Assembly (NCBI GenBank): GCA_016125375.1
Contig: WGLU01000002.1
Coordinates: forward strand, 62,001-126,000
Reading direction: 5' to 3'
Length of the DNA stretch: 64,000 nt
Source of the DNA: Pseudomonadota bacterium
GTDB lineage: Bacteria > Pseudomonadota > Alphaproteobacteria > UBA1280 > RI-95
Under the pieces are notes generated by a model that saw only the letters and a list, made by a program, of their open reading frames with translations, searched no databases and was not told the origin of the DNA. Numbering within the stretch: position 1 is the stretch's first letter; the number at the start of each line of letters is the position of its first letter. Made by a program: the position numbers and the translations under genes. Positions 1-64,000 of the stretch are shown here, piece by piece.

Positions 1-43
1 TGTTAAATGCAATGCCCGCGGAGCAATGTCAACCCCTGAACAT

Positions 44-70
44 AAAAAAGCCCCGCCTGACGGCGGGGCT
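44..70 (-). terminator. Rho-independent terminator of the ABC transporter gene
   Basis: Read on the minus strand, a 9-bp GC-rich stem with a 4-base loop (arms 49-57 and 62-70) is followed by a run of T (A-run 45-49 on the plus strand). It lies just past the stop codon at 83. Confidence 0.85.
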
Positions 71-82
71 TGGTCGTTTGGC

Positions 83-1858
83 TTAGTCGAGGAACTGCAG
101 TTGGGCCAGCTTTTTATACAGCGGGCTGTTCTGCATCAGCTCGGCATGGGTGCCTTCGGCAACCACTTTGCCCTTGTCCATGACGATGATGCGGTCGGCC
201 GCCTTGACGGTGGCCAGACGGTGCGCGATCACCAGCGTGGTACGGTTCTTCATCAGATCCGTAAAGGCCTGCTGAATGAGCTGCTCGGATTCGGCATCCA
301 GACTGCTGGTCGCCTCGTCGAGCAAGAGCACATTCGGGTTACGCAGCACCGTGCGGGCAATCGCAATCCGCTGGCGCTGGCCACCGGACAGGCGCACGCC
401 GCGCTCGCCCAGCTGGGTGTCGTAACCCTGCGGCAGGTTGCGGATGAACACATCCGCCTGCGCGATGCGGGCGGCGGCCTCCACTTCCGCGTCGGTCGCC
501 TCGGGGCGGCCGTAGCGGATGTTCTCCCGCGCGGACTTGGCAAAGATAATCGGCTCTTGCGAAACCGTGGCGATGGCCGAACGGAGGTCCTTCAGCTTGA
601 GCTGACGCACATCCGTACCGTCCACCTGCACACTGCCGGCTGCCGTGTCGTAGAAACGCAGCAGCATATGGAGCAGCGTGCTCTTGCCGGCGCCCGAAGG
701 GCCGACAACGGCAACACGTTCACCGGGTTTGATGGTAAAGCTCACACCATCGAGCGACGGCGTTTCCGGCCGCGTCGGATAGTAGAACTTCACGTTGTCG
801 AAGGTGATACCACGGCCACCCTGCGCAGCAGGCAGCGCCTTGGGGCTGGCCGGTTCGGGCAGGTCGGACGGCGTGTCCAGAATCTCGAACAGGCGCTCGG
901 TGGCACCGGTCGCGGCCTGCAGGACAGACCAGAACTCGAACACCGTGCTCAGCGACCCGGCAAGGAACACCACGTACATCAGGAACGCGGTCAGCTCACC
1001 GCCGGTCATGGCGCCGGAGAACACCTCCATAGCACCCACCCAGACGATGGCAATGATAGCCGCGAACATGCTGATGGTGCTGGCAGAGAAGAACAGCGCC
1101 AGCATGTGGTTACGCTTACGGGCGGCATCCACCACGCCGTCAACGTTCTTGGCAAAGGATTCCAGCTCCTGATCTTCCTGCGTGAAGGCCTGCACGGTGC
1201 GGACGTTGCTGACCGTCTCCTCCACCTGGGAGCTGACGCCGGCAACAGAGTCCTGCAACTCGCGGGACGTATCGCGCAGATGCTTGCCCAGGAACTTGCT
1301 GATGAGCAGGAACAGGGGCACGACCAGCAGCATGACAGCGGTCAGCTTGGGACTGGTCCATGCCAGGAAGCCCACGCCGACAACCACCAGCATGATGGAG
1401 CGGATGACATGCGGCACCTTCATGGTCACCGCGTCGTAAAGAATGGCGACGTCCGCCGTCATGCGGGAGATGATTTCCCCCGTGCGCCGCGTCTCGAAGA
1501 ACACCGGCGGCAGGCTCATGAGGTGGGCGTAAACCTTTTTGCGGACCTCGGCAATGACGCGCTCACCCACGTACCGCACCAGAATGATGCGTACATAGGA
1601 GGCGATGGCCATGGCAACCACGACGGCGCACATAACCCACAGGATGGGCATGAACGCGTCCATGCTGCCGGTGCCGAGAACTTCGTCGATGATCTTCTGC
1701 ACCTGCTTGGGGATGACCATAAAGGCCCCCGTGGTGATGAACATCATCGCGATGGCGACGCTCAGCCGCAGCCAGTGCGGCATGATGAAAGTCTTAAGGG
1801 ATCTCAGAACACGGAAGTTCCGCGACTTTTCCCTCTCGGTGTTGTTGGCTTTATCCAT
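83..1858 (-). CDS. ABC exporter, fused membrane and ATPase domains (MsbA/LmrA type)
   Basis: A 591-residue half-transporter that should dimerise in the inner membrane and use ATP to export a lipid or hydrophobic compound. The N-terminal half (about 20-320) carries the six-helix exporter domain. The C-terminal half is the nucleotide-binding domain, with Walker A GPSGAGKST, signature LSGGQRQR, Walker B VLLLDEATSSLD and the switch histidine in IAHRLAT. Length and fusion order fit the MsbA/BmrA family; the substrate cannot be read from the sequence. ATG at 1858 has no strong ribosome site. It stands alone, ends at its own terminator, and diverges from the SDR gene. Confidence 0.9.
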   Translation of the reverse strand: MDKANNTEREKSRNFRVLRSLKTFIMPHWLRLSVAIAMMFITTGAFMVIPKQVQKIIDEVLGTGSMDAFMPILWVMCAVVVAMAIASYVRIILVRYVGERVIAEVRKKVYAHLMSLPPVFFETRRTGEIISRMTADVAILYDAVTMKVPHVIRSIMLVVVGVGFLAWTSPKLTAVMLLVVPLFLLISKFLGKHLRDTSRELQDSVAGVSSQVEETVSNVRTVQAFTQEDQELESFAKNVDGVVDAARKRNHMLALFFSASTISMFAAIIAIVWVGAMEVFSGAMTGGELTAFLMYVVFLAGSLSTVFEFWSVLQAATGATERLFEILDTPSDLPEPASPKALPAAQGGRGITFDNVKFYYPTRPETPSLDGVSFTIKPGERVAVVGPSGAGKSTLLHMLLRFYDTAAGSVQVDGTDVRQLKLKDLRSAIATVSQEPIIFAKSARENIRYGRPEATDAEVEAAARIAQADVFIRNLPQGYDTQLGERGVRLSGGQRQRIAIARTVLRNPNVLLLDEATSSLDAESEQLIQQAFTDLMKNRTTLVIAHRLATVKAADRIIVMDKGKVVAEGTHAELMQNSPLYKKLAQLQFLD

Positions 1859-2049
1859 TGATGCGTACTCGTTGGCTGGTCCTTGTCGGTACCCTTCTTC
1901 GGGCCGAGTATAGGACAGTCAAAAAGGGAACAAAACAGCTAAAGTGTAAAAAAGGACAGGAGAGATATCAAAACCCAAGCAGCATACTGCCCCTGCCCCC
2001 CCAGAGCAAGGTACAAATCTGTTGCGGTGCCGCAGGCACACGGGGCACA

Positions 2050-2871
2050 ATGCCTGCCATGACAAAACAGTCTTCACTGCTCATCTTCGGCGCCGGATAC
2101 ACCGCGCGCTTTCTGGCACAGGCTGCTCACCAGCACGGCATGACCGTTACCGTTACCACCCGCGAGGGCGCCAAACATGCGGTCATTCAAAGCTGGGGGG
2201 CCGCACCCCTGCCCTTTGGGGCGCCCCTGCCTGTTGGCATCACCCATGTGGTTGTGACCAATCCCCCCCTTGCCGACGGTACCGACCCCGTCCTTGCCGC
2301 CTATAAAGGTCAGATGAACAGCCTTGCGTGGATGGGATACCTCTCTTCCACCGGCGTGTACGGCGACCATCAGGGTGCCACGGTGACGGAGGATAGCCCC
2401 CTGCGCGCGGCCGAGCCACGCTCCCTTGCCCGCAAAATGGCCGAAGAGGCCTGGCAGGCCAGCGGCCTGCCGGTAGAAATCTTCCGCCTGTCCGGCATCT
2501 ACGGGCCCGGGCGCAATATGCTCGAGCGCCTCAAGTCCGGCAGAACGGGCGCGCTGGAGCAGTCCGACCGTCCGGTCAACCGTATCCATGTAGCTGATAT
2601 TGTGCAAACGGTGTTCGCCGCCATGGCACGCGCCCACCCGGGTGCTGTTTATAATCTGGCGGATGACGACCCCGCCCCCACGCGCGCCGTTATGGCCTAT
2701 GCTGCCGCCCTGCTCGGCGTGCCTGTGCCCACGGCAACCAACGGTGCCAGCCACCTTGTGGACGGCAGCCGCATTGTGGATAATACGCACATCAAAAAGC
2801 ACCTGAACATCCGCCTTAACTACCCGTCCTATAAAGAAGGACTGGCGGCGCTCATGGAGCCGGTGCAATGA
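2050..2871 (+). CDS. NAD-dependent epimerase/dehydratase (SDR, YeeZ-like)
   Basis: A 273-residue soluble SDR-fold protein. The N-terminus (LLIFGAGYTARFLA) is a Rossmann glycine motif of the GxGxxA type, a catalytic-like serine stretch reads SSTGVYGD, and IYGPGRN with NRIHVADI follow as in extended SDRs. It resembles the YeeZ/YbjT group, whose substrates are poorly known. The frame is open upstream to 1858, but that part is low-complexity with no ribosome site. ATG 2050 has GGGGC 4 bases ahead, and ATG 2059 is an alternative. The stop overlaps the next start (ATGA at 2868-2871), so the two genes are probably translated together. Confidence 0.8.
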   Translation: MPAMTKQSSLLIFGAGYTARFLAQAAHQHGMTVTVTTREGAKHAVIQSWGAAPLPFGAPLPVGITHVVVTNPPLADGTDPVLAAYKGQMNSLAWMGYLSSTGVYGDHQGATVTEDSPLRAAEPRSLARKMAEEAWQASGLPVEIFRLSGIYGPGRNMLERLKSGRTGALEQSDRPVNRIHVADIVQTVFAAMARAHPGAVYNLADDDPAPTRAVMAYAAALLGVPVPTATNGASHLVDGSRIVDNTHIKKHLNIRLNYPSYKEGLAALMEPVQ

Positions 2872-3359
2872 TTTACCGCTGCACCCTTCTCCTCTGCATG
2901 GCCGCATTGTTTACAGCAACCATGGCGAAAGCAGAAGCACCTGCCGAGCCATCAGTGCTGCACGTTGGTCTTTATACGGTGCAGCTATCAGATGCGAGCA
3001 CTACCCTTGCCTCCAAGAGCACCCTTTCCGTTACCTCAGCAAATGGCGTCAAAATGATCGATGTAGACGCCGCTCAAGAGCTGACGCCAGCACCGGATGG
3101 CAGCGCCGTATTCTTCCTCAGGCAAGGGGGAAACGCAGCGGGGTGGGGTGTCTACCGCTACCAATTTGCCAACCAAAAGCTGGATTACTTTGCCGCCAAT
3201 GCGCGCGAGATAAAGCTATCCTTTGATGGCAGCACCGCAGTTCTGCAAGTTGCACTTGCCCACCACAGCGCAAGTACAGGATATCAATCCGATACCATCC
3301 AGTCATGGCGATGGGAGTCCACGGACAGCAGCCCTGCCCAAGCCCTTCCCCACCCATAA
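2868..3359 (+). CDS. secreted protein of unknown function
   Basis: 163 residues. The first 22 form a clear Sec signal peptide (hydrophobic LLLCMAALFTATM, then AKA before the likely cleavage site). The mature part is beta-rich, with a weak repeat around residues 70-130 (PDGSAVFFLRQ, FDGSTAVLQVAL) that recalls WD/PD40-like beta-propeller blades; too few blades are present to call a propeller. It is translationally coupled by ATGA to the SDR gene before it. No family is recognised. Confidence 0.7.
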   Translation: MIYRCTLLLCMAALFTATMAKAEAPAEPSVLHVGLYTVQLSDASTTLASKSTLSVTSANGVKMIDVDAAQELTPAPDGSAVFFLRQGGNAAGWGVYRYQFANQKLDYFAANAREIKLSFDGSTAVLQVALAHHSASTGYQSDTIQSWRWESTDSSPAQALPHP

Positions 3360-3362
3360 AAC

Positions 3363-3391
3363 TTGACAAACGCCCCAGTTTGAGGTATAAA
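3363..3391 (+). promoter_or_regulatory. near-consensus sigma70-type promoter
   Basis: TTGACA (3363-3368), a 17-base spacer and TATAAA (3386-3391). It lies between two secreted-protein genes and points to the gene at 3469. The expected start of transcription (about 3398) is only 5 bases before a terminator-like hairpin. Confidence 0.6.
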
Positions 3392-3402
3392 AAAGCCACA
3401 AT

Positions 3403-3424
3403 ACCGCTTAGCGCGGTTTTTTTT
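3403..3424 (+). terminator. short terminator or attenuator hairpin
   Basis: Stem ACCGC/GCGGT (3403-3407 and 3413-3417) with a 5-base loop and eight T. It may end transcripts from the genes at 2050-3359. It also lies at the very 5' end of any transcript from the promoter at 3363, where it could act as an attenuator. Confidence 0.65.
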
Positions 3425-3468
3425 ATAAAACAGGCCACACCAAATAGTTGCAAAACACCGGAGGCGAC

Positions 3469-4269
3469 ATGGTTCTTTACCCCCTTACCCTGATTGGCGT
3501 GCTCGCCGCTTTTGCGGCGGATGCCCCATCGCCAACAACGGAGGCAAGCCAAATCGCAGCAGGTGCGGATGACATCTTCCCCTGTAACGAGATGGTTTAC
3601 GAACCGGAAAAGATCCAGTTCCTCTACCCGCCCAGAGACCCCGCGCCCGAAGGCACCAAAGTGCTAGAAACGCCCTACGGCAAATTCGGCCTCGTCTCCC
3701 TCGATAAAGACCCCCGGCTGGAAAAAATAAAGGAAGAAATCGCCACCAGATCCGGTGGCACCTGCACGTGGGATAAACTCAGCGAACCCAAATACAACAT
3801 CGGCGAGCTGAATGAAGAACCTCAACACATGCGCCTTATGCAGGTGGATGTGGACAATGATGGCACCGAAGATATCGTTTTTATTCAACAGGAGTGGCAG
3901 GACGACCCTGACGGTGCGATGTACGGGGAGTCCTTTATGACGGTTGATCTTGCCGAGTGCCGCCCCAAGCTCTTCGGATCATCTTTTGTGGAATTTCCGT
4001 GGACACTCCCCCATGTTTTCGGCTTCTGGCGCTATAAAGACAAAAATTACATTGTGAAAATGGCTTCATCTAATGACAGCACGTGGAGACAAAACCGCAG
4101 GCGTGACCCGGTAACATTACGGCCTCTTGTGTCTTTCGATGAACTGGCAGATGCAGTTTTTGTAAAACCCACAGCAGATCCTAGCAGCGGTACACCATCT
4201 TGCGCTATATTTGGCGTGCCCAAAAAACTGAACAACCCAAACATGGGTGCAGCTGTTAAGAAGCGCTAA
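3469..4269 (+). CDS. secreted protein of unknown function
   Basis: 266 residues from ATG 3469, chosen because CCGGAGG lies 6 bases ahead; an in-frame ATG at 3448 has no such site. The N-terminus (MVLYPLTLIGVLAAFAADA) is a short signal peptide. Residues 125-160 contain MQVDVDNDGTEDIVFIQQE, a DxDxDG-type stretch like the calcium-binding turns of FG-GAP/integrin or EF-hand-like repeats, so a calcium-binding beta-propeller relation is possible. Several cysteines suit an exported protein. It is flanked by a promoter and a strong terminator, so it is probably a single-gene unit. Confidence 0.7.
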   Translation: MVLYPLTLIGVLAAFAADAPSPTTEASQIAAGADDIFPCNEMVYEPEKIQFLYPPRDPAPEGTKVLETPYGKFGLVSLDKDPRLEKIKEEIATRSGGTCTWDKLSEPKYNIGELNEEPQHMRLMQVDVDNDGTEDIVFIQQEWQDDPDGAMYGESFMTVDLAECRPKLFGSSFVEFPWTLPHVFGFWRYKDKNYIVKMASSNDSTWRQNRRRDPVTLRPLVSFDELADAVFVKPTADPSSGTPSCAIFGVPKKLNNPNMGAAVKKR

Positions 4270-4310
4270 AACGCCTCCCAACCCCCATTCCGCACAGTCC
4301 GTGCGCGAAT

Positions 4311-4341
4311 CACCCGCCCAAAACTGGGCGGGTGTTTTTTT
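4311..4341 (+). terminator. strong Rho-independent terminator
   Basis: A 10-bp stem (4311-4320 and 4325-4334) with a 4-base loop, followed by seven T. It closes the unit ending at 4269. Confidence 0.9.
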
Positions 4342-4370
4342 ATCAATAGACTACCAAAGGAGTTAATAAA

Positions 4371-5519
4371 ATGCCCAGCATAACCGATACGTTTAAAATG
4401 GCTCAACCCAAGACCAAGGCCGATACTACTGCTACAGCACCAGTAAAACAGACCCCTTTTGAGACCTTCCAAAATAAGGTGAAAGTGCATGAGAATGATA
4501 AAGATATTCCCCACGCCCATTTTGACAGCAAAGGCCTGCTGACCATTGGGTATGGCACTTTGTTGGTAAACCGAGGAACTGCTAAATTGAAGGATTTCAA
4601 GACCCTACAGCCTATGTTTGCCAAGGCCGGCATTACGCTTACACCAGACCACTATAATGCCTGGCAAAAAGCGATTGAAAACCCCGCAGCATATAAAAAT
4701 CATCAGCAGACACCTATCCCGGGTGGGTTGGAACTTGGCACGACCGAAATGTCTGCCCTGCTTAAGGTGAGTGCTGAAACGACCAGAAACGAGTTGAATG
4801 CTATCATCAGAGAAAAGACTAAAAATCCAAATAACCCCAACGACTTTAAAACCCTTGATGACCTGCCAGAAGGTACACAACTGGCGCTATTAGATGCCAT
4901 GTTCCGCGGCGGTACAAACCTCGTTGGCACCAACGTACAAGACGCGATTAAAGAGAATGACATGGCCAAACTGCTGTTCGAGCTGCGCTACAACAGTAAT
5001 GGCGACAAATTAAAAAACAATGACGACCGCAACTTTGAAATGACACAACAACTGCGGGACAGCCTGTCACCCGAGCAACTTGCGGCCTATACAAAACTGA
5101 TGCGTGACAATCCGGCTCAGGTAAAAAAGGTAGCAGATCGCTGGCAACGCGAAGTTGATGAATACAAAGCTAAAAACTGGAAAATGAGTCCTACAGTTGA
5201 TCGCATAAATCAGGATAAGAAAGCCGTTAAAGCCCTCCCCGCAGACAGCAGCAGCCAGCAACCCAATATCCCCCCTTCCACAGACCCCAACGCTGATAAA
5301 AAAGTACAACTGCAAACTGACCAGCAACTGGTGGCGGGGGATTTACCAACAGCAGGTGTGGTAGGGCAAATGTTCCCCTGGCATGACAGAACAACCGGCG
5401 GCGCTGTGTTTGATGAAAAACCCGGTACCGCCGCGCCGCAAGGGGATGTGCAGGTAGATGGCTACGCCCGCAGCGACGGCACACGGGTGATGCCCTATAC
5501 GCGCCGCCGCCCGCAGTAA
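4371..5519 (+). CDS. phage-lysozyme-like (GH24/pesticin type) protein
   Basis: 382 residues. Residues 31-62 match the catalytic region of T4-type lysozymes: E41, then FDSKGLLTIGYGT with D52 and T58, keeping the D-x5-T spacing; E41 to D52 is slightly longer than in T4 lysozyme. The fold should cut peptidoglycan. No signal peptide is visible, so export would need a holin or a dedicated system. After about residue 270 a Pro/Gln-rich tail follows that matches nothing I know. AAAGGAG lies well placed before the ATG. The gene is clearly AT-richer than its neighbours, which suggests transfer, perhaps from a phage. It stands alone between two terminators. Confidence 0.75.
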   Translation: MPSITDTFKMAQPKTKADTTATAPVKQTPFETFQNKVKVHENDKDIPHAHFDSKGLLTIGYGTLLVNRGTAKLKDFKTLQPMFAKAGITLTPDHYNAWQKAIENPAAYKNHQQTPIPGGLELGTTEMSALLKVSAETTRNELNAIIREKTKNPNNPNDFKTLDDLPEGTQLALLDAMFRGGTNLVGTNVQDAIKENDMAKLLFELRYNSNGDKLKNNDDRNFEMTQQLRDSLSPEQLAAYTKLMRDNPAQVKKVADRWQREVDEYKAKNWKMSPTVDRINQDKKAVKALPADSSSQQPNIPPSTDPNADKKVQLQTDQQLVAGDLPTAGVVGQMFPWHDRTTGGAVFDEKPGTAAPQGDVQVDGYARSDGTRVMPYTRRRPQ

Positions 5520-5545
5520 AACTGCCTGACTGAAGACCCCCCATT

Positions 5546-5582
5546 AACACAGGGCCCCCTTTTGGGGGCTTTGTGTTTTTTA
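5546..5582 (+). terminator. Rho-independent terminator after the lysozyme-like gene
   Basis: Core stem GCCCCC-TTTT-GGGGGC (5554-5569) inside an outer ACACA/TGTGT pairing, then a T-run to 5582. Confidence 0.85.
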
Positions 5583-5620
5583 ACTGTAAGTTGCGCGCCT
5601 TTTCCGTCAAAATCATCCGC

Positions 5621-6058
5621 ATGATGACTTTAGATACCGTTACACTCAGCTTTGGCCTCCTGCTTGCCCTCAAACACTTTGTTGCCGACGGGCCGTTGCA
5701 GACCGCCTATATGTACGTCAATAAGGGTAAGTTCCTGCACCCGGGCGGGCTTATTCATGCGGGTTTGCACGGGTTGGGTACGCTGCTGGCGCTGGTGATT
5801 GCCGGGGCGGTGGTGGATCATCTGTTCCTTACGGCATTTCTGCTGCTGGCACTGGCGGATTTTGTCATCCACTATTTTGTGGACATGACCAAGGTGCGCC
5901 TGACGAAAAAATACGGCTGGTCCGGCATGGGCAAGGCTGCTGACGGCAGCGCCTGCCTGCAAATCTATAACAACGCCTTTTTCGTGGCGTTGATGGCTGA
6001 CCAGTGCCTGCACTTTGCAACGTACGTGGTGATTTTGGCGGTTATTGTCGCGCTGTAA
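5621..6058 (+). CDS. DUF3307-type inner-membrane protein
   Basis: 145 residues with about four hydrophobic helices. LKHFVADGPLQTAYMYVNKG near the N-terminus and HYFVDMTKVRL in the middle, followed by a helix ending QCLHFATYVVIL, match the layout of the DUF3307 family (function unknown). The frame is open from 5573, but the first residues are unlike the family. ATG 5621 or 5624 gives the usual family start; no ribosome site is visible. It converges on recX with 11 bases between stop codons. Confidence 0.7.
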   Translation: MMTLDTVTLSFGLLLALKHFVADGPLQTAYMYVNKGKFLHPGGLIHAGLHGLGTLLALVIAGAVVDHLFLTAFLLLALADFVIHYFVDMTKVRLTKKYGWSGMGKAADGSACLQIYNNAFFVALMADQCLHFATYVVILAVIVAL

Positions 6059-6069
6059 AGAGCAACCGT

Positions 6070-6591
6070 CTACAGGTCGTCCCGCGTGGCCTCCAGCGCC
6101 TGTTTGGCCTGATCAAAGCTATAGCCCCGCCGCATCAGGAACCCCAATCGTTTGGCGTAATCCTTCTGCTCCAGCGTGCCGCTCCAGCGGCCATATTTGC
6201 GCGTGAGCAGGTCGGTGGCCTTGTCGGCCCAGTCCTCGGCCCCGTCTTCCTGCGTGAGGATCTGTTCCTCATAATCGGCCAGCGCCTGCTGGATAACGGC
6301 AGACGGTATCAGACGCTTTTTGAGGTCGAGGCGGATGCGCTGCACCCCCCAGCCGGAAAGCTGCGCCCGGGTGCGCACAACAGCCTTTGCGTAGCGGGCA
6401 TCGTCCAGATAACGGGCGTCGAGCAGGCGGGCGATGGTTTCGGCGGCCTCTTTTTCCTCAAACCCCTTCTCCAGCAGGCGGCGGTGCAGCTCCGCACACG
6501 AAAAATCGCGCCGACCCAGCTGGGTCAGCGCGACATCGTAACAACTGGCAACAGGCCGCTTATTCTGCGCTTGCGGCATCGGCACTGTCAT
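6070..6591 (-). CDS. recX: regulatory protein RecX
   Basis: RecX binds the RecA filament and limits its activity. The protein shows the three-helix RecX repeats: [16 protein letters not shown], then [26 protein letters not shown], then [22 protein letters not shown]. Length (about 173) is typical. It lies directly downstream of recA on the same strand and overlaps its 3' end, the usual arrangement. An upstream TTG (6603) and ATGs at 6591 and 6579 are possible starts, none with a convincing ribosome site, so the start is uncertain and translation probably depends on recA. Confidence 0.9.
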
Positions 6592-7588
6592 CACCCGTGG
6601 CAACGGCTACTTTAGCTGTTGAACGGATTTTGGTTTCCAGCTCTTTGGCTTTCTCTGGGTTGTCGCGCAGCCATTGTTTGGCATTCTCGCGGCCCTGACC
6701 GATGCGGGTCCCGTCGTAGGAGAACCATGCGCCGGACTTTTCAACAAAGCCTTCTTTTACGCCCATGTCGATCAGCTCACCCGTTTTGGACACGCCTTCA
6801 CCGTACATGATGTCGAACTCGACCTGTTTGAACGGGGGAGCCATCTTGTTCTTGACCACTTTCACACGGGTGGTGTTACCGGTGACTTCGTCCTTGTCCT
6901 TGACGGCGCCGATACGGCGGATATCCATACGGACAGAGGCGTAGAACTTGAGTGCGTTACCGCCGGTGGTGGTTTCGGGGTTGCCGAACATCACGCCGAT
7001 TTTCATGCGGATCTGGTTAATGAAGATAACCATGCACTTGGTTTTGGAGATGGTGGACGCCAGCTTGCGCAGGGCTTGGCTCATCAGACGGGCTTGCAGG
7101 CCGACGTGGGCATCGCCCATTTCGCCTTCAATCTCGGCACGGGGGGTCAGGGCAGCGACGGAGTCCACAACAATCACGTCCACAGCACCGGAGCGGACCA
7201 GCGTGTCCACAATTTCCAGCGCCTGTTCGCCGTTGTCCGGCTGGCTGACCAGCAGGTCGGCCACGTTAACGCCCAGTTTTTCGGCGTAGGTTGTGTCCAG
7301 CGCGTGCTCGGCGTCGATAAACGCACAGGTGCCGCCCAGCTTCTGGGCTTCGGCAACAGCGTGCAGTGTCAGCGTGGTTTTACCAGAGGACTCGGGGCCA
7401 TAAATCTCGATAATACGGCCACGGGGAAGACCGCCAATCCCAAGGGCAATGTCCAGCCCCAAAGAACCGGTGGATACCACCTCTATATTACGGTCAACCT
7501 GTTGACCGTCCATTTTGAAGACTGCACCCTTGCCAAAATTGCGTTCAATCTGGCCGAGGGCAGCTTCAAGAGCACGTTGCTTGTCCAT
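6560..7588 (-). CDS. recA: recombinase RecA
   Basis: 342 residues, full length. RecA forms a filament on single-stranded DNA, drives strand exchange and triggers LexA self-cleavage. Visible hallmarks are Walker [11 protein letters not shown], Walker [20 protein letters not shown], loop 1 [18 protein letters not shown], the block [18 protein letters not shown], loop 2 [16 protein letters not shown], and an acidic C-terminus ([11 protein letters not shown]). The wording is alphaproteobacterial. No clear GTTC-N7-GTTC or CTG-N10-CAG LexA box was found in the 276 bases upstream, so SOS control is not shown. Confidence 0.98.
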
Positions 7589-7864
7589 TCCACTTATCCC
7601 TTACTTTCTGCGTACAAAATAGGCCATCACAATAGCATGGGCCCTGCTGCAAAACAACCAAACTACCGCGCAGTTGCGGGAAAAAGCGCCAGTCATTCAT
7701 CCGACAATTTCAGCCCCTTTTGGAGTAAAAATATAACCCTTACAAATCAAATGGATATAGGAATATATTATTGTTTCTAAATCGAAAAAACCGAAAACAG
7801 TCGTCAGAAACCCGGCTAGAGGGGAGCATAAGGAAAATAATCATCCAAGAGGAAGAGCCATCCC
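7589..7864. other. divergent intergenic region between recA and cheB
   Basis: 276 bases without a gene. The half next to cheB is AT-rich. A possible plus-strand promoter is TTACAA (7740-7745), an 18-base spacer and TATATT (7764-7769). The recA promoter was not resolved. Confidence 0.4.
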
Positions 7865-9001
7865 ATGCCTGCGGAAAGAAAAATTAAGGTCCTGATTGTT
7901 GATGACGCAGCCAGCATGCGCATATTTTTGCGTAAAACGCTGGAAAGCGCCGGCGACATCGAGGTTATCGGGACGGCACAAGACCCGCTGGAGGCGATTG
8001 AACTGCTCAAAACCCACACCCCCGATGTCATGACGCTGGATGTGGAAATGCCCAATATGGACGGCCTGACGTTCCTCGAAAAAATCATGCGCCTCAAACC
8101 CCTGCCTGTCGTGATGGTCTCCACCCTGACGGCCCGCGGCAGCCAGATGGCGATCAAGGCGCTGGAGCTGGGTGCGGTGGATGTTGTGGGCAAGCCCACG
8201 TCCGCAGCCAAAGATCTGGAGCCCGCCGCGCTGCAGATTATCCAGAAAGTGCGCGAGGCTGCCTGTGCCCGCGTCGGCCGCCGCGCAGCCCCCACCGGTC
8301 TGGTGCAGCAAATCGCCAAGGCGACTGCAGCCTCCCCCAACACACAACGCATCGATACCCTGATTCCCACGCCGATTAAGGCACCTGTTGGCAGACCGCC
8401 GCTGATTGCCATCGGCGCGTCCACAGGCGGGACCGAGGCACTGCGGCAGGTCCTTGCCCCCCTGCCGACCAATCTGCCACCCATCGTTATTGTGCAGCAC
8501 ATGCCGGCCGGCTTCACCACGCATTTTGCCGCACGCCTGAACGGCCACTGCGCCATTGAGGTATCGGAAGCCGTAGACGGTGAACCCCTGAAAAGCGGGC
8601 ATGCCTACATTGCGCCGGGCGATCTGCATATCCGTATTGACTGGCAAGGTAGCAACTATGTGGCGCGGATTCTGGATACGGAACGCATCAACCGCCACCG
8701 GCCATCCGCCGATGTTCTGCTGCGCAGCACGGCCAGTGCGGCAGGTGCGGCGGCTATTGGCATTATTCTGACCGGTATGGGTGATGACGGCGCGCGCGGC
8801 CTGCTGGATGTACGCAATTGCGGCGGGCAGACCATGGCGCAGGACGAAGCGACATGTGTTGTTTACGGCATGCCCCGTGTGGCCAAGGATATGGGAGCCG
8901 TGATGAACATGCTGCCGCTACAGACCATACCGCAGGAAATTATCCGCCTCAGTCAGGAGCTTAAAACGGCACTTCCTGATAAGAAAACTGGTATTGGCTG
9001 A
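7865..9001 (+). CDS. cheB: chemotaxis-type protein-glutamate methylesterase CheB
   Basis: 378 residues. A receiver domain (about 8-125, VLIVDDA, phospho-acceptor D59 in TLDVEMPNMDG) is followed by a linker and the methylesterase domain (about 178-365). The catalytic triad is visible as S186 (IGASTGG), H212 (VQHMPAG) and D308 (TGMGDDGA). CheB removes methyl groups from chemoreceptors and may deamidate glutamines. No cheA, cheW or cheR is near, so it is an orphan; a soluble PAS chemoreceptor lies 29 kb away. Its last 41 bases overlap the convergent gene at 8961. Confidence 0.93.
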   Translation: MPAERKIKVLIVDDAASMRIFLRKTLESAGDIEVIGTAQDPLEAIELLKTHTPDVMTLDVEMPNMDGLTFLEKIMRLKPLPVVMVSTLTARGSQMAIKALELGAVDVVGKPTSAAKDLEPAALQIIQKVREAACARVGRRAAPTGLVQQIAKATAASPNTQRIDTLIPTPIKAPVGRPPLIAIGASTGGTEALRQVLAPLPTNLPPIVIVQHMPAGFTTHFAARLNGHCAIEVSEAVDGEPLKSGHAYIAPGDLHIRIDWQGSNYVARILDTERINRHRPSADVLLRSTASAAGAAAIGIILTGMGDDGARGLLDVRNCGGQTMAQDEATCVVYGMPRVAKDMGAVMNMLPLQTIPQEIIRLSQELKTALPDKKTGIG

Positions 9002-9899
9002 GTTTCTGATAAGACTCGGGCGCCACTTTGCCCACAGGTGTCATCGCCGGGCCTACAGGCTCAGCCAGCACAAATTTGTATTTACCGATTTGCAAAGCCG
9101 TATCCCCGCTCTGTAGCGGCATGTTGAGGCCCACGAAGGCATGGCCCGGGATGTAAATCATCACAATCCGCATCTTGGGGTAGAGGTTGCGCAGGATAGA
9201 AGCCATGGCAACGGCCTTGCTGTCACAGTCACCCTTATTGGTGGTCAGCAGGTTGATCGGGGTGACAAACCCCGCACCGTTGGAGGTGGTTCTATCCTCC
9301 AGCTTGTCGTACGGGATGTTCTGCAGAAAGGACAGCACGGTATTGATATTATCCCGCTCACTGCGGGAGGGGCGCGCATGGGCCAGGGCCTCTGCCACCG
9401 GGCGCATACGCGGTACATACATGCTGGCAATACGCTTGTGGTCCGGCATGATGGAATGGTCGCTGATTTTGGTATAAAGGTTCGCGTCTATAAACGTATC
9501 CATCGCCTTTTGGCGCAGCGCCTTGATATCGGAAATCTGTTTGTCGAAAGCAGCCTTGTCCAAGGTTGCGGAGGTGAATTTTACACCGCCGTTTTCTTCA
9601 CTCATCTGCACGTTTGGATTTGTGTGTGTATCGTTATAGGCTTTGATGACAGCTTTCACGTAATCGTTGGCGGCCTGATTATCGAACTCCTTAAAATCCT
9701 GTGCCGACACATCCACATTGTTCCGTGGCAGGCGGAAGAAAGCATTGATGGGCTTACCGTCAAACCCCATCCAGCCAAAACGGTAGGTAACGACACGGGC
9801 ATCGCCGTAAACCTTAAAGTCTGTCTGCTGCGCATGGGCAACAAGCGGCGCACAGGCCGTCAACAAAAACACAGATGCCCACCTTGCGAGCACAGCCAT
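8961..9899 (-). CDS. periplasmic transglutaminase-like protein
   Basis: 312 residues. A signal peptide (cut after AHA, about residue 23) is followed by an unknown N-terminal region and a transglutaminase-type core near the C-terminus: cysteine in NKGDCDSKAVAMASIL, histidine in IPGHAFVGLN, and an acidic partner in LAEPVGPAM. That is the Cys-His-Asp/Glu layout of papain-like transglutaminase-fold proteases or crosslinkers. It follows the M23-like gene by 29 bases on the same strand, so they probably form one cell-envelope operon. It differs from the LapG-type protein at 55002. Confidence 0.75.
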   Translation of the reverse strand: MAVLARWASVFLLTACAPLVAHAQQTDFKVYGDARVVTYRFGWMGFDGKPINAFFRLPRNNVDVSAQDFKEFDNQAANDYVKAVIKAYNDTHTNPNVQMSEENGGVKFTSATLDKAAFDKQISDIKALRQKAMDTFIDANLYTKISDHSIMPDHKRIASMYVPRMRPVAEALAHARPSRSERDNINTVLSFLQNIPYDKLEDRTTSNGAGFVTPINLLTTNKGDCDSKAVAMASILRNLYPKMRIVMIYIPGHAFVGLNMPLQSGDTALQIGKYKFVLAEPVGPAMTPVGKVAPESYQKLSQYQFSYQEVPF

Positions 9900-9928
9900 G
9901 CCTGTTTCCCTCTTTTTGTTAGCGGGGT

Positions 9929-11017
9929 CTACTCTTTATGACCGTGTGTATTAGCGCCGTGACCTACAACAGGCTCAGCCTCTGTTGTTGGGGAAACCTC
10001 CGTGGTTGCAGAGGCCTCATGGGCCGGTTCCTCGGCGGTAATGGAGGTGAAGAAGCTGTGGCGCAGGACCTCTTCCCCGTCGCGCACCAGTGTGTAGATT
10101 GCCTGCCATCGCCCTTCCTGCAACCCCTTGGGCGCGGGTGCATTAATGGCTGTAAACCAGTACGGGAAGTCCTTGCCGTAGGTTTTGTCCCGCTTAAAAA
10201 ATACCGTGTCCTTAGGCGTTAGGATGCTAAACGTTTCCTTATCGCCGGACTGAATGCCGTACATACGCACCCAGGCAGATATCTGACGCGCATCCGGACT
10301 CAGCCACTCCTGACCGGAGGTGACGTCCTTTTCCACTTCATAAGGCCTTGGGATGGCGCGGGCAAAACCGCTGGTCATAACCCCGGCAGGCAGGTAGGGC
10401 ACGGATGCCTTCCACAGGCTACGGTCACGCCCCGTAAAGCAGGGCTTTTTACTTTCCAGCAACTGATTGGAGAACGGATCCAGCGGCTGGTCGCCCTTGT
10501 ACACATAGAATGCAAACTTTGGTACAGAGGTAGCGCCCGAACTGCCCGTTTTGCCCAGCGGCGTTCCCGCCTCCACCACCTGACCGGCTTCCACACTCAC
10601 AGAGCCCTGCATCATGTGGCAATAACGGGTTTCGTAATCCCCGATGTGACGGATGCGTACCTCGTTCCCGCAGGCGTATTTGCCTCTGGGGTGCATGTGC
10701 TTGGTATCGGTAACCTTGTTCTGCACCAGAATAACCCGACCTGCCGCGGCAGCGACAACCTGCTGCCCGACCGCGTGGGCCGTGTCGGTAAAAATAACTT
10801 CGGTTGCCGTCTGGCCGTCCTGGGTGCGTTTACCGCAGCCGTAGTCGACAGAGCCGCCCTCTTTCTCCCCCGCATTCAGGTCAGGGTAGCGGTCAATGAA
10901 GCAATCCACGTTCGGGATGCACTTGAGCGGCCAATCCATAGCAAATCTGGGCTGGGCCGACTGGGCCGCAGCAAGGGACGGGAGCAAAAGCAGAACAGGC
11001 ATTATTATTTTTTTCAT
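9929..11017 (-). CDS. secreted M23/LytM-fold protein, probably inactive
   Basis: 362 residues from the ATG at 11017 (MKKIIMPVLLLLPSLAAA is a signal peptide); the open frame continues upstream to 11395 but crosses a terminator and another gene. Residues about 55-185 follow the LytM beta-sandwich: VVAAAAGRVILV, CGNEVRIRHIGDYETRYCHM, VVEAGTPLGKTGSSG. The final zinc motif HLHFE is replaced by KFAFY and the first HxxxD is absent, so zinc hydrolysis is unlikely. Such degenerate LytM proteins (EnvC, NlpD) activate amidases. A C-terminal domain (about 215-330) is unrecognised. The next gene encodes a transglutaminase-like protein. Confidence 0.75.
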   Translation of the reverse strand: MKKIIMPVLLLLPSLAAAQSAQPRFAMDWPLKCIPNVDCFIDRYPDLNAGEKEGGSVDYGCGKRTQDGQTATEVIFTDTAHAVGQQVVAAAAGRVILVQNKVTDTKHMHPRGKYACGNEVRIRHIGDYETRYCHMMQGSVSVEAGQVVEAGTPLGKTGSSGATSVPKFAFYVYKGDQPLDPFSNQLLESKKPCFTGRDRSLWKASVPYLPAGVMTSGFARAIPRPYEVEKDVTSGQEWLSPDARQISAWVRMYGIQSGDKETFSILTPKDTVFFKRDKTYGKDFPYWFTAINAPAPKGLQEGRWQAIYTLVRDGEEVLRHSFFTSITAEEPAHEASATTEVSPTTEAEPVVGHGANTHGHKE

Positions 11018-11061
11018 GCCCTTAACATTAAGCACAAAGCCGCCCGCCTGCAAGCAGACAC

Positions 11062-11090
11062 AAAAAAAATGCACCCCCTTGCGGGGGTGC
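11062..11090 (-). terminator. terminator between the 58-residue gene and the M23-like gene
   Basis: Minus-strand stem GCACCCCC/GGGGGTGC (11083-11090 and 11071-11078) with a 4-base loop, followed by T8. Confidence 0.9.
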
Positions 11091-11112
11091 CTCCGGTTGG
11101 GGTGACTGCCTT

Positions 11113-11289
11113 TTACCGATCCCGGTACTCGGAACCGATCTGGCCGGCGAAGCGGCGCATCGCATCGAGCTTGTAGGACGGGACCGCATGGGCGGTGCCA
11201 CGACCGAACTCGTTGCAGTGACGCACAACGACTTGCGGCTCGCGATGATCGGTGGTCGGGGTACGGGTGGTGTTGGTGTTGGTGGTCAT
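11113..11289 (-). CDS. 58-residue protein of unknown function
   Basis: A small polar protein starting MTTNTNTTRTPTTDH and continuing VVVRHCNEFGRGTAHAVPSYKLDAMRRFAG. The ATG at 11289 has GGAG about 9 bases ahead and the stop is followed within 25 bases by a strong terminator, which marks a real small gene. The N-terminal 15 residues are Thr/Asn-rich and probably disordered. A longer frame reaches 11367, but without a ribosome site. No family is recognised. Confidence 0.6.
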   Translation of the reverse strand: MTTNTNTTRTPTTDHREPQVVVRHCNEFGRGTAHAVPSYKLDAMRRFAGQIGSEYRDR

Positions 11290-11450
11290 AGTCGGTAACT
11301 CCAGTGAAAGAAGAGAAAGGCAGGTGTGCAAACGCCAAGGGCGCAGCCGAGGGATTTGAGATATCAAACGAAAGACCCAAAGGGCGATGGCACATTCCTG
11401 TACTTTAACATCTGATGCGCCTTTACCCGGCAGTCAACCCCTGAACGCAA

Positions 11451-11481
11451 GAAAACCCGCCGCACAAGGCGGCGGGTTTTC
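11451..11481 (-). terminator. bidirectional-looking terminator
   Basis: A 13-bp perfect stem (11451-11463 and 11469-11481) with a 5-base loop and AAAA/TTTT at its base. It lies 12 bases past the stop of the membrane protein at 11493. Confidence 0.8.
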
Positions 11482-11492
11482 ACGTTTATCTA

Positions 11493-12521
11493 TCAGAGCG
11501 GTGCCCGCAGGCGCAGCTCGATGAGGGTCTGCATCCGCTGGGGCAGCACGCGCCGCAAGCGGGCCATGATGGCCTGCTCGTTGCGGTACCATTGCATACC
11601 CAGCCAAATGACGCCGAAGGCCAGCGCCACCAGAATCACAGCGGCGCCCAGCAGGCTGGTAACCATCTGCGACACGAGGTACACGAGGTAGATGCCCACA
11701 CCGATGCTACCGTAAACGGCAACCATACGGCGCGCCAGCATGCCACCACCCAGCACCATCAGGGCCGAGAACACGGCGAACAGGAGCTTGCCGCCCTCGC
11801 CGCCGTCCCAAAGCAGGCTGAGGCCGCCCAGAACAGCCGTGGCTGCAACGATATAGCCCCACCAGGACAGATCCTTGCCGGTACCGACGGAGCGCATGTC
11901 GAGCCAGATGGACAGACCGAACACGCCCACGCCGTACAGCGCGGTAATGCCACGGAGCGTATCGCTCATGAAGAGGATGTCGCCGCCGCCGCTCACGTCC
12001 ATCAGCATCAGCCACGCGCTGACCAGCACAGGCAGAAGCTGCAAGGGTTCCCGCACCAAGCGGAACATGACCATGCCCATGCCGAATGCCGTCAGCTCAA
12101 TGGCCCATGCGCGCAGATCGGCGCCTGTGCCGCTGTAGCCGGCATCCCACAGGCCCATCATGTTTTGGACCGCGAAGATGAGGAATGGCAGCGTCAGCAC
12201 CGGAAGCACGGCGACCACACTGGTGGCCACAGCCATGCCCTCGCGGGCCTTGAAGCGGTTGACCAGCGCCATGAAGCCGCCGGTGTAGAGCACGGACAGA
12301 ACAGCCATGCCACCCCAGCCGAAGCTATCGAAGCTGGCGGCCATCAGCACAACCATGGCCAGCATGGCCAGAGCGCCGCCGCCGTAGAAGAGCACGTTGC
12401 TCATGGCGGAACCGCCCGATGCGGGAGCGGTCTCGCGGGAGAGCGCTTCCAGCTGTTTGCGCTGCTCGTCGGTGATGATGCCGCGGGCAACGCCAGTCTG
12501 CAGAAGTTTGAAGAGGTTCAT
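11493..12521 (-). CDS. polytopic inner-membrane protein (DUF2157-like)
   Basis: 342 residues. A short soluble N-terminus (MNLFKLLQTGVARGIITDEQRKQLEAL) is followed from about residue 40 by ten or so hydrophobic helices. The short EQ-containing helix before a long membrane domain recalls the DUF2157 family, whose role is unknown. Positive residues cluster at the very C-terminus (ARLRRVLPQRMQTLIELRLR), which should be cytoplasmic. It stands alone and has its own terminator. Confidence 0.7.
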   Translation of the reverse strand: MNLFKLLQTGVARGIITDEQRKQLEALSRETAPASGGSAMSNVLFYGGGALAMLAMVVLMAASFDSFGWGGMAVLSVLYTGGFMALVNRFKAREGMAVATSVVAVLPVLTLPFLIFAVQNMMGLWDAGYSGTGADLRAWAIELTAFGMGMVMFRLVREPLQLLPVLVSAWLMLMDVSGGGDILFMSDTLRGITALYGVGVFGLSIWLDMRSVGTGKDLSWWGYIVAATAVLGGLSLLWDGGEGGKLLFAVFSALMVLGGGMLARRMVAVYGSIGVGIYLVYLVSQMVTSLLGAAVILVALAFGVIWLGMQWYRNEQAIMARLRRVLPQRMQTLIELRLRAPL

Positions 12522-12708
12522 CGGAATCTCCGGTGAATCGAAAGGTGTATGCTCAAAAAGGGAAGGAAATGCAATGGCGCAGTTATAGGGGACAAAACGG
12601 TCGTATACAAGTTTTTTGACCTATACCGCCAAGAGGTGTATGAATGACTTTGTCATTTGTTACCTCTTCTATCTTTTATCCTTTCCTTCTGGAAAGAGGA
12701 TTCACTCC

Positions 12709-13221
12709 ATGTCGTTCGAGGATCAACCCGCCCCCCGTTGGGTGGTGTGGTGCTTGTATCTTGCAGGCGCCGCGCTTTTTCTTGGCGTCATATTGACGGT
12801 CGTTCAGGGTGTGCGGGAAGCCGCCAACACCACGGTGGAAACCGTCAGCAAGACCGACACCATCACCATCGCCGGCCTCAAGGCCGAGCGCACCGCCAGC
12901 GTGGAGCAGACCACACGCAGCGACGACGCATCCCTCAACCGGAGCCTTGTCCTGAACGTGGACAGCCTGACACTGACCAATACCAGTACTGCCCCGCTGG
13001 TGGTCCGCGCGGTGGACTACGCCTATCGCGGTGCCGAAAACACTGTCTGGATGGCCACCCTCACGCCGGGGCAAAAACTGGTTCTGACCAATCCGTGCGG
13101 CAAATACGAGTTCAGGAAGAACAGCTGCCTGTCCTTCTACATCACCGGCACGGACGGTGCCCCGCTGGGGTTCCTGCCACTGTCCTTCCCCGAGTCCCCG
13201 CTCCCCGCGGTGACCGAATAA
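12709..13221 (+). CDS. membrane-anchored protein, paralogue of the next gene
   Basis: 170 residues from ATG 12709, with AAAGAGGA 9 bases ahead. One N-terminal helix (VVWCLYLAGAALFLGVILTVV) anchors an external domain. The C-terminal 90 residues share a pattern with the protein at 13384: LTNT-T-VVR, then AENT-W...L-PG, then a cysteine, then FYIT-T/D-GA-L-FLP. This looks like a small beta-sandwich with a disulfide. Function unknown. It ends at its own terminator, so it is a separate unit from its paralogue. Confidence 0.7.
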   Translation: MSFEDQPAPRWVVWCLYLAGAALFLGVILTVVQGVREAANTTVETVSKTDTITIAGLKAERTASVEQTTRSDDASLNRSLVLNVDSLTLTNTSTAPLVVRAVDYAYRGAENTVWMATLTPGQKLVLTNPCGKYEFRKNSCLSFYITGTDGAPLGFLPLSFPESPLPAVTE

Positions 13222-13225
13222 CGCC

Positions 13226-13253
13226 AAACGCCCCCGCGAGGGGGCGTTTTTTT
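13226..13253 (+). terminator. Rho-independent terminator
   Basis: AAACGCCCCC-GCGA-GGGGGCGTTT followed by more T. The core is identical to the terminator at 22394. Confidence 0.92.
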
Positions 13254-13383
13254 GTGCTCTCCGATAGGGGTTGACAGGTCGCGCTGGGGGGCGTACCCCT
13301 GTTGTATAGGCATTCATGCCATCTGACTTACGTTTTTGTTCCCTGATTCCCCATTTTGAGCGCTCGGTCAAAGGATGACGTCC

Positions 13384-14175
13384 ATGAGCGAGAAGACAAA
13401 CAACAAACCGCACACGGACCTGTCCCGTGTCAGTTGGGGCATGGCAGTTTACGTGCTGTTCGTGTCCCTTACCTTTCTGTCGATACTTCTGGTGATACCT
13501 CACCTGTTGTTCTCGACCCTTATGGTCGTGGGCGTTGCCGGCCAGTACCTGGTTGCAGGCCTGCGTCATTTCAACCTCCTGCCGGGACGTGCTGTAGGCT
13601 GGTTCTACGGGTTGCTTGCTGCCGCGACAACCGTGGTTGCCGTGCATCTGATGATCAGCCAACCTGAGGCGGTGACGTTCTTCGGCGTCGGCCTATCCCT
13701 GATGCTGCTGTTCACGACCGGTATAAGCGCCGAGTTCCTGTTCGCACAGAGCGGACTGGCATCGATCTGGCACGAACGGACGGTCGAATCGACGTTCGGC
13801 GCCGTCAAAGCCGTCCGTTCGGACATGGTGCAGTCGCCCTATGCCGAAAAGGACGCGGCCCAGCCCAGCATCACCAAGGTCGGCGAGGTCACGCGCTTCT
13901 GCCTGACCAATACCGGCACCGACGAAGTGGTCGTCCGCTGCATCATCTTCACCAAGATGTTCCGTCCCGCCGGCAAGTACCAGGAGTACATGGGCACGGC
14001 GGAAAACACCTGTTGGGTCAAGAACCTTGCCCCGGGCAAGAGCATCAACCTGACCTACGACACGCGCGAGGCAGGTGAACAGGCGTGGAAGTGCGCCTTC
14101 TACATCACCGACAAGCAGGGTGCCCTGCTGGCCTTCATTCCGGTCACGTTGAAGCACGGCCCCGAGCCCGCGTAA
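13384..14175 (+). CDS. membrane protein with paralogous C-terminal domain
   Basis: 263 residues from ATG 13384, preferred over 13375 because AAGGA then has normal spacing. Three or four helices (about 20-125) precede a C-terminal domain (about 165-260) that repeats the pattern of the protein at 12709: RFCLTNTGTDEVVVRCIIF, GTAENTCWVKNLAPGK, KCAFYITDKQGALLAFIP. The external domain was therefore duplicated and joined to a different membrane part. A TTGACAGG sequence lies at 13271, without a good -10 box. Function unknown. Confidence 0.7.
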   Translation: MSEKTNNKPHTDLSRVSWGMAVYVLFVSLTFLSILLVIPHLLFSTLMVVGVAGQYLVAGLRHFNLLPGRAVGWFYGLLAAATTVVAVHLMISQPEAVTFFGVGLSLMLLFTTGISAEFLFAQSGLASIWHERTVESTFGAVKAVRSDMVQSPYAEKDAAQPSITKVGEVTRFCLTNTGTDEVVVRCIIFTKMFRPAGKYQEYMGTAENTCWVKNLAPGKSINLTYDTREAGEQAWKCAFYITDKQGALLAFIPVTLKHGPEPA

Positions 14176-14186
14176 CCGACACAAGC

Positions 14187-14214
14187 GAAACGCCCCCAGA
14201 AGGGGGCGTTTTTC
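14187..14214. terminator. bidirectional terminator between convergent genes
   Basis: GAAACGCCCCC-AGAA-GGGGGCGTTTTTC, 11-bp stem. It lies between the stops at 14175 (plus) and 14218 (minus) and can serve both. Confidence 0.88.
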
Positions 14215-14217
14215 GTT

Positions 14218-16029
14218 TCAGGCGCTCATGCCCTGCTGCATGGCCTCCAGCTCGGCCCAGCGGGCGTAGAGCGTATCCACCCGTTCCTGCGCGGCACCCA
14301 AGGCGGCGCAGTAGTCGGTAAAGGCTTGGCCGGCGGTGGCGTCGACCGGGTTGTTCTGGAGGGTTTCCAGTTCGGTTTCTGCCTCCAGAATCGTTTGCTC
14401 CATCAGGTCGAACTCGCGCTGGAGCTTGTAGGTAAGTTTTACCTTTTCTTTTTTTACTTCAGTTTGTTGTTCTTCTTTATTAACGTCTTTCTTTATCTCT
14501 TTTTTAGGTGCTAGCGTCGCCTTCTGGTCGGCCTGCCACTGGGCAAGGTCGGCATAGGCCGTTGCCGTGCCCTTGCCGTCAAGCGCCAGCAGCACGGTGG
14601 AAACACGGTCGAGCATCTCCCTGTCGTGGGTCACCAGAACAACAGCACCGGGGAAGGTCACCAGCGCGTCTTCCAGCACCTCGATGGACGGAATATCCAA
14701 GTCGTTGGTCGGTTCGTCCAGCAACAGCACATCGGCGGACTCCAACATCAGTCGTCCAATCAGAATGCGCGCCTGCTCCCCGCCGGAAAGCCGTTTAACC
14801 GCAGCTTGCAACTGGTCGCTGCGGAACCGCAGCCGCTTGGCCCAACTGGCCACGTGAATCAGCTCGTCCCGGTAAATCACCGCGTCACCACCGCTGGGGG
14901 CAAGCGCCTGCCGCAGGGTTTGCTCCGGGTCGAGGAGCTGGCGGTTCTGGTCGAAGGTGGCAATACGCACACCGCGCGCCAGCGTCACCGTGCCCATTGT
15001 CGGTGCGTCCATCGCGCCAATCAGCCTGAGCAGGCTGGACTTGCCGCTGCCGTTACGCCCCAGCAGGCCGAGGCGCATCCCTGGCTTAAGCGTTAAATCA
15101 AGTCCTTTGAACAAGCATTTGTCGTCAAAAGATTTTTCTACATTGTGCAAGACGACAAGACGCTTGGTTTTACGCTCCGTATCCTCGAACTCAATCTCGA
15201 CCTTTTTAGCCTCTTTGGTGCGGGACTTAAGGCCGCTAAGCTCCTCCTGCAGGCGCAGGGTCTCTTTAATACGGGCGGTCTGTTTGGTGGTACGCGCTTT
15301 GACGCCGGCCTTGAGCCACTCCACCTCGCGGCGGACTTTATTGGCCAGATTGTCACGCCGTATCTGCTGTGTTTCCAGATAGCCGTCGCGCTGTTCCATA
15401 AACGCCGTGTAGGGCACGTCCTGCGCGTAGAGGCTACCCTCGAAGCAGTCATTAATCTCCATCGTGCGGGTGGTCACGCTGTTGAGGAACGCCCGGTCGT
15501 GGGAGATGACCACAAAGGCAAAACTGGCAGATTTAAGGGTATCCTCCAGCCACCAGATGCCGTCCATATCCAAGTGGTTGGTCGGCTCGTCGAGCAGCAG
15601 AATATCCGGTTCCCTGGCCAGTTGCGCGGCAATGGCCAGACGCTTGCGCCACCCGCCGGAGAGGGTTTGCACCCGCTGGCCCATATCCGCAAAGCCGATA
15701 CGCCCCAACCATACTTGAGCAGCGGCCAGCTTGGCAGCCTCGTCCAGCGGTTCGTCCGCCAGCAGTTTGAGGGCGGCCTCCAGCACGGTATCGGCATCGT
15801 TGAAGGATTCGGCCTGCGCCAGATAGACCAGCTTGGTACCCTTACGCACCTCGACCTGACCGTCATCGGCATGTTCCATACCGGCTAGAATCTTCAGCAG
15901 CGTGGACTTGCCCACACCATTCGGGCCGATAAGCCCCACCTTGTCGCGCGGATGCAGGGTAAAGGAAACACCCTCGAACAGGGTGCGGTCACCGAGCGAC
16001 TTGGAAACACTTTGGCAGGTCAGCAACAT
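14218..16029 (-). CDS. uup: ABC-F family ATPase, Uup type
   Basis: 603 residues with two ABC domains and no membrane part. Domain 1 has GPNGVGKST, LSGGWRKR and ILLLDEPTNHLD; domain 2 has GRNGSGKSS, LSGGEQAR and VLLLDEPTNDLD. A charged interdomain linker (about 235-300) and a Lys/Glu-rich coiled-coil C-terminus (from about 515, KKEIKKDVNKEEQQ) fit Uup. ABC-F proteins act on the ribosome, and Uup has also been tied to DNA transposon excision and Holliday-junction binding. ATG at 16029. It converges on the gene at 13384. Confidence 0.9.
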   Translation of the reverse strand: MLLTCQSVSKSLGDRTLFEGVSFTLHPRDKVGLIGPNGVGKSTLLKILAGMEHADDGQVEVRKGTKLVYLAQAESFNDADTVLEAALKLLADEPLDEAAKLAAAQVWLGRIGFADMGQRVQTLSGGWRKRLAIAAQLAREPDILLLDEPTNHLDMDGIWWLEDTLKSASFAFVVISHDRAFLNSVTTRTMEINDCFEGSLYAQDVPYTAFMEQRDGYLETQQIRRDNLANKVRREVEWLKAGVKARTTKQTARIKETLRLQEELSGLKSRTKEAKKVEIEFEDTERKTKRLVVLHNVEKSFDDKCLFKGLDLTLKPGMRLGLLGRNGSGKSSLLRLIGAMDAPTMGTVTLARGVRIATFDQNRQLLDPEQTLRQALAPSGGDAVIYRDELIHVASWAKRLRFRSDQLQAAVKRLSGGEQARILIGRLMLESADVLLLDEPTNDLDIPSIEVLEDALVTFPGAVVLVTHDREMLDRVSTVLLALDGKGTATAYADLAQWQADQKATLAPKKEIKKDVNKEEQQTEVKKEKVKLTYKLQREFDLMEQTILEAETELETLQNNPVDATAGQAFTDYCAALGAAQERVDTLYARWAELEAMQQGMSA

Positions 16030-16101
16030 GGGTACGGGTCTTCATCTCAATCTTGTGTGGGCGCATTGTGCGCAAGCGCCTGCCTGCTGTAAAGGGACAA
16101 A

Positions 16102-16995
16102 TTAGCCGATGGCCTTGCCGAATGTGGTGCCCAGCAGCTCGAACTCCTTCCGCCGCAGGCTAGAGGCCCGCCATGCCAGCCCCAACTGGCGGCGCACCGT
16201 AGAGCCGACAACGGGGCGCACGGTATATCCCTCCTCTGACGCGCGGCGCGCGGCACAGGCCGGCAGCAGGGTAATGCCTGCGCCTTGTGCAACCATCTGC
16301 TTGAGGGTTTCCAAACTGGTGGCGCTAAAGTCCACGTTGCCCGGCACCTTGCCTGCACGGTGGCAGACCTCCAGCGCATGGTCTCGCAGGCAGTGGCCAT
16401 CCGCCAGCAGGAGCAACCGCTCGCCGAGAATATCCTCGACCGTCAGGCCGGATTTTTTCAACAGCGCGTGCCCGTTCGGCAGGGCGACCATAAAAGGTTC
16501 CTCCGCTACGGCCAGCGTGCGCATGCCGTCTGTCCCGTCCACGGGCAGGGCAAGGAAGGCGATATCCAGCTTGCCTTCGGCGACCATATCCAGCAACTCA
16601 TGGGTTTTAGCCTCGGTCAGCGCCAGTTGCAGGTGGGGATAATCCTTGCGCACGGCCGCCACGACCTGTGGTAACAGGTACGGCCCGATGGTGGGAATAA
16701 CGCCCACATTCAAACGGCCTTCCAGCGGCTTGCCGACGGTATGGGCAAAATCGGTCAGCTCCTGCCGCAGGGTCAGCATCTGGCGGGCGCGGGTGTAGAC
16801 CTCCTGCCCTTCGGGCGTAACCAGAAAATGCTTCCGCTGGCGCTCGATAAGCGAAAAGCCCAGCGCCTCTTCGAGCTGCTTTATCTGGTGGCTCATGTTG
16901 GGCTGGGTAATGGCACTGGCCTCGGCCGCCGCGCTAAAGCTGCGATGGTCCACAAGGGCGACGAAGTACTGGAGCTGTCTGAAGGTAATATCCAT
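16102..16995 (-). CDS. oxyR: peroxide-sensing LysR-type regulator OxyR
   Basis: 297 residues. The N-terminal winged helix (about 1-60: RQLQYFVALVDHRSFSAAAEA, NMSHQIKQLEEALGFSLIER) is LysR type. The effector domain contains ADGHCLRDHALEVCHRAG, with C202 and C211 at the positions of E. coli OxyR C199 and C208, the peroxide-sensing disulfide pair. Oxidation should activate transcription of antioxidant genes. It lies divergently from the ahpC region 640 bases away, with one small gene between. A perfect inverted repeat covers its start codon, which suggests autorepression. Confidence 0.92.
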   Translation of the reverse strand: MDITFRQLQYFVALVDHRSFSAAAEASAITQPNMSHQIKQLEEALGFSLIERQRKHFLVTPEGQEVYTRARQMLTLRQELTDFAHTVGKPLEGRLNVGVIPTIGPYLLPQVVAAVRKDYPHLQLALTEAKTHELLDMVAEGKLDIAFLALPVDGTDGMRTLAVAEEPFMVALPNGHALLKKSGLTVEDILGERLLLLADGHCLRDHALEVCHRAGKVPGNVDFSATSLETLKQMVAQGAGITLLPACAARRASEEGYTVRPVVGSTVRRQLGLAWRASSLRRKEFELLGTTFGKAIG

Positions 16996-17013
16996 AACTG
17001 TAATTTATGGATA
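16989..17013. promoter_or_regulatory. candidate OxyR operator over the oxyR start codon
   Basis: Perfect 9-bp inverted repeat TATCCATAA-N7-TTATGGATA. The inner ATAA-N7-TTAT has the size and symmetry of a LysR-type box, close to the OxyR half-site pattern ATAG...CTAT. The left arm includes the oxyR start codon (16993-16995), so binding here would repress oxyR. The sequence downstream to 17030 is AT-rich. Confidence 0.6.
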
Positions 17014-17214
17014 ATCTAGATATATATCAAGAAAACACTCACACTACGGCTATTGAAACTGTTTGAAAGGCACATTATGTCTCTTGCTGAATCCGTTCTT
17101 TTGATTCCGTTTTTGATGCGCCCCTGCGGCTGAGTAGAGTATCTGCGTCCCCATTGGTAAAGGGCCGCCCATGTGCCTACCCTCCTCCACTCTCTCCGAA
17201 CCCAGGAGCCTAAC

Positions 17215-17463
17215 ATGTTCGTTATTCCCGCAGCTCTGATTATAATCAGTGCACTCTCCCTCGCCACGGCTACCGTGATGTACCATCAGGCTTTTGCCAC
17301 CGAAGCGGTACTGCGCAGCCTGCCGAATATGACCGATGAACAGATTACCACCAAGCTGGAGCTTCTGAAGCAACCCGCTCGCTTTGCCACTCGTGTGGTA
17401 TACCTCAGCTCTGCTGCTGCTTCGGCCGCATTCATCATCCTTGGCCTATTCGGCCATTTGTAA
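17215..17463 (+). CDS. small two-helix membrane protein
   Basis: 82 residues from ATG 17215, with AGGAG 7 bases ahead. Helix 1 (about 3-22, VIPAALIIISALSLATATVM) and helix 2 (about 61-80, VVYLSSAAASAAFIILGLFG) flank a short polar segment (LPNMTDEQITTKLELLKQP). No family is recognised. It lies between oxyR and ahpC and ends at a strong terminator, so it is its own unit; a link to peroxide stress is only suggested by position. Confidence 0.65.
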   Translation: MFVIPAALIIISALSLATATVMYHQAFATEAVLRSLPNMTDEQITTKLELLKQPARFATRVVYLSSAAASAAFIILGLFGHL

Positions 17464-17474
17464 CTTTTTACGAG

Positions 17475-17503
17475 CACCCCCGCGTCTGCGGGGGTGTTTT
17501 TTT
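17475..17503 (+). terminator. Rho-independent terminator
   Basis: CACCCCCGC-GTCT-GCGGGGGTG and seven T; it follows the small membrane protein gene. Confidence 0.93.
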
Positions 17504-17635
17504 GATAACTTTTATTTATACAAAATATGCGGATAATCAATTTTATTTTATACATCCCCATCGCCAGACTAATCCTGTAGGCAAGAGATGCCTGAGAGAA
17601 ATCAGATTCATCCGACGAAACAGGAGATAACAACC

Positions 17636-18187
17636 ATGTTGACCATTGGCGATAAACTGCCCGCCTTCAAAGCAACCGCAACCGTAGGCATGCACCTGAA
17701 CGACAGCGCCTTTACCGAAATCACCGACCAGACCTACAAAGGCAAATGGCAGGTGCTGTTTTTCTGGCCGAAGGACTTTACCTTCGTCTGCCCGACCGAG
17801 ATTGCCGAGTTCGGCAAGCTGAATGCCGACTTTGCCGACCGCGATGCCCACGTGCTGGGCGCAAGCGTGGATAACGAGTTTGTGCACCTTGCATGGAAGC
17901 AGCATAAGGACGAGCTCAAAGACCTGCCCTTCCCCATGATTGCGGACGTGAACCACAAGTTGTCCGATGCTCTGGGCGTGCTGGATGCCGAAGCCGGCGT
18001 GGCCAAACGCGCGACCTTTATCATCGACCCGGATGGCATCATCCGTTTTGTCAGCGTGACGGACATGAACGTGGGCCGTAACGTGAAGGAAGTCCTGCGC
18101 GTGCTGGACGCCCTGCAAACCGACGAACTGTGCCCCTGCAACTGGCAGCCGGGTCAAGACACCATTGACCTGAAAAAAGTCGGTTAA
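17636..18187 (+). CDS. ahpC: AhpC-type peroxiredoxin
   Basis: 183 residues, a thiol peroxidase that reduces hydrogen peroxide and organic peroxides. Peroxidatic C52 lies in DFTFVCPTEI; resolving cysteines C166 and C168 lie in ELCPCNW. That CPC tail matches the actinobacterial-type AhpC that is recycled by AhpD rather than by AhpF, and ahpD follows two genes on. ATG 17636 has AGGAG 8 bases ahead. The 5' leader (17560-17635) holds two small hairpins of no known class. The AT-rich region 17504-17560 shares GGATAATC with the oxyR operator region. OxyR control is likely but not shown. Confidence 0.95.
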   Translation: MLTIGDKLPAFKATATVGMHLNDSAFTEITDQTYKGKWQVLFFWPKDFTFVCPTEIAEFGKLNADFADRDAHVLGASVDNEFVHLAWKQHKDELKDLPFPMIADVNHKLSDALGVLDAEAGVAKRATFIIDPDGIIRFVSVTDMNVGRNVKEVLRVLDALQTDELCPCNWQPGQDTIDLKKVG

Positions 18188-18209
18188 CCCCCGAGTGGAG
18201 GATATGACC

Positions 18210-18434
18210 ATGCGTCTGCTGCTTAAAACCATCTCTTACGGTTCGTTACATGTCTGCGTCGCTACGACCGTCGCCTATACCCTGACAGGCAACTTTGCTC
18301 TGTCACTTGGCATCGGGCTGTTAGAGCCGCTGGTGCAGACGCTGGTCTTCCCCCTTCACGAATGGGTGTGGGAGCACAGGAGCGGCAAACCGCTGCACCT
18401 GCTGCATACCCATGGTGCCCCGTTGAACGAGTAA
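18210..18434 (+). CDS. DUF2061-type small membrane protein
   Basis: 74 residues. LKTISYGSLHVCVATTVAYTLTGNFALSLGIGLLEPLVQTLVFPLHEWVWEH matches the DUF2061 family: a Lys-containing start, two helices, and a His-Glu-x-x-Trp end. GGAGG sits 8 bases before the ATG at 18210 and only 2 bases before the in-frame ATG at 18204, which decides the start. It lies between ahpC and ahpD with gaps of about 20 bases, so it is in the peroxide-defence operon. Its function is unknown. Confidence 0.8.
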   Translation: MRLLLKTISYGSLHVCVATTVAYTLTGNFALSLGIGLLEPLVQTLVFPLHEWVWEHRSGKPLHLLHTHGAPLNE

Positions 18435-18455
18435 AAGAAACAAGGAGAGACCATC

Positions 18456-18971
18456 ATGGCTTTTGAAACCGTGAAGAGCAAAATCGGGGACTATGCCAAA
18501 GACATTCGCCTGAATCTGGATAATGTCCTGCAGAGCGATGCCCTGACCCCGCAACAGGTCTACGGAACGGTGGTGGCCATTGCCCACCAGACCAAGAATA
18601 AGGACCTGCTGGCAGATGCCGAGGCGCTGGCCGCCGAGCATATAGACGCCCAGCACATCACCGCGGCCAAAACCGCCAGCGCGCTGATGGCTATGAACAA
18701 CATCTACTATCGCTTCGCCCACCTGGTCGAAGGCGGCCATGAATACACCAAAATGCCTGCCCGCCTGCGCATGACGGGGCTGGCGACCCACGGTGTGGAC
18801 AAGGCCACGTTCGAGCTGTGGTGCCTTGCCGTGTCGGCCTATAACGGCTGCGGCATGTGCATCACCGCGCACGAGAAGGAAGTGCTCCATGCGGGCCTCA
18901 GCAAAGCAGCCGTTCAGGATGCGGTACGCATTACCGCTGTTCTGAATGCTGCGCATGTCGCGTCTTCCTGA
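18456..18971 (+). CDS. ahpD: alkylhydroperoxidase AhpD
   Basis: 171 residues, all helical, of the carboxymuconolactone-decarboxylase superfamily. C132 and C135 in NGCGMCITAHE, with H139 and E120 (TFELWCLAV), reproduce the E118-C130-C133-H137 active site known from mycobacterial AhpD. It accepts electrons, through a lipoyl protein in mycobacteria, and reduces AhpC. CAAGGAGAG precedes the ATG. It is the third gene of the ahpC operon, and the CPC form of AhpC fits this partner. Confidence 0.93.
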   Translation: MAFETVKSKIGDYAKDIRLNLDNVLQSDALTPQQVYGTVVAIAHQTKNKDLLADAEALAAEHIDAQHITAAKTASALMAMNNIYYRFAHLVEGGHEYTKMPARLRMTGLATHGVDKATFELWCLAVSAYNGCGMCITAHEKEVLHAGLSKAAVQDAVRITAVLNAAHVASS

Positions 18972-18996
18972 CGCGCGACCCACGGCAGACGCTCCG

Positions 18997-19024
18997 CGCC
19001 CCTCAGACGGGGCGTTTGTCGTTT
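18997..19024 (+). terminator. probable terminator of the ahpC operon
   Basis: CGCCCC/GGGGCG, 6-bp stem with a 6-base loop, followed by TTTGTCGTTT. The stem is shorter than others in this window. Confidence 0.6.
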
Positions 19025-19140
19025 ATGGCCACGCGACCATAACGTTATGTCAAAGCTTGAAGCGGCAATCCGCCCTTACCATATATCTCTCTATTGTTGG
19101 AATATCTTGACTGTTTGCGCCTTAGGGGAAGGGTTGTTGC

Positions 19141-20586
19141 ATGCCTCTGTATCTGTTGCAGATGCGTCGACGTATACGGGAACTGCCGGGAATACTCGGC
19201 GCGGTTCTTTTCCTCATGACAGGTGTAAACAGTGCCCGCGCCGAAATCTGGCAGGGTTCAGCAAGCTACAACTGCGGCTTTATTACCACCGCGGCCTGCG
19301 GTGACGGCCAATCCGGTGATACATCCCCCTCCGCCCAGCCCGACGCGGGCAACAGCACAAGCACGTCGGCATCAGGTACCGCAGCGGCCAACGGCATGGC
19401 CGGACAACAGAGCAGCGGTGTTTCCGTCGGGGGCATCAGCGTCAGCCCCCATGACGTACAGGATGCCGTCGGCGCCATGGCGGGCATGAATAACGGCTGT
19501 TGCAGTGTTGGCGCGTCTGTTGCCGCCGCAGGCATGGCTGGTGTGGTTGGGGTTGCAAATGGCCTGAGCGGCGTGAACTCGATTGGCTTGAATGATGCCT
19601 TCGGGCCTGTTGCGGACATGCTGCACGAGGTGAACATATCCGATGTCATGAACAGTATTGCGTCGATGAGCCTGAGCGATATTCAAGCCAACGTGGGGCA
19701 GATATCGCAAGCGGCAACCATGTCGGTAGCTGCGGCATCCCTGTCGACAAACATGTCTTTTCAGGACCTGAAATCCTCCATTACCGCTGGCATCAACAAT
19801 GCCGTACCTAACGTACAGGACTTGCCGCAAGACATACAAAACCAGCCCAATATCAGCATCGCCGCGCGCCAGCAGGTCAAGGGCATTACGTCCATCATGT
19901 CCAAGGCCGTGACCGGACTGGTGGATATTGCCAGCCTGAGCGCCACGCAGGCGACAAGCCTGTCCAAAGCGGCGGCTTCGGTGGCGGTGAATCAGGCTAC
20001 GGTGGCCCAATCCATGATGGGTATGATGCATAACGCCATGACAGCCGCCAACATAGGGCTGGCCTCACAGACAATGACCGATATGATCGGTGCACTGGGC
20101 AAGGCGGTAAATGCCGCGGGCCTGGCAACGCAGGCTGCCAATCAGGCCAACACACCGGAAGCGCATGCAAACGCTGCGGCGGCAAACGCTGCGGCTGCAC
20201 AGGCCGCAGCATCGGTAGCATCTGCAATGGCAGACCTGTCATCCATCGGTCTGAACACAGCACAGACGGCAACGACGGCAAACGCCGCCCAAACAGCGGC
20301 AGCATCGGCGGACCAAGCAGCACAGGCTGCCCAAACAGCAGCAAATCAGGCAGCGGCAAACGCAGCGGCTGCCAATGCGGCTGCAGCTGCGGCCCCCAAC
20401 AGTGCCGAAGCACAGGCAGCGGCTGCCGCTGCAAACGCCGCAGCAGCAGAAGCACAGGCAGCAGCAGATCAGGCAGCGGCGGATGCACAGGCAGCGGCAG
20501 AGGCAGCCGCTGCTGCCTCGGGTGAAGCCGACGCAAGCGACAGTAATGGTGGCGACACCGATGGCGGTACAGGAGATGCAAAATGA
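19141..20586 (+). CDS. secreted alanine-rich coiled-coil protein
   Basis: 481 residues. A signal peptide (about 1-31, ending NSARA) leads to a Cys-containing start (SYNCGFITTAACG), a Gly/Ser/Ala stretch, and from about 190 a long helical region rich in Ala, Gln and Ser. Residues 345-465 are almost pure Ala/Asn/Gln/Glu/Asp heptad-like repeats (QAAAN, AEAQAAAD), ending in an acidic Gly/Asp tail. It probably forms an extended rod at the cell surface. GGGGAAGGG precedes the ATG; a second possible start is at 19162. The stop overlaps the next gene by ATGA. No family is recognised. Confidence 0.7.
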   Translation: MPLYLLQMRRRIRELPGILGAVLFLMTGVNSARAEIWQGSASYNCGFITTAACGDGQSGDTSPSAQPDAGNSTSTSASGTAAANGMAGQQSSGVSVGGISVSPHDVQDAVGAMAGMNNGCCSVGASVAAAGMAGVVGVANGLSGVNSIGLNDAFGPVADMLHEVNISDVMNSIASMSLSDIQANVGQISQAATMSVAAASLSTNMSFQDLKSSITAGINNAVPNVQDLPQDIQNQPNISIAARQQVKGITSIMSKAVTGLVDIASLSATQATSLSKAAASVAVNQATVAQSMMGMMHNAMTAANIGLASQTMTDMIGALGKAVNAAGLATQAANQANTPEAHANAAAANAAAAQAAASVASAMADLSSIGLNTAQTATTANAAQTAAASADQAAQAAQTAANQAAANAAAANAAAAAAPNSAEAQAAAAAANAAAAEAQAAADQAAADAQAAAEAAAAASGEADASDSNGGDTDGGTGDAK

Positions 20587-21440
20587 CGACATGTTTTCTT
20601 TTGGCACTGGCGATAACGCTGACAGCAAGCCGGGCAGAGGCGGCAACCACAGATATCGTGATGGATGCCCAGCAGGTCACGCAAATGTTTGCAGGCATCC
20701 TGCCCGCATCTGCGCCATCAGCCGCGTCACAACCTGCCGTTACGCCAAACCAGGCCATGACCGTGCCGGAAGACTGGAAAAAACCCTACCTGTCCTATGA
20801 CCCGATGGAAAGTCTGGGCCTTGACCTGAGCAAATGGCTGGAGCAGCAAGGCGGTGCCGCAGCCGTACTGGCCCGGACAGAAAGCCGACTGATGGGAGAT
20901 GAAGCCAAAGAGTGCCTGCAAAAAGGTGGTATCCTGCACGACGTACTGGGCTGTGTGATGGATGTTGAACACCTGTACGATGTACATATGGGCGTTGAGC
21001 ATTCCGAGCAGAATCAGGCGCATTTCACCTACTATGACAAGCCTGCCCAGCCGGAGAAAAAAGACCGCGCCGCCGTTACGCAGCCGGAGGTCATTCTGAA
21101 CATCGGACACGCCATTTGCCGTGGCATCGGAGCAACCTACTCCCCGGCTAAAAAATCCTGTCTTTATGGCGTGCGTGACCGCCTGATGCCGGATGATTTG
21201 CAAAAACATGAACAAGAGCTGATGGGTGAAATGATTTCCAGCGGGCGCTGCGGTGCCAACGGCAATCAGTTCATGATCCAGAAGGCCACCTCGTCGTCCA
21301 CCTTTAATTCAAAAACGCTGACAACCTTCAACGACCGTTGCCGTTTTGGCGAGAATGCAGCAGGCAGTGCCGTACCGGCAGAAATACATCAGGCCATCGG
21401 CGAAACAGGTGATTTTCTGGGCCGTCATAACCAGCGCTAG
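20583..21440 (+). CDS. secreted partner protein of unknown function
   Basis: 285 residues with a signal peptide (MTTCFLLALAITLTASRAEA). The mature protein has six cysteines (ECLQKGG, LGCVMDV, AICRGIG, KSCLYGV, SGRCGAN, DRCRFGE) in a mostly helical context, which suggests a disulfide-bonded periplasmic or secreted protein. It is translationally coupled (ATGA at 20583-20586) to the alanine-rich protein, so the two probably act together. The cysteine-rich helical character recalls conjugation-pilus assembly proteins, but no motif supports that assignment. Confidence 0.65.
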   Translation: MTTCFLLALAITLTASRAEAATTDIVMDAQQVTQMFAGILPASAPSAASQPAVTPNQAMTVPEDWKKPYLSYDPMESLGLDLSKWLEQQGGAAAVLARTESRLMGDEAKECLQKGGILHDVLGCVMDVEHLYDVHMGVEHSEQNQAHFTYYDKPAQPEKKDRAAVTQPEVILNIGHAICRGIGATYSPAKKSCLYGVRDRLMPDDLQKHEQELMGEMISSGRCGANGNQFMIQKATSSSTFNSKTLTTFNDRCRFGENAAGSAVPAEIHQAIGETGDFLGRHNQR

Positions 21441-21470
21441 CCGTCTATCGGGGGCGGCTGGCCTGACATC

Positions 21471-21499
21471 TTGACAGGGGCACCCCATATCCCTAGTAT
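21471..21499 (+). promoter_or_regulatory. sigma70-type promoter of the protease lipoprotein gene
   Basis: TTGACA (21471-21476), 17-base spacer and TAGTAT (21494-21499); about 110 bases of leader precede the ATG at 21616. Confidence 0.6.
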
Positions 21500-21615
21500 C
21501 TGTGTATACAAAATCCTTTTCTTTTTCAGCTTAACGTAAGCCAGTTCTTCGGCCAACGCAGGCTATACGCGTACCTTGCCCCAAGAACTGCCGGACCCGT
21601 GAAAGAAACCCCTTC

Positions 21616-22392
21616 ATGCGCCTCTTGAAAGTCTGCGCGCTGTTTGCGGCGCTCAGCGCCCTTACGGCCTGCGCCTTCTCACCAGCGCCCTTCACGCCGA
21701 CTCATGTACGTGCAGAAACCTGTACCCCGGATACCGAAGTCGCCGATAGCGTCGTCGTTCTGGGCGATGCAGACGACTTTACCGCGACGGGCTTTTTTGT
21801 ACGTCCCGGTATTCTGGTGACCAACGCCCACGTTGCCGATGCGCACTTTGCCAGATACGGCGCCAACAAGATGCGTATCCGCACAGCGGAAACCATCAAT
21901 GTGGCGGATCTGACGCCCCAGACCGTGATCCCGCTGTACCACAGCGTGAAAAAGGACCTCGCCATCGTGCTGGTGCCGTCCATGCAGGCGCACCCGAACC
22001 TCAACTGGGATTACCTCATGCGCCGCGGCGGCAAAAGCCACCCGGGCGAGGCCGCCTTTCTGTACGGCAATCCGAACGGTGCGCTCTGGCAGCACATCCC
22101 CGTCCTGCTGGGTCGGGTGGAAACCCACCGTGACATCCGCATCCCCGGTTTTGCGCCGTTCTCGCAGATGCGCCTGACCCACAAAGCTGTGGACGCAACC
22201 CCCTTGTTCGGTGCCTCCGGCGCCCCCATCGTCACGTGCGACGGTGCCTTTGTCGGCATGCACGCCGGCAGTGGCGGCACTGTTGGCAGTGCCGTGCCCG
22301 CATCGGTCATTGAAGATGCGTTGTTCCGCGCCACAGTACAGCTGCCTGCGGCCAGTGTGCCGTGGCCGCCGCTACAGCCGATTACCGAATAG
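21616..22392 (+). CDS. trypsin-like serine protease lipoprotein
   Basis: 258 residues. The N-terminus has a lipobox (LSALTAC, C19), so the protein is lipid-anchored. The chymotrypsin-fold triad is visible: His in TGFFVRPGILVTNAHVAD, Asp in VKKDLAIVLVPS, Ser in FGASGAPIV. GFFV...LVTNAHV is the usual HtrA/S1 opening. There is no PDZ domain, unlike DegP. It probably cleaves envelope proteins. A promoter lies upstream and a strong terminator downstream, so it is transcribed alone. Confidence 0.82.
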   Translation: MRLLKVCALFAALSALTACAFSPAPFTPTHVRAETCTPDTEVADSVVVLGDADDFTATGFFVRPGILVTNAHVADAHFARYGANKMRIRTAETINVADLTPQTVIPLYHSVKKDLAIVLVPSMQAHPNLNWDYLMRRGGKSHPGEAAFLYGNPNGALWQHIPVLLGRVETHRDIRIPGFAPFSQMRLTHKAVDATPLFGASGAPIVTCDGAFVGMHAGSGGTVGSAVPASVIEDALFRATVQLPAASVPWPPLQPITE

Positions 22393-22393
22393 T

Positions 22394-22423
22394 AAAAACG
22401 CCCCCGCGAGGGGGCGTTTTTTT
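22394..22423 (+). terminator. Rho-independent terminator
   Basis: AAAAACGCCCCC-GCGA-GGGGGCGTTTTTTT; the core is the same as at 13226. Confidence 0.92.
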
Positions 22424-22518
22424 ATTTGAAATAGCTGTAAAAATCCCTACATTCACCTACTGTTAACTGTTACCCATCTTCATCTTTTTTGACCACCTCT
22501 CCTGCATACTGGAATGCT

Positions 22519-22812
22519 ATGAGCAATGACATCAACATTAATGCCGAATACCTGTTCCTGACGGTCCCTGCCGACAAGCTTGCCACCGCGGCACGCTACT
22601 GGGGCGGACTGGAAGTACTGGTGGACGGCGCATGGATGCGCACCGACGACCCCGAGCTGGACATCCACACCGAAGGCCTCAGCCGCACGCGTTACGGATA
22701 CAAACGACGCGAGCGCGTGGCAGTTACCAAAAACTACAGCGGGCCGTTCTCGGTGCGTATCAACCTCAAGGCCAATCCGGCTGTGCGCGCCCTGTTGGTG
22801 CTGCAGAAATAA
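22519..22812 (+). CDS. 97-residue protein of unknown function
   Basis: A short soluble protein starting MSNDININAEYLFLTVPADKLA, with WGGLEVLVDGAWMRTDDPELD, a basic middle (YGYKRRERVAVTK) and RINLKANPAVRALLVLQK at the end. The start at ATG 22519 is chosen because the residues before it are unlikely coding; no ribosome site is visible. A terminator follows at once. Its antiparallel-strand look suggests a small beta domain. No family is recognised. Confidence 0.6.
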   Translation: MSNDININAEYLFLTVPADKLATAARYWGGLEVLVDGAWMRTDDPELDIHTEGLSRTRYGYKRRERVAVTKNYSGPFSVRINLKANPAVRALLVLQK

Positions 22813-22823
22813 GCTTTAGCGCC

Positions 22824-22850
22824 TCCCCGCCTTTTGGCGGGGACTTTTTT
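22824..22850. terminator. terminator between convergent genes
   Basis: TCCCCGCC-TTTT-GGCGGGGA and six T on the plus strand, 25 bases before the end of the convergent gene at 22875. Confidence 0.85.
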
Positions 22851-22874
22851 ATGCGCCAATGTTCAAAAAGCGGG

Positions 22875-24116
22875 TTACAGCGCGAGCTCGAAACCGTGGG
22901 TCATATCCGGTGTACGCTCTTGCTCCTGCGCGCGGCGTTTTGCATCGACCGCTGCCTGGTGGTTGGCTTCCTTGACCAATTGGGGCTCTTCACCTGTATG
23001 GACATGGTAGGCCAGCGCATCCGCGACAGAATCCATCTGGTGATTGCGCATCATGGTCTTAAGGCCGGTGCCGAAACTGGATTTAAGGTAATGCACCTCT
23101 CCTCCCAGATGGCTGCCGCCAAAACGTGTCCCCCACTTGGCAACCTGACTGCCCTCGACGGCGATATTGGTAATCCGGTCCGGCGATACACGCTCGGGGT
23201 CATAATCCTTAAGTGCGGTGCTGATAGCAGGACCTTCGAAATTATAAATCTGCACATCAAGGCGTGCCGTACTCTGTGTCGGGTTAGCCAGATGATACCC
23301 TACGTGCTGGACAACGCTGCCGCCAAGGCTGTGCCCTGCCAGAACGACCTGACGGTCGCGGTGTTCGGCGGACTTAACCACGGGGAGCACCTCCTGATAC
23401 AGCACATCGGCCTGATTTTTACCAAGGTGGATAGCGGCCTCAACAGCCTCTACCTTCTCGCCGTTCATACCGGGGACGCCGAATATCAGCTGCCCGCTTT
23501 CTTTTTCAACAACGGCTACAGCCTGTAAACCCGTAGCCGGATGATTAATATAGCCCGGCTCCTGCGCAATATTGACCCGATTGAACAGATCCTTGTCGCT
23601 CATGTCGCCAAAGCCCTGTTCCTGAGCTGCCTTTCTGGCCATAGAGAGGAAGCTTTTCCGGTCCATCTGATTATAGTCAGACTGGTGCATAGGCACATGC
23701 ACCAGAGCCGAACGGCCAAAAGTCGGCACAACCTCCAAATCGGTATCGCGCCCGAAAGGGTTATAACCGGTGCGGCCACCCGCAGGCGTAATGGTATTAA
23801 TACCAAAGCCCGGCTTGGGTTCGTAGAATGTGTATTCCACTTGTTTATCGGCCATCTGCGCGATGCCGAGTGCCAGTGAAAGCGATTCCGAACGCTCCAG
23901 AACGGGGTTAAATGCCGCCTGTTCCTGAGCTGCTTCGGCCTTCTGGCGCAAGTCCTGCCTTACTGCATCACGTACATCGGTACTGTCGGCTTTATACGCG
24001 CCCGCTTGCCCATCCGTGGCATAGGCCAGCCTTATATCGTCAGCATTAAGGACAGAGGACGGTTCCGTCCCCCTGCCGGCATCACGCGCAAGTAAGGAAG
24101 TCAGCTTTTTAAACAC
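22875..24116 (-). CDS. alpha/beta-hydrolase with lipase-type nucleophile elbow
   Basis: 413 residues, no signal peptide. VVLAGHSLGGSVVQHVGYHLA is the GxSxG elbow of class-3 lipases, and IYNFEGPAIS is the usual following strand. Candidate acid and histidine lie in the C-terminal third. The first 90 residues are charged, helical and unlike lipases (EAAQEQAAF). Start is GTG at 24116 with AGGGGA about 9 bases ahead. Long-headed cytoplasmic lipases of this kind are sometimes injected effectors, but no secretion genes are near. The substrate is unknown. Confidence 0.75.
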   Translation of the reverse strand: MFKKLTSLLARDAGRGTEPSSVLNADDIRLAYATDGQAGAYKADSTDVRDAVRQDLRQKAEAAQEQAAFNPVLERSESLSLALGIAQMADKQVEYTFYEPKPGFGINTITPAGGRTGYNPFGRDTDLEVVPTFGRSALVHVPMHQSDYNQMDRKSFLSMARKAAQEQGFGDMSDKDLFNRVNIAQEPGYINHPATGLQAVAVVEKESGQLIFGVPGMNGEKVEAVEAAIHLGKNQADVLYQEVLPVVKSAEHRDRQVVLAGHSLGGSVVQHVGYHLANPTQSTARLDVQIYNFEGPAISTALKDYDPERVSPDRITNIAVEGSQVAKWGTRFGGSHLGGEVHYLKSSFGTGLKTMMRNHQMDSVADALAYHVHTGEEPQLVKEANHQAAVDAKRRAQEQERTPDMTHGFELAL

Positions 24117-24274
24117 GGCAAATAGTCCCCTGCTTTCTCTGGAAGCTTATGAAACACTGCACAAATATCTGTCAGCTGCCTGCCTGTACATCGACCGCAT
24201 CTGCTCAGGCGCTTGCAGCACTCCGGGTAAGCAGTTAGTCTAGCGGGCACGAACGGAGAAACCAGAACCCGCCC

Positions 24275-25540
24275 ATGAGCATGCAAACCCTTTTACCCCG
24301 CTTGAAAAACAACCTGCTGCACAGTGGGTTCCTGCATACGTTTGCCGCTAATTTTTTAACCAATATGCTGGCCTTCGGCAGCGTACTGGTGGTGGCGTAT
24401 TTCCTGACCCCCGCCGACATTGCGGACATCCGCCTGATGCAGGCGTACACCATCATCGGCATTACGCTGGCCAGCCTCGGTTACACCACGGGACTGCTGA
24501 AAGCCTGCGCCGAAAGTGACGACAAGGCCCTGGAAGAGGCTTACCTCAAGCGCGTCACCCGCCATACCTTGCTGGCTGCGCTGGCCTACTGCGCCGTCCT
24601 GCTGGCACTGGTTGAAGGCGGCGTGATTGCGCTTTCCAGCGCCAACCTGCACACCTATCTGCCGCCCATGCTGTTGACCATCCCGATGGCCGTACTCATC
24701 GAAAATATCCGCAACTTCCTGCTTGCCAAAAAGGCCTTCAAGGCAGCGGCAAACGCGCAAATCAACGTCCGCATTTTGACGTTTTTCATTGTCATTGGTG
24801 CCAGTTGGGCGTTCGGGCTGGCAGGGTTTGTAGCGGCAACGCTGCTGGCGTATGCATTTGGCGCGGCGCGCTTCCTGCGGGAGAGCGGCCTCGGTTTCAT
24901 CCGTCGCCCCCGGGTGGACTTTCCGGACTACTTTGTGCGCTTTTCGTTGTTCGCCATGTTCGGCAACCTGTTCGTCATCATTGCCAGTTACGGCGATATG
25001 TTCCTGCTGGATGCCACCAGCATAGACCGAGACCTGTTGGGCGCCTACGCGCTGGCATCGGTCCTTTTGGGCGGGCTGATGGTGGTGACGGCGTCCGTCC
25101 AGACGATTCTGCTGCCGGATATGCTCAAAAACCAGAGCAACCGCGCGTGGCTGCGCGCCCATTTTATCGAGAAGCAACTCAAACTGGGTGCCGTCAGCGT
25201 GGTGCTTGCCCTGCTGGGCTGGGCGGGCGTGGCGGTGTTCTTCCCCCTCGTTTACGGCGCTGATTACGCCCTGACGCCTGCGCTGTTCGGCGGCATGTGC
25301 GTGCAGTATGTGCTGGTTTCCTGCGGGACGCTGGGCGGCAGCGTGATGATGGGGCTGGGGCGCACGTCCGTTAATACCGCGGTGGCGGGTATTGCCCTGC
25401 TGGCCGGGTTTGTTTTTGCTTATCTGGTCATGCCTGCCTATGGTATATGGGGCATGGTTTATGGAAAGATTTTGTACGGCGCCCTGATTTGCCTGCTGAC
25501 CAACATCATCGTCTTTGCCAGCCTGCGCCGACAAAGCTAG
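24275..25540 (+). CDS. polysaccharide flippase (Wzx/MATE-like)
   Basis: 421 residues with about 12 hydrophobic helices. The N-terminal part (FLHTFAANFLTNMLAFGSVLVVAYFLTPADIADIRLMQAY) is like Wzx/PST exporters that flip lipid-linked sugar units across the inner membrane. A late segment (GMCVQYVLVSCGTLGGSVMMGLGRTSVNT) also fits. It is the first gene of a three-gene operon with a methyltransferase and a glycosyltransferase, which supports a role in a surface glycan. ATG 24275; no clear ribosome site. Confidence 0.82.
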   Translation: MSMQTLLPRLKNNLLHSGFLHTFAANFLTNMLAFGSVLVVAYFLTPADIADIRLMQAYTIIGITLASLGYTTGLLKACAESDDKALEEAYLKRVTRHTLLAALAYCAVLLALVEGGVIALSSANLHTYLPPMLLTIPMAVLIENIRNFLLAKKAFKAAANAQINVRILTFFIVIGASWAFGLAGFVAATLLAYAFGAARFLRESGLGFIRRPRVDFPDYFVRFSLFAMFGNLFVIIASYGDMFLLDATSIDRDLLGAYALASVLLGGLMVVTASVQTILLPDMLKNQSNRAWLRAHFIEKQLKLGAVSVVLALLGWAGVAVFFPLVYGADYALTPALFGGMCVQYVLVSCGTLGGSVMMGLGRTSVNTAVAGIALLAGFVFAYLVMPAYGIWGMVYGKILYGALICLLTNIIVFASLRRQS

Positions 25541-25562
25541 AGGAATATAAGGAACAAGACCC

Positions 25563-26420
25563 GTGACACACCCAGCGCCTGCCTGCCTGATTTGCGGCCA
25601 CGCCCATACTAAAGCCATCGGCAAGACCCGCAGCCCGCAACTGCCGGATATTCAGTTTACCTACTATGCCTGCACCGATTGCGGCTCGCGCTTTTACGAC
25701 CCCAAGGAACATGACGTGGATATTGTCGAGGAAAACGAGAAGTTCTCGCTCGACGAACATCACGTCCGCACCGACTTTACCCCCAACAGCTACTGGATGA
25801 ACGAGGTTACCACCATCCGCGCCCTTAAAGGCGGGGATATCACCTCGGTGCTCGACTGCGGTTGCCGCACGGGCGACTTTTTGATGCACTGGCCGTCCAG
25901 CCTGAACCGCACAGGGGTCGAGATTGTCCCGGATGTGGCGAAAGTGGCCGAAAAACGCGACCTGAATGTCATCAACCAGCCGCTGGAAGAAGCCACCCTG
26001 CCCCAGAAGTACGACGTGGTGACCTGCTATGCGATTCTGGAACACCTGACCGCGCCGGAGAAAGTACTCCACGCCCTGACCGACGCCGTGGCGAAAGACG
26101 GCATGCTGGTGGTGATGATTCCCTCTTACGAAACGCTCAAGGCACGCCTGCTGGGCGCGCTGGGCATCCGCTGGCACCAGCTTTACCCGCCATTCCATTT
26201 ATGCTTCTTCTCCCGCGCTTATCTGGACGGCTACATGAAAAAACACGGCTTCGAGCGCGTGCGCGGCGTCTACACCAGCGGCGGCATGTTCAACCCGTTC
26301 CTGAAAATCCCCGTGCTGGGCAAGGTATGGACAAAAATCATGACCGCGGTCGACCGCTACAGCCCGACCCGCCTGCTGCCGATTTTTGACCACATGTACC
26401 TGTACTACCGGAAAAAGTAA
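25563..26420 (+). CDS. SAM-dependent methyltransferase with N-terminal zinc ribbon
   Basis: 285 residues from GTG 25563. Residues 8-40 hold two CxxC-like pairs (CLICGH, CTDCGS), a small zinc ribbon. The methyltransferase domain follows: SVLDCGCRTGDFL (motif I, with CGCRTG replacing the common GxGxG), DVVTCYAILEHLTAPEKVLHAL and DGMLVVMIPS. This arrangement is common in polysaccharide clusters, where the enzyme methylates sugars. It sits between the flippase and glycosyltransferase genes, 22 and 5 bases from them. Confidence 0.82.
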   Translation: MTHPAPACLICGHAHTKAIGKTRSPQLPDIQFTYYACTDCGSRFYDPKEHDVDIVEENEKFSLDEHHVRTDFTPNSYWMNEVTTIRALKGGDITSVLDCGCRTGDFLMHWPSSLNRTGVEIVPDVAKVAEKRDLNVINQPLEEATLPQKYDVVTCYAILEHLTAPEKVLHALTDAVAKDGMLVVMIPSYETLKARLLGALGIRWHQLYPPFHLCFFSRAYLDGYMKKHGFERVRGVYTSGGMFNPFLKIPVLGKVWTKIMTAVDRYSPTRLLPIFDHMYLYYRKK

Positions 26421-26425
26421 GCAGG

Positions 26426-27391
26426 ATGCAGACCGAGCAGATTCAAAACTGGTCGTTTCTGGGCACGGTGCCCCCACCGTTCGGCGGCGTGACAGTTTTC
26501 AGCAAACGGAAGATTGCCCAGTGGCGCAAGCAGGGCAAACATGTGACGCTGGTGGACATCACCCGCCTGTCCTCACTCGCCAAGCTGGGGCATTTTATTC
26601 GCATCCTCGTGCAGGGGCAGAGCAGCGGCCTGTACATCAATAACCTGAGCGGTTTTTACCTTGCCGCAGCGGCGCTGAACATCGGCGGTGCGCAGATATT
26701 CTTCCACGACCACAACTATGACCTTTCCCGCATGCACGGCCTGCGCGGCAAGCTGCTGGCCTGCGTCCTGCGGCGCGCAAAAGGCGTGTTTTTTGACGGG
26801 GCGCATTCCCGCCAGACCTATATTGCCGCTGGCTTGCTGGCGGCGGACAAGCCGTTCCAGATTTCGCCCCCGTTCATCGAGCCGGACATGGACGAAAAAG
26901 AGGACATCCTGGCCAGCTACCCGCAGGAGCTGATGGCGTTTATCGCGGCGCACAGCCCGGTCATCGGCGCCAATGCCTTCAAAATTATCCAGACCGAGGA
27001 CGGCACCGACCTCTACGGCGTGGATATGACCATCGACCTGCTGGCAGCCCTGCGCAAAACCCACCCCAACACCGGTGTGGTGTTTGCCGTATCGGTTGCG
27101 GAAGATACGCTCTACGCTGCCGCCCTCAAAGAGCGGCTGGCAGAGCTGCACCTCACCGAGCACTTCTACTTTTTTACCGGCACGCGGGAGCTGTGGCCCC
27201 TGTTTGGCGCGGTAGACGTGATGATACGCCCCACCAGTACTGACGGCTACGGCGTCAGCATCGCCGAATCCCTGTTCATGGGCACTCCGGCGGTGGCCAG
27301 CGATGTGTGTACCCGCCCCGAAGGCACAACCCTGTTCAAAGCCCGCAACGCCGATGACCTGCTGAATAAGGTGCGTAGCACACTCGTTTAA
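26426..27391 (+). CDS. glycosyltransferase (GT4-like, GT-B fold)
   Basis: 321 residues. LGTVPPPFGGVTVFSKR at the start is the glycine-rich loop typical of family 4 enzymes, and the C-terminal block RPTSTDGYGVSIAESLFMGTPAVASDV matches the nucleotide-sugar binding E-x7-E region. It should add a sugar to a growing surface glycan using an NDP-sugar. It is the last gene of the flippase operon, and a hairpin terminator follows at 27443. Confidence 0.85.
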   Translation: MQTEQIQNWSFLGTVPPPFGGVTVFSKRKIAQWRKQGKHVTLVDITRLSSLAKLGHFIRILVQGQSSGLYINNLSGFYLAAAALNIGGAQIFFHDHNYDLSRMHGLRGKLLACVLRRAKGVFFDGAHSRQTYIAAGLLAADKPFQISPPFIEPDMDEKEDILASYPQELMAFIAAHSPVIGANAFKIIQTEDGTDLYGVDMTIDLLAALRKTHPNTGVVFAVSVAEDTLYAAALKERLAELHLTEHFYFFTGTRELWPLFGAVDVMIRPTSTDGYGVSIAESLFMGTPAVASDVCTRPEGTTLFKARNADDLLNKVRSTLV

Positions 27392-27442
27392 TACCTGCTC
27401 AGGTATATAAAATCCCCAACGGATGAATTGGACAATGAATAG

Positions 27443-27467
27443 CGCATATTTTATATGCGTTTGTTTT
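27443..27467 (+). terminator. terminator of the glycan operon
   Basis: CGCATAT-TTT-ATATGCG hairpin followed by TTTGTTTT; AT-rich, so of moderate strength. Confidence 0.65.
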
Positions 27468-27611
27468 GGCCAGCACCAGCTTTCCGCAAGAACTATTTGA
27501 AATATTTTTATAAATAAAAACAATTATTTCATATCCTTACAGGACACGCAGGGGTACTATCTACACGTATACCGGGTCACAAAACAACATAGAATAAGAA
27601 CTGGTAGGATT

Positions 27612-28118
27612 ATGAAAAATATTCTCTTCTGCACCACCTTTGCCATCACGGCACTTCTCTCCATCACTTCTGCATCCGCAGCAGAAACACCGGAAACACC
27701 TTTTACCTTTAATGGGTCGTACTTCCGGAGCGGCGCCCCCATGAGCATCAGCCATGACGGGATGCAGGTCAAAAGCAGCCACCATCAGGGCGGCATCAAA
27801 ATTATCTGGAAGACCGGTGAGAGCGCAGCTTTCTCGTGGGATGACATTCACCTTGTCACACGCATCAATGAGCTGGATATGAGCGGCTACGCACTGTTGA
27901 CCAGCGCTGGCGGTGATGGCATTGCCATTCACTACAAAGCCGAAAGCGCCGATGCCAACGGCTACAAAATCACCGGGGATATTATCAACGGCATGGGCAA
28001 ATACAAACATGCCACCGGCAAGATATCCTGGCAGGAAAACGGAAACTATATAGAGGGAACCGGAACTTTATCCGTTAAAGCAGATTCCGCCCCTGCTGCC
28101 GAACCCGGTCATCCATGA
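27612..28118 (+). CDS. secreted beta-rich protein
   Basis: 168 residues with a signal peptide (MKNILFCTTFAITALLSITSASA). The mature part is a beta-strand protein: GGDGIAIHYKAESADANGYKITGDIINGMGKYKHATGKISWQ has the look of small beta-barrels such as the allene-oxide-cyclase/dirigent type (G-GKY--ATG). That relation is tentative. TAGGA lies before the ATG. It overlaps the next gene by ATGA, so they are coupled. The 220 bases before it are AT-rich and hold the preceding terminator. Confidence 0.65.
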   Translation: MKNILFCTTFAITALLSITSASAAETPETPFTFNGSYFRSGAPMSISHDGMQVKSSHHQGGIKIIWKTGESAAFSWDDIHLVTRINELDMSGYALLTSAGGDGIAIHYKAESADANGYKITGDIINGMGKYKHATGKISWQENGNYIEGTGTLSVKADSAPAAEPGHP

Positions 28119-28549
28119 GGCAACGTCCCGGTATCTGGCTATGCCTGTGGCTGGGCCTGATGGCAATTGCCTCGGCCCGCCACTGGTATGCGGTGACCTT
28201 TGAACACGGCAGCATCTGGAGCATGGGCGGCATGGGCATGTATGCCACGCTAGACTACCCCCCGTTCCGCCATGCAACGGCCGTTGGGGTAACAGCCGAC
28301 GGTCAACGTTACGCCGTTGACCCAAACCAGCTGGAGGCCGCCGGTTTTGTGCCCTATGAAACATTCCTGAGCTACCCTTCTGCTGCCCATGCGCATCAAT
28401 TGGCAGCATCCTTCAATGCAGGCACGCCCCAACTCAGGCTCTGCTCCCTCAGCCTGTGGACATTGCAATTTGACAGAGCGACGGGGACACTCTCCAAAAC
28501 ACTGTTGACGCAAACATCCACACCGGAAGGTGCACCATGCGGTCTGTAG
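28115..28549 (+). CDS. membrane-anchored protein of unknown function
   Basis: 144 residues. One N-terminal helix (IWLCLWLGLMAIASA), which may be a signal peptide or anchor, is followed by an external domain with two cysteines (RLCSLSLWTL, GAPCGL). It overlaps the upstream gene by 4 bases and the downstream membrane gene by 13, so all three are one transcript. The downstream protein is HTTM-like, and this small protein may be its periplasmic partner. Confidence 0.65.
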   Translation: MRQRPGIWLCLWLGLMAIASARHWYAVTFEHGSIWSMGGMGMYATLDYPPFRHATAVGVTADGQRYAVDPNQLEAAGFVPYETFLSYPSAAHAHQLAASFNAGTPQLRLCSLSLWTLQFDRATGTLSKTLLTQTSTPEGAPCGL

Positions 28550-29445
28550 TGGAAAACCTGTATGCGCACAGGGATATTCTTTTCCTCAGGCTGGTGCTGC
28601 TCATCAGCGGCCTGCACAGTTTTTATGCCCCCGAAGCTGTCATGCTCACCCAGCCTATCGCCCTGCTGGCGCTGCTGCCCGAGAACATGCTCAAGTCGTC
28701 TGCGCTCTGGATACCTGTCACATGCGTGAGCACCCTCTTCCTTATGCAGGGGTACTACTTCGTCGGCAATCAGAAGTTTGTGCATCTGTACACCTGTCTT
28801 GCCATTCTGATGTGCCTGAACAGCAGGGAAAGTTTTGGGCATACCCTGCAACGTTGCGCACTTATTCTGCTCGTATACGTGTTTTGTTCGGCTGCGTTCT
28901 GGAAGCTTTCCTCTCCCTCTTTCCGGCATGGCGACATGATGGCCTATCTGATGCTGCCCGGGGGTACATTCTCTCCTTTCGGGCAATTTGCGGATTGGCT
29001 GGCCGGCACTTCACAACCCCCAGAAACCATGCAATTGAATGCGGAAACGTTGCGGCAACTGCGGCAGGCACAATTCCCGGTATTTGCGCATCTGAGCATT
29101 TCCCCGGCACTCGCAACGGCGGCACTGGTCCTGAGCTGGTACAGCCTGCTGACGCAGGCGGCCATCGGCCTGACAGCGCTGGTGAACCTCACCCGTTACC
29201 GTAAACCCTGGACCGAGTGGGTGATGCATATTCTGCTGGTGGAGTTCATCATCATTGCCTACCCGCTGACGCAAGTACTGGGTTTTGGCATGCTCTTGTG
29301 CGCGATTGGCATCGCCAGCCTGAGCAACAGGACACGTGCGCTGCTGCCGGTATATCTGCTGCTGGCTGGGGTATTGATGTGGTATGACCTGCCCTGGAGC
29401 CGCCTACTGGGTGGCGGCTCCTGGACAGTGTTTGCGTCCTACTGA
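28537..29445 (+). CDS. HTTM-like polytopic membrane protein
   Basis: 302 residues with about eight helices. The segment VFCSAAFWKLSSPSFRHGDMMAYLM followed by more helices resembles HTTM (horizontally transferred transmembrane) proteins, relatives of vitamin-K-dependent gamma-carboxylase, where a K-x-x-x-x-x-W/F-x-x-G loop is shared. Catalytic residues cannot be confirmed. GGAAGGTG precedes the ATG. Its end overlaps the convergent Hint-protein gene by 7 bases. Confidence 0.65.
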   Translation: MRSVVENLYAHRDILFLRLVLLISGLHSFYAPEAVMLTQPIALLALLPENMLKSSALWIPVTCVSTLFLMQGYYFVGNQKFVHLYTCLAILMCLNSRESFGHTLQRCALILLVYVFCSAAFWKLSSPSFRHGDMMAYLMLPGGTFSPFGQFADWLAGTSQPPETMQLNAETLRQLRQAQFPVFAHLSISPALATAALVLSWYSLLTQAAIGLTALVNLTRYRKPWTEWVMHILLVEFIIIAYPLTQVLGFGMLLCAIGIASLSNRTRALLPVYLLLAGVLMWYDLPWSRLLGGGSWTVFASY

Positions 29446-31043
29446 GGTATGAGCGCGGTGGTTGTCAGCGGTTCGCCGTCATGCTCGACGTGGACCTGAT
29501 AAAGCCCTCCACTATCCGGCACAAAGCTCATCACCGCCATGTTGTTGACGTAGTAGACGGGATTACCTTCCAGCACAAAGTTATACAGGCGTGTATCCTT
29601 CTGGTGCTGGTAAACGGCAATGCTGTCTACCTTGAGGGTTTGACCGCCGTAGAGGGCAATCTCATCCCCGACCTGTAGCTGCTGCACCTTGCCATCCAGT
29701 ATGTCCCATGCCTCTTTCTCCGCGTCCTGAGGCAGCAGGGCTACCCAGCCCTTGGTCGTCAGCACCGGGTGATTGTTGGTAAAAAAGGCTTTGCCACCGT
29801 TAATGGAGATAAGGCGCTGATAGTCCCAGTCCTTATGTTCCATCACCGGGCGGTCGAGCGCACTGACGCGGGTTGGCTTGCCATCGCCTCCCATGAGCAG
29901 CTCGCCGACTTTTATCTCTTCTATCGGTTTATTGCTGCCATCGGCCATCAACACCGTTGCCCCCGCTGCAAAGCAGGAGTTACAGGAACGCTGGCCAGAA
30001 CATGGTCCGCTACAGTAACCCTGACTGACCGACGAGCCGCAGACACATAGATAAGCCTGTGAACTGGAGCACCAGGTCGAGCCGTTCGAGTGCGATCCAC
30101 ATCCGCCGCAGCCGCTTGTTGTGGTGGTTGTGCCTGATGGCGCGTCCGACGTACAGTTGATGGTTGTGCCGTTTGTGGTGCACCACTTGCCGTTCGTCAG
30201 CGACCCGACTTTGGGGTCAGTCTCACTCAATAGACCCGCATCGGCCAGACATTCCCAGTTGGAGCCTGTCCAGCGCAGTTTCTGCCCTGTTCCACACGCC
30301 GGCGGCGTTATATAGGCATGGTTGGCAGGTACCGATGCATCGCACAGGACCTGACTGCCATTGCTGCGGCATAAGCTACCATTGACAAGCGTCCCGACCT
30401 GCGGGTCTGTTTCCGTTGTCCCGGCAGTTGCGCCCAACGCATCGTTTACGCATGTCCATGACGTGCCCGTCCACTGGATTTTTTTATCGCCCACACAGGT
30501 GGGGATGCTACCGACGTTGCCACTGCCAACATAAAGCTGGTCAGATGTGACACGGGCATTCACACGCATGTTATTGTCAAAGTTGGTGGCACCGGTTACG
30601 TCCATCGCGTTATTGACGGTTAACTTACCGTTGGCGGTGGTTGTGCCATTAACTGTCAGGGTATTATTGAGTGTCGTATTTCCGCTTACCGTTGCCCCGC
30701 CTGCCGTCACGTTAACGCCGTTGTTAAACGTGCCCTGCCCTGTCAACGTTGCATTACCCGTTGCTGCGTTAATCGTGAAGGCCGTAATGCAGCCGCCCAA
30801 ATCCGCAGACGGATTTGTAGGTGCATACAAGCGCCCCTGCGCCGTACAGGCATTCATACGGGCATTCTCGCTATTTAAGGCTGTGATTTCTGCGTTGGAT
30901 TTGGCGCCTTCTGCGCCGCCGCGGCTGGAAGAGGAGAAGAATTTATTTTGAGCGTCTGCAATCTGTGGCGTCATTGCCCAAACCGCTGCACCCATGACAA
31001 GAACTGCAAGAACAGCTTGTCGTATCCGATAATGAGTCTGCAA
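29439..31043 (-). CDS. secreted fibre-like protein with C-terminal Hint domain (copy 1)
   Basis: 534 residues from a TTG start with GGGGGTG ahead; its paralogue keeps the same start context. After a signal peptide comes a conserved Cys pair region (MNACTAQGRLYAP...GGC), a Asn/Thr/Gly-rich beta-repeat stem (about 85-165), and two copies of a motif DP-VG-L-NG--C---G---C (about 210-300). A Cys-rich spacer precedes the Hint domain from C357 (SCFAAGATVLMADGS), with block B TNNHP (T422-H425) and a late block NFVLEGNPVYYVNN. The terminal HN of inteins is replaced by MS, so splicing is unlikely. Cleavage or ester formation at C357, as in Hedgehog, remains possible. Confidence 0.8.
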   Translation of the reverse strand: MQTHYRIRQAVLAVLVMGAAVWAMTPQIADAQNKFFSSSSRGGAEGAKSNAEITALNSENARMNACTAQGRLYAPTNPSADLGGCITAFTINAATGNATLTGQGTFNNGVNVTAGGATVSGNTTLNNTLTVNGTTTANGKLTVNNAMDVTGATNFDNNMRVNARVTSDQLYVGSGNVGSIPTCVGDKKIQWTGTSWTCVNDALGATAGTTETDPQVGTLVNGSLCRSNGSQVLCDASVPANHAYITPPACGTGQKLRWTGSNWECLADAGLLSETDPKVGSLTNGKWCTTNGTTINCTSDAPSGTTTTTSGCGGCGSHSNGSTWCSSSQAYLCVCGSSVSQGYCSGPCSGQRSCNSCFAAGATVLMADGSNKPIEEIKVGELLMGGDGKPTRVSALDRPVMEHKDWDYQRLISINGGKAFFTNNHPVLTTKGWVALLPQDAEKEAWDILDGKVQQLQVGDEIALYGGQTLKVDSIAVYQHQKDTRLYNFVLEGNPVYYVNNMAVMSFVPDSGGLYQVHVEHDGEPLTTTALIPQ

Positions 31044-31127
31044 GATGCACCCCCAAGGTTAGATGTTCATACCCCTGCATTGTACATACTTATCTGAGCG
31101 CTCATAAGTGTAAAACACCCGGCCAAA

Positions 31128-31150
31128 TGACATTAACATAATGTAATTAC
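31128..31150 (-). promoter_or_regulatory. upstream element shared by both Hint genes (copy 1)
   Basis: A 23-bp stretch (TGACATTAA...TGTAATTAC on the plus strand) matches 33000-33022 upstream of the second copy at nearly every base and contains the palindrome GTAATTAC. A further shared CTCATAAGT lies between it and the start codon. It is probably a promoter or operator. Confidence 0.5.
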
Positions 31151-31220
31151 TGAACTTTTTAATATTATCCAACATGCTGAATGCATCTTCCACGACAAAA
31201 GCACTCATTTTGCCTGCCTG

Positions 31221-32921
31221 TTAATCCGGCAAGGCTGATAGCGTGACAGGTTCACCGTTATGCTCGAGATGGACCCGATACTGACCCGCCTGGTCCGGTA
31301 CAAAGCTCATCACCGCCATTGCGTTCACGTAATAGACCGGATTACCTTCCAGCACAAAGTTATAGAGGCGCGTATCCTTCTGATGCTGGTAAATGTCTAT
31401 CCTATTGACCTTTAATGTTTTTCCACCGAAGAGGGCAATATCGTCACCAACCTTAAGCTGACGCATTCTGCCCTGTAGAATATCCCACGCCTCCGGCTCG
31501 GCATCCCGGGGTAAAAGTGCGGCCCAGCCGCCGGTTGTTAACACCGGGTGATTGTTCGTGATAAATGCCTCTCCCCCGTTGATGGCAATCAGACGTTGGT
31601 GATCCCAGTCCTTATGTTCCATCATCGGGCGGTCAAAAGCAGCCACACGTGTTGGCTTGCCATCGCCCCCCATGAGTAGTTCACCGACCTGAACATCCTC
31701 TATGGATTTGTTGCTGCCGTCAGCCATCAGAACCATGGCTCCTGCCGCAAAACAGGATCGGCAGCTCCGGTCTGCATTATGGTGGGTGCAAGAACCTGAG
31801 GCATACGTCCATACGCCGCTATCGCAACGGAAAATAGCCGAACCGGCCCACCCGCTGCTGCATTCACTGTAGGCGAGGTCGTCGGCAAAGTTACTGGCTG
31901 TATCGGGTGCAGCAGCTATCCGCGCACCACAGCCGGACCCCCACGATACGTTTGAGGTTGAACAAGGCGTGCCAGCCGTTGGTGCGTTCTGATCGCACAG
32001 GACCTGTACCCCATTCGTGCGGCACCATTTGCCATTGGAGAGAGTCCCCACCTGTGGATCATCTTCCGTCAGCAGACCTGCGTCGGCCAGACATTCCCAT
32101 GTCGAGCCGGTCCATCTAAGTTTTTGCGCGGTGCCGCAAGCAGGCGGCGATACATAGGCATGGCTGTCGGGCACGGTTGCATCACACAAAACCTGCGTAC
32201 CGTTACTACGGCACAGCCGGCCGTTCACCAATGTGCCGACCTGCGGGTCTGTTTCTGTTGTCGCTGCCGTTGCGCCAAGGGCATCATCCACACAGGACCA
32301 GGCTGTACCGGTCCATTGGATTTTCTTATCTCCGGTACAGGTAGGTACGTTGCCGATGTTACCGTTGCCTACGTACAGCTGATCAGACGTCATGCGCGCA
32401 GCAACGCGCATATTGCCGTTAAAATTGGTGGCACCCGTAACATCCATTGCATTATTGACGGTGAGCTTGCCTGTAAAGGCTCCCGTACTGCCAAACGTTG
32501 CAGCTCCTGTAAAAGCGGATGTACCACCAACCGACAGGTTATTGTTCAAAGCTGTATTACCCGTGATAGCCGCGCCGCCGGCGGGCACATTTATCCCGTT
32601 ATTGAAGCGGCCCTGCCCGTTCAGCGTCGCGTTACCCGTTACCGCATTGACCGTAAAGGCAGCAATGCACCCCCCGGCGTCCGACGCGGGATTGGTGGGC
32701 GCGTAAATGTGTCCTTGTGCCGTACAGGCATTCATGCGGGCGTTTTCGCTATTTAAAGCCGTGATTTCTGCGTTGGATTTGGCGCCTTCGGCCCCGCCAC
32801 GCGTAGATGTTGAGAAGAACTTGGTTTGTGACGCTGCAAGGTGCGGTGCGCCACTAACAAAGGTTGTTGTAATTACCGTCATCAGGAGAATGGACCGTAG
32901 TACCAGAAAGCGATCGTTCAA
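31221..32921 (-). CDS. secreted fibre-like protein with C-terminal Hint domain (copy 2)
   Basis: 566 residues from TTG 32921 with GGGGGTG ahead. The domain order is that of the downstream copy: signal peptide, N-terminal Cys region, repeat stem (one repeat longer, about 110-145), two DP-VG-L-NG motifs, and a Hint domain from C390 (SCFAAGAMVLMADGS, TNNHP, NFVLEGNPVYYVN). The two copies are very alike except just before the Hint cysteine, where this one has an unrelated segment (GSGCGARIAAAPDTASNFADDLAYSEC and more). This points to module exchange next to the cleavage site. The tail after the Hint domain is about 27 residues in both. Confidence 0.8.
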   Translation of the reverse strand: MNDRFLVLRSILLMTVITTTFVSGAPHLAASQTKFFSTSTRGGAEGAKSNAEITALNSENARMNACTAQGHIYAPTNPASDAGGCIAAFTVNAVTGNATLNGQGRFNNGINVPAGGAAITGNTALNNNLSVGGTSAFTGAATFGSTGAFTGKLTVNNAMDVTGATNFNGNMRVAARMTSDQLYVGNGNIGNVPTCTGDKKIQWTGTAWSCVDDALGATAATTETDPQVGTLVNGRLCRSNGTQVLCDATVPDSHAYVSPPACGTAQKLRWTGSTWECLADAGLLTEDDPQVGTLSNGKWCRTNGVQVLCDQNAPTAGTPCSTSNVSWGSGCGARIAAAPDTASNFADDLAYSECSSGWAGSAIFRCDSGVWTYASGSCTHHNADRSCRSCFAAGAMVLMADGSNKSIEDVQVGELLMGGDGKPTRVAAFDRPMMEHKDWDHQRLIAINGGEAFITNNHPVLTTGGWAALLPRDAEPEAWDILQGRMRQLKVGDDIALFGGKTLKVNRIDIYQHQKDTRLYNFVLEGNPVYYVNAMAVMSFVPDQAGQYRVHLEHNGEPVTLSALPD

Positions 32922-32999
32922 GATTTCACCCCCAGGTTGATATGCAGACGTATCTTACCTCTTTATACCTCTACTCATAAGTTAAAAATGACAGAAAAT

Positions 33000-33022
33000 T
33001 GACATTAATCCATTGTAATTAC
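33000..33022 (-). promoter_or_regulatory. upstream element shared by both Hint genes (copy 2)
   Basis: The counterpart of 31128-31150, at a similar distance from the TTG start (about 80-85 bases), with the palindrome GTAATTAC at 33015-33022. Confidence 0.5.
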
Positions 33023-33092
33023 TTATATTTTAATATAATCAAACATTATGAATTAATAGAAAATGGCGGCAGTCAGACCCCATTCATGCGAA

Positions 33093-33117
33093 CAGGCCGT
33101 CCCTGATGGACGGCCTG
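33093..33117 (-). terminator. hairpin downstream of the hybrid kinase gene
   Basis: A 10-bp perfect stem CAGGCCGTCC/GGACGGCCTG with a 5-base loop, 26 bases past the kinase stop. The T-run is poor on both strands, so it may be a weak terminator or an mRNA 3' stabiliser. Confidence 0.5.
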
Positions 33118-33142
33118 CTTTTCGCAAGTCGCAACAACAGCC

Positions 33143-36007
33143 CTAAGCTGTTCCAGCCTGCAATTTAAGATAGGCGTCAACACGACTTATCTCGTTATCT
33201 ATGACGGTCAGCCGCGCGGACCACTCGTCGGGCTCAGCACCCTCCGCCGCGGCGCAGATTTGCGCCAGCTCCCCGGCACGGAAGTTTGCAGCCGCACCTT
33301 TCATGGTATGTACGGCCCGTCGCCACCCATCCGGATTGTGCCTTTCGACCGCGTGGGTCATAGCGCGCCGCTGCGTTTGCAGGCTTTGCATAAAAACATC
33401 ATACAAATCCATAAGTTCGGCTGGCTCCTGCCCTGTCTCCCGGCACAGGATACTGATATTCACAGGTGCGTCTTCTGCCGCAAGTTCGTCGCCGGCGGCA
33501 CTCTCTGCACCGTTATAACCAATCCAGCGCTTCAGACTAAGAGCCATTTTCTCCGCGGTAATCGGTTTGCTAAGGTAGTCATCCATTCCCGCCTGTTCGC
33601 ACAAAGCACGCGCCTCTTTGGTGGCGTTACCCGTCAGAGCGATAACCGGTGTGCGATCCATTTCGTTTTCCATCTCCCACTGCCGGAACCGTTCTGTTGT
33701 TTCCACACCGTCCATGTCGGGCATTTGCATATCCATCAGGATCAGGTCGAAAGGTTGTTCGGCCAGAATACACAATGCCTCACCCCCTGACGGTGCCACC
33801 ATGACCCGGCAGCCCAGCTTGCCAAGGATGAGCGAGGCAACTTTCTGGTTTGTAGGGTCGTCTTCAACCACCAGAATATCCAGATCCAGCGGCGCCCGTT
33901 CTTTCTGGTTGCGCAGCGACTCCTCCCGCAAGCTATGGCGGGTAATCAGCGGTTGGCCAGCCTGCCAGTTAGGAGCGGAAACAAGCGTTTCGCGCAGTGT
34001 TTTAAGGTGTACAGGTTTAAGCAGGTATCCGGCAAATCCGACCTCGGCAAACTGGTTGACACTGCCGCGTCGCCCCAGTGATGTGCAGACAATGAGACGC
34101 GTATGCGCATCCGGGCAGAGGGCTTTAAAAGCCTCGCCGAGTGTGAGTCCGTTGCGTGTACCCAGGCATTCATCAATCAATGCGACATCGAAAGCCTCGC
34201 CTTTCTGTGCCGCCTTGACGAGAGCTTCCAGAGCGTCTTCTGCATTCTCCAGCTCTACATACGCCACGCCCAGATAGCTCAGCTGTTCTGACATGATGCG
34301 GCGGTTGATGGGGTTGTCATCCACAAACAGAACCCGCTGGGCATGCACCGGAGCAGCTTCCCGCACAAGCGGGTCAATATGCTCTGCCGGCTCGTCAGTT
34401 GCCAGTTGGAAGGGTAAAGTGAGCGAGAACGTAGAGCCCACCCCTTCACTGCTTGTTACAGCCACGTCGCCACCCATTGTACGGGCAAGGCTGCGCGTAA
34501 TGGCAAGACCAAGCCCCGTACCGCCATAACGCCGTGTTGTTGAGCTGTCTGCCTGACGGAAGCGCTCGAAAATCGTCTCCAGCCTATCGGCAGGTATCCC
34601 GACGCCCGTATCCTCCACGGCGATGCGCAGGATGGCGGAATCTTTTTCCAATGCACACAGCTCCACATTTACCAGAATGTAACCTTTGGCCGTGAATTTG
34701 ATGGCATTCCCCACCAAATTGGACAGACATTGCCGTACCCGCGCCGGATCACCCATGACTTGTCGCGGTGCCTCGGGTGAAACGCGCAGGTGCAGACCGA
34801 TATGCTTGCCTTCTGCTAAAGAAGAGAATGTCTCGACCACGTCCAGAGCTGTTGCCTCGATATCAAACTGGGCATTTTCCAGTGTCAGCTCCTCAGCCTC
34901 TATTTTTGTAAAATCCAGAATATCATTAATCACGCACATCAGTGCGTCTGCCGATTTACGGATCGTCTGACTATAGTCTTTCTGCTGGTCGGTCAGACCT
35001 GTGGTCATCAGCATCTCTGTCATCCCGACGATACCATTCATCGGGGTACGAATTTCGTGGCTCATATTGGACAGAAAGTCCCGGCTGGCACGGTTGGCAC
35101 GCTCGGTTTGCTGGTGGGCATCGGAGAGCCGCACGTGCTGGCGCCAGCTTTCCATAACCATAAGGACGATAATCACAGTCAGACCGAGCCCGCTCACCAG
35201 GATGTGATAGCCGGGAGCAGGTGCGAGTTTATCCAGTACCGCATCATCCACATAAAAAGATACTTCAAGCGGCATTTTCTCGTTCTTCATCAGCGTGACA
35301 GCCTGGTGCGGATAATGCCGTATATCGCCTTTTTCACGGTAACGCATGCCATTTTGCGACCACGCAATCACTTTAATCAGCGTTTTTTCCGGTGGCGTTT
35401 TAACCTCGAAAACCTGTTTCAGGCTGGCGACTGCCATCAAGTGCCCCCGCAGCTTGTCGCGATGCCCCACCTGATGCACAGGCAGCGATAACGTGAAGTA
35501 CCGGGGGTGAGTCCCTGTCAAAGGGGATGGCACATACGCTGTAGCAACCCCAAAACCATCAAGCGCTTTTTGATCCAGCTCGCGGTGAACCTCTATCATT
35601 TCAGTTGGGCTGACAGCAAAGGGCAGCATCTTGGCTTTGTCCACCGACCAAAAGGCTACAGGGTCCGTGTGGTTATTCCCCTCCGGCAGCCATCCGAAAC
35701 CAATAATTGGCGGACTGGATATCCAGATATCCTGCTTGTCGAAAAGTGTCAGCGCGAAGTTCTCAAACTCGTCCAGATCAATCTGTTTGGATGCATTGTA
35801 AAGTGCCTCGCCAGACCAGAGCACCGCATAGAGCGAGTTTATTTTCTGCTGCATTCTGGAGACACGCATCTCCGTGGCTTTTTCAATCAGCAAATCACGT
35901 TTCTGGTTGTAGTGGTTGTTATTCTGGATATCCACCCAGCAGGTCAGGCCCACGCCGGCAAGGCATACGCTTGCCAGCAGCAAACAAATCTTACGTGTAC
36001 GGATCAT
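33143..36007 (-). CDS. CHASE-type hybrid sensor histidine kinase
   Basis: 954 residues, inner membrane. Helix 1 (about 7-25), a periplasmic CHASE-like domain (about 45-262), helix 2 (about 266-286), HisKA with H317 (NMSHEIRTPMNG), an ATPase domain (N-box NLVGNAIKFTA, G boxes DTGVGIP and GGTGLGL), a first receiver with D612 (ALIDECLG), a second receiver with D759 (LILMDMQMPD) and an HPt domain with H900 (VHTMKGAAANF). A full phosphorelay is therefore in one chain. The first receiver has atypical flanking residues. A response-regulator gene lies 10 bases upstream on the same strand and is the likely partner. Confidence 0.92.
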   Translation of the reverse strand: MIRTRKICLLLASVCLAGVGLTCWVDIQNNNHYNQKRDLLIEKATEMRVSRMQQKINSLYAVLWSGEALYNASKQIDLDEFENFALTLFDKQDIWISSPPIIGFGWLPEGNNHTDPVAFWSVDKAKMLPFAVSPTEMIEVHRELDQKALDGFGVATAYVPSPLTGTHPRYFTLSLPVHQVGHRDKLRGHLMAVASLKQVFEVKTPPEKTLIKVIAWSQNGMRYREKGDIRHYPHQAVTLMKNEKMPLEVSFYVDDAVLDKLAPAPGYHILVSGLGLTVIIVLMVMESWRQHVRLSDAHQQTERANRASRDFLSNMSHEIRTPMNGIVGMTEMLMTTGLTDQQKDYSQTIRKSADALMCVINDILDFTKIEAEELTLENAQFDIEATALDVVETFSSLAEGKHIGLHLRVSPEAPRQVMGDPARVRQCLSNLVGNAIKFTAKGYILVNVELCALEKDSAILRIAVEDTGVGIPADRLETIFERFRQADSSTTRRYGGTGLGLAITRSLARTMGGDVAVTSSEGVGSTFSLTLPFQLATDEPAEHIDPLVREAAPVHAQRVLFVDDNPINRRIMSEQLSYLGVAYVELENAEDALEALVKAAQKGEAFDVALIDECLGTRNGLTLGEAFKALCPDAHTRLIVCTSLGRRGSVNQFAEVGFAGYLLKPVHLKTLRETLVSAPNWQAGQPLITRHSLREESLRNQKERAPLDLDILVVEDDPTNQKVASLILGKLGCRVMVAPSGGEALCILAEQPFDLILMDMQMPDMDGVETTERFRQWEMENEMDRTPVIALTGNATKEARALCEQAGMDDYLSKPITAEKMALSLKRWIGYNGAESAAGDELAAEDAPVNISILCRETGQEPAELMDLYDVFMQSLQTQRRAMTHAVERHNPDGWRRAVHTMKGAAANFRAGELAQICAAAEGAEPDEWSARLTVIDNEISRVDAYLKLQAGTA

Positions 36008-36017
36008 GATCTGTTAC

Positions 36018-36911
36018 CTACTCACGGAGCAGCGATGCAATCGCTTTCCGTTTGCTGATGTACCATTTCAGCTTTTTCTGCGTAAACGGTTTGGCGATAA
36101 AGCCGGAGGCCCCCATATCCATCGCCCGGATAACGTTCGATTGTGATGAGTTGGCACTCAACATCACCACAAACGCGCCCCTATCCATCTTCAGAAATGT
36201 ATCCAGCAGCTCAAAGCCATTCAGAACGGGCAAATTGATGTCCAGAAATACAAGGTCCGGCGCATTTGCCGCGTAGGTCTCCACTGCATCACGGGCATTC
36301 GCCGCACTCAAAGTCTCGTAATTTGGTTCGGAATCCAGAATCCTGGCCAGCAGGTGGCGGGTTGAGGGGTCATCCTCCACAAACATGATCTGCAAGCGAT
36401 GGGATTGCTTGCGGATTTTGTCAAAATCCATCTGTTTCTGGATGAATTTCTGGAGGTTGTTAACCAGCATCTCCCTGTTGAGGTCCTCTTTCTCACGCAA
36501 CTGCTCCGCCCATATTAGCTTGCGGGCGCAAAGTTCCTGAAAAGGCTCCAGGTCAATACTCAGGTCCATAAAGGACACCCGGTTCGGCGCTTCAAAATGT
36601 CCGCCATTTTGCTCACTCAGGGCATTGGCAACAAGGTGTGCCGCCTGCATGACCATTTCTTTGCGGATACCCTTGCAGGCGATGACAATCGTCGCATCCA
36701 GACAGAAAAACACATGGAAGAGCCCATCGGCACCGATGCGGTCCTGAATGATGTTGGTCAGAATACGCGCCCTTTCGGGACTTTCCTGATACCCCTGCGG
36801 GAAGCTGCCGGGAACGGGTACGGATACAACACTCCAGCCGGTAGGGTTGTCATTTATCTTGCCGACGATGCGGCAAAGCTTTTCTTCTGCACCTCTGACA
36901 AATATGGACAT
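36018..36911 (-). CDS. response regulator with novel N-terminal domain
   Basis: 297 residues from ATG 36911, with GGAGG 7 bases ahead. The C-terminal receiver (about 173-290) has IMFVEDDPST and phospho-acceptor D224 (LVFLDINLPVLNG), with the T/S in MLSANSS and K in IAKPF. No output domain follows. Instead the first 130 residues form an unrecognised domain (MSIFVRGAEEKLCRIVGKIN, HVFFCLDATIVIACKG), joined by a coiled-coil helix (about 135-172). It is cotranscribed with the hybrid kinase and may carry the signal to a diffusible partner. Confidence 0.85.
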   Translation of the reverse strand: MSIFVRGAEEKLCRIVGKINDNPTGWSVVSVPVPGSFPQGYQESPERARILTNIIQDRIGADGLFHVFFCLDATIVIACKGIRKEMVMQAAHLVANALSEQNGGHFEAPNRVSFMDLSIDLEPFQELCARKLIWAEQLREKEDLNREMLVNNLQKFIQKQMDFDKIRKQSHRLQIMFVEDDPSTRHLLARILDSEPNYETLSAANARDAVETYAANAPDLVFLDINLPVLNGFELLDTFLKMDRGAFVVMLSANSSQSNVIRAMDMGASGFIAKPFTQKKLKWYISKRKAIASLLRE

Positions 36912-37200
36912 GTTATGCCTCCATCGTATTAAGCCCCTCACCACCTTTTATAGTGGGGATACATGAAGGAAAATGCTGACACTACCCCTTCAGCAATACT
37001 TTTACAAAAACCTAACCAAGCCACTGTAAATTAACAAGTATTAGCAGAGCACCATTGGATTTATGCGTCTAAAAACGCGAAAAAACTACCACCCATGGGA
37101 GTGACAGTTTTTTCTCGGTGATACCATTTATGCGTGTGCCAACAACCAGGGCGTACGACCCTGGTCGAGGCTTATACTACTGACGCTATTGGAGGCATGC
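36912..37200. other. intergenic region between response-regulator and chemoreceptor genes
   Basis: About 290 bases without a gene. A 7-bp stem ACCAGGG/CCCTGGT (37144-37164) downstream of the chemoreceptor stop may be its weak terminator; it has no T-run. The rest is AT-rich (about 36950-37110) and probably holds the response-regulator/kinase promoter. Confidence 0.4.
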
Positions 37201-38250
37201 CTATTTTTGGCGCTGCGCTTCTTCCGCAATCGATTCCACATCCACCTCTATGGCGACAATTGCCGAACTTGCGGTATTGACGTTGGCAGATATTTCGCGG
37301 GTTACAGCAGACTGCTCTTCTGTAGCTGTCGCAACACCGCTCACGCCACCTTGAAGAATTTCCACCCGCCTGTTGATTTCGGCCAGTGATTTGACAACCG
37401 TGTCCGCTGCCTGCTGGATGTTGCCAATCTCGGTACGGACATTGCCGATGGCGGAACCGGTCTGAGCCGCCAGATTTTTCACCTCTTCAGCGACAACGGC
37501 AAAGCCGCGTCCGGCATCGCCGGCCCGGGCAGCCTCGATGGTTGCGTTCAGGGCAAGCAAGTCAATCTGGGAGGCAATGTTCTGGATAAGCGTGATAATA
37601 CCGTCCATAGCCTGTGCAATACGGGCAAGATCGGTTGTTCGCTCGTTCGCATTCTTTATCTCGGACACCATTTCATCTACCGATGCCCTTGATTGCGACA
37701 TCGTCACAGATATCTGTTCAATCGATGCGGACATTTCCTCCGTGGCTGAGGCCACTGACTGAATAACCGACGACGCTTCTTTGGAAATTTCCCGCAGATT
37801 GGAAATGGAGTTCAGGATACTGGCCTGAACTTCCTGCGTCTTTTTAACTTGCGGGGAAACATCGACAGCAAACTTAACAACCTTGTAGACCCTGCCCTTG
37901 GAATCGAAGAAGGGATTATAACTGGCCTGAATCCAGAAAGGCTCGCCACGTTTGTTATACCGCTCGAAAACGCCTGCGAAGAACTTGCCTGAGGCAAGGG
38001 TTGACCAGAAATCCTGATATTCCGCAGATGTTTCAAAGTCCTTGCTCACAAAGATTTTGTGATGCTTGCCTACAAGCTCCGAGAGTTCATACCCCGCGAC
38101 GGAAAGGAAGTTATTATTGGCTGTAATGATTGTGCCATCGGGATGAAACTCGATCCGCGCCTGAGACCGGTCCAGAGCGGCCAGCATTGCATCGAACTCG
38201 ATAAAAGACTTCCGAACAAACGGAATATACTTTCCAAAATTACGTGACAT
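37201..38250 (-). CDS. soluble PAS-domain chemoreceptor
   Basis: 349 residues from ATG 38250. A PAS domain (about 20-125: ARIEFHPDGTIITANNNFLSVAGYELSELVGKHHKIFV, EPFWIQASYNPFFDSKGRV) is joined to a methyl-accepting signalling domain with the hairpin tip IASQIDLLALNATIEAARAGDAGRGFAVVAEEVKNLA. There is no membrane helix or HAMP domain, so it senses a cytoplasmic signal such as redox state or a small ligand. It could work with the orphan CheB at 7865; no other che genes are visible. Confidence 0.9.
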   Translation of the reverse strand: MSRNFGKYIPFVRKSFIEFDAMLAALDRSQARIEFHPDGTIITANNNFLSVAGYELSELVGKHHKIFVSKDFETSAEYQDFWSTLASGKFFAGVFERYNKRGEPFWIQASYNPFFDSKGRVYKVVKFAVDVSPQVKKTQEVQASILNSISNLREISKEASSVIQSVASATEEMSASIEQISVTMSQSRASVDEMVSEIKNANERTTDLARIAQAMDGIITLIQNIASQIDLLALNATIEAARAGDAGRGFAVVAEEVKNLAAQTGSAIGNVRTEIGNIQQAADTVVKSLAEINRRVEILQGGVSGVATATEEQSAVTREISANVNTASSAIVAIEVDVESIAEEAQRQK

Positions 38251-38379
38251 GGAGATGTTCCTGTTTTTTAGTTTAGTTTTGTCAGCACACATTTGGTGTT
38301 AACAACGCTTCTTTTCAACAAGAGGTATGCTAACTACCCCTTAATGGGGATGACGGACAGGAAGGGTCCAGAACTGAAG

Positions 38380-38456
38380 TGGTGGGTGTGGTGGGACTCG
38401 AACCCACACTGGAAGGATTTTAAGTCCTCTATCTCTACCGATTGGATTACACACCC
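38380..38456 (-). tRNA. tRNA with UAA anticodon (Leu-like) but short variable arm
   Basis: Minus strand. Acceptor GGGTGTG/CACACCC, D arm ATCC-AATCGGTAG-AGAT (one mismatch), anticodon stem GAGGA/TCCTT with loop CTTAAAA (anticodon TAA), 5-base variable region CCAGT, T arm GTGGG-TTCGAGT-CCCAC, discriminator A and an encoded CCA. The body is 74 bases. The D loop AATCGGTAG and anticodon loop equal those of bacterial tRNA-Leu(UAA), yet bacterial leucine tRNAs have a long variable arm. It is either a true short-arm variant or a degenerate copy. Confidence 0.85.
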
Positions 38457-38479
38457 CTGTGTGAAAGCACCAAACCTTA

Positions 38480-39238
38480 CTAGGGTCTGACGTCCATCGC
38501 AATAATTTCGGCACCGATGTCCTTTAGGAGGTCGCGGATTTTATCCCCGGCCTTTACCACGGCGTCCGCATCGTCGCCGCGGGCAACGAGTTTGACGGCA
38601 GGCTGATTGTCGATGCTCTGCGGATAGGAACCCAGCTCAAGCTGGGGGAACTCTTTCTGCAAGGCCTCAAACGGTGCGCTGATACGGCTTTCACGTGTGA
38701 AGGCGGTATAGCTGTGGCTGACAATCGGGCGGCCTTTTTGCAGGTTGGGGCTGATGGTATCGAGCATATCCTGCATGATTCTGGGAATGCCTGCCATGAC
38801 ATAGACGTTGCCCATACGGAAACCCGGTGCCGGCGTGCTCTTGCAATGGACAAGTTCGGCCCCTTCCGGGAAGTCGCACATGCGGAATGTGGCCTCGTTC
38901 GCACGGTCGCCGTAATGCTTTTTAAAGGTATCGACCACGCTCTGGTCACGATAGACCTTAACACCGAAGGCTTTGGCCACGCAGGCGGTAGTAATGTCGT
39001 CATGGGTGGGCCCGATGCCGCCGGTGGTAAAGACGTAGGTATGTTTGGCGCGCAGAACGTTGACGGTCTCCACAATCACGTCCACCTCGTCCGGGATGAC
39101 ACGGCATTCGCGCAGGTGAATACCCAGTTCGGTCATACGCTCGGCAATGTAGGCGAGGTTCGCATCCTTGACGCTGCCGGAGAGCAGTTCGTTACCGATA
39201 AGCAGAACGGCGGCAGTCAGTTTGGCAGGCTGTGTCAT
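38480..39238 (-). CDS. CinA-type molybdopterin-binding domain protein
   Basis: 252 residues. The N-terminal fold shows LLIGNELLSGSVKDANLAYIAERM and FTTGGIGPTHDDITTACVAKAFG, the MoaB/Mog-like signature of CinA. The C-terminal NMN deamidase domain of full CinA is missing, so it is the short form common in alphaproteobacteria, linked to ADP-ribose or FAD-type pyrophosphatase activity. ATG 39238 overlaps the stop of the LysM gene by 4 bases, so they are coupled. The tRNA lies 23 bases after its stop. Confidence 0.88.
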   Translation of the reverse strand: MTQPAKLTAAVLLIGNELLSGSVKDANLAYIAERMTELGIHLRECRVIPDEVDVIVETVNVLRAKHTYVFTTGGIGPTHDDITTACVAKAFGVKVYRDQSVVDTFKKHYGDRANEATFRMCDFPEGAELVHCKSTPAPGFRMGNVYVMAGIPRIMQDMLDTISPNLQKGRPIVSHSYTAFTRESRISAPFEALQKEFPQLELGSYPQSIDNQPAVKLVARGDDADAVVKAGDKIRDLLKDIGAEIIAMDVRP

Positions 39239-39540
39239 TTTTTATCCCCACGGGTATAGTCTTCGGCCTTTTGGCGGTATTGCAGAATCTCGAGCATGGA
39301 CAGGTCCCGCGGGATGCGCAGCTTGATGCCACCGGCAACCGCATGGGGGTCCGGCAGAACATCTTTATTCGCCTCCCATATGGCCATCCACAGTGCCGGA
39401 TCGCCGTAAATCTCCGGACGGTCGGCAATCGCGTACAGGGTATCGCGGTCGATGGTGGTGTAGGTATCGGGCAGGTCGGCAGCTTGCGCGGGCAAGCCTG
39501 CGCACAAAACAGCCAGTACAGACCAGATAAAACGCGGCAT
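39235..39540 (-). CDS. small secreted LysM-like protein
   Basis: 101 residues from ATG 39540, with GGAG 8 bases ahead. A signal peptide (MPRFIWSVLAVLCAGLPAQA) is followed by one LysM-like unit: DRDTLYAIADRPEIYGDPALWMAIWEANKD then AGGIKLRIPRDL, where the final IPRDL matches the usual LysM end. It probably binds peptidoglycan. It overlaps the CinA-like gene by ATGA. Confidence 0.75.
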   Translation of the reverse strand: MPRFIWSVLAVLCAGLPAQAADLPDTYTTIDRDTLYAIADRPEIYGDPALWMAIWEANKDVLPDPHAVAGGIKLRIPRDLSMLEILQYRQKAEDYTRGDKK

Positions 39541-39629
39541 GGGGACTCTCCTCTCTCGGGGGCGTAGTCTAACGCGCTGTTTTGCTGTTGTGAAGCCACA
39601 AAGCGCTGGGAGACGATTGAAAAAAACCG

Positions 39630-39643
39630 TATAGTACCGGCCA
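39630..39643 (+). promoter_or_regulatory. TATAGT box 7 bases before the rsmC ATG (leaderless)
   Basis: TATAGT at 39630-39635; the ATG at 39643 is where transcription should begin, so the mRNA would have no leader. No ribosome site exists. A -35 box is not obvious. Confidence 0.5.
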
Positions 39644-40632
39644 TGACAAACCCGCATGATATTTTGGATTTTCTGTTGCAGGAGGTGCAAACCCCTGCCC
39701 TGTTTTTACGTGCCCAGCCCCATCCGGCCCTGACCGCGGGACAATGGAGCTGTTACCAGCCCTTCAAACCGCTGGCTGATAAGTTGCTGGCCTTGGGTCT
39801 GAGCACCTCCACACATCTGGGCGAAGTACCGACTGCGCCGCATATGGCACTGATGGGCAGCCGCCAGAAGGAAGAGAACCGCATTCTGCTTGCCCACGCG
39901 GCACGCCACCTGCCGGACGGCGGCACCCTGAGCGCGATTTTACCGAATGACCTTGGCGCCAAAACGCTGGAGAACGACATCAAAGCCCTCTTCGGGCAGG
40001 CCGTCAGTGCCTCCAAGCACCACGCCCGGCGCATCACCACCACCCGGACCAATCAGACGGACCTTAAACTGGCCGCTGAATGGGCGGCACTTGCCACAGC
40101 GGGTGACCACGGCAGCGGCTTCATCACCGCGCCGGGGATGTTCAGCTGGCGCAAGGTAGACGCGGGTTCCGCCCTTTTGGCCAAACACCTGCCCACAAAT
40201 CTTTCCGGCAAGCTGGCCGACCTATGCGCAGGATGGGGCTACCTGACCTTTGAAGCACTCAAAAACAATCCCGCCATCAGTTCTGCCGACCTGTACGAAG
40301 CCGAACATCTGGCGCTGGACTGTGCCCGCCTTAACCTGAACGGCGCAGCCATCCCCGTGGCCTATCACTGGGCCGATGTCACCGCCCTTCCTGCCAAACG
40401 GCAGTACGATGTTATCGTCTGCAACCCGCCCGTCCACGACCTGCACGACGGGGACGTGGAACTTGGCCAGCGCGTGGTCATGCAGGCGCTGGCAATGGGT
40501 AATCCGCGCAGCCGCATCTACATTGTGGCCAACCGCCGCCTGCCTTATGAGGCTCTGCTGAATCAGAAATGCCGCCGGGTCACCGTACTGGCCGAGGAAA
40601 ACGGTTATAAAGTTCTGGAGGCCCATCTGTGA
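39643..40632 (+). CDS. rsmC: RsmC-type 16S rRNA guanine methyltransferase
   Basis: 329 residues with the double-domain layout of RsmC/RlmG enzymes, which make m2G in ribosomal RNA. The C-terminal active domain has LADLCAGWGYLTFEAL (motif I), DLYEAEHLALDCARLNL and the catalytic NPPVHD (usually NPPFH). The N-terminal half is the inactive duplicate (GTLSAILPNDLGAKTLENDI). It is probably transcribed leaderless. The stop overlaps the GTG of the next gene, so the two RNA-modifying enzymes are coupled. Confidence 0.82.
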   Translation: MTNPHDILDFLLQEVQTPALFLRAQPHPALTAGQWSCYQPFKPLADKLLALGLSTSTHLGEVPTAPHMALMGSRQKEENRILLAHAARHLPDGGTLSAILPNDLGAKTLENDIKALFGQAVSASKHHARRITTTRTNQTDLKLAAEWAALATAGDHGSGFITAPGMFSWRKVDAGSALLAKHLPTNLSGKLADLCAGWGYLTFEALKNNPAISSADLYEAEHLALDCARLNLNGAAIPVAYHWADVTALPAKRQYDVIVCNPPVHDLHDGDVELGQRVVMQALAMGNPRSRIYIVANRRLPYEALLNQKCRRVTVLAEENGYKVLEAHL

Positions 40633-41342
40633 GCACCCAACGCATCGACAAACTGCTGGGCAGCCTTGGTTATATCGAAAGCCGCAAACTGGCGGCGCGT
40701 TTGCTGCGCAATCACGAGGTCCTGCACAACGGCGTGCGTGTTACCGATACCGCCGCCAAAGTGACCCATGCGGGGCTGACGCTGGACGGCAAACCTCTGG
40801 ACCCGCCGCAGGGCATGGTCATTCTGCTGAATAAGCCACTGGGTTACGTCTCCAGCCATGCCGACAGCGGCCTGCGCATCTACGACCTGCTGCCCCCGCG
40901 CTTTATGCGCCGCAGCCCGGTTGTGACCAGCATCGGCAGGTTGGACAAGGACGCCACGGGCCTGCTGCTGCTCACAGATGATGGCAAGCTGGTGCAACGC
41001 CTGACCAGCCCGCGCCGCCACGTACCCAAAACCTACGCGGTCGAACTGGCCGACGCCCTTAAAGGGCATGAGGCCGAGCTGTTTGCCGCCGGCACGCTGA
41101 TGCTGCGGGGCGAAGACAAGCCACTCCTGCCCGCTGTACTGGAGGTTACAGGCGAAAAAACCGCCCTGCTGACCCTGCATGAAGGCCGTTACCATCAGGT
41201 CAAACGCATGTTTGCAGCGGCTGGCAACCGGGTGGAGGCCCTACACCGCACACGCATGGGCGCGCTGGAATTGGGTAGCCTGCAACCGGGCGAATGGCGT
41301 ATACTGGACGACAATGAAAAACAACAGCTCCTGAAGGACTAA
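40629..41342 (+). CDS. RsuA-family pseudouridine synthase
   Basis: 237 residues from GTG 40629. An S4 domain (RIDKLLGSLGYIESRKLAARLLRNHEVLHNG) precedes the catalytic domain with GRLDKDATGLLLLTDDG, where the aspartate is the nucleophile that isomerises uridine. LHEGRYHQVKRMFAAAGNRVEALHR is the conserved C-terminal motif. Length and S4 domain fit RsuA (16S position 516), though RluE/RluF relatives cannot be excluded. It overlaps rsmC by 4 bases. Confidence 0.9.
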   Translation: MSTQRIDKLLGSLGYIESRKLAARLLRNHEVLHNGVRVTDTAAKVTHAGLTLDGKPLDPPQGMVILLNKPLGYVSSHADSGLRIYDLLPPRFMRRSPVVTSIGRLDKDATGLLLLTDDGKLVQRLTSPRRHVPKTYAVELADALKGHEAELFAAGTLMLRGEDKPLLPAVLEVTGEKTALLTLHEGRYHQVKRMFAAAGNRVEALHRTRMGALELGSLQPGEWRILDDNEKQQLLKD

Positions 41343-41346
41343 CCAT

Positions 41347-41685
41347 ATGAATATATTTGTGTATTTTGTGCTCGGCTTTGTAGTTGCCCTCGGCATGTGC
41401 CAATGGTTCGTTCAGGATATGCTGGCCGACCTCTACTGGTATGCCGTGATTGGTCTGGGTGCTGTTGGCATGGGGCTGTTCTGGATTGGTGACAGCGCCT
41501 TTGGCGGCAATAAAGCCCATGAGCCGTCTGCCGGGGCCAAGCTGCTGGTCATGGTTGGCGGCAGCCTTGCATTTGCGCCGGTCTGGGTGGCAATTATCAC
41601 TTATGTCCTGCCACTTCTGCCGGAAAGCTGGAGCGTTGAGCAGATGTTCATGCGCACAAAATATGCCTACGAACAGGTTCAGTAA
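41347..41685 (+). CDS. small three-helix membrane protein
   Basis: 112 residues. Helices at about 2-22 (FVYFVLGFVVALGMCQWFV), 30-48 (WYAVIGLGAVGMGLFWIGD) and 65-92 (LLVMVGGSLAFAPVWVAIITYVLPLL). It starts 5 bases after the pseudouridine-synthase stop, so it is in the same transcript. No family is recognised. Confidence 0.65.
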   Translation: MNIFVYFVLGFVVALGMCQWFVQDMLADLYWYAVIGLGAVGMGLFWIGDSAFGGNKAHEPSAGAKLLVMVGGSLAFAPVWVAIITYVLPLLPESWSVEQMFMRTKYAYEQVQ

Positions 41686-41807
41686 GGCCCGAACTGGCAG
41701 ATTTATTGCATTGCATTACATAAAGTGTTTCGCGTTTACAGATTGTACACAGTACACTAACAGCGGGACATGTGAAGGAAACAACGCGATAACGACGAGG
41801 CTGCCCC

Positions 41808-42710
41808 ATGACACCGACTTTGCTGACCAAATCTCTGGACGAAGCGCTGGCCGCCGTCCTGCCCCATGATGGCGATGTAAATGCCGCCAAGGAAACAACC
41901 GCGCTCAAAGCCGATGCCGCCGACCTGTACGCGGCCCTGAGCAACAAGCGCTTCACCTTTGCAAGCGAGCCTTTTTTGGGCGTGCGCAAATACTCCGAAG
42001 GTGACCCCTCTGTGCTGCCCTACGAGCACCTGCTCCGCCCGCTCAGCATGCATGGCACACCGATTGAAATGAGCCGCGGCCTGAAGGCACTGCGCCGTCT
42101 GGGCCTGCAGAAGGACGTTGACCTGCTGCTGGTACCGCAAGCCATTTCCCAGGCACGCCGCTACGGCACCCTGCCCATGTCCGTGAATATCGCTTACGAA
42201 TCCCTGACCAGCCAGACCTTCCGCCAGACCATGGGTGACTATCTGGCCGGCCTGCGCCACGAGATGGATGCCGGCGATGTTGTGTTCGAGATTGCGGTGC
42301 CCGCCTCCCCGACCGAGGAAGCCCTCATCTGGATGCAGGAAGTCCGCCGCATGGGTTTCCGTATCGCACTAGATAACTTCAGCGAGACCAACAAATACAA
42401 CAGCTACGGCGCCGTGCAGATGGTCCAGCCCGAGTTTGTAAAACTCGACGGTGACATCGTTCAACGTGCGCTGGCCAACATGGTTGATCTGGGCCCTATC
42501 GTCCGCGCCATCCGCGGCCTGTCCCCTCGTACACGGGTTATTGCCCCGTGGGTGAGCACCGTGCACGAAGCCAAATGGCTGCACGACGAGTTCGGCATCG
42601 ACGCCGTTCAAGGCCGTAGCCTGACCAAGGACCGTTTGTTGTTCGACTCCGAAGTGAGCACCCTTTACCGCAACGAGCGTAACCACCGCATTACCGGATT
42701 TAACGATTAA
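41808..42710 (+). CDS. degenerate EAL-domain protein (c-di-GMP effector candidate)
   Basis: 300 residues. The EAL fold is visible from about residue 50: E73 (YEHLLRP), N127 (SVNIAYESL), E161 (FEIAVPA), LDNFSE (189-193) and K212 (FVKLDGD), ending QGRSLTK. Two metal-binding sites of active phosphodiesterases are lost: the DD pair reads D189-N190, and the AEGVE motif reads APWVS. It therefore probably binds c-di-GMP, or another partner, without cutting it. The first 48 residues are an unrecognised helical region. It is followed by its own terminator. Confidence 0.85.
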   Translation: MTPTLLTKSLDEALAAVLPHDGDVNAAKETTALKADAADLYAALSNKRFTFASEPFLGVRKYSEGDPSVLPYEHLLRPLSMHGTPIEMSRGLKALRRLGLQKDVDLLLVPQAISQARRYGTLPMSVNIAYESLTSQTFRQTMGDYLAGLRHEMDAGDVVFEIAVPASPTEEALIWMQEVRRMGFRIALDNFSETNKYNSYGAVQMVQPEFVKLDGDIVQRALANMVDLGPIVRAIRGLSPRTRVIAPWVSTVHEAKWLHDEFGIDAVQGRSLTKDRLLFDSEVSTLYRNERNHRITGFND

Positions 42711-42725
42711 TCCGGCCCGAACAGG

Positions 42726-42750
42726 AGCCCCCGCACCGCGGGGGCTTTTT
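42726..42750 (+). terminator. Rho-independent terminator
   Basis: AGCCCCCGC-ACC-GCGGGGGCT and T-run, after the EAL gene. Confidence 0.9.
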
Positions 42751-42835
42751 GCTTGACCGGAACGGGGTTGGCGCGTCATAAATCAGGCATCTGCCATCTG
42801 CTTTACTTTTTCCCGATGTACCCAAGGAACCCCCG

Positions 42836-43204
42836 ATGACATCCTTTCCCGAACTGGTGACGGACGAGTTCCGTCTGCGGCAGTTGCTGCATGACATGTT
42901 CAAGAGCGGCGAGTTGGCCGACCCAGACCGCCTAGCCGACGCGCGCGAAGCCATCCGCTACATCACGCTCCATGCTGTGCCCGAAACCGACAGCGACAGC
43001 TTTGAGCAGTTTGGTGCGACCAGCTGGATCGAGGCGCACACCAAGCTGTGGATGCGCTATCTGACCCTGTTCGACGCCCGCCGTCGCGGCGTCCTCAGCG
43101 CCGCCGACGAGGCGGACATCTACATCTCGCTGTTGTGGACCGAGGTTCAGGCCATCAATGGCAAGGCCCTCTACCCCACCACCTTCAAGGTGGCGAAGCC
43201 CTAA
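42836..43204 (+). CDS. 122-residue helical protein of unknown function
   Basis: A soluble, acidic, mainly helical protein (MTSFPELVTDEFRLRQLLHDMFKSGELADPDRL, WIEAHTKLWMRYLTLFDARRRGVLSAADEADIYISLLWTEVQAI). No signal peptide or family is seen. It has good codon use, a clear terminator downstream, and stands alone. The tail ALYPTTFKVAKP may be disordered. Confidence 0.65.
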   Translation: MTSFPELVTDEFRLRQLLHDMFKSGELADPDRLADAREAIRYITLHAVPETDSDSFEQFGATSWIEAHTKLWMRYLTLFDARRRGVLSAADEADIYISLLWTEVQAINGKALYPTTFKVAKP

Positions 43205-43209
43205 CGTCA

Positions 43210-43241
43210 AGAGCCCTCCATGCGGAGGGCTCTTTTGTGTT
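43210..43241 (+). terminator. Rho-independent terminator
   Basis: AGAGCCCTCC-ATGC-GGAGGGCTCT then TTTGTGTTTTT; it separates the convergent genes at 43204 and 43255. Confidence 0.88.
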
Positions 43242-43254
43242 TTTGGTTCCAGCG

Positions 43255-43704
43255 TTACTTCTTCGGTTTGTAGATGCACGCTGTGAGGATGCCCGCAACA
43301 ACAAACATAAAGACGGAGCCGACAAACCAGTAAATGGCCAATTGCCCGGCAATTGGCAACCAAACGTAGTTCATGGCGCTCAGCACACCAACCAGGAACC
43401 CAATCAACAGGCCGTAACGCGCACCTTCGCGCCAGCCCTTACCCTCATACCCGCGGGTGAAAATGTAGACAACGGTTTTGGCAATCAGGAAATAAGCCAG
43501 CAACATCCACCAGATATTGGCCTGAATATCCGCCATTGGGCGCCACAGATCGGGGGTCATTTTATAGCTGTCCATCAGGCAGATGTGGTCGATGAACATC
43601 GACGATGCGACCAGCCACACAAAAACAGCGACGTAGGCCATGATGAAGCGCTTGGGGTTGATATGCCCCATCCAGTGTTGGTAGCAGGTACAGTTTTTAA
43701 GCAT
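43255..43704 (-). CDS. four-helix inner-membrane protein
   Basis: 149 residues. A cytoplasmic start with two cysteines (MLKNCTCYQHWMGHINPKRF) is followed by helices at about 22-40, 65-85, 96-115 and 120-140. The segment TRGYEGKGWREGARYGLLIGFLVG and the end ACIYKPKK recall a widespread family of small uncharacterised membrane proteins. It is probably cotranscribed with the exonuclease gene that ends 15 bases upstream. Confidence 0.7.
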   Translation of the reverse strand: MLKNCTCYQHWMGHINPKRFIMAYVAVFVWLVASSMFIDHICLMDSYKMTPDLWRPMADIQANIWWMLLAYFLIAKTVVYIFTRGYEGKGWREGARYGLLIGFLVGVLSAMNYVWLPIAGQLAIYWFVGSVFMFVVAGILTACIYKPKK

Positions 43705-43719
43705 AGGTTTAGTCCTTCT

Positions 43720-44595
43720 TTAAGCTGTTTTTTTGAGGTCATTAAGGGTGAATTTGCTTTCGCAGGCCTCGTCCCACGCGGCGAGGAACTCCATCAGGTG
43801 CGGGCGGCCGTCCTGCTCGGCTTCGATATAGGCAATCAGGTCCGTTACAGCCTGATCGTAGCTGGCGGCATCGGTTTTACCGACCATCAGCATGTGGCGC
43901 AGGTACACCAGATAGGTGTTCATCACGTCGGTTTCACAGTAGTCCCGAATGGCTTGTACCTGCCCGTTTGCGTACATGTCGCTCACTTTGGAGCCATCTA
44001 CCCCGAACTTGCCCGGCAGGCCCAGAATGCTGCACACCTCGTCCATCTTGCAGCGGGCGGAGGCACCGTAGTCGGACAGGACTTCCAGCAGGTCACAATG
44101 CCAGTCATCGCTGTAGCGCTGGGTATAACTGTTCCATTTGTCACCGGCCTGATAGTAGCGCGGTGCACTCACACCGTACTTCATGCCACGGTAGCGCAGC
44201 ACCGGCAGGTCGAAGGTACGGCCATTGTAACTGACCAGACGGGGCAGCTTCTGCTCCAGCATATGGAAGAAACCTTTTACCACCTCGGCCTCGTCGTCTT
44301 TTGTGCCGCTGGCGACGCGTTTGAGCACATACTGCTCGGGGCCGGATGGGCCGTCGGGGCGGAGGATATCCGCCTCTAAAAAGCTAATCGCAACCACCTT
44401 CCAGAACGGCTGGCGCAGAAAAATATCCGCCTCTGTGGCATTCGGGTCGGTCTTGCGTTTTTGCTCAACAAAATGCCCGAACAGGGCAGCGCGCTGTTCG
44501 GCCGGGTCGGTACTGTCACACCCCGTCAGGTTACGGGCTGCAGTGACATCGGGTACGGTTTCGATGTCGAAAACAAACAGGCTGCGGTGCTGCAT
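43720..44595 (-). CDS. 3'-5' exonuclease, PolB-type (DnaQ fold)
   Basis: 291 residues from ATG 44595, with GAGGAG 8 bases ahead. It follows the predicted PolB-like exonuclease family (DNA_pol_B_exo2): motif Exo I FVFDIETVPD, Exo II SYNGRTFDLPVLRYR and Exo III with YCETDVMNTYLVYLR, giving the metal-binding D-E, D and D. It should trim single-stranded DNA or RNA from the 3' end; the cellular substrate is unknown. The extra residues of the open frame upstream (to 44640) are not needed. Confidence 0.85.
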   Translation of the reverse strand: MQHRSLFVFDIETVPDVTAARNLTGCDSTDPAEQRAALFGHFVEQKRKTDPNATEADIFLRQPFWKVVAISFLEADILRPDGPSGPEQYVLKRVASGTKDDEAEVVKGFFHMLEQKLPRLVSYNGRTFDLPVLRYRGMKYGVSAPRYYQAGDKWNSYTQRYSDDWHCDLLEVLSDYGASARCKMDEVCSILGLPGKFGVDGSKVSDMYANGQVQAIRDYCETDVMNTYLVYLRHMLMVGKTDAASYDQAVTDLIAYIEAEQDGRPHLMEFLAAWDEACESKFTLNDLKKTA

Positions 44596-44652
44596 ATAAA
44601 CTCTCCTCGTTGGAAAGCTATCATAACAAACCATCGGCACTATGCCTATCCC

Positions 44653-44681
44653 TTGACAGGATTCCCGCGCAGCGCCATATC
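44653..44681 (+). promoter_or_regulatory. promoter of the first M48 gene
   Basis: TTGACA (44653-44658), 17-base spacer and CATATC (44676-44681). The same -35 and -10 boxes with the same spacing recur at 45711-45739 before the second M48 gene. Confidence 0.5.
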
Positions 44682-44762
44682 AGGCGTCTGGTTTAGTATC
44701 TCGCTCCCTTTTTCTCAACCTAACCTCACCCTTCTTCTCAACGGCACCTAAAGGTGAACACC

Positions 44763-45650
44763 ATGTTTGCTGCCGAATGGACGAACTCCCTTCTGCTTGC
44801 GTTGTGGGTGGCCTCGTTCGTGTATGTGCTTTGGCTTATGTGCCTTGGCGGCCAACAGAGCGATTCCGTCCGCCGCATCGGCATGACTGCCGAAAAAGAC
44901 CCTCCTTTCGTGAGCGTACGCGATATCGTTCGGGCCTTCCGTGCCCTCCGGACCGTGTGCGACCGGGCGCAGATTCCCTGCCCCAAGATGCAAATCGCCC
45001 GGAATATGATCATCAACGCCTATGCTAATCCGTCGCTCATCATGCTGACGGTCGGCATCATCCGCCATTTGACGGATGACGAACTCGAAGCGCTGATTGC
45101 CCATGAGCTGGCCCATATCCTCCATGAGGACAGCAGCCGGCTGAACCCGTCCCGCTGTTTGGAAGGCTGGGGCTTCGCCCTCAGCATCCTCGGGATGATT
45201 TTTATGGGTGTCGGCTTTGTCTGCATGCTGTCTGCCTACCGCGACGACGCCGTTATGCTTGCTGCGACCAAAGTTGCGATGTTCTGGAGCATGGCGGTAC
45301 TGATTGTCGTCTCGGTGGTTGCGCGCCTGTGGGCACGTCACCGCAGCCGCTGCATCGAATACGAGGCTGACGCCACTGCGGCGTTCCTGACCTCCAGCGG
45401 TGCAGTTACGCGGATGCTGACCAAGGTTTGTGTCTACAAACGCCGATGGTCTGTCAGTACCGGTCTCATCAAGAGCATGTGGCAGGATGTGGATGGCAAT
45501 CTGCTGTTCATGATTCTCGCCTGTCTCATCTCTGCGCTGGCGCTCATCGTCGGCATTCTGGAGCGCACCTACGTCGCGCTGATGTACATCCCCTACCGGC
45601 TGCACGTCACACATCCCCCCGGGGAACGGCGCATCCAGGCACTCGGATAA
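44763..45650 (+). CDS. membrane M48-type zinc protease (copy 1)
   Basis: 295 residues from ATG 44763, with AAAGGTG ahead; the identical context before its copy decides against the GTG at 44754. An N-terminal helix, the zinc motif HELAH (114-118, IAHELAHIL), two helices (about 135-160 and 170-190) and the third ligand region EYEAD (198-202) give the HtpX/Ste24-type layout with an internal membrane hairpin. It should degrade damaged membrane or periplasmic proteins. It is one half of a tandem duplication with its own promoter and terminator. Confidence 0.85.
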   Translation: MFAAEWTNSLLLALWVASFVYVLWLMCLGGQQSDSVRRIGMTAEKDPPFVSVRDIVRAFRALRTVCDRAQIPCPKMQIARNMIINAYANPSLIMLTVGIIRHLTDDELEALIAHELAHILHEDSSRLNPSRCLEGWGFALSILGMIFMGVGFVCMLSAYRDDAVMLAATKVAMFWSMAVLIVVSVVARLWARHRSRCIEYEADATAAFLTSSGAVTRMLTKVCVYKRRWSVSTGLIKSMWQDVDGNLLFMILACLISALALIVGILERTYVALMYIPYRLHVTHPPGERRIQALG

Positions 45651-45658
45651 CGAAGAAA

Positions 45659-45686
45659 AGCCGCGGCATTTGCCGCGGCTTTTTTA
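45659..45686 (+). terminator. terminator after M48 copy 1
   Basis: AGCCGCGGCA-TT-TGCCGCGGCT and T-run; the same hairpin follows copy 2 at 46716. Confidence 0.93.
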
Positions 45687-45710
45687 TTGTTTCCGCACTG
45701 TGCCAATCCC

Positions 45711-45739
45711 TTGACAGGGTTTCCGGGCAGCGCCATATC
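45711..45739 (+). promoter_or_regulatory. promoter of the second M48 gene
   Basis: TTGACA (45711-45716), 17-base spacer and CATATC (45734-45739), duplicated from 44653. Confidence 0.5.
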
Positions 45740-45819
45740 AGGCAGCAGATTACACATCATCTCGCTATCCTTTTCCCCAAAATCACCTCCCCCCTCACAA
45801 TGACGCCTAAAGGTGCACT

Positions 45820-46707
45820 ATGTTTGCTGCCGAATGGACGGCTTTTCTTTTGATTGCGCTTTGGGTTGCATCGTTCCTGTTCGTGTTGTGGCTCGACCGC
45901 ATCAACACGGCACAGGTAGATGCCATCATGCGTACCGGCATGGACGCAGAAAAAGACCCCCCTGTTCTGAGCGTGCGCGACATTGCCCGGGCCTATCGCG
46001 CCCTGCGTGCCGTGTGTGCACGGGCGCAGGTCCCCTGCCCCGAGCTACGCATCGCCCGAAATATGCTCATCGGTGCCTACGCCTATCAGGCGCACATCAT
46101 GCTGACGCTCGGCATCATCCGCCGTTTGGAAGATGACGAGCTCGAGGCACTGGTCGGCCATGAACTGACCCATCTCCTCAATAAAGACTCCCACCGACTG
46201 TATCCTTCCAGAAAGCTGGACGGGGTGGCATTCCCCCTCGCCCTGCTCCTTCTGTATTTTGGTGGCATTGGCGCCCTCTTCGCGCTGGTCGGATTCTATA
46301 ACGATCCGGTCATGTTCGGGCTGACCAAGGTTGCCATGTTCTGGGCCATGGTCACGCTGGTTACCGCTCCACTGGCCTGCCGCCTGTGGGCGCGTCATCG
46401 CAGCCGTCGCATCGAATACGAGGCTGACATCGGCGCCGCACGTTTGAGCTCCGGCGGTGCAGTCGCAAGGATGCTGAACAACATCTGCGCCCCCAAGAGC
46501 CCGTGGCTGATCAACGCAGCCTTTGTCAAAAACATCTGGAAGGATGTGGGCGGCAACCCGCTGTTTATCATCCTCGCCGCGCTCTTTTCCGTGATTGCCA
46601 TCAGTGTGGGCATTCTGGAGAGGATCACGGAGGTACTGAGGTACATCCCCTACCGGCTGCACACCACGCACCCACCACATGTGCAACGCTCCCAAGCGGT
46701 CGGATAA
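45820..46707 (+). CDS. membrane M48-type zinc protease (copy 2)
   Basis: 295 residues, the same length as copy 1 and closely similar along the whole chain. The zinc motif reads HELTH (114-118) and the third ligand region EYEAD is kept, so both copies should be active. They differ most in the membrane hairpin (about 130-180) and near 210-240. AAAGGTG precedes the ATG. Different hairpins may mean different substrates or partners. Confidence 0.85.
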   Translation: MFAAEWTAFLLIALWVASFLFVLWLDRINTAQVDAIMRTGMDAEKDPPVLSVRDIARAYRALRAVCARAQVPCPELRIARNMLIGAYAYQAHIMLTLGIIRRLEDDELEALVGHELTHLLNKDSHRLYPSRKLDGVAFPLALLLLYFGGIGALFALVGFYNDPVMFGLTKVAMFWAMVTLVTAPLACRLWARHRSRRIEYEADIGAARLSSGGAVARMLNNICAPKSPWLINAAFVKNIWKDVGGNPLFIILAALFSVIAISVGILERITEVLRYIPYRLHTTHPPHVQRSQAVG

Positions 46708-46715
46708 CGACGAAA

Positions 46716-46743
46716 AGCCGCGGCATTTGCCGCGGCTTTTTTG
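46716..46743 (+). terminator. terminator after M48 copy 2
   Basis: The same AGCCGCGGCA-TT-TGCCGCGGCT stem and T-run as at 45659. Confidence 0.93.
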
Positions 46744-46827
46744 TTGTTTTCGCCCTATCCACGCTTGCAGCACATCCTCGGCCTCCCCATAACCTTTGTA
46801 TACAATTTTTATCGAGAGGGTGCGTAC

Positions 46828-47028
46828 ATGCACAACGATGAGTTCAAACAATTGGTTCTTTATGTGCTGGTGTTCTGGCTCGTCGCCTCCACATTTGCAT
46901 TTGCCCATATCAACCTCAGCGCCGCCGATGATGCGCTGGCCTTTAAACTGGGGTTGATGGGCGGCCTGTTCGGCCCCGCCTTCGGGTTTTATATGTTCCA
47001 GCACAGGGGCGACAAGAAACGACCCTGA
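46828..47028 (+). CDS. 66-residue two-helix membrane protein
   Basis: From ATG 46828, with GAGAGGGTG ahead: a short acidic start (MHNDEFKQ), helix 1 (LVLYVLVFWLVASTFAFAHI), a polar loop and helix 2 (LGLMGGLFGPAFGFYMF), ending in a basic tail (QHRGDKKRP). No family is recognised. A terminator follows 15 bases after the stop, so it is a one-gene unit. Confidence 0.65.
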   Translation: MHNDEFKQLVLYVLVFWLVASTFAFAHINLSAADDALAFKLGLMGGLFGPAFGFYMFQHRGDKKRP

Positions 47029-47043
47029 ACATCCTCGTGTTAA

Positions 47044-47066
47044 AGGCCCCCGGTGGGGGCCTTTTT
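47044..47066 (+). terminator. Rho-independent terminator
   Basis: AGGCCCCC-GGT-GGGGGCCT and TTTT. The sfsA -35 box starts 2 bases later. Confidence 0.85.
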
Positions 47067-47067
47067 G

Positions 47068-47103
47068 TTGCCTATAGCCGAGTGCGGCGGTATAGTGCGG
47101 GCA
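47068..47103 (+). promoter_or_regulatory. sfsA promoter, leaderless
   Basis: TTGCCT (47068-47073), 17-base spacer and TATAGT (47091-47096); the ATG follows after 6 bases, so transcription should start at or next to the ATG. There is no ribosome site. Confidence 0.6.
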
Positions 47104-47801
47104 TGGATTTTTCGGCACCTTTGATTCACGGCACGTTCCTCAAACGCTACAAGCGCTTCTTTGTCGATGCCCAACTGCCGGACGGCACCACCGTCACCGC
47201 CCACTGCCCCAATACGGGTTCCATGCTCGGGCTGATGGGTAATGATTATGGCGTATACCTCTCCCCCGCCGATAACCCGGAGCGTAAGCTGCGCTATACG
47301 CTTGAGATGATTGACGTCGGCACCTCGCTGGTCGGTGTAAACACCAGCCGCCCGAATGCCATTGTGGCGGACGCGGTTGCGACAGGACTGATTCCGGAAC
47401 TGACAGGCTACGCCACACTTGAGCGGGAGAAAAAGTACGGCAAGAACAGCCGGATTGATATTCTGCTCAACGACCCGGCCAAGGGCACCTGTTTTATTGA
47501 GGTCAAAAACACAACCCTGCGCGAGGGCAATGCCGCCCTGTTCCCGGACGCGGTGACCAGCCGCGGCCTCAAGCACCTTGAGGAACTGATGGCCGAGCGT
47601 AAAGCGGGCAACCGTGTGGTGATGTTCTACCTTGTCCAGCGGAGCGATTGCGATTACTTCAGCGTTGCCGACACCATTGACCCGGCCTACGGTAAGACCC
47701 TGCGGCAGGCTGTGGCAGAAGGATTGGAAATTATGGCCTACAGCTGTAAACTGAACGCAACGGCCATCACCGTAGATAAAAAACTGGAGGTCCGCCTGTA
47801 A
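47103..47801 (+). CDS. sfsA: SfsA family DNA-binding/nuclease-like protein
   Basis: 232 residues. The start (MDFSAPLIHGTFLKRYKRFFVDAQL), HCPNTGSMLGL, and CFIEVKNTTLREGNAALFPDAVTSRGLKHLEEL are the SfsA signature; E-V-K inside this block is part of a restriction-endonuclease-like core. In E. coli SfsA was tied to sugar-fermentation gene control; the exact activity is unclear. It starts a five-gene run (sfsA, map, radC, dxr, MBL) with overlaps or tiny gaps. The stop shares one base with the map start codon. Confidence 0.93.
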   Translation: MDFSAPLIHGTFLKRYKRFFVDAQLPDGTTVTAHCPNTGSMLGLMGNDYGVYLSPADNPERKLRYTLEMIDVGTSLVGVNTSRPNAIVADAVATGLIPELTGYATLEREKKYGKNSRIDILLNDPAKGTCFIEVKNTTLREGNAALFPDAVTSRGLKHLEELMAERKAGNRVVMFYLVQRSDCDYFSVADTIDPAYGKTLRQAVAEGLEIMAYSCKLNATAITVDKKLEVRL

Positions 47802-48601
47802 TGGGGCGCAAAGTTACCGTCAAGAACAACGTAGAGCTGAACAAAATGCGCATTGCCGGGCGTTTTGCCGCCGAGGTGATGGACTATGTGACGCCGTTCA
47901 TCAAAGCCGGCGTGTCCACGCTGGAGATTGACAAGCTCTGCCATGATTACATTGTCAAACACGGCCACATCCCTGCGCCGCTGAACTATAAGGGGTTTCC
48001 CAAATCCGTCTGCACCAGCATCAACGAGGTTGTTTGCCATGGCATTCCTGATGCCAAGCGGCTGCTCAAGGACGGTGACATCATGAACCTTGATATTACG
48101 GTGATTGTGGACGGCTACCACGGCGACCACTCCCGCATGTTCCTGATTGGTCAGGTGTCCGATGAAGCCCGCAAGCTGGTCGACGTGACCTACGAAGCCA
48201 TGATGGCCGGTATCAAAACCGTTAAATCCGGCAGCTACCTGAGCGACATCGGCAAGGCTATCGAAGCTGTTGCCCGCAAACACGGCTACGGCATTGTGGA
48301 AGACTTCTGCGGTCACGGCATTGGCCGTATTTTCCACGAGGACCCTCAAGTCCTGCACTACGACGCTGGCGACAGCCGTTTTGACATGCGCCTGAAAAAG
48401 GGCATGACCTTTACCATCGAACCGATGATTAACATCGGCAGCCCCGGCACGGAAGTGCTGGATGACGGTTGGACGGCAGTAACCGTTGACGGCAAACTCT
48501 CCGCCCAGTTTGAACACACCATTGCCGTGACCGATAACGGGTACGAGATTTTGACCAAATCCCCCAAAGGCTGGCATAAACCACCTTACAGCGGCGCCTG
48601 A
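47801..48601 (+). CDS. map: methionine aminopeptidase, type I
   Basis: 266 residues. It removes the N-terminal methionine from new proteins. The five metal ligands are in place: D and D in NLDITVIVDGYHGDHSRMF, H in GHGIGRIFHEDP, E in FTIEPMINIG and E in QFEHTIAV. It lacks the N-terminal zinc-finger extension. The start codon shares one base with the sfsA stop. Confidence 0.96.
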   Translation: MGRKVTVKNNVELNKMRIAGRFAAEVMDYVTPFIKAGVSTLEIDKLCHDYIVKHGHIPAPLNYKGFPKSVCTSINEVVCHGIPDAKRLLKDGDIMNLDITVIVDGYHGDHSRMFLIGQVSDEARKLVDVTYEAMMAGIKTVKSGSYLSDIGKAIEAVARKHGYGIVEDFCGHGIGRIFHEDPQVLHYDAGDSRFDMRLKKGMTFTIEPMINIGSPGTEVLDDGWTAVTVDGKLSAQFEHTIAVTDNGYEILTKSPKGWHKPPYSGA

Positions 48602-48608
48602 GGCACCC

Positions 48609-49289
48609 ATGAGCGAAACGCCCCACTATCACGGTCACCGCCAGCGCCTGAAAGAGCGCTTTACGGCCGCACAAGGTCAGGGGATGCAGGACTATGAGCT
48701 GCTGGAGCTGCTGCTGACCTATGCTATTCCGCGGCGGGATGTAAAACCGATTGCCAAAGACCTGCTGGCAACGTTCAAAACCCTTGGCAATGTGCTGGCA
48801 GCAAGTCCGGCCCGCCTGAGCGAGGTTGACGGTGTTGGCGACAGTGTAGCCGTGTTACTGAATCTGGCCCATGCGCTGGGCATGCGCGACCGCCGCAACG
48901 ATGCACTGGCGACCACAACATTCGAGAACAAACTCGATCTGCTGGATTATCTGTACGCCCAGATGGGCCCGCTGAAGCACGAGGAGTTCCGTGTTCTGTT
49001 CATGGATGCCAAGAACAAACTGGTAGGCGAGAAAACCATCTTCCGCGGCACGGTAAACAGTGCCGCCATTTACCCGCGGGAGATTGTCCGCGAAGCCTTT
49101 GATGCCGGTGCCACCGGTCTTGTACTGGTACACAACCACCCCAGCGGTGACCCGACCCCCTCTCCGGATGATGACATCACCACAGAGGAAGTGGCCATGG
49201 TTGCCCGCATGGTCGGCCTGCAGGTTGTTGACCACATCATCATCGGCGATGACCGCCATTACAGTTACCGTGATAAAGGAAAGCTCTGA
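48609..49289 (+). CDS. radC: RadC/JAB-domain protein
   Basis: 226 residues. A helix-hairpin-helix region (about 20-90, LSEVDGVGDSVAVLL) is followed by the JAB/MPN-like domain with HNHPSGDPTPSPDD, the metal motif H-x-H-x7-S-x2-D. The biochemical role of RadC is not settled; an older link to DNA repair has been questioned. It lies between map and dxr, as in many proteobacteria. Confidence 0.92.
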   Translation: MSETPHYHGHRQRLKERFTAAQGQGMQDYELLELLLTYAIPRRDVKPIAKDLLATFKTLGNVLAASPARLSEVDGVGDSVAVLLNLAHALGMRDRRNDALATTTFENKLDLLDYLYAQMGPLKHEEFRVLFMDAKNKLVGEKTIFRGTVNSAAIYPREIVREAFDAGATGLVLVHNHPSGDPTPSPDDDITTEEVAMVARMVGLQVVDHIIIGDDRHYSYRDKGKL

Positions 49290-49292
49290 CCC

Positions 49293-50462
49293 ATGCCGGA
49301 ACGGACTACAGTCACCATTCTGGGGGCAACAGGCAGCATAGGCCGCAGCACGCTGGAGTTGCTCCGTACCCACAAAGACAAGTTCCGCATTACAGCCCTT
49401 GCCGCAGGCAGCGGCGCAGGTGCCCTGTGCGAACTGGCGCGGGAGTTCCAGCCCCGCTTTGTTGCCCTTGCCGACAAGAGCAAATACCACGAGCTGCATA
49501 ACGGCCTGGAAGGTACTACCGCCGCTTTTGACTGCGGTGACCATGCGGTAACCGACGCGGCATCGCTGGATGCGGACATTACCATTTGCGCCATTACCGG
49601 CATTGCGGGGTTGTCCTCTACACTGGCAGCCATCAGGCGTGGCAAAACTGTAGCGATTGCCAACAAGGAGAGTCTGGTCTGTGCCGGCAAACTGATTATG
49701 GACGCCGCCAAAGAGCATGGCACCACCCTGCTGCCGCTGGACAGTGAACATAACGCCCTGTTCCAGATTTACGACCCTGCCAAAATTGACGATGTTACCG
49801 CCCTCACCCTGACGGCCTCCGGCGGGCCATTCCGCACATGGGATGCGGCACGTATTGCCGCTGCCACACCAGCGCAGGCTGTGGCCCACCCCAACTGGAG
49901 CATGGGTGCCAAAATATCCGTGGATTCTGCCACCCTGATGAATAAGGGGCTAGAGCTGATAGAGGCGGCGTGCCTCTTCCCGCAGGCGGCGGCGATGCTC
50001 AAGGTCGTCGTCCATCCGCAATCGGTCATTCACGGCATGGTCAGCTACCGCGACGGTAATGTTGTGGCCGCCATGAGCCAGCCGGACATGAAAATCCCCA
50101 TCTCCTATACACTGGGCTGGCCGAACCGGCTGGAAAGTATGGCCAAACCGCTGGACCTGACAAAACTGAGCGGCCTGACGTTCGAGGAGGCAGATACAAC
50201 ACGTTTCCCCTGTTTGCGTCTTGCACAGGAGGTTCTGGCGAGCGGCAACCCGGCCGCACCGATTGTGTTGAATGCGGCCAATGAAATTGCCGTTGCTGCA
50301 TTTCTGGACAGCCACCTGCCGCTTATGGGCATCCCTGCACTGGTCGAGGAAGCCCTCCAGCTCGAAACACCCATCCGTCCTGCGAGCATTACCGATGTGA
50401 TGACCATCGACGAAGGCACCCGTGCTTGGGCTACACACAACCTGAAACGGTTCGCGGCCTGA
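49293..50462 (+). CDS. dxr: 1-deoxy-D-xylulose 5-phosphate reductoisomerase
   Basis: 389 residues, usual length. Dxr makes 2-C-methyl-D-erythritol 4-phosphate, the first committed step of the non-mevalonate isoprenoid pathway, using NADPH. Seen are the NADPH motif ILGATGSIGRSTLEL, the metal-binding acidic residues in LLPLDSEHNALFQ, the flexible loop LTASGGPFR, and WSMGAKISVDSATLMNKGLE. The stop overlaps the start of the MBL gene by one base. Confidence 0.96.
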   Translation: MPERTTVTILGATGSIGRSTLELLRTHKDKFRITALAAGSGAGALCELAREFQPRFVALADKSKYHELHNGLEGTTAAFDCGDHAVTDAASLDADITICAITGIAGLSSTLAAIRRGKTVAIANKESLVCAGKLIMDAAKEHGTTLLPLDSEHNALFQIYDPAKIDDVTALTLTASGGPFRTWDAARIAAATPAQAVAHPNWSMGAKISVDSATLMNKGLELIEAACLFPQAAAMLKVVVHPQSVIHGMVSYRDGNVVAAMSQPDMKIPISYTLGWPNRLESMAKPLDLTKLSGLTFEEADTTRFPCLRLAQEVLASGNPAAPIVLNAANEIAVAAFLDSHLPLMGIPALVEEALQLETPIRPASITDVMTIDEGTRAWATHNLKRFAA

Positions 50463-51238
50463 TGCTGACATTCACGCCCCTTGCCAGCGGCTCCAAAGGT
50501 AACGCCAACCTGCTGAGCTGGGATGGCCACCATGTGCTTATCGACTGCGGGCTACGACTGAAAAACATCAAAGACCTGCTGGCTCAGCAGGGCCTGAGCG
50601 GCCATGACCTGAGTGCCGTCATCGTCACCCACGAGCATAGCGACCATGTGGGCGGTATCGGCCCCCTGGCACGGGCCTTCGGGCTGGATGTACACCTGAC
50701 CGCCGGCACGCAAAAGGGCGCTGACGGCCTGCTGGATAAAGTCGCCTGCCAGATTATTTCCCCCCATCAGCCGTTCACCATCGGCGGGTTGGTTTTCAGC
50801 CCATTCCCTGTGCCCCATGACGCGCGGGAGTGCGTTGGTTTTACCTTCCATAAAGAAGGGCAGAAGAACGGTCCTGTCATGGGATATCTGACCGACTGTG
50901 GTCACATTACCCCCTACATTACCGAGCGCCTCAAGCCCTGCTCCTACCTCGCCGTCGAGGCAAACCACTGCCCCGACATGCTGCGTGACGGGCCTTACCC
51001 GCGCCAGCTCAAAAACCGTGTCGGCGGTCCTTATGGGCACCTGTCCAATCACCAGACCGCAGCCCTGCTTGCCGACCTTGCCGAAGGTCTGGCCGAGGTA
51101 CGCCTGACCCACCTGTCGGAAAACAACAACACGCCGGACGCCGCCCTACAGGCAACCCGCCCCAGCTTGCGCGCACAGACAGGGCTCGCCGTTGCCGAGC
51201 AATATGCCGTGGCTCCGGCCCTGACCATGAGCTGGTAA
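50462..51238 (+). CDS. metallo-beta-lactamase-fold hydrolase (YycJ/WalJ-like)
   Basis: 258 residues. PLASGSKGNANLLSWDGHHVLIDCGLRLKNI and the metal motif THEHSDHVGGI (HxHxDH) match the YycJ/WalJ group, probably nucleases or phosphodiesterases. Further ligands lie in VPHDARECVGF, YLTDCGH and LTHLSENNN. It is the last gene of the sfsA run. Confidence 0.88.
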   Translation: MLTFTPLASGSKGNANLLSWDGHHVLIDCGLRLKNIKDLLAQQGLSGHDLSAVIVTHEHSDHVGGIGPLARAFGLDVHLTAGTQKGADGLLDKVACQIISPHQPFTIGGLVFSPFPVPHDARECVGFTFHKEGQKNGPVMGYLTDCGHITPYITERLKPCSYLAVEANHCPDMLRDGPYPRQLKNRVGGPYGHLSNHQTAALLADLAEGLAEVRLTHLSENNNTPDAALQATRPSLRAQTGLAVAEQYAVAPALTMSW

Positions 51239-51249
51239 GTTAAATACCC

Positions 51250-51287
51250 TTGATAAGCGCCGTAAAATGGCCGTATAGTGCATCCCA
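51250..51287 (+). promoter_or_regulatory. promoter of the BolA-type gene, leaderless
   Basis: TTGATA (51250-51255), 18-base spacer and TATAGT (51274-51279); the ATG at 51287 follows after 7 bases. There is no ribosome site. Confidence 0.6.
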
Positions 51288-51514
51288 TGATGACCGCAGC
51301 ACAGATACAGCAGATGATTGCACAGGCCCTGCCCACCGCGACCGTAGTGGTAGAGGACCCCATGAACGACAATACGCACTTCCGTGCGGTTGTCGTCTGC
51401 CCCGATTTTGCCGGTAAGAGCATGGTCGAGCAGCACCGCATGGTTTATGCGGCGCTGGGTGATGCCTTCAGCGGCCCCCTGCATGCCCTGCAACTGCGTA
51501 CAAGTGCCAAGTAA
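51287..51514 (+). CDS. BolA-family protein
   Basis: 75 residues from ATG 51287 (ATG 51290 is also possible). TVVVEDPMNDNTHFRAVVVCPDFAGKSMVEQHRMVYAALGDA is the BolA core, with the glutathione/Fe-S binding histidine in VEQHRMV. BolA proteins pair with CGFS glutaredoxins, and the next gene is one. It appears leaderless. Confidence 0.9.
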   Translation: MMTAAQIQQMIAQALPTATVVVEDPMNDNTHFRAVVVCPDFAGKSMVEQHRMVYAALGDAFSGPLHALQLRTSAK

Positions 51515-51528
51515 GGAAAGAGAGTCCC

Positions 51529-51852
51529 ATGACCCCAGAGTTGAAAGCCAAGTTTGACGCCCTGATTGCCGAAACCCCTGTTGTGGTGTTCATGAAAGGC
51601 ACCAAGCAGTTCCCGCAGTGCGGTTTTTCCGCCCGCGTTGTACAGGCACTGAGCATGCTGGACGTTCCGTTTACCGACATCAACGTTCTGGACGACTGGG
51701 ACGTGCGCGAAGGCATCAAGGAATATTCCAACTGGCCGACCATCCCCCAGGTTTACATCAAGGGCGAGTTCATCGGTGGCAGCGACATCATTATCGACCT
51801 GCTGCAATCCGGTGAGCTGGCGCAAATGGTTGCCGACATCAAAGCAGCCTAA
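51529..51852 (+). CDS. grxD: monothiol glutaredoxin (CGFS type)
   Basis: 107 residues. TPVVVFMKGTKQFPQCGFSARVVQAL holds the CGFS active site, and WPTIPQVYIKGEFIGGSDII is the glutathione-binding part. CGFS glutaredoxins bind and pass on [2Fe-2S] clusters and form heterodimers with BolA, whose gene lies 14 bases upstream. AAGGAAAG precedes the ATG. Confidence 0.95.
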   Translation: MTPELKAKFDALIAETPVVVFMKGTKQFPQCGFSARVVQALSMLDVPFTDINVLDDWDVREGIKEYSNWPTIPQVYIKGEFIGGSDIIIDLLQSGELAQMVADIKAA

Positions 51853-51872
51853 GCCCTTGCTTAGTCGACATG

Positions 51873-51899
51873 AAAAACCGCCCGGTTGGGCGGTTTTTT
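51873..51899. terminator. bidirectional terminator
   Basis: AAAAACCGCCC-GGTT-GGGCGGTTTTTT; it serves the grxD unit (plus) and the haemoglobin gene (minus, stop at 51902). Confidence 0.92.
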
Positions 51900-51901
51900 C
51901 G

Positions 51902-52291
51902 TTAGCGGTTCAGGACCTCATTGCGGGTGCTGCCGACAATGGCCATCACCTCCTCGACCAGGGATTCCGGCACGTGTAATTCCAGCAAAATACTTTGCAG
52001 ATGTTCGGCAACCACGTCGAAATGGATATCTGTCAGGCCCTTTTCTTCTACCAACGGGCGGTGTGCCTCACGCAGGGAAGCACCACTGTAATTAGGAAGA
52101 GCGCCAAAGGCATAAGCCAGAAACACCTTCATTTTGCGGCGCTGGGCACGCTCGTCCATATCGGTAAAAAAGCGGCCAACCTCTACATCCCGCAGCAGAC
52201 GATTGTAAAGCAGGTCGACCACAGCATCCACTGCGGCCTTGCCGCCAATACGGGTAAACAGACTATCTTCCGGGGCTTGGTCGGGCATCAT
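51902..52291 (-). CDS. truncated haemoglobin (group I type)
   Basis: 129 residues. LFTRIGGKAAVDAVVDLLYNRLLRDVEVGRFFTDMDERAQRRKMKVFLAYAFGALPNYSG is the usual start of group I truncated globins. The proximal haem histidine should be that in DIHFDVVAEHL. Such proteins bind oxygen or nitric oxide. AAGGAG lies 11 bases before the ATG. It stands alone. Confidence 0.9.
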   Translation of the reverse strand: MMPDQAPEDSLFTRIGGKAAVDAVVDLLYNRLLRDVEVGRFFTDMDERAQRRKMKVFLAYAFGALPNYSGASLREAHRPLVEEKGLTDIHFDVVAEHLQSILLELHVPESLVEEVMAIVGSTRNEVLNR

Positions 52292-52365
52292 GGACTCTCA
52301 TCTCCTTTTTACCCAGTCTGGGGGAGCGGGGGCGAAACACCAAAAAGAAGCCCGTATAAACGGAT

Positions 52366-52389
52366 AAAAGGCCGCAAAAGCGGCCTTTT
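52366..52389 (-). terminator. terminator of the Lap-like operon
   Basis: AAAAGGCCGC-AAAA-GCGGCCTTTT, 10-bp stem, 28 bases past the OmpA-type stop on the minus strand. Confidence 0.8.
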
Positions 52390-52417
52390 ATGTTTGTCGG
52401 ATGTCTATCCTATCAGG

Positions 52418-53467
52418 TCATTCCTGCTCCTGGATTTCCTTTTCTTCCATTTCGGTGTAGGCAACCTCAATCTTCACCACACGGTTACGGGCAGAGGCAA
52501 CACCGTCGGCTGTTTTGAGGGGCAGGTTCTTCTCACCCACGCCGGTTGCCTCAATCAGTTCCTTGGGGAAACCTTCCTGCAACAGTGCCCTCTCAACTGC
52601 CAGCGCACGGCGCATGGACAGATCCATATTGTAGGCGGCAGGGCCGGCACGGTCGGCATAGCCAACAACCGTAATGCGCGTGGTGCTGCCATTGCGCACA
52701 GCATCTACCAGTTTCTGCACAACTTCCATGCCGTCAGAACCGATCTTGTCACTGTCAAACGCGAAGTAGATTGCGTCTAGCACTTGGCGAGGCACTTCGG
52801 CCTTGATGGTGCGGATTATCGTCTGCTCATCCGCAACGGGAGGAGCTACCTCCTCGGTGGGCTGTCCTGCGGTGGCCTCATCCGCAACAATCGTCTGAAG
52901 TGTGACATCTTCTTCCACCAGAGGCTTGGTATTCATGCGGCCTTCAATCATCTCGACGAGGGATGTCAGCTCCTGCATATCGCAGTACTCCGGACGGCCA
53001 GTAAACCAGCGACGTTCGCCACGCTCGACATTACAGTCGAACAGGACCTGGGCATGGGCGGAAAGGTAGGGATAACGGGTCTTGCTACCTGCAGCAAACA
53101 ACTCACCCAGACGGCGGTGCATGCCGTTCAGCATCTGACGGTCTTCGTCATTCCGGATGTGCCACTTGGCAGGGTCTTCCATATCCACAGCGCTCCCATC
53201 AGCTGCTGCACGACCCTTGTCGGCAAAGTGGCTGACATCGCTATAGTCAAAGACAGACAGGGGCACACCCAGTTGATACTCTTTAAAAGTCACGTAACGG
53301 GAATACTCGGATGCCAGATAGCGGTTAAAGTCGTCATACATGCTGTAGGCAGCCGTATTGCCCACGTCGTTTGCTAGACGGTAATTATTGAAGGAGGTTG
53401 TACACGCGCCGAGAGCCAGAGCGGCAACAGCACTCAGCAGGCTGCCGGTCACGGATTTGAGAGTCAT
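52418..53467 (-). CDS. OmpA-family outer-membrane lipoprotein
   Basis: 349 residues. A lipobox (LALGAC, C22) anchors the protein. An unrecognised domain (about 30-180) with a few cysteines is followed by an OmpA domain (about 235-335): AIYFAFDSDKIGSDGMEVVQKLVDAV and GYADRAGPAAYNMDLSMRRALAVERAL, which bind peptidoglycan. The final residues are acidic (EMEEKEIQEQE). It is the last gene of the Lap-like operon and overlaps the HD-GYP gene by 4 bases. Confidence 0.88.
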   Translation of the reverse strand: MTLKSVTGSLLSAVAALALGACTTSFNNYRLANDVGNTAAYSMYDDFNRYLASEYSRYVTFKEYQLGVPLSVFDYSDVSHFADKGRAAADGSAVDMEDPAKWHIRNDEDRQMLNGMHRRLGELFAAGSKTRYPYLSAHAQVLFDCNVERGERRWFTGRPEYCDMQELTSLVEMIEGRMNTKPLVEEDVTLQTIVADEATAGQPTEEVAPPVADEQTIIRTIKAEVPRQVLDAIYFAFDSDKIGSDGMEVVQKLVDAVRNGSTTRITVVGYADRAGPAAYNMDLSMRRALAVERALLQEGFPKELIEATGVGEKNLPLKTADGVASARNRVVKIEVAYTEMEEKEIQEQE

Positions 53468-55005
53468 CGAGTTTTCTCCAAACTTCTTTTGTAAACTTTT
53501 ATCAGCGCATCGACCACCAGCGGGCTGAATTTGTCGCGGCTGGTGTGCAGTCTATTCAAAACTTCCTCGGCTGGCAATGCGTTACGGTACATGCGCGGCC
53601 GGGTCATGGCACAAAAGACATCGCACACGCCTAGAATCTGCGCACGGATATCGATATCCCCTACGGTTAATTTGTTCGGATAACCACTGCCGTCAGCCCG
53701 TTCATGCATCTGGCGGATGACCTGCTTGATGGGCAGTTCAAAATCCACCTGTTCCAGAACCTGCATCGTGTGCTCCACATGCTGCTCCACCGTCTGCCGT
53801 TCTTCAGCCGTCAGGGTTCCCTTTTTGTTGACGATTTTCTTGGGGATGAATATCCGCCCGATGCCCGAGAGCTTGGCCGCATAAAACAATGTCGAGCGGT
53901 CGAACCGCTTCAGACCAAGTTCCTGCCCGACGTCCACTGCCAGTTTGGCAAAGCGCTCGTGGTGACCGGCCAGATACTCATCCCGCACCTCGATTGCCTT
54001 TATCAGCGCGTCGGTCATCTGCCCCAGATGGCGAACCCGCTGCTTGTCACGCCGGGACAGACCATACCAGAGCAACCCCATAAACGCAGCCGACGCAGCC
54101 ACTACCTGAATGGCCAGCAGCCACATGTACAGGGTTTCGTAGCGCCTAAAATCCCGCATGGCCCAGATGTACGGCGTTTCATGCACCACGACAAACGTGC
54201 TGTTTGGAATTGCCTGCGCCTTGCGGAACAGGCGGCTATCCCCCTCACCGGCCAGTTCCGCGCCCATAGGCTCATCACGCAGTGGGGCAATCTTGCCGTT
54301 GCCGACCCGGTACCAGGCCCCTGTATCGATAGCCCGGAATGAGAGGTAACTTGCCTCATTATTATTATCCGCGCCGGAGAAAGCATTCAGCACATCCGTC
54401 GCATCGGCTTGCAGGTACAGCGTACCCACGGCTGCGGGATGCTCGGCATCCAGATTATCAATCGGAACAAAAACCTCGATATAAGTCCGGCCGCTGGCAA
54501 CAATCGCGCCGCCCAGCATCGGCTGGCGGATTTGTAAAGCGCGGCTCAGGTACACCATACTCTGCGGATTGAAAGTGGCCACACTTGCGCTGGCAGCCAC
54601 GGAAACACGGGCATTGACCCCCAATAGCATTGCCGTGCGCAGGCCCGTGCGCTGCTGGAGTTCTTCCAGTGTACGGGACAGATAAGCCGTATGCGCCGCA
54701 TAGGTATCAGGCAGCTGACCGTCCGTGCTCTTGTTCGTTTCCATGACGTAGAGGCGAACAAGGTCAGCCTGCACGATAGGCTGGGCAGATTTGACCAGCT
54801 CCCCAACCCACGTATTGAAGACGTGTGCCTTGTCCTGGGCACGGGTTGCCGTCCGCTCGGCCATCAGCTCCTGCTGGGCCTCAAGGCGGTTTTTCATGTT
54901 CAGGGTAAACACGCCCCCTGCCCCTGCAACCAGCAAGGCGCAAAAGAGGGTGCTCAGTTTAAGGAACAGCGAATATGGTTTGCGGGTCTGGTAGAGGGTC
55001 ATCAT
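53464..55005 (-). CDS. membrane sensor with degenerate HD-GYP domain
   Basis: 513 residues. Helix 1 (about 13-34), a periplasmic Cache-like sensor region (35-290), helix 2 (291-315) and a cytoplasmic HD-GYP domain (325-510). H349, H409, MHERADGSGYP (433-443) and D462 are kept, but the HD pair that gives the family its name reads SG (380-381 in AAKLSGIGR). c-di-GMP hydrolysis is therefore unlikely, while binding is possible. It overlaps the LapG-type gene by ATGA and the OmpA-type gene by 4 bases, which places it in the secretion operon as a possible replacement for LapD. Confidence 0.85.
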   Translation of the reverse strand: MMTLYQTRKPYSLFLKLSTLFCALLVAGAGGVFTLNMKNRLEAQQELMAERTATRAQDKAHVFNTWVGELVKSAQPIVQADLVRLYVMETNKSTDGQLPDTYAAHTAYLSRTLEELQQRTGLRTAMLLGVNARVSVAASASVATFNPQSMVYLSRALQIRQPMLGGAIVASGRTYIEVFVPIDNLDAEHPAAVGTLYLQADATDVLNAFSGADNNNEASYLSFRAIDTGAWYRVGNGKIAPLRDEPMGAELAGEGDSRLFRKAQAIPNSTFVVVHETPYIWAMRDFRRYETLYMWLLAIQVVAASAAFMGLLWYGLSRRDKQRVRHLGQMTDALIKAIEVRDEYLAGHHERFAKLAVDVGQELGLKRFDRSTLFYAAKLSGIGRIFIPKKIVNKKGTLTAEERQTVEQHVEHTMQVLEQVDFELPIKQVIRQMHERADGSGYPNKLTVGDIDIRAQILGVCDVFCAMTRPRMYRNALPAEEVLNRLHTSRDKFSPLVVDALIKVYKRSLEKTR

Positions 55006-55724
55006 GGCTTGTCATTACCTTGTTGGGGCAAGAGGGTACTTTGTTTTTTTACAGGCACGTGCATCCAGCGCGTGGTGGTGTTGACCGAATAATACGGGTC
55101 ATACTGCAAGAAACCCGTATCCGGCAGAACATCTGTTATCAGGCTGTCCAGCACGTATATCTGCTCGCCGGAGCCTTGCGGATATACGGCCAGCACGGCA
55201 TGTCCTGTCTGCCGGATTGTGTCGCGCACAACAACAAGACGCAGCCGGTCATCTGTATAGCCGAGGGCACGTAGCGATACATATTTGAGGATGGCATAGT
55301 CCTCGCAATCACCATCATGCTCGATAAACTCCAGCGGCGAGGCCCAATAGTCGGTCTTATGCCACACCTGCTCATCGCTACGGTAAGGCCAGCGGTTGGC
55401 GAAAGCATTCACTTCGCGGAGCATATCCAGCCCGCTTTTTTTAGTATCCCGCATTTTTTGCAGGAAGGCGCGCCAGCTGCGCAGCTGCGGGGTTGCGCAG
55501 GTGATGGAACTTTTATCACAAGCGTCATAAACTGCCTGCTCGGACTGTATCCGCGCCAGCACCGCCCGCCAGTTGGGAAAAGCTTCCAGCCCGCTGCCCT
55601 GAACTTCGTAGGACGAGAAAATACCCACGGGCAGGCGCTCGTGTTTGTCATCTGTTTGCACAAAGGCGGAGGCGTTCCCTGCCATCAGGGCCACGACACT
55701 CACGACTGCAAACCAGATACGCAT
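55002..55724 (-). CDS. lapG: LapG-type periplasmic cysteine protease (BTLCP family)
   Basis: 240 residues with a signal peptide (cut after NASA). The triad C140 (HDGDCEDYAILKY), H175 (TGHAVLAV) and D193 (VLDSL) matches known LapG enzymes (about C135, H172, D189), and NRWPYRSDEQVWHKTDYWASPLEF is the family block. LapG is a calcium-dependent protease that clips the N-terminus of giant type I-secreted adhesins to release biofilm. The neighbouring exporter and sensor genes fit that role. The adhesin itself is not in the window. Confidence 0.92.
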   Translation of the reverse strand: MRIWFAVVSVVALMAGNASAFVQTDDKHERLPVGIFSSYEVQGSGLEAFPNWRAVLARIQSEQAVYDACDKSSITCATPQLRSWRAFLQKMRDTKKSGLDMLREVNAFANRWPYRSDEQVWHKTDYWASPLEFIEHDGDCEDYAILKYVSLRALGYTDDRLRLVVVRDTIRQTGHAVLAVYPQGSGEQIYVLDSLITDVLPDTGFLQYDPYYSVNTTTRWMHVPVKKQSTLLPQQGNDKP

Positions 55725-55729
55725 ATGGT

Positions 55730-57250
55730 CTAGCGCTCCCGCATGGCGTTATCACGCACCTTATAGAAAGGCTTGAGCAGATAATCCATGATGGTTTTAC
55801 GGCCGGTCAGAATATCAACGTTGGCAATCATGCCCGGGATAATCGGCAACAGCCTGCCGTTGGGGGCTTTCATCTCGCCGCTTTCCGTGCGCACACGGAT
55901 AACATAGAAAGCCTCGCCTTTCTGGTCGGCGACAGTATCGGCGCCGATGGACTCCACATACCCTTTCAGGCCACCGTAGATAGAGAAGTCATAGGCGGTG
56001 AGCTTGACCATAGCCCCCTGCCCCGGACTGATGAAGGCAATATCCTGCGGACGGATGCGGGCTTCTATCAGCAGTTTGTCCTCGTAAGGAATCAACTCGA
56101 CGATATCCTCGCCCGGTTTCACAACACCGCCGATTGTGTTCACGAGCAGCTGCTTGACCGTACCCTTGACTGGTGCGCGGACCACGGTGCGGTTGACCTT
56201 GTCCTCGACAGCGCGCATGACCTCGGTCAGGCGGAAGAGCTCGTCGCGCTTCTCTGCCAGCTCTTTCAGGCGTTCATTCTTCCATTGGGAATCGAACTCC
56301 TGCTCGCGCTCAATGCTTTCGTTCAGTGCCGATTCCGCAGCTGGTACAGCCAGCTTGGCGCTATCGTAACGGCCCTGTGCATCGTTCACTTCCTTACGGG
56401 TTTCAATCAGCGCCATTTTAGCAATAACGCCCTTTCTCTCCATTTCTTCCGACAGACGGAGCTGCTCGGCGGACAGGTCATAGGAGCGCTTGGTCTGGTC
56501 ACGGTTCTTCTGGGCGTCCAGCAGTTCCTGCTTTTTCTGCTCGATCTGGCGTTTCATGACGGACTTGGTGCTTTTTCGCTCTTCTTCCTGCGACGTATAA
56601 AGCGCTTCTTCCTGCGCGACAATGTTCGGCGCATCGACGCGCAAATCTGCCGGGAACTGCGGTTCAATACCCGTTGATTGCGCATCCAGACGGGCAACAG
56701 CCGCCTTGAGGTACAGCACGCGGTTGCGCTTTTCGGCATAGGACGAGGCAAAACCCGTATCATCAATCCGCACGAGCGGCTGGTCCTTCTCGACCAGATC
56801 CCCTTCGCGGACCAGAATCTCGGCCACTGTACCGCCATCAAAGTTCTGGATAACCTGAACCTTGCTGGACGGAATCACTTTGCCCATGCCGTGGGTGACT
56901 TCGTCGATCTCTGTAATGCCTGCCCATGCCAACAGCAGCAGCAGGAAGGACAGCGTGGTCCAGAACAGGATATTGGAAACCGGCGCCGCGCCGCGTAGTG
57001 TGGCCTGACGTACATCATCCATGAAGGCACCATCCTCCCAGCTTGTGGGGAAGAGTTTCTGGTGCAACACACGCTGGCCTTGGTACCAGTGCGCTTGCGC
57101 CTGATCCCGATAGGCCTGCGCTTTTTTAACCAGCGGCTTTTCACGCTGTTTTTCCATGAACTGTTTGTACTGTCCTGCCAGCTTGCCCTTAGGCTCCTGC
57201 ACGGGCTGGTCGCCGGGCACGGCTTTAAGTTTGTCGAGGTGCTTTTTCAT
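55730..57250 (-). CDS. HlyD-type type I secretion adaptor (LapC-like)
   Basis: 506 residues. A long cytoplasmic start (about 1-90), one helix (91-113), barrel-sandwich start (VIPSSKVQVIQNFDGGTVAEILVREGDLVEKDQPLVRID), a long coiled coil (about 195-345) and the second barrel half (TVVRAPVKGTVKQLLVNTIGGVVKPGEDIVELIPYED). It should link the ABC exporter to TolC. It overlaps the ABC gene by ATGA and the LapG-type gene follows 5 bases later. Confidence 0.93.
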   Translation of the reverse strand: MKKHLDKLKAVPGDQPVQEPKGKLAGQYKQFMEKQREKPLVKKAQAYRDQAQAHWYQGQRVLHQKLFPTSWEDGAFMDDVRQATLRGAAPVSNILFWTTLSFLLLLLAWAGITEIDEVTHGMGKVIPSSKVQVIQNFDGGTVAEILVREGDLVEKDQPLVRIDDTGFASSYAEKRNRVLYLKAAVARLDAQSTGIEPQFPADLRVDAPNIVAQEEALYTSQEEERKSTKSVMKRQIEQKKQELLDAQKNRDQTKRSYDLSAEQLRLSEEMERKGVIAKMALIETRKEVNDAQGRYDSAKLAVPAAESALNESIEREQEFDSQWKNERLKELAEKRDELFRLTEVMRAVEDKVNRTVVRAPVKGTVKQLLVNTIGGVVKPGEDIVELIPYEDKLLIEARIRPQDIAFISPGQGAMVKLTAYDFSIYGGLKGYVESIGADTVADQKGEAFYVIRVRTESGEMKAPNGRLLPIIPGMIANVDILTGRKTIMDYLLKPFYKVRDNAMRER

Positions 57251-59439
57251 TGGTTGCCCCCCGTATTGGCCTGAATCCCCTGATTGGCAAGCATGTGGAG
57301 AACTTTCTCCTTCGGCCCGTCAGCCACGATGTGGCCGTTATCAACCACAATGACCCGATCAACCAGATCAAGCAGGGCCGGACGGTGGGTAATGACAATC
57401 AACGTGCTGCTTTTAAACATGTGGCGCATGTTGTTCAGGACAGTTTGCTCGGTGCGGCTATCCAGTCCGTTCGTCGGTTCATCCATGATGACGACCTTGT
57501 GGTTTTTCAGGAACATGCGTGCCAGCGCCACACACTGTTTCTGACCGCCGGAAATACCGTCTCCGCCACGGCCTAGGGGCATGTCGTAACCCATGGGATG
57601 GCGGCCGGCAAAATCAGATACGCAGGACAGCTCGGCGGCGTTATTGAACTCCTCCGGCGATGCCTGAGGGTACGCCATCATAATGTTCTCGCGCAGGGTG
57701 GTATTGAACAGGCTTACAGTCTGCGGTACGTAGCCCATTTTGGAGCGGAACTCCGACGGGTCCTGCTGACGGATCTCGATATCATCCAGCAGGATGGAAC
57801 CGGACTGGGGGTTGTACAGGTTCAGAATCAGTTTGGCGATAGTGCTCTTGCCGCTGCCTGTTCGGCCAATAATGCCTACCTTCTCGCCCGGACGGATGCG
57901 CATATTCAGGTTATGCAGGCTGTTGTTCTGCGCACCCGGGTAGCTAAAGTACACATTGCGGAACGTGATGCCGCCGGCAAATGCAGGATTGTAGATAAAC
58001 TGCTTGCCCTCGGGACGCTCGGTTTCCATTGCCATGATGTCGCCCAGTGTTTTGAGGGACGTGTTGGCCTGTTCGTAACGGGCGTAAAGCGCGGCAGCCT
58101 GACTGACCGGTGCCATGGCACGTCCGGTCAAGAGCGTACATGCAACCAGACCACCTACGCTGAGGTCGCCTTCTTTAATCCGGTAAACGCCGATAATCAC
58201 GACAAGGACAGATACAATCTGCTGGATAAAAATACTGAAGTTCAAACCGAACGCCGCATAAAAGCGTGATGCCATGCTCACCCGTGCGACTGTACCGACG
58301 GACTGCTCCCAGATAGCTTGTGTCCGACTTTCCAGATTATGGGCTTTAATGGCCTCTATACCCGTCAGAGCCTCCACCAGGTGGCCATGCTTGGCGTCCA
58401 GCTCGTGCGTGACACGGGCGACGATGCTCTTGATGGGTCGCTGGATGGTCAGGCTCAGCATCAGGACAAGCGGCACGGCAATCAGCGGCACCAGTGCCAT
58501 CGCTCCGCCGAACAGCGCTACAAAACCGATAAAAATAAATACGAACGGCAGGTCGATAAGACTGACCAGCGTTGCCGAGGTGAAGAAGTCGCGCAGGGAC
58601 TCGAACTCGCGGAGCTGGTTGGCAAAAGACCCCGCACTGTTGGCCTGTTTGCCCAACCGGATATTCAGCACGTGCTGGAACAGCCGGCTGGCCAGCAGAA
58701 TATCCGCACCGCGCCCGGCCACATCGATAAAGTAGCCGCGCAGCTGGCGGAAAATGAAATCGAAAACGAAGCAGAGAATCACCGCCGATGCCAGCGCCCA
58801 CAAGGTTGCCGTTGCCGCATTGGGCACGACGCGGTCATAGACGTTCATGACAAAAATAGGGCTGACAATCGCCATCAGGTTGGTAAAGACAGAGGCCAGA
58901 ATCACCTGTCCGTAAAGCTTGCGAAACTGTTTGACCGTACTCCAGAACCACCCCTGCCCGGTCTGGAACATATCCGTTGCCAGCTCAGCCGCGGAGGCTG
59001 GACGCAAAAGAATGACGCTGCCCTCGTAAACCTGCTCCACAAAGGCATCCAGCGGCACCGACGCCACGGACTGATTGGTTGACGGGTCGTAATAGGTCAG
59101 GGATTTTTTCTCGTCCAGCGCGGTTACAACAACGGCGCCGCCGTTTTTTGTCAGGGCGACAAACGGAACCACGTGGGGGGACAGATGGTCGGGCGCGCGG
59201 TCAACAACCTTTGCATTCAGGCCAATACGTCGGGCTGCCCGTACAAACAGGCTGGGCGTGAGCCTGCCACTGCGCAAAGGCAGACCGGCAACCAATGACG
59301 GGCGCGAGAATTGCTTTTGATAATAGCCGGCCAGATAAACCAGACACTCCAGCAACACGTCAAAAATAACATGTGCCTTTGCCACTTCTGTCTGAGCAAC
59401 CTTTTTGGGCGCTCTTTTGCGCTCTTGTTGTTGGGTCAT
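57247..59439 (-). CDS. type I secretion ABC transporter with C39-like domain (LapB-like)
   Basis: 730 residues. An N-terminal C39-like domain (about 25-150) without the catalytic cysteine, a membrane domain (about 165-440) and an ATPase with GRTGSGKST, ISGGQKQCVALARMF and KVVIMDEPTNGLD. Such LapB/RtxB-type exporters recognise large unprocessed adhesins or RTX proteins. It is the first gene of the operon and diverges from tolC. Confidence 0.93.
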   Translation of the reverse strand: MTQQQERKRAPKKVAQTEVAKAHVIFDVLLECLVYLAGYYQKQFSRPSLVAGLPLRSGRLTPSLFVRAARRIGLNAKVVDRAPDHLSPHVVPFVALTKNGGAVVVTALDEKKSLTYYDPSTNQSVASVPLDAFVEQVYEGSVILLRPASAAELATDMFQTGQGWFWSTVKQFRKLYGQVILASVFTNLMAIVSPIFVMNVYDRVVPNAATATLWALASAVILCFVFDFIFRQLRGYFIDVAGRGADILLASRLFQHVLNIRLGKQANSAGSFANQLREFESLRDFFTSATLVSLIDLPFVFIFIGFVALFGGAMALVPLIAVPLVLMLSLTIQRPIKSIVARVTHELDAKHGHLVEALTGIEAIKAHNLESRTQAIWEQSVGTVARVSMASRFYAAFGLNFSIFIQQIVSVLVVIIGVYRIKEGDLSVGGLVACTLLTGRAMAPVSQAAALYARYEQANTSLKTLGDIMAMETERPEGKQFIYNPAFAGGITFRNVYFSYPGAQNNSLHNLNMRIRPGEKVGIIGRTGSGKSTIAKLILNLYNPQSGSILLDDIEIRQQDPSEFRSKMGYVPQTVSLFNTTLRENIMMAYPQASPEEFNNAAELSCVSDFAGRHPMGYDMPLGRGGDGISGGQKQCVALARMFLKNHKVVIMDEPTNGLDSRTEQTVLNNMRHMFKSSTLIVITHRPALLDLVDRVIVVDNGHIVADGPKEKVLHMLANQGIQANTGGNQ

Positions 59440-59547
59440 TTGTTCCCCGTCCCGTCTTGCGGCACATAGCCGCGCACTGCACTTACATGAGGTAAGTATA
59501 AATTATTATTCCACTTTTGACATGGCCTTAAAAATCCATATAGTGGT

Positions 59548-59577
59548 TTCACTCGGCTTATACGGGTTAACTATAAT
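59548..59577 (+). promoter_or_regulatory. tolC promoter
   Basis: TTCACT (59548-59553), 18-base spacer and TATAAT (59572-59577); a GGGGGTT ribosome site precedes the GTG at 59599. Confidence 0.55.
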
Positions 59578-59598
59578 TAATGACTTACGGGGGTTCCT

Positions 59599-60909
59599 GT
59601 GAAACATTCTCTCCGCGTAACTCTGGCAAGCCTTCTGGCTGGTACCGCTCTGATGGGCACCTCCACCGCCTCTGCCATGACACTGGAAGACGCTGTCCGC
59701 AAAACCCTTATTGAAAACCCCCAGATTATCTCCGCTCGCCAAAGTGCCGATCAGGTGGATGCCGAGGTTGACGAAGCATGGGGCGGTTACTTGCCACAGG
59801 TCGACCTGACTGCCGCTACAGGTCACGAGCGCAGCAATAACCCGTCTACCCGCGCCCGCGGTGCCAACGACCCCAACACATCCATGTGGCGTAACGAAGG
59901 CCGTCTGGTTGTATCGCAAATGCTGTATGACGGTGGCCGCGTGTCCTCGCTGGTCGGTCAACAACGCGCCCGTTTGGGAGCCGCCAATGCCACGCTGGAT
60001 GAAACCCGCGAGAATACCGCCCTGCGTGCCATCCTTGCCTATTTTGACGTTGTGCGCCTGAACAAACTGGTCGGCCTGGCAACAGAGAACCGTACCAACC
60101 ACCAAGTCTATCTGGACAAAATTACCGAACAGGCCCGCGGCGGTCAGGTCAGCAAGGCCGACATTCGTCAGGCTGCCGGCCGTCTGGCACTGGCTGAGAG
60201 CACGCTGATTGACTTCCAGCGCCAGCGCGACGATGCCAATGCGACCTTTGTATCGCTGGTTGGTGAAGCACCGACCGATCTGGCACAACCGACCTTCCTG
60301 GAAGAAGGCGAACTGCCGACATCGCTGGATGATGCACAGGAAAGCGCCATGGAAAACAATCCTGCCGTTATTGCCGAACGCAATAATGTCAAAGCTGCCG
60401 GTGAAGCCGTACGGGAGAGCAAATCCTCTTTCCTGCCGCGCCTGAACGCCGAGCTTTCCGCTGGCCGCGCCCACAATCTGGACGGCTCCCGCGGGGACAA
60501 CAACGAAGGCGTTGCCCTGATGCGCATGAGCTATAACCTTTACGCCGGTGGGTCGGACATGGCCCGTAAACGTGCCCGCATCATGCGTGAGGGCGCTGCG
60601 AATGCCGACCTGACCCAGCGTCAACGTCAGGTAAAAGAACGCACACGCCAGTCGTGGAACGACTACACCAACACCCGTGCGCGCCTGACGCCGCTGTCCG
60701 AACATGTAACTGCGGCAACCCAGACACGCGATGCCTACAAGGATCAGTTCGATCTGGGCAAACGTACCCTGCTTGACCTGTTGGATTCGGAAATCGAGCT
60801 GTTCAACTCCAGAGTTGCCCTGACTAACGCCGAATATGAATATGCCTTCTCCAAATACGAGCTGGCTTCTCTGATGGGTGAATTGGTTGAGAAATTCGCG
60901 CAGAAGTAA
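59599..60909 (+). CDS. tolC: TolC-family outer-membrane channel (LapE-like)
   Basis: 436 residues from GTG 59599. A signal peptide (cut after TASA) is followed by the TolC repeat pattern: MTLEDAVRKTLIENPQIISARQSADQVDAEVDEAWGGYLPQV and, in the second half, AVIAERNNVKAAGEAVRESKSSFLPRLN, with long helices and DQFDLGKRTLLDLLDSEIELF near the end. It gives the exit channel for the divergent ABC/HlyD pair. Its own strong terminator follows. Confidence 0.92.
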   Translation: MKHSLRVTLASLLAGTALMGTSTASAMTLEDAVRKTLIENPQIISARQSADQVDAEVDEAWGGYLPQVDLTAATGHERSNNPSTRARGANDPNTSMWRNEGRLVVSQMLYDGGRVSSLVGQQRARLGAANATLDETRENTALRAILAYFDVVRLNKLVGLATENRTNHQVYLDKITEQARGGQVSKADIRQAAGRLALAESTLIDFQRQRDDANATFVSLVGEAPTDLAQPTFLEEGELPTSLDDAQESAMENNPAVIAERNNVKAAGEAVRESKSSFLPRLNAELSAGRAHNLDGSRGDNNEGVALMRMSYNLYAGGSDMARKRARIMREGAANADLTQRQRQVKERTRQSWNDYTNTRARLTPLSEHVTAATQTRDAYKDQFDLGKRTLLDLLDSEIELFNSRVALTNAEYEYAFSKYELASLMGELVEKFAQK

Positions 60910-60927
60910 CCCTGCCGTCACTTGATA

Positions 60928-60957
60928 AATGCCCCGCAGGTGTGCGGGGCATTTTAT
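60928..60957 (+). terminator. tolC terminator
   Basis: AAATGCCCCGCA-GGTG-TGCGGGGCATTT, 12-bp stem, then TATTT. Confidence 0.88.
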
Positions 60958-60972
60958 TTGGCCGTCTTCCAT

Positions 60973-61003
60973 AAAAAAACACCCTCCGCATGGAGGGTGT
61001 TTT
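60973..61003 (-). terminator. typA terminator
   Basis: Minus-strand stem AAAACACCCTCC/GGAGGGTGTTTT with loop ATGC and a T-run (A-run 60973-60979 on plus), just past the typA stop at 61015. Confidence 0.9.
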
Positions 61004-61014
61004 CAGTATGGCAC

Positions 61015-62856
61015 CTATGCACTCATCTGCTGGCTTTCCAGCTCGCGGCGGTGCAATTTGCGGGTATGGCTGTCCAGACCCTTTTTCCGCAGGCGGATAT
61101 GGCCAGGCGTTACTTCCACCAGTTCATCATCGTTGATGTAGGTCAGGGCGTATTCCAGCGTAATCGGACGCGGTGGTGTCAGCTTGACGGCATCATCCTT
61201 ACCGGCGGCACGGATGTTGGTCAGCTGTTTACCTTTGACCGGGTTAACCTCAAGATCGCCTTCTTTGGCGCACTCGCCGATAACCATACCGTCATACAGC
61301 TCTTCCGCATGGCCGATGAACAGCACACCACGCTCCTCAAGGTTCCAGAGGGCGTAAGCAGCGCTCTTACCTGCAATCATGCTCACCAGAACGCCGTTAC
61401 GGCGGGAGGATGCCTGGCTGCGTACCGGTCCGTAGTGTTTGAACTGGCGGGTCAGGATACCAGTACCGCGGGTATCCATCATAAACTCGCTGCGGTAGCC
61501 AATCATGCCACGGCTCGGGGCTTCAAAAATCAGGCGTTGCTTGCCGCCGTAATCGGCCACCATGTCGACCAGCTCGGCTTTACGCAGGCCCATTTTCTCC
61601 ATCACGACACCGGCAAAATCGGCATCCACGTCCACAATCACCTCTTCATAAGGCTCAAGGCGCTGGCCGTCGGCTTGTTCTTTAAAAATCACGCGCGGGC
61701 GGGATACGGAAAGCTCAAACCCCTCGCGGCGCATGGTTTCAATCAGCACAGCCAGTTGCAGTTCGCCACGACCATTCACCACAAAGGTTTCCGGACGGTC
61801 GCCCTGCTCTACGTGCAGGCCAACGTTAATTTCGGCCTCCTGCATCAGGCGGTTGCCGATTTCGCGGCTGGTCAGCTTGTCACCGTCACGGCCGCACAGG
61901 GGCGAGTCATTCACACTGAAGGTCATGCTCAGCGTTGGCGGCTCAACTGCCGGTGCCGCCAGCGGGCTGTTCACGGATTCATCGCACAGCGTATGCGACA
62001 CACTGGCATTGGGCAGACCGGCAATGGAAACAATGTCCCCTGCCACGGCGCTTTCAACCGGCTGGCGGGATACGCCACGGAAAGCCAGGATTTTTGTCAC
62101 ACGGCCTTTCTCGACCAGTTTACCGTCGCGGGTCATCACTTTCAGCGGCATGCCAACCTTGGCAGTACCTGTATAGATACGTCCGGTAATCAGACGGCCC
62201 AGATAGGGATCGCGTTCCATGGTTGTACCCAGCAGGCTGAACGGGGCGTCGGAATCGGCCACCGGTGCGGGCACATGTTTGATAATCAGGTCCATGAGCG
62301 GTTTGCAGTTCTCGCCCTTTTCATCTGCTTTGGCGGATACCCAGCCATCGCGGCCCACGGCATACATTACCGGAAAATCAAGCTGCTCTTCGGTCGCGCC
62401 AAGGCTGTCGAACAGCTCGAACACTTCGTTTTCTACTTCGCTGATACGGGCATCCTTACGGTCAACCTTGTTGATGACCACAATCGGACGCAGGCCCTGC
62501 TTGAGGGCCTTGGAGAGCACAAACTTGGTTTGCGGCATCGGGCCTTCGGAGGCATCCACCAGCAGAACGGTACCATCTACCATGCCCAGGACGCGTTCCA
62601 CCTCGGAGCCAAAGTCGGCGTGGCCCGGTGTATCAACAATGTTAATCAGGTTGCTGCCGTACATGATGGCTGTGTTTTTTGCCAGAATGGTAATGCCGCG
62701 CTCTTTTTCGAGGTCGTTGGAGTCCATCACGCGCTCGGTCACCGCTTCATTTGCGCGGAAAACGCCGGATTGGCGGAGCAATGCATCAACAAGTGTGGTT
62801 TTGCCGTGGTCAACGTGGGCAATGATGGCCACGTTGCGGATATGGTTCGATTTCAT
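61015..62856 (-). CDS. typA: ribosome-associated GTPase TypA/BipA
   Basis: 613 residues, full length. GTPase motifs are [10 protein letters not shown] (G1), DTPGHADFG (G3) and NKVDR (G4), with EF-G-like domains and the TypA-specific C-terminus ([44 protein letters not shown]). It helps ribosome assembly and stress growth. ATG 62856. Confidence 0.97.
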
Positions 62857-63150
62857 GGATAAATACAGTCGCCTTTATGGATTCGTGGTCTTTTTATCCT
62901 AAATCCTTGTGCACGCGCCATAAAAAAATGAAACAAGTCCCGTCCTGCCATCCATAAGCGCAGGGATTCGGGGCATAGGCTCTGCCAAGGCGCAGAACAT
63001 GTTCATTTGTCGAAGCGCATCGCGCACAGAGATTTGGGATGGATGGTTTATTTTGTGCAGACCCGAACGACGCAGTGTACACGCACGTACATGAGGAGAG
63101 AGGGTCGCACACAAAATGAAGCAGCCGCCCAAAGAACAAGCGCGTACCAC
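62857..63150. other. intergenic region between typA and the ClpX-like gene
   Basis: About 290 bases without a supported gene. Weak short frames on both strands show no good ribosome site and cross hairpins. It should hold the typA promoter. No known RNA class was recognised. Confidence 0.5.
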
Positions 63151-63183
63151 AAAAAAAAGCACGCCCCCAATCGGGGGCGTGCT
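63151..63183 (-). terminator. terminator of the ClpX-like gene
   Basis: Minus-strand stem AGCACGCCCCC/GGGGGCGTGCT with a 4-base loop and T8, just past the stop at 63192. Confidence 0.93.
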
Positions 63184-63191
63184 CATTCTCG

Positions 63192-64000
63192 TTACTTCGG
63201 ATCCTTGTCCTCCGCCGGCAGGGTGACGAACGTGTTGTCGTTACCCTTCTTGCGGAACGGCCAGGCCGGATGCGCGGTGTCGTAGGAACCGTCGTCCTTG
63301 ACAGGCAGACGACCCAGACGGATCAGCTCGGCGGTCAGCACCACCTCGTCGTACTCGCCGGAGAGCTCCGGCGCGACCTTGATGATGGGCTTGCACGCCT
63401 TCGTCATCTCGCTGCCGAGGGCGCGGGCGCCGGTGCCCTTGGAGGCAGCACGGACGGCCAGCTCCTCGAGCGCCTCGCCAGTCACGCTGAAAGCGTAACC
63501 GTCGTGGCCCAGCTCGGTGCCGATGACGCTGAAGCGATCGCGGAACTTGTGGAAGACGTTGCCTTCCACTTCGGTCAGGATCTTCTTGAGGTCGTTGTTG
63601 TCGAGGAAACGCAGCGCGGCGATGTAGCCGGCGCGGCCCACGAACTCGGGCTTGAGGCCGAACTTCACGAGGTCTTCCTCCACGACGTAGAGGTAGATAT
63701 CGTTCTCGTTCTCCTCGTTCTCGAGGTAGCCGCCGAAGCGACGACGCTCGCCGAACGCGGCCTCGGTGCCTTCACGACGCTCCTTGATGATCTTGCGCAG
63801 CGACGGGCGGTAGCTCGAGCGACCGCTCGCATCCGACGCCGGACCGGCATCGTCACCACCAGCCGGCATGAAGGCGCCGGCCATGATGAACATGATGTTC
63901 GAGGTGTCGATGCTGACCGGAATCGCCATGCCGGGCTGCGGACCAGGGAAATTGATCTGCATCTCGGCGCCTTCGATGATCGTCAGCAGCGCGTCCTGCA
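63192..64000 (-). CDS. ClpX-like AAA+ ATPase, 3' part only
   Basis: The reading frame runs off the right edge; about 269 residues are visible and the in-frame ATG at 63962 is internal. QDALLTIIEGAE followed by IPVSIDTSNIMFIMAGAF matches ClpX (QQALLKLIEG, DTSNILFI-GGAF), and LVKFGLKPEFVGRAGYIAALRFLDNNDLKKILTE is the sensor and C-terminal subdomain. The ClpP-docking IGF loop is not seen; that place reads RRFGGYLENEENENDIYLY. The C-terminal tail (DDGSYDTAHPAWPFRKKG) is unlike ClpX. Codon use is more GC-rich than in neighbours. It is probably a divergent paralogue. Confidence 0.8.
   Translation of the reverse strand, partial: QDALLTIIEGAEMQINFPGPQPGMAIPVSIDTSNIMFIMAGAFMPAGGDDAGPASDASGRSSYRPSLRKIIKERREGTEAAFGERRRFGGYLENEENENDIYLYVVEEDLVKFGLKPEFVGRAGYIAALRFLDNNDLKKILTEVEGNVFHKFRDRFSVIGTELGHDGYAFSVTGEALEELAVRAASKGTGARALGSEMTKACKPIIKVAPELSGEYDEVVLTAELIRLGRLPVKDDGSYDTAHPAWPFRKKGNDNTFVTLPAEDKDPK

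Follow-up and report, generated by a model that had tools for sequence, protein, structure and literature searches.

Two tandem alphaproteobacterial genes for putatively secreted proteins with unlike tips ahead of a type B-like, Hog-like C-terminal Hint domain

Organisation of the gene pair

The window, i.e. the whole stretch of 64,000 nucleotides of alphaproteobacterial DNA that was analysed, contains two tandem genes on the minus strand, gene 1 (product P0001) and gene 2 (product P0002), both ORFs lying where an earlier note on this DNA had placed them. Their products are 66% identical overall and are built on the same plan, with the following parts.

29439..31043, minus strand: gene 1 (P0001), 534 aa, TTG start; signal peptide, stem, Cys-rich tip, Hint, tail
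30951..31043, minus strand: gene 1 signal peptide, residues 1-31, cut after ADA (by eye)
30138..30950, minus strand: gene 1 stem, residues 32-302 (comparison with gene 2 and model)
29991..30137, minus strand: gene 1 variable Cys-rich tip, residues 303-351 (shuffled-sequence test; low model confidence)
29526..29975, minus strand: gene 1 Hint domain, residues 357-506 (Pfam, motif blocks, AlphaFold2, Foldseek)
29442..29525, minus strand: gene 1 C-terminal tail, residues 507-534 (model confidence mostly low)
31128..31151, minus strand: upstream element AGTAATTACA-N5-TTAATGTCA before gene 1 (window and genome search)
31221..32921, minus strand: gene 2 (P0002), 566 aa, TTG start; architecture as gene 1
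32829..32921, minus strand: gene 2 signal peptide, residues 1-31, cut after AAS (by eye)
31980..32828, minus strand: gene 2 stem, residues 32-314 (comparison with gene 1)
31770..31979, minus strand: gene 2 variable Cys-rich tip, residues 315-384 (shuffled-sequence test and genome search)
31305..31754, minus strand: gene 2 Hint domain, residues 390-539 (Pfam, motif blocks)
31224..31304, minus strand: gene 2 C-terminal tail, residues 540-566 (codon comparison)
33000..33023, minus strand: upstream element AGTAATTACA-N5-TTAATGTCA before gene 2 (window and genome search)

Each TTG start is preceded by a near-identical ribosome-binding site, GGGGGTG. The element further upstream has two matches in the window, both ahead of the gene pair, for an expectation of 0.01, and these two sites are also its only matches genome-wide (one chance match for the reversed control).

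Both copies do carry, as had been proposed, a C-terminal Hint domain behind a signal peptide and stem, but codon comparison shows the signal peptides to be only 16% identical; since they were judged by eye, export of the two proteins is given here as probable. The other regions are much closer (NG86 estimates): 85% identity and dN 0.09 for the KFFS domain at the start of the mature protein, 78% and 0.15 for the stem, 81% and 0.11 for the Hint, 62% and 0.32 for the tail. In these comparisons dS is above 1 or not computable, i.e. saturated, so the duplication must be old. The substitution pattern argues strongly that stem and Hint have both been under strong purifying selection since then, and selection on the Hint could act on its fold alone.

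A Hint domain without its C-terminal chemistry

The assignment to the Hint superfamily made earlier is upheld by matches to Pfam Hom_end_hint above cut-off (1.7e-12 and 2.5e-12 for the two genes), by a profile search in whose alignment a single residue of one row was mistyped, and by an AlphaFold2 model built from 15 rows, for which Foldseek gives E values of about 1e-9 to BIL domains. The pLDDT of this model averages 79.6; it exceeds 90 in the core and falls below 50 over most of the tail. The best Foldseek match is BIL2 of Tetrahymena BUBL1 (6y75, 6tmm; E 6e-10, TM up to 0.81), followed by the C. thermocellum BIL (3.8e-8) and then by inteins, while Hedgehog (1at0) comes out at 4.3e-5 with a TM of 0.61. 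On this model, the predicted fold resembles BIL domains more closely than Hedgehog.

The expected SCFAAGA start and TNNHP block B are present. Both copies keep Cys1 (C357 in P0001, C390 in P0002), which is the single Cys of the domain, and Thr B:7 and His B:10 of TNNH (T422/H425 and T455/H458). The position of the intein HN reads MS (M505-S506 and M538-S539), again in agreement with the earlier reading, and the model sets MAVM(S) on the block-G strand; an alternative placement of block G, at the EHD/EHN of the low-confidence tail, was rejected on these grounds. Positions F:13, G:6 and G:7 are Pro, Met and Ser in both copies, as against the relatives, of which only some have His at F:13. Block F reads LYNF, and F:4 is Asn in all members of alignment A1 instead of Asp, the commonest residue, a point that counts against the cleavage favoured below. 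In the profile alignment a ...MEHK stretch falls near Asp/His46, the general base of Hedgehog, with D41 as a second candidate. Because the HN is missing and the protein ends 28 aa after this position, so that there is no C-terminal extein, splicing by the usual route is impossible, as had been argued.

Relatives at E <= 1e-8 turn up in 19 genomes out of 385 from the class, the genome of the window being counted; a Hint-pattern search for named relatives returned none. The nearest relatives, L014-L017, are C-terminal Hints that end at or just past VHNK. The HN has also been lost in other alphaproteobacterial C-terminal Hints (L063, L064, L072 and L076), and in a further one of the same genome, L075. 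This last gene (also L001; G000:C8, ~154421-155155) has a signal-peptide-like start, adjoins a gene for a thioredoxin-fold (DsbA-like) protein and lies ~1 kb from a KFFS-family gene. A phage origin was considered and rejected: viral contigs gave no match, and among the phage records listed the match is to the Hint part only. Plasmid records match only the Hint part and the residues just ahead of it, at 28-34% identity.

Compared with the described classes, the domain has the fold, the Cys1 and the block-B TxxH of the Hint superfamily. The terminal His-Asn and C-extein nucleophile of inteins are absent, as is the C-terminal His-Asn without +1 nucleophile of type A BILs, and what is found are the intein-like motifs without block-G similarity of type B. 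The latter class was described by Amitai 2003 and Dassa 2004, as cited in PMC4031507 and PMC7765530. Like type B BILs, the Hints of the window have the Hint fold, keep Cys1 and block B, lack the block-G HN and stand beside variable regions of secreted proteins; they differ in lying at the C-terminus, followed by no more than a short tail, and in having the variable part ahead of them. Like the Hog domain of Hedgehog, they follow a secreted part (secretion being judged by eye), have one nucleophile and no HN, and lie at the C-terminus, but in place of a sterol-recognition region they have only the 28-aa tail, and their TM to Hog is the lower of the two given above. BIL2 of BUBL1, although the best structural match, has a terminal Asn (N143) and sits between ubiquitin-like domains (PMC8616854). 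Type C BILs, from Bdellovibrio and other predators, are mentioned in PMC9185962 and occur with a putative predator-specific domain, PPS-1. The best reading of motifs and predicted fold is that of a type B-like, Hog-like Hint. The Hedgehog-like Cys chemistry suggested before survives in part: the residues for N-terminal cleavage are kept, but the sterol-recognition region is absent and BIL is the closer fold.

A constant stem and changing tips

The stem of gene 1 consists of a KFFS..RGG domain with a helix, a beta stem of short repeats and two repeated small beta modules, and contains 10 Cys; in gene 2 the repeat part is 12 residues longer. A whole-protein model (13 rows, mean pLDDT 61.9) gives, in order, the signal-peptide helix, more helices, short strands in series, small beta modules, the tip and the Hint, with very low confidence for residues 301-354, i.e. 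the tip, and a confident Hint. The QxKFFS..RGG domain follows the signal peptide in 9 genes of this genome, and none but the window pair among them bears a Hint. This long stem recurs, with a Cys-rich tip and a ...GDW end, in two more genes and a contig-end piece; three further genes of the family have another long body in common and unlike Cys-containing ends. The same stem with ...GDW is also found in Stappia albiluteola, with a TraG-type coupling protein and an ArdC-type gene nearby, in Telmatospirillum sp. J64-1, with ParB and a tyrosine recombinase nearby, and in genome L094. Both window genes lack the ...GDW C-terminus of the long-stem members and have the Hint in that place.

The tips of the two window genes are unlike. 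Aligned with each other, residues 303-351 of P0001 and 315-384 of P0002 score no better than shuffled sequences (P = 0.62 for protein, 0.45 for DNA), whereas both flanks are ~80% identical; homology between the tips is thus not detectable. The limits first given, 297-356 and 310-389, had to be narrowed, because RSC(N/R)S directly ahead of Cys1 is common to both copies; similarity resumes there, five residues before Cys1. P0001 still has the linker SDAPSGTTTTT that is seen in Hint-less paralogs, and for this reason P0002 looks like the copy whose tip has been replaced. Since Hint-less paralogs carry the same stem with a different Cys-rich tip, unlike tips are a habit of the family, and a constant stem with a changing tip is, on the sequences compared, its normal state. 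The tips of the Hint-less long-stem members are related to one another.

Counting the Cys at -3 from Cys1, the tips have 8 and 6 Cys, and 7 and 5 if it is left out. The mature proteins of the window have an odd number (19 and 17), against an even one in 8 of 9 complete Hint-less members, L005 being the exception; with so few proteins, this suggests that Cys1 would be a free thiol and the other Cys paired. The tip may be held by disulfides and could serve for adhesion.

The exchange of cassettes that had been proposed for the origin of the unlike segments finds no support in this genome. A shufflon-like system, in which a dedicated recombinase swaps them, has in its favour two KFFS-family genes here and one in Telmatospirillum with related tyrosine recombinases in their vicinity. 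In the PilV shufflon adhesins of IncI plasmids, too, a constant stem is combined with a changing C-terminal tip, and the related stem of Stappia stands beside a conjugation coupling gene. However, no related recombinase match is seen beside the window pair, nor any invertible cassette, flanking repeat or pilin domain; the P0002 tip occurs only once in the genome, and no shared or paired repeats occur at the tip edges; the weak matches in the rest of the class are at chance level, several with stops. As the synonymous sites are saturated, the event must be old, and unlike tips being normal among the Hint-less paralogs, we regard such a swap as very improbable.

Known bacterial cases have, to our knowledge, the variable part after the Hint, as in MafB. 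Neisseria MafB with Hint resembles the window pair in its constant secreted part, Hint and exchangeable part, but there the variable domain follows the Hint and here it precedes it (PMC5472700). A variable tip before a C-terminal Hint devoid of C-side machinery is an arrangement known from Hedgehog. What we recognise in the pair is thus a variant, a type B-like, Hog-like C-terminal Hint on a secreted protein of constant stem and changing tip. Relatives that share this stem, some with a Hint and others lacking it, form a natural set on which the role of the Hint can be tested directly and which would tell whether bacteria finish or anchor surface proteins by one-sided Hint chemistry.

Possible fates of the tip

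At the cut site of the Hint, each tip probably either comes free or becomes linked to another molecule or structure. In the reaction that we favour, with a probability of about 0.6, the type B-like Hint forms a thioester, cuts N-terminally and frees the tip or passes it to a nucleophile. The precursor would comprise signal peptide, stem, disulfide-rich tip and C-terminal Hint, the latter standing where the Hint-less relatives end in ...GDW. Once folded, the Hint would let Cys1 attack the peptide bond after the preceding Ser (RSC[N/R]S|C), so that the tip becomes a thioester on Cys1. Water or a thiol would then release Hint and tail, so that the tip acquires a new C-terminus; if an amine or hydroxyl group acts as acceptor, the tip would become attached to it. 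Water is the simplest acceptor, and an amine has a precedent in BIL2 (PMC8616854). Since the residues for the acyl shift are kept and those for Asn cyclisation lost, only thioester formation and N-terminal cleavage are to be expected, and with no C-terminal extein either, only breakage of the thioester could end the reaction. Cutting and attachment are here deduced from sequence. Type B BILs lack block-G similarity and are cleaved without splicing (PMC4031507, PMC7765530); N-terminal-only cleavage is known for them and for Hedgehog (the same sources and PMC9163320).

One alternative is that a lipid, a sugar, peptidoglycan or a protein takes over the tip from the thioester, and that the protein thereby becomes anchored at a cell surface. 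The half-reaction and the architecture with an N-flank only are those of Hedgehog, BIL2 of Tetrahymena makes isopeptide bonds to Lys without ATP (PMC8616854), and the Hint replaces a conserved ...GDW end that may itself serve anchoring. The Hint could thus hand the exchangeable tip to an acceptor on the surface of the same cell or of a neighbour, and so do what the ...GDW end does in Hint-less relatives. Such attachment, suggested already in the earlier note, is made unlikely by the lack of a sterol-recognition region, there being only a short tail mostly modelled at low confidence, and by a fold nearer to BIL than to Hedgehog. An inactive remnant, in which a degraded intein-like domain persists only to cap the protein or to help in export or assembly, would explain the loss of the HN and of the block-F His, the former being lost in the five other C-terminal Hints listed above too; we consider it slightly more unlikely than attachment, since strong purifying selection has preserved all N-side catalytic residues in either copy. 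The Cys at -3 could also lock Cys1 in a disulfide in the oxidising periplasm, cleavage beginning only upon reduction, by analogy with the redox traps of the Pyrococcus abyssi MoaA intein and of engineered Ssp DnaE (PMC3922620). RSC(N/R)S|C puts this Cys exactly at -3 in both copies, with the spacing of the known trap (PMC3922620) and in a motif common to both although the sequence before it differs; the DsbA-like neighbour of L075 would also fit. But the Cys at -3 is absent from L014-L017 and more likely pairs within the tip, because only with it is the number of tip Cys even. A redox gate is slightly less probable still. The favoured reading remains cleavage through the thioester, with release or transfer of the tip.

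Some minor observations concern the neighbourhood of the stem family. The long-stem GDW genes L005, L006 and L007 each have at the 3' end, on the opposite strand, a similar gene of ~460 aa; one of these was tested and has no Pfam match. Contigs C5 and C6 break within family members, at the starts of L007 and L008, which are perhaps one gene split by assembly. The KFFS-family protein L012 matches a phage short tail fibre family (PHROG 4924, 2e-14). Finally, L009 and L011 (G000:C9, near 43400 and 186900) each adjoin a gene for a ~200-aa tyrosine recombinase; the two recombinases are 66% identical, and a similar one lies near the Telmatospirillum stem gene.

Follow-up and report, generated by a model that had tools for sequence, protein, structure and literature searches.

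A LapG-type protease encoded beside a type I secretion system raises the question of which receptor would restrain it in a locus where no gene for LapD is seen. The window, that is the whole stretch of 64,000 nucleotides analysed here, had been described in a sequence-only reading as carrying a minus-strand operon for an ABC exporter, an HlyD adaptor, LapG, a membrane receptor and an OmpA lipoprotein, with a divergent tolC, and the open reading frames, coordinates and families agree with that description (Table 1). The tolC and ABC genes are spaced by 159 nt. Overlaps of 4 nt join the ABC and HlyD genes, lapG and the receptor gene (an overlap that had been claimed) and the receptor and OmpA genes, and a 5-nt gap separates the HlyD and LapG genes; therefore, the five genes from ABC to OmpA very likely form a single translationally coupled operon. 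The OmpA gene was also considered as a conserved part of the system and rejected, being near-absent from the 91 other receptor loci, where blastp (E <= 1e-3) gave one weak match to its OmpA half (E 4e-4) and none to the N-terminal half of the lipoprotein.

Table 1. Genes of the secretion locus, with their positions in the window and the evidence for each assignment.
Feature	Position	Strand	Evidence
T1SS permease/ATPase, LssB/LapB type, C39-like N-terminal domain, 730 aa	57247..59439	-	TIGR03375 867 bits; Peptidase_C39 26.6 bits
HlyD-type periplasmic adaptor, 506 aa	55730..57250	-	TIGR01843 387 bits
LapG/DvhG-type cysteine protease, 240 aa	55002..55724	-	Peptidase_C93 57.6 bits
DvhD-like receptor, 513 aa	53464..55005	-	HD_5 at 334-493; homology to DvhD
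OmpA-domain lipoprotein, 349 aa	52418..53467	-	OmpA 64 bits; lipobox-like start by reading
TolC-family outer-membrane channel, divergent, GTG start	59599..60909	+	TIGR01844 298 bits

All three residues of the LapG triad that had been read earlier, C140-H175-D193, were confirmed in the sequence. The catalytic Cys stands in the context GDCED, flanked by D139 and E141, so both marks of Peptidase C93, the C-H-D triad and acidic residues beside the Cys, are present. The N-terminus is signal-like by reading. The protein matches PDB 4u65 (E 4e-22) and 4fgo (E 1e-21), which we take to be LapG structures, and the NCBIfam LapG model scores it at 104 bits, below the equivalog cut-off of 320.

The receptor comprises a first transmembrane helix (TM1, about 17-35), a periplasmic dCache-type domain (about 36-293), a second helix (TM2, about 294-312) and an HD-GYP domain (323-505), the helices being placed by hydropathy. 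As had been proposed, S380-G381 stands at the HD dyad and the GYP motif is intact (GSGYP, 439-443); the first H of the HH pair is replaced by M433. Seven positions are invariant in the 18 HD-keeping rows of the alignment (H527, H559, D560, H588, H612, H613 and D641, in the numbering of the Desulfovibrio receptor DvhD), all of which are presumably metal ligands, and the window receptor keeps four of them (H348, H409, H434 and D462). Judging from these replacements, catalysis has likely been lost despite the four retained ligand positions. The HD-GYP domain starts soon after TM2 with no PAS domain in between, and the distance from TM2 to the GH motif is 36 residues against 169-175 in 13 PAS-type members. 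Given this short span and the missing PAS domain, the protein is classed as a PAS-less DvhD homologue or variant and not as DvhD proper, a form found in 6 of 20 type-1 receptors, this one included.

According to the portions of PMC13090378 drawn on here, DvhD is a dCache-PAS-HD-GYP protein with SQ in place of HD that acts as the c-di-GMP receptor for the LapG-like DvhG. The same portions report that c-di-GMP binds to its PAS/HD-GYP fragment (effective Kd 99 nM), that DvhD gave no c-di-GMP hydrolysis whatever ions were added, that its dCache domain showed no unmodelled density at the ligand site, and that E668 is its guanine-specificity residue. The window receptor is homologous to this protein in both domains. 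The two best PDB matches of its HD-GYP domain are DvhD (9rbz, E 3.5e-42; 9rc0, E 1e-41), the next protein being V-cGAP3 (E 4.9e-19). A profile of the periplasmic domain from 16 homologues found the DvhD dCache chain 9rc2 with E 1e-49 (next best 4e-4); when built from the other 15 homologues, the profile recovered the window protein (E 7e-28) but not one of 2000 shuffled sequences. The earlier term "Cache-like" is thus backed by profile homology to the dCache domain of DvhD, whereas Pfam applied to the window protein by itself does not bear it out. In the tree, DvhD joins the clade of the window receptor (SH-aLRT 87), and one HD-less clade (SH-aLRT 99) encloses both. We compared the DvhD contact residues named in the consulted portions of PMC13090378: six of the eight canonical c-di-GMP contacts are identical in the window receptor, the changes being K582 to R and E668 to S (S489), and among the three bridging contacts one is identical and two are conservative. 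Every one of the 94 rows apart from DvhD carries Arg at the position of R650 (DvhD numbering). A receptor model made with AlphaFold from two sequences had a mean pLDDT of 48, too poor to judge any interface; Foldseek with this model ranks DvhD chains first, a result left unused as evidence at that confidence.

The likeness extends to the locus. In D. vulgaris, as here, the gene for a receptor with a dCache domain and an HD-less HD-GYP domain (DvhD, also BfsD) adjoins T1SS genes and the gene for a LapG-like protease (DvhG, also BfsG), the protease gene preceding that of the receptor. The differences are also clear: DvhD has a PAS domain, its HD dyad reads SQ and not SG, and its HH pair reads MN and not MH; DvhG has a TM-helix anchor and a long linker, whereas the window LapG has 240 aa and a signal-like start; and the window operon, from another bacterial class, carries an extra OmpA gene and has no adhesin gene alongside. 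With the LapD/LapG system of Pseudomonas fluorescens, as presented in the portions of PMC13090378 used, the locus shares a LapG-family protease with intact triad and a T1SS, and c-di-GMP-controlled adhesin retention is the logic expected here too, but the window receptor has none of the LapD_MoxY_N, GGDEF and EAL domains of LapD. Active HD-GYP proteins (PmGH, 4mcw; V-cGAP3, 5z7c) have the domain and the GYP motif in common with the window receptor, which unlike them retains neither the HD dyad nor the leading His of the HH pair and matches them far more weakly than DvhD.

We also searched the rest of the genome, which is 97.7% complete in 9 contigs and whose c-di-GMP enzymes gave 11 matches to GGDEF and 8 to EAL above the cut-off. 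LapD_MoxY_N had no match in it, which bears out the claim that LapD is absent. Only two lapG copies were found, each directly beside an HD-less HD-GYP gene, and in the second the catalytic Cys is replaced by Asp. An adhesin with an N-terminal retention domain and a [T/A/P]AAG site was not found in this genome: NF033682 gave three matches, all under the cut-off (two FecR proteins and one RelA/SpoT protein), TIGR03661 gave a best E of 0.1, and the adhesin N-terminus of UBA2136, in a search that had no positive control, gave none. No adhesin was seen among the long and edge-touching frames at both ends of all nine contigs, where a crude cadherin motif scan matched one unrelated 195-aa frame, and a 1697-aa RTX protein (PF00353) was rejected as the adhesin, with repeats from near its start and no retention domain seen. 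In UBA2136, the same operon adjoins tolC and the N-terminal part of an adhesin, which contains EPAAG and a cadherin-like repeat (Cadherin_4, 23.4 bits against a slightly higher cut-off of 25.1).

A scan of genome contigs with an alignment of two similar LapG sequences gave 2 loci and was too narrow for a survey, which instead used a profile built from HD-less proteins on 385 genomes of one class, taken to be Alphaproteobacteria. A lapG lies near an HD-less HD-GYP gene in 49 of these genomes, and LapD_MoxY_N is found in 10. Among 92 receptor loci, 56 have lapG, and the receptor keeps the HD dyad in none of these but in 16 of the 36 others; the pairing of lapG with HD-less HD-GYP genes is thus recurrent, as the sequence-only reading had suggested looking for. 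In the tree, one clade accounts for the loss of HD; the 56 loci are therefore not independent events, and a Fisher test (p 7e-8) was not used as evidence for this reason. A further caveat is the HD-less make-up of the survey profile. For 20 of the 76 HD-less receptors, the fetched stretch contains no lapG, and just 3 of these 20 have a flank under 1.5 kb, so such receptors also exist without a neighbouring lapG. The order ABC-HlyD-LapG-receptor occurs in 13 of 16 LapG-linked loci of the window receptor's clade (the window included); a larger sister clade has MN or LN for HD, a decayed GYP motif and receptor genes mostly divergent from lapG. Among plasmids, the window receptor matched 328 records, all with less than 60% identity and none covering more than 80% of its length; a type-2 receptor matched none, and a T1SS stretch of one surveyed genome matched only in scattered pieces at 60-80%.

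Several other explanations were weighed. The receptor might be an outside-in sensor, whose dCache domain takes an environmental ligand and sets LapG activity while HD-GYP is a structural remnant or minor input. Ligand binding is indeed frequent among dCache domains, the PAS domain is gone, the counterparts of E668 and K582 are changed, and a second clade has remained near LapG despite decay of its GYP motif and of several contacts. However, the window receptor keeps the GYP motif and most canonical contacts, the Arg at R650 is invariant as described, and the DvhD results in the consulted part of PMC13090378, nanomolar c-di-GMP binding and an apparently empty dCache site, speak against this explanation, which we regard as improbable.

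Far less credible still is a receptor that remains a phosphodiesterase and lowers c-di-GMP near the secretion system: the four retained ligand positions would allow it, but the receptor retains neither residue of the dyad and has M433 at the start of the HH pair, no LapG-linked relative keeps HD, and DvhD with SQ was inactive in the portions of PMC13090378 cited above. We give equally little credence to control of LapG by a LapD-like protein elsewhere, for which a 969-aa protein with degenerate GGDEF and EAL domains (contig C4, 155803-158712, same genome) was the candidate. Set beside an intact comparison protein, it lacks the GGDEF motif and its EAL motifs are altered (ESF, DRFG), LapD itself being degenerate in both domains, and its N-terminal region is sensor-like; yet the genome gave no LapD_MoxY_N match, no lapG lies within the 13 kb fetched, and both lapG copies have HD-less HD-GYP neighbours.

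The best reading, supported by homology in both domains to the experimentally studied DvhD, is the one first proposed from the sequence, that a degenerate HD-GYP receptor replaces LapD. The locus is probably a Dvh-like adhesin-retention system, in which a surface adhesin is kept or shed according to c-di-GMP level. By analogy with DvhD, we infer that the receptor may bind c-di-GMP, not hydrolyse it, and restrain LapG, with signalling expected to run inside-out. TolC, the ABC transporter and the HlyD protein would export a large adhesin, anchored in the TolC channel by its N-terminal retention domain. At high c-di-GMP, the nucleotide would bind the catalytically dead HD-GYP domain and splay its helical stalks. 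With no PAS domain in between, the stalks would connect nearly straight to TM2, and this helix would carry their movement on to the dCache domain, which in turn would restrain LapG. When c-di-GMP falls, LapG would be freed, the retention domain cut off at the [T/A/P]AAG site, and the adhesin shed.

This kind of receptor is not new in principle, D. vulgaris DvhD/DvhG preceding it in the consulted portions of PMC13090378. In the open-licence literature searched we did not find the PAS-less form or pairs of lapG and HD-less HD-GYP genes outside Desulfovibrionales; Fig. 9b of PMC13090378 (distribution by class) may already show Alphaproteobacteria. The same literature yielded neither the larger sister clade nor what is probably a clade of LapGs without the Cys, paired with HD-less receptors, that includes the second pair of this genome (Asp for Cys here, Ser in four species of another family). 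We tentatively suggest, with rather less than even confidence, that LapG in Alphaproteobacteria is usually partnered not by LapD but by an HD-GYP pseudo-enzyme from either of two old clades, and that in one branch Cys-less LapGs with their own HD-less receptors, kept beside intact LapGs in the same genomes, shield adhesin retention domains without cutting them, or compete for these domains, in a manner gated by c-di-GMP. If true, the switch would consist of an inactive protease together with an inactive phosphodiesterase.

These results suggest that the pseudo-phosphodiesterase recently described in Desulfovibrio as a substitute for LapD is also a common solution in another class, where LapG-controlled adhesion would depend on HD-GYP receptors that could readily pass for phosphodiesterases. 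The compact form without PAS would be a minimal version, its c-di-GMP domain lying almost against the TM helix, useful for tests of transmembrane signalling, and the Cys-less LapGs pose the testable question of non-proteolytic control of adhesins.

The Lap-like locus with a degenerate HD-GYP sensor, described in the sequence-only reading, was confirmed in its gene order and residues: the domain search agreed with the families named for its genes, LapG has the full catalytic triad, and the neighboring sensor indeed carries SG for HD with its GYP motif kept. The five genes from ABC to OmpA form a minus-strand run in which neighbors share 4 nt or stand 5 nt apart, and tolC is divergent from this operon, with 159 nt between them. 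An EAL-domain match of 79.9 bits lies elsewhere in the window (41922-42623, +). Two adjacent ABC exporter genes of the same genome (C3:115742-119064; fetched stretch L235:3-3325) possibly represent a second export system.

Coordinates of the Lap-like operon in the window and of the second LapG-receptor pair of the same genome
Feature	Position	Strand	Remark
ABC exporter	57247-59439	-	family as in the sequence-only reading
HlyD adaptor	55730-57250	-	family as in the sequence-only reading
LapG protease	55002-55724	-	family as in the sequence-only reading; triad C140-H175-D193
Receptor	53464-55005	-	HD-GYP with S380-G381 for HD
OmpA-type lipoprotein	52418-53467	-	family as in the sequence-only reading
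Second LapG-receptor pair	L027:7983-10885 (C9:502982-505884)	-	Cys->Asp LapG and PAS-containing AG receptor

In the window receptor, M433 also replaces the first His of the HH pair, and H348, H409, H434, and D462 are retained. Hydropathy places TM1 at about 17-35 and TM2 at about 294-312, with about 258 periplasmic residues between them, and the HD-GYP domain begins shortly after TM2. The best two PDB matches are structures of DvhD, the Desulfovibrio vulgaris c-di-GMP receptor paired with the LapG-like protease DvhG (9rbz, E 3.5e-42; 9rc0, 1e-41), compared with 4.9e-19 for V-cGAP3 and 2.7e-13 for PmGH. A periplasmic profile from 16 receptors of the same clade (type 1) matched chain 9rc2, the DvhD dCache domain, at E 1e-49, with 4.3e-4 for the second-best match, and a profile built without the window protein retrieved it at E 6.9e-28 (0/2000 shuffles). 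Judged by sequence, the window receptor is a homologue of DvhD. According to PMC13090378, DvhD binds c-di-GMP without hydrolyzing it, and inside-out control of DvhG is proposed. Among the c-di-GMP contacts described there (DvhD numbering), Y523, L577, Y621, M646, R650, and Y652 are shared by the window receptor, whereas K582 is changed to R and E668 to S; in the bridging site from the same source, P567 is the same, but K520 is R and R569 is K.

This homology supports the proposal that an HD-GYP receptor may stand in place of LapD. The absence of lapD noted in the window held in a search of the whole genome (1.98 Mb, 9 contigs, 97.7% complete), with 0 matches to LapD_MoxY_N (PF16448); none of 14 control genomes matched, so that this search has no named positive control. 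In our sample of 385 genomes from the class, 10 matched this model, 9 above cut-off. This class is probably Alphaproteobacteria, since a stretch from another of its members (G362) aligned at 60-90% identity with 19 plasmid records, every one from Microvirga, Shinella, Sinorhizobium, Methylobacterium, Methylorubrum, Jiella, or Rhizobium, which are genera of the Alphaproteobacteria. The source genome has 11 GGDEF and 8 EAL matches above cut-off, and a 969-aa protein with both domains degenerate is a rival candidate to the HD-GYP receptor. This protein (C4:155803-158712; L033:5804-8713) is LapD-like in kind and does not contain LapD_MoxY_N.

Among the 385 genomes, Peptidase_C93 was found in 113 (E <= 1e-6), and a receptor profile built from HD-less proteins (7 rows, E <= 1e-45) matched 76, at 92 sites after merging split matches. 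We took 90 of these sites with up to 5 kb per side, and the two of the source genome from stretches L027 and L001. Using a LapG profile built here, the proposed search for lapG neighbors with HD-less HD-GYP proteins found lapG at 56 of the 92 receptor loci (55 complete, 1 in two fragments), in 49 genomes (48 with complete lapG) and 29 family labels; HD was kept in none of the 56 receptors. At the 36 loci without lapG, HD was kept in 16 and lost in 20. As the flank is shorter than 1.5 kb in just 3 of these 20, HD-less receptors without an adjoining lapG do exist. Three type-1 HD-less receptors from genomes of the same order (L105, L116, L039) showed no lapG within the stretches read. Among the Peptidase_C93 matches listed (n=150), 0 of 36 above 100 bits and 54 of the remaining 114 were located no more than 4 kb from a receptor of this kind.

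A tree of 95 HD-GYP domains (92 from the survey and 3 from the PDB), with dyad columns removed, grouped the HD-less proteins in a single clade (SH-aLRT 99); therefore, the lapG-linked HD-less loci are not independent events. Type 1 comprises 20 loci and DvhD (support 87), with dyads SQ, SG, AQ, AG, AS, and AA; GYP is present in 18/20 and GHP in 2/20. Type 2 comprises 56 loci (support 99), with MN in 45, LN in 8, and other dyads in 3, and keeps the Tyr of GYP in 4/56. At type-2 loci (e.g., L121-L193), GYP is decayed and the metal-ligand positions are mostly changed; the R650 equivalent is conserved in 56/56, and lapG is nearby in 40/56. The order ABC-HlyD-LapG-receptor on one strand was found at 13 of the 16 type-1 loci holding lapG, the window included; in several of them the ABC gene runs off the end of the stretch, and in one lapG and hlyD are separated by about 1.8 kb. 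By coordinates, lapG and receptor share a strand in 15/15 type-1 pairs; of the 39 type-2 pairs, 35 have the two genes divergent, 3 convergent, and 1 in the same orientation. The spacer from TM2 to the GH motif measures 31-44 residues in 6/20 type-1 receptors, including that of the window, and 169-175 in 13/20; for the remaining receptor, in which just one TM is predicted, the value is 242. The six short-spacer receptors form one clade (SH-aLRT 87) of unresolved inner order.

The source genome has two Peptidase_C93 matches in all, and the second (C9:505147-505536) adjoins a receptor that combines a PAS with an HD-GYP domain and carries AG at the HD dyad. In this second LapG, Asp (codon GAC) replaces the catalytic Cys, and no counterpart of the window's ABC, HlyD, or TolC was matched in the 20 kb fetched around the pair. 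At this position, Ser is found in four species of a single genus, with the flanking Asp and Glu retained in three and Gly and Arg in one. The five Cys-less LapGs group together in a clade that is moderately supported (85/79; recovered in 90% of 200 bootstrap trees), and all five genomes also encode a full-triad LapG. Since the Cys->Ala DvhG is inactive (PMC13090378), they are probably non-cutting by analogy. In that genus, the Cys->Ser LapG and an SQ receptor lie in a T1SS operon (L106, L107, L108, L109), about 6-9 kb from an intact LapG and an MN receptor (L145, L154, L124, L143).

The search for a large adhesin with a cleavage site, also proposed earlier, found no retention-type adhesin in the source genome (97.7% complete). 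In the class relative UBA2136 (DCXM01000008.1, stretch L043, which wholly contains L115; unclassified Pseudomonadota at NCBI), tolC and the same operon lie next to an EPAAG-containing adhesin N-terminus, which is truncated where the contig ends. Its PAAG agrees with the [T/A/P]AAG cleavage rule for LapG-type proteases in PMC13090378. A cadherin-like repeat slightly below the Pfam cut-off follows EPAAG, and NCBIfam gave 0 matches to this N-terminus. Two other proteins were seen in the source genome: a 1697-aa RTX-repeat protein (C9:136769-141862; L232:6770-11863), a candidate T1SS substrate with no visible retention domain, and a 935-aa FecR protein that weakly matches the model of the LapA retention domain and has a CHASE2-cyclase and a TPR protein as neighbors (L028:6691-13019).

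In conclusion, a receptor-LapG design of the DvhD kind is already known through DvhD/DvhG (PMC13090378), and a published class-level distribution may already cover this class. What appears to be new in the literature searched is the reach and variety of this design in the class, as well as its PAS-less form and LapGs that lack the catalytic Cys.
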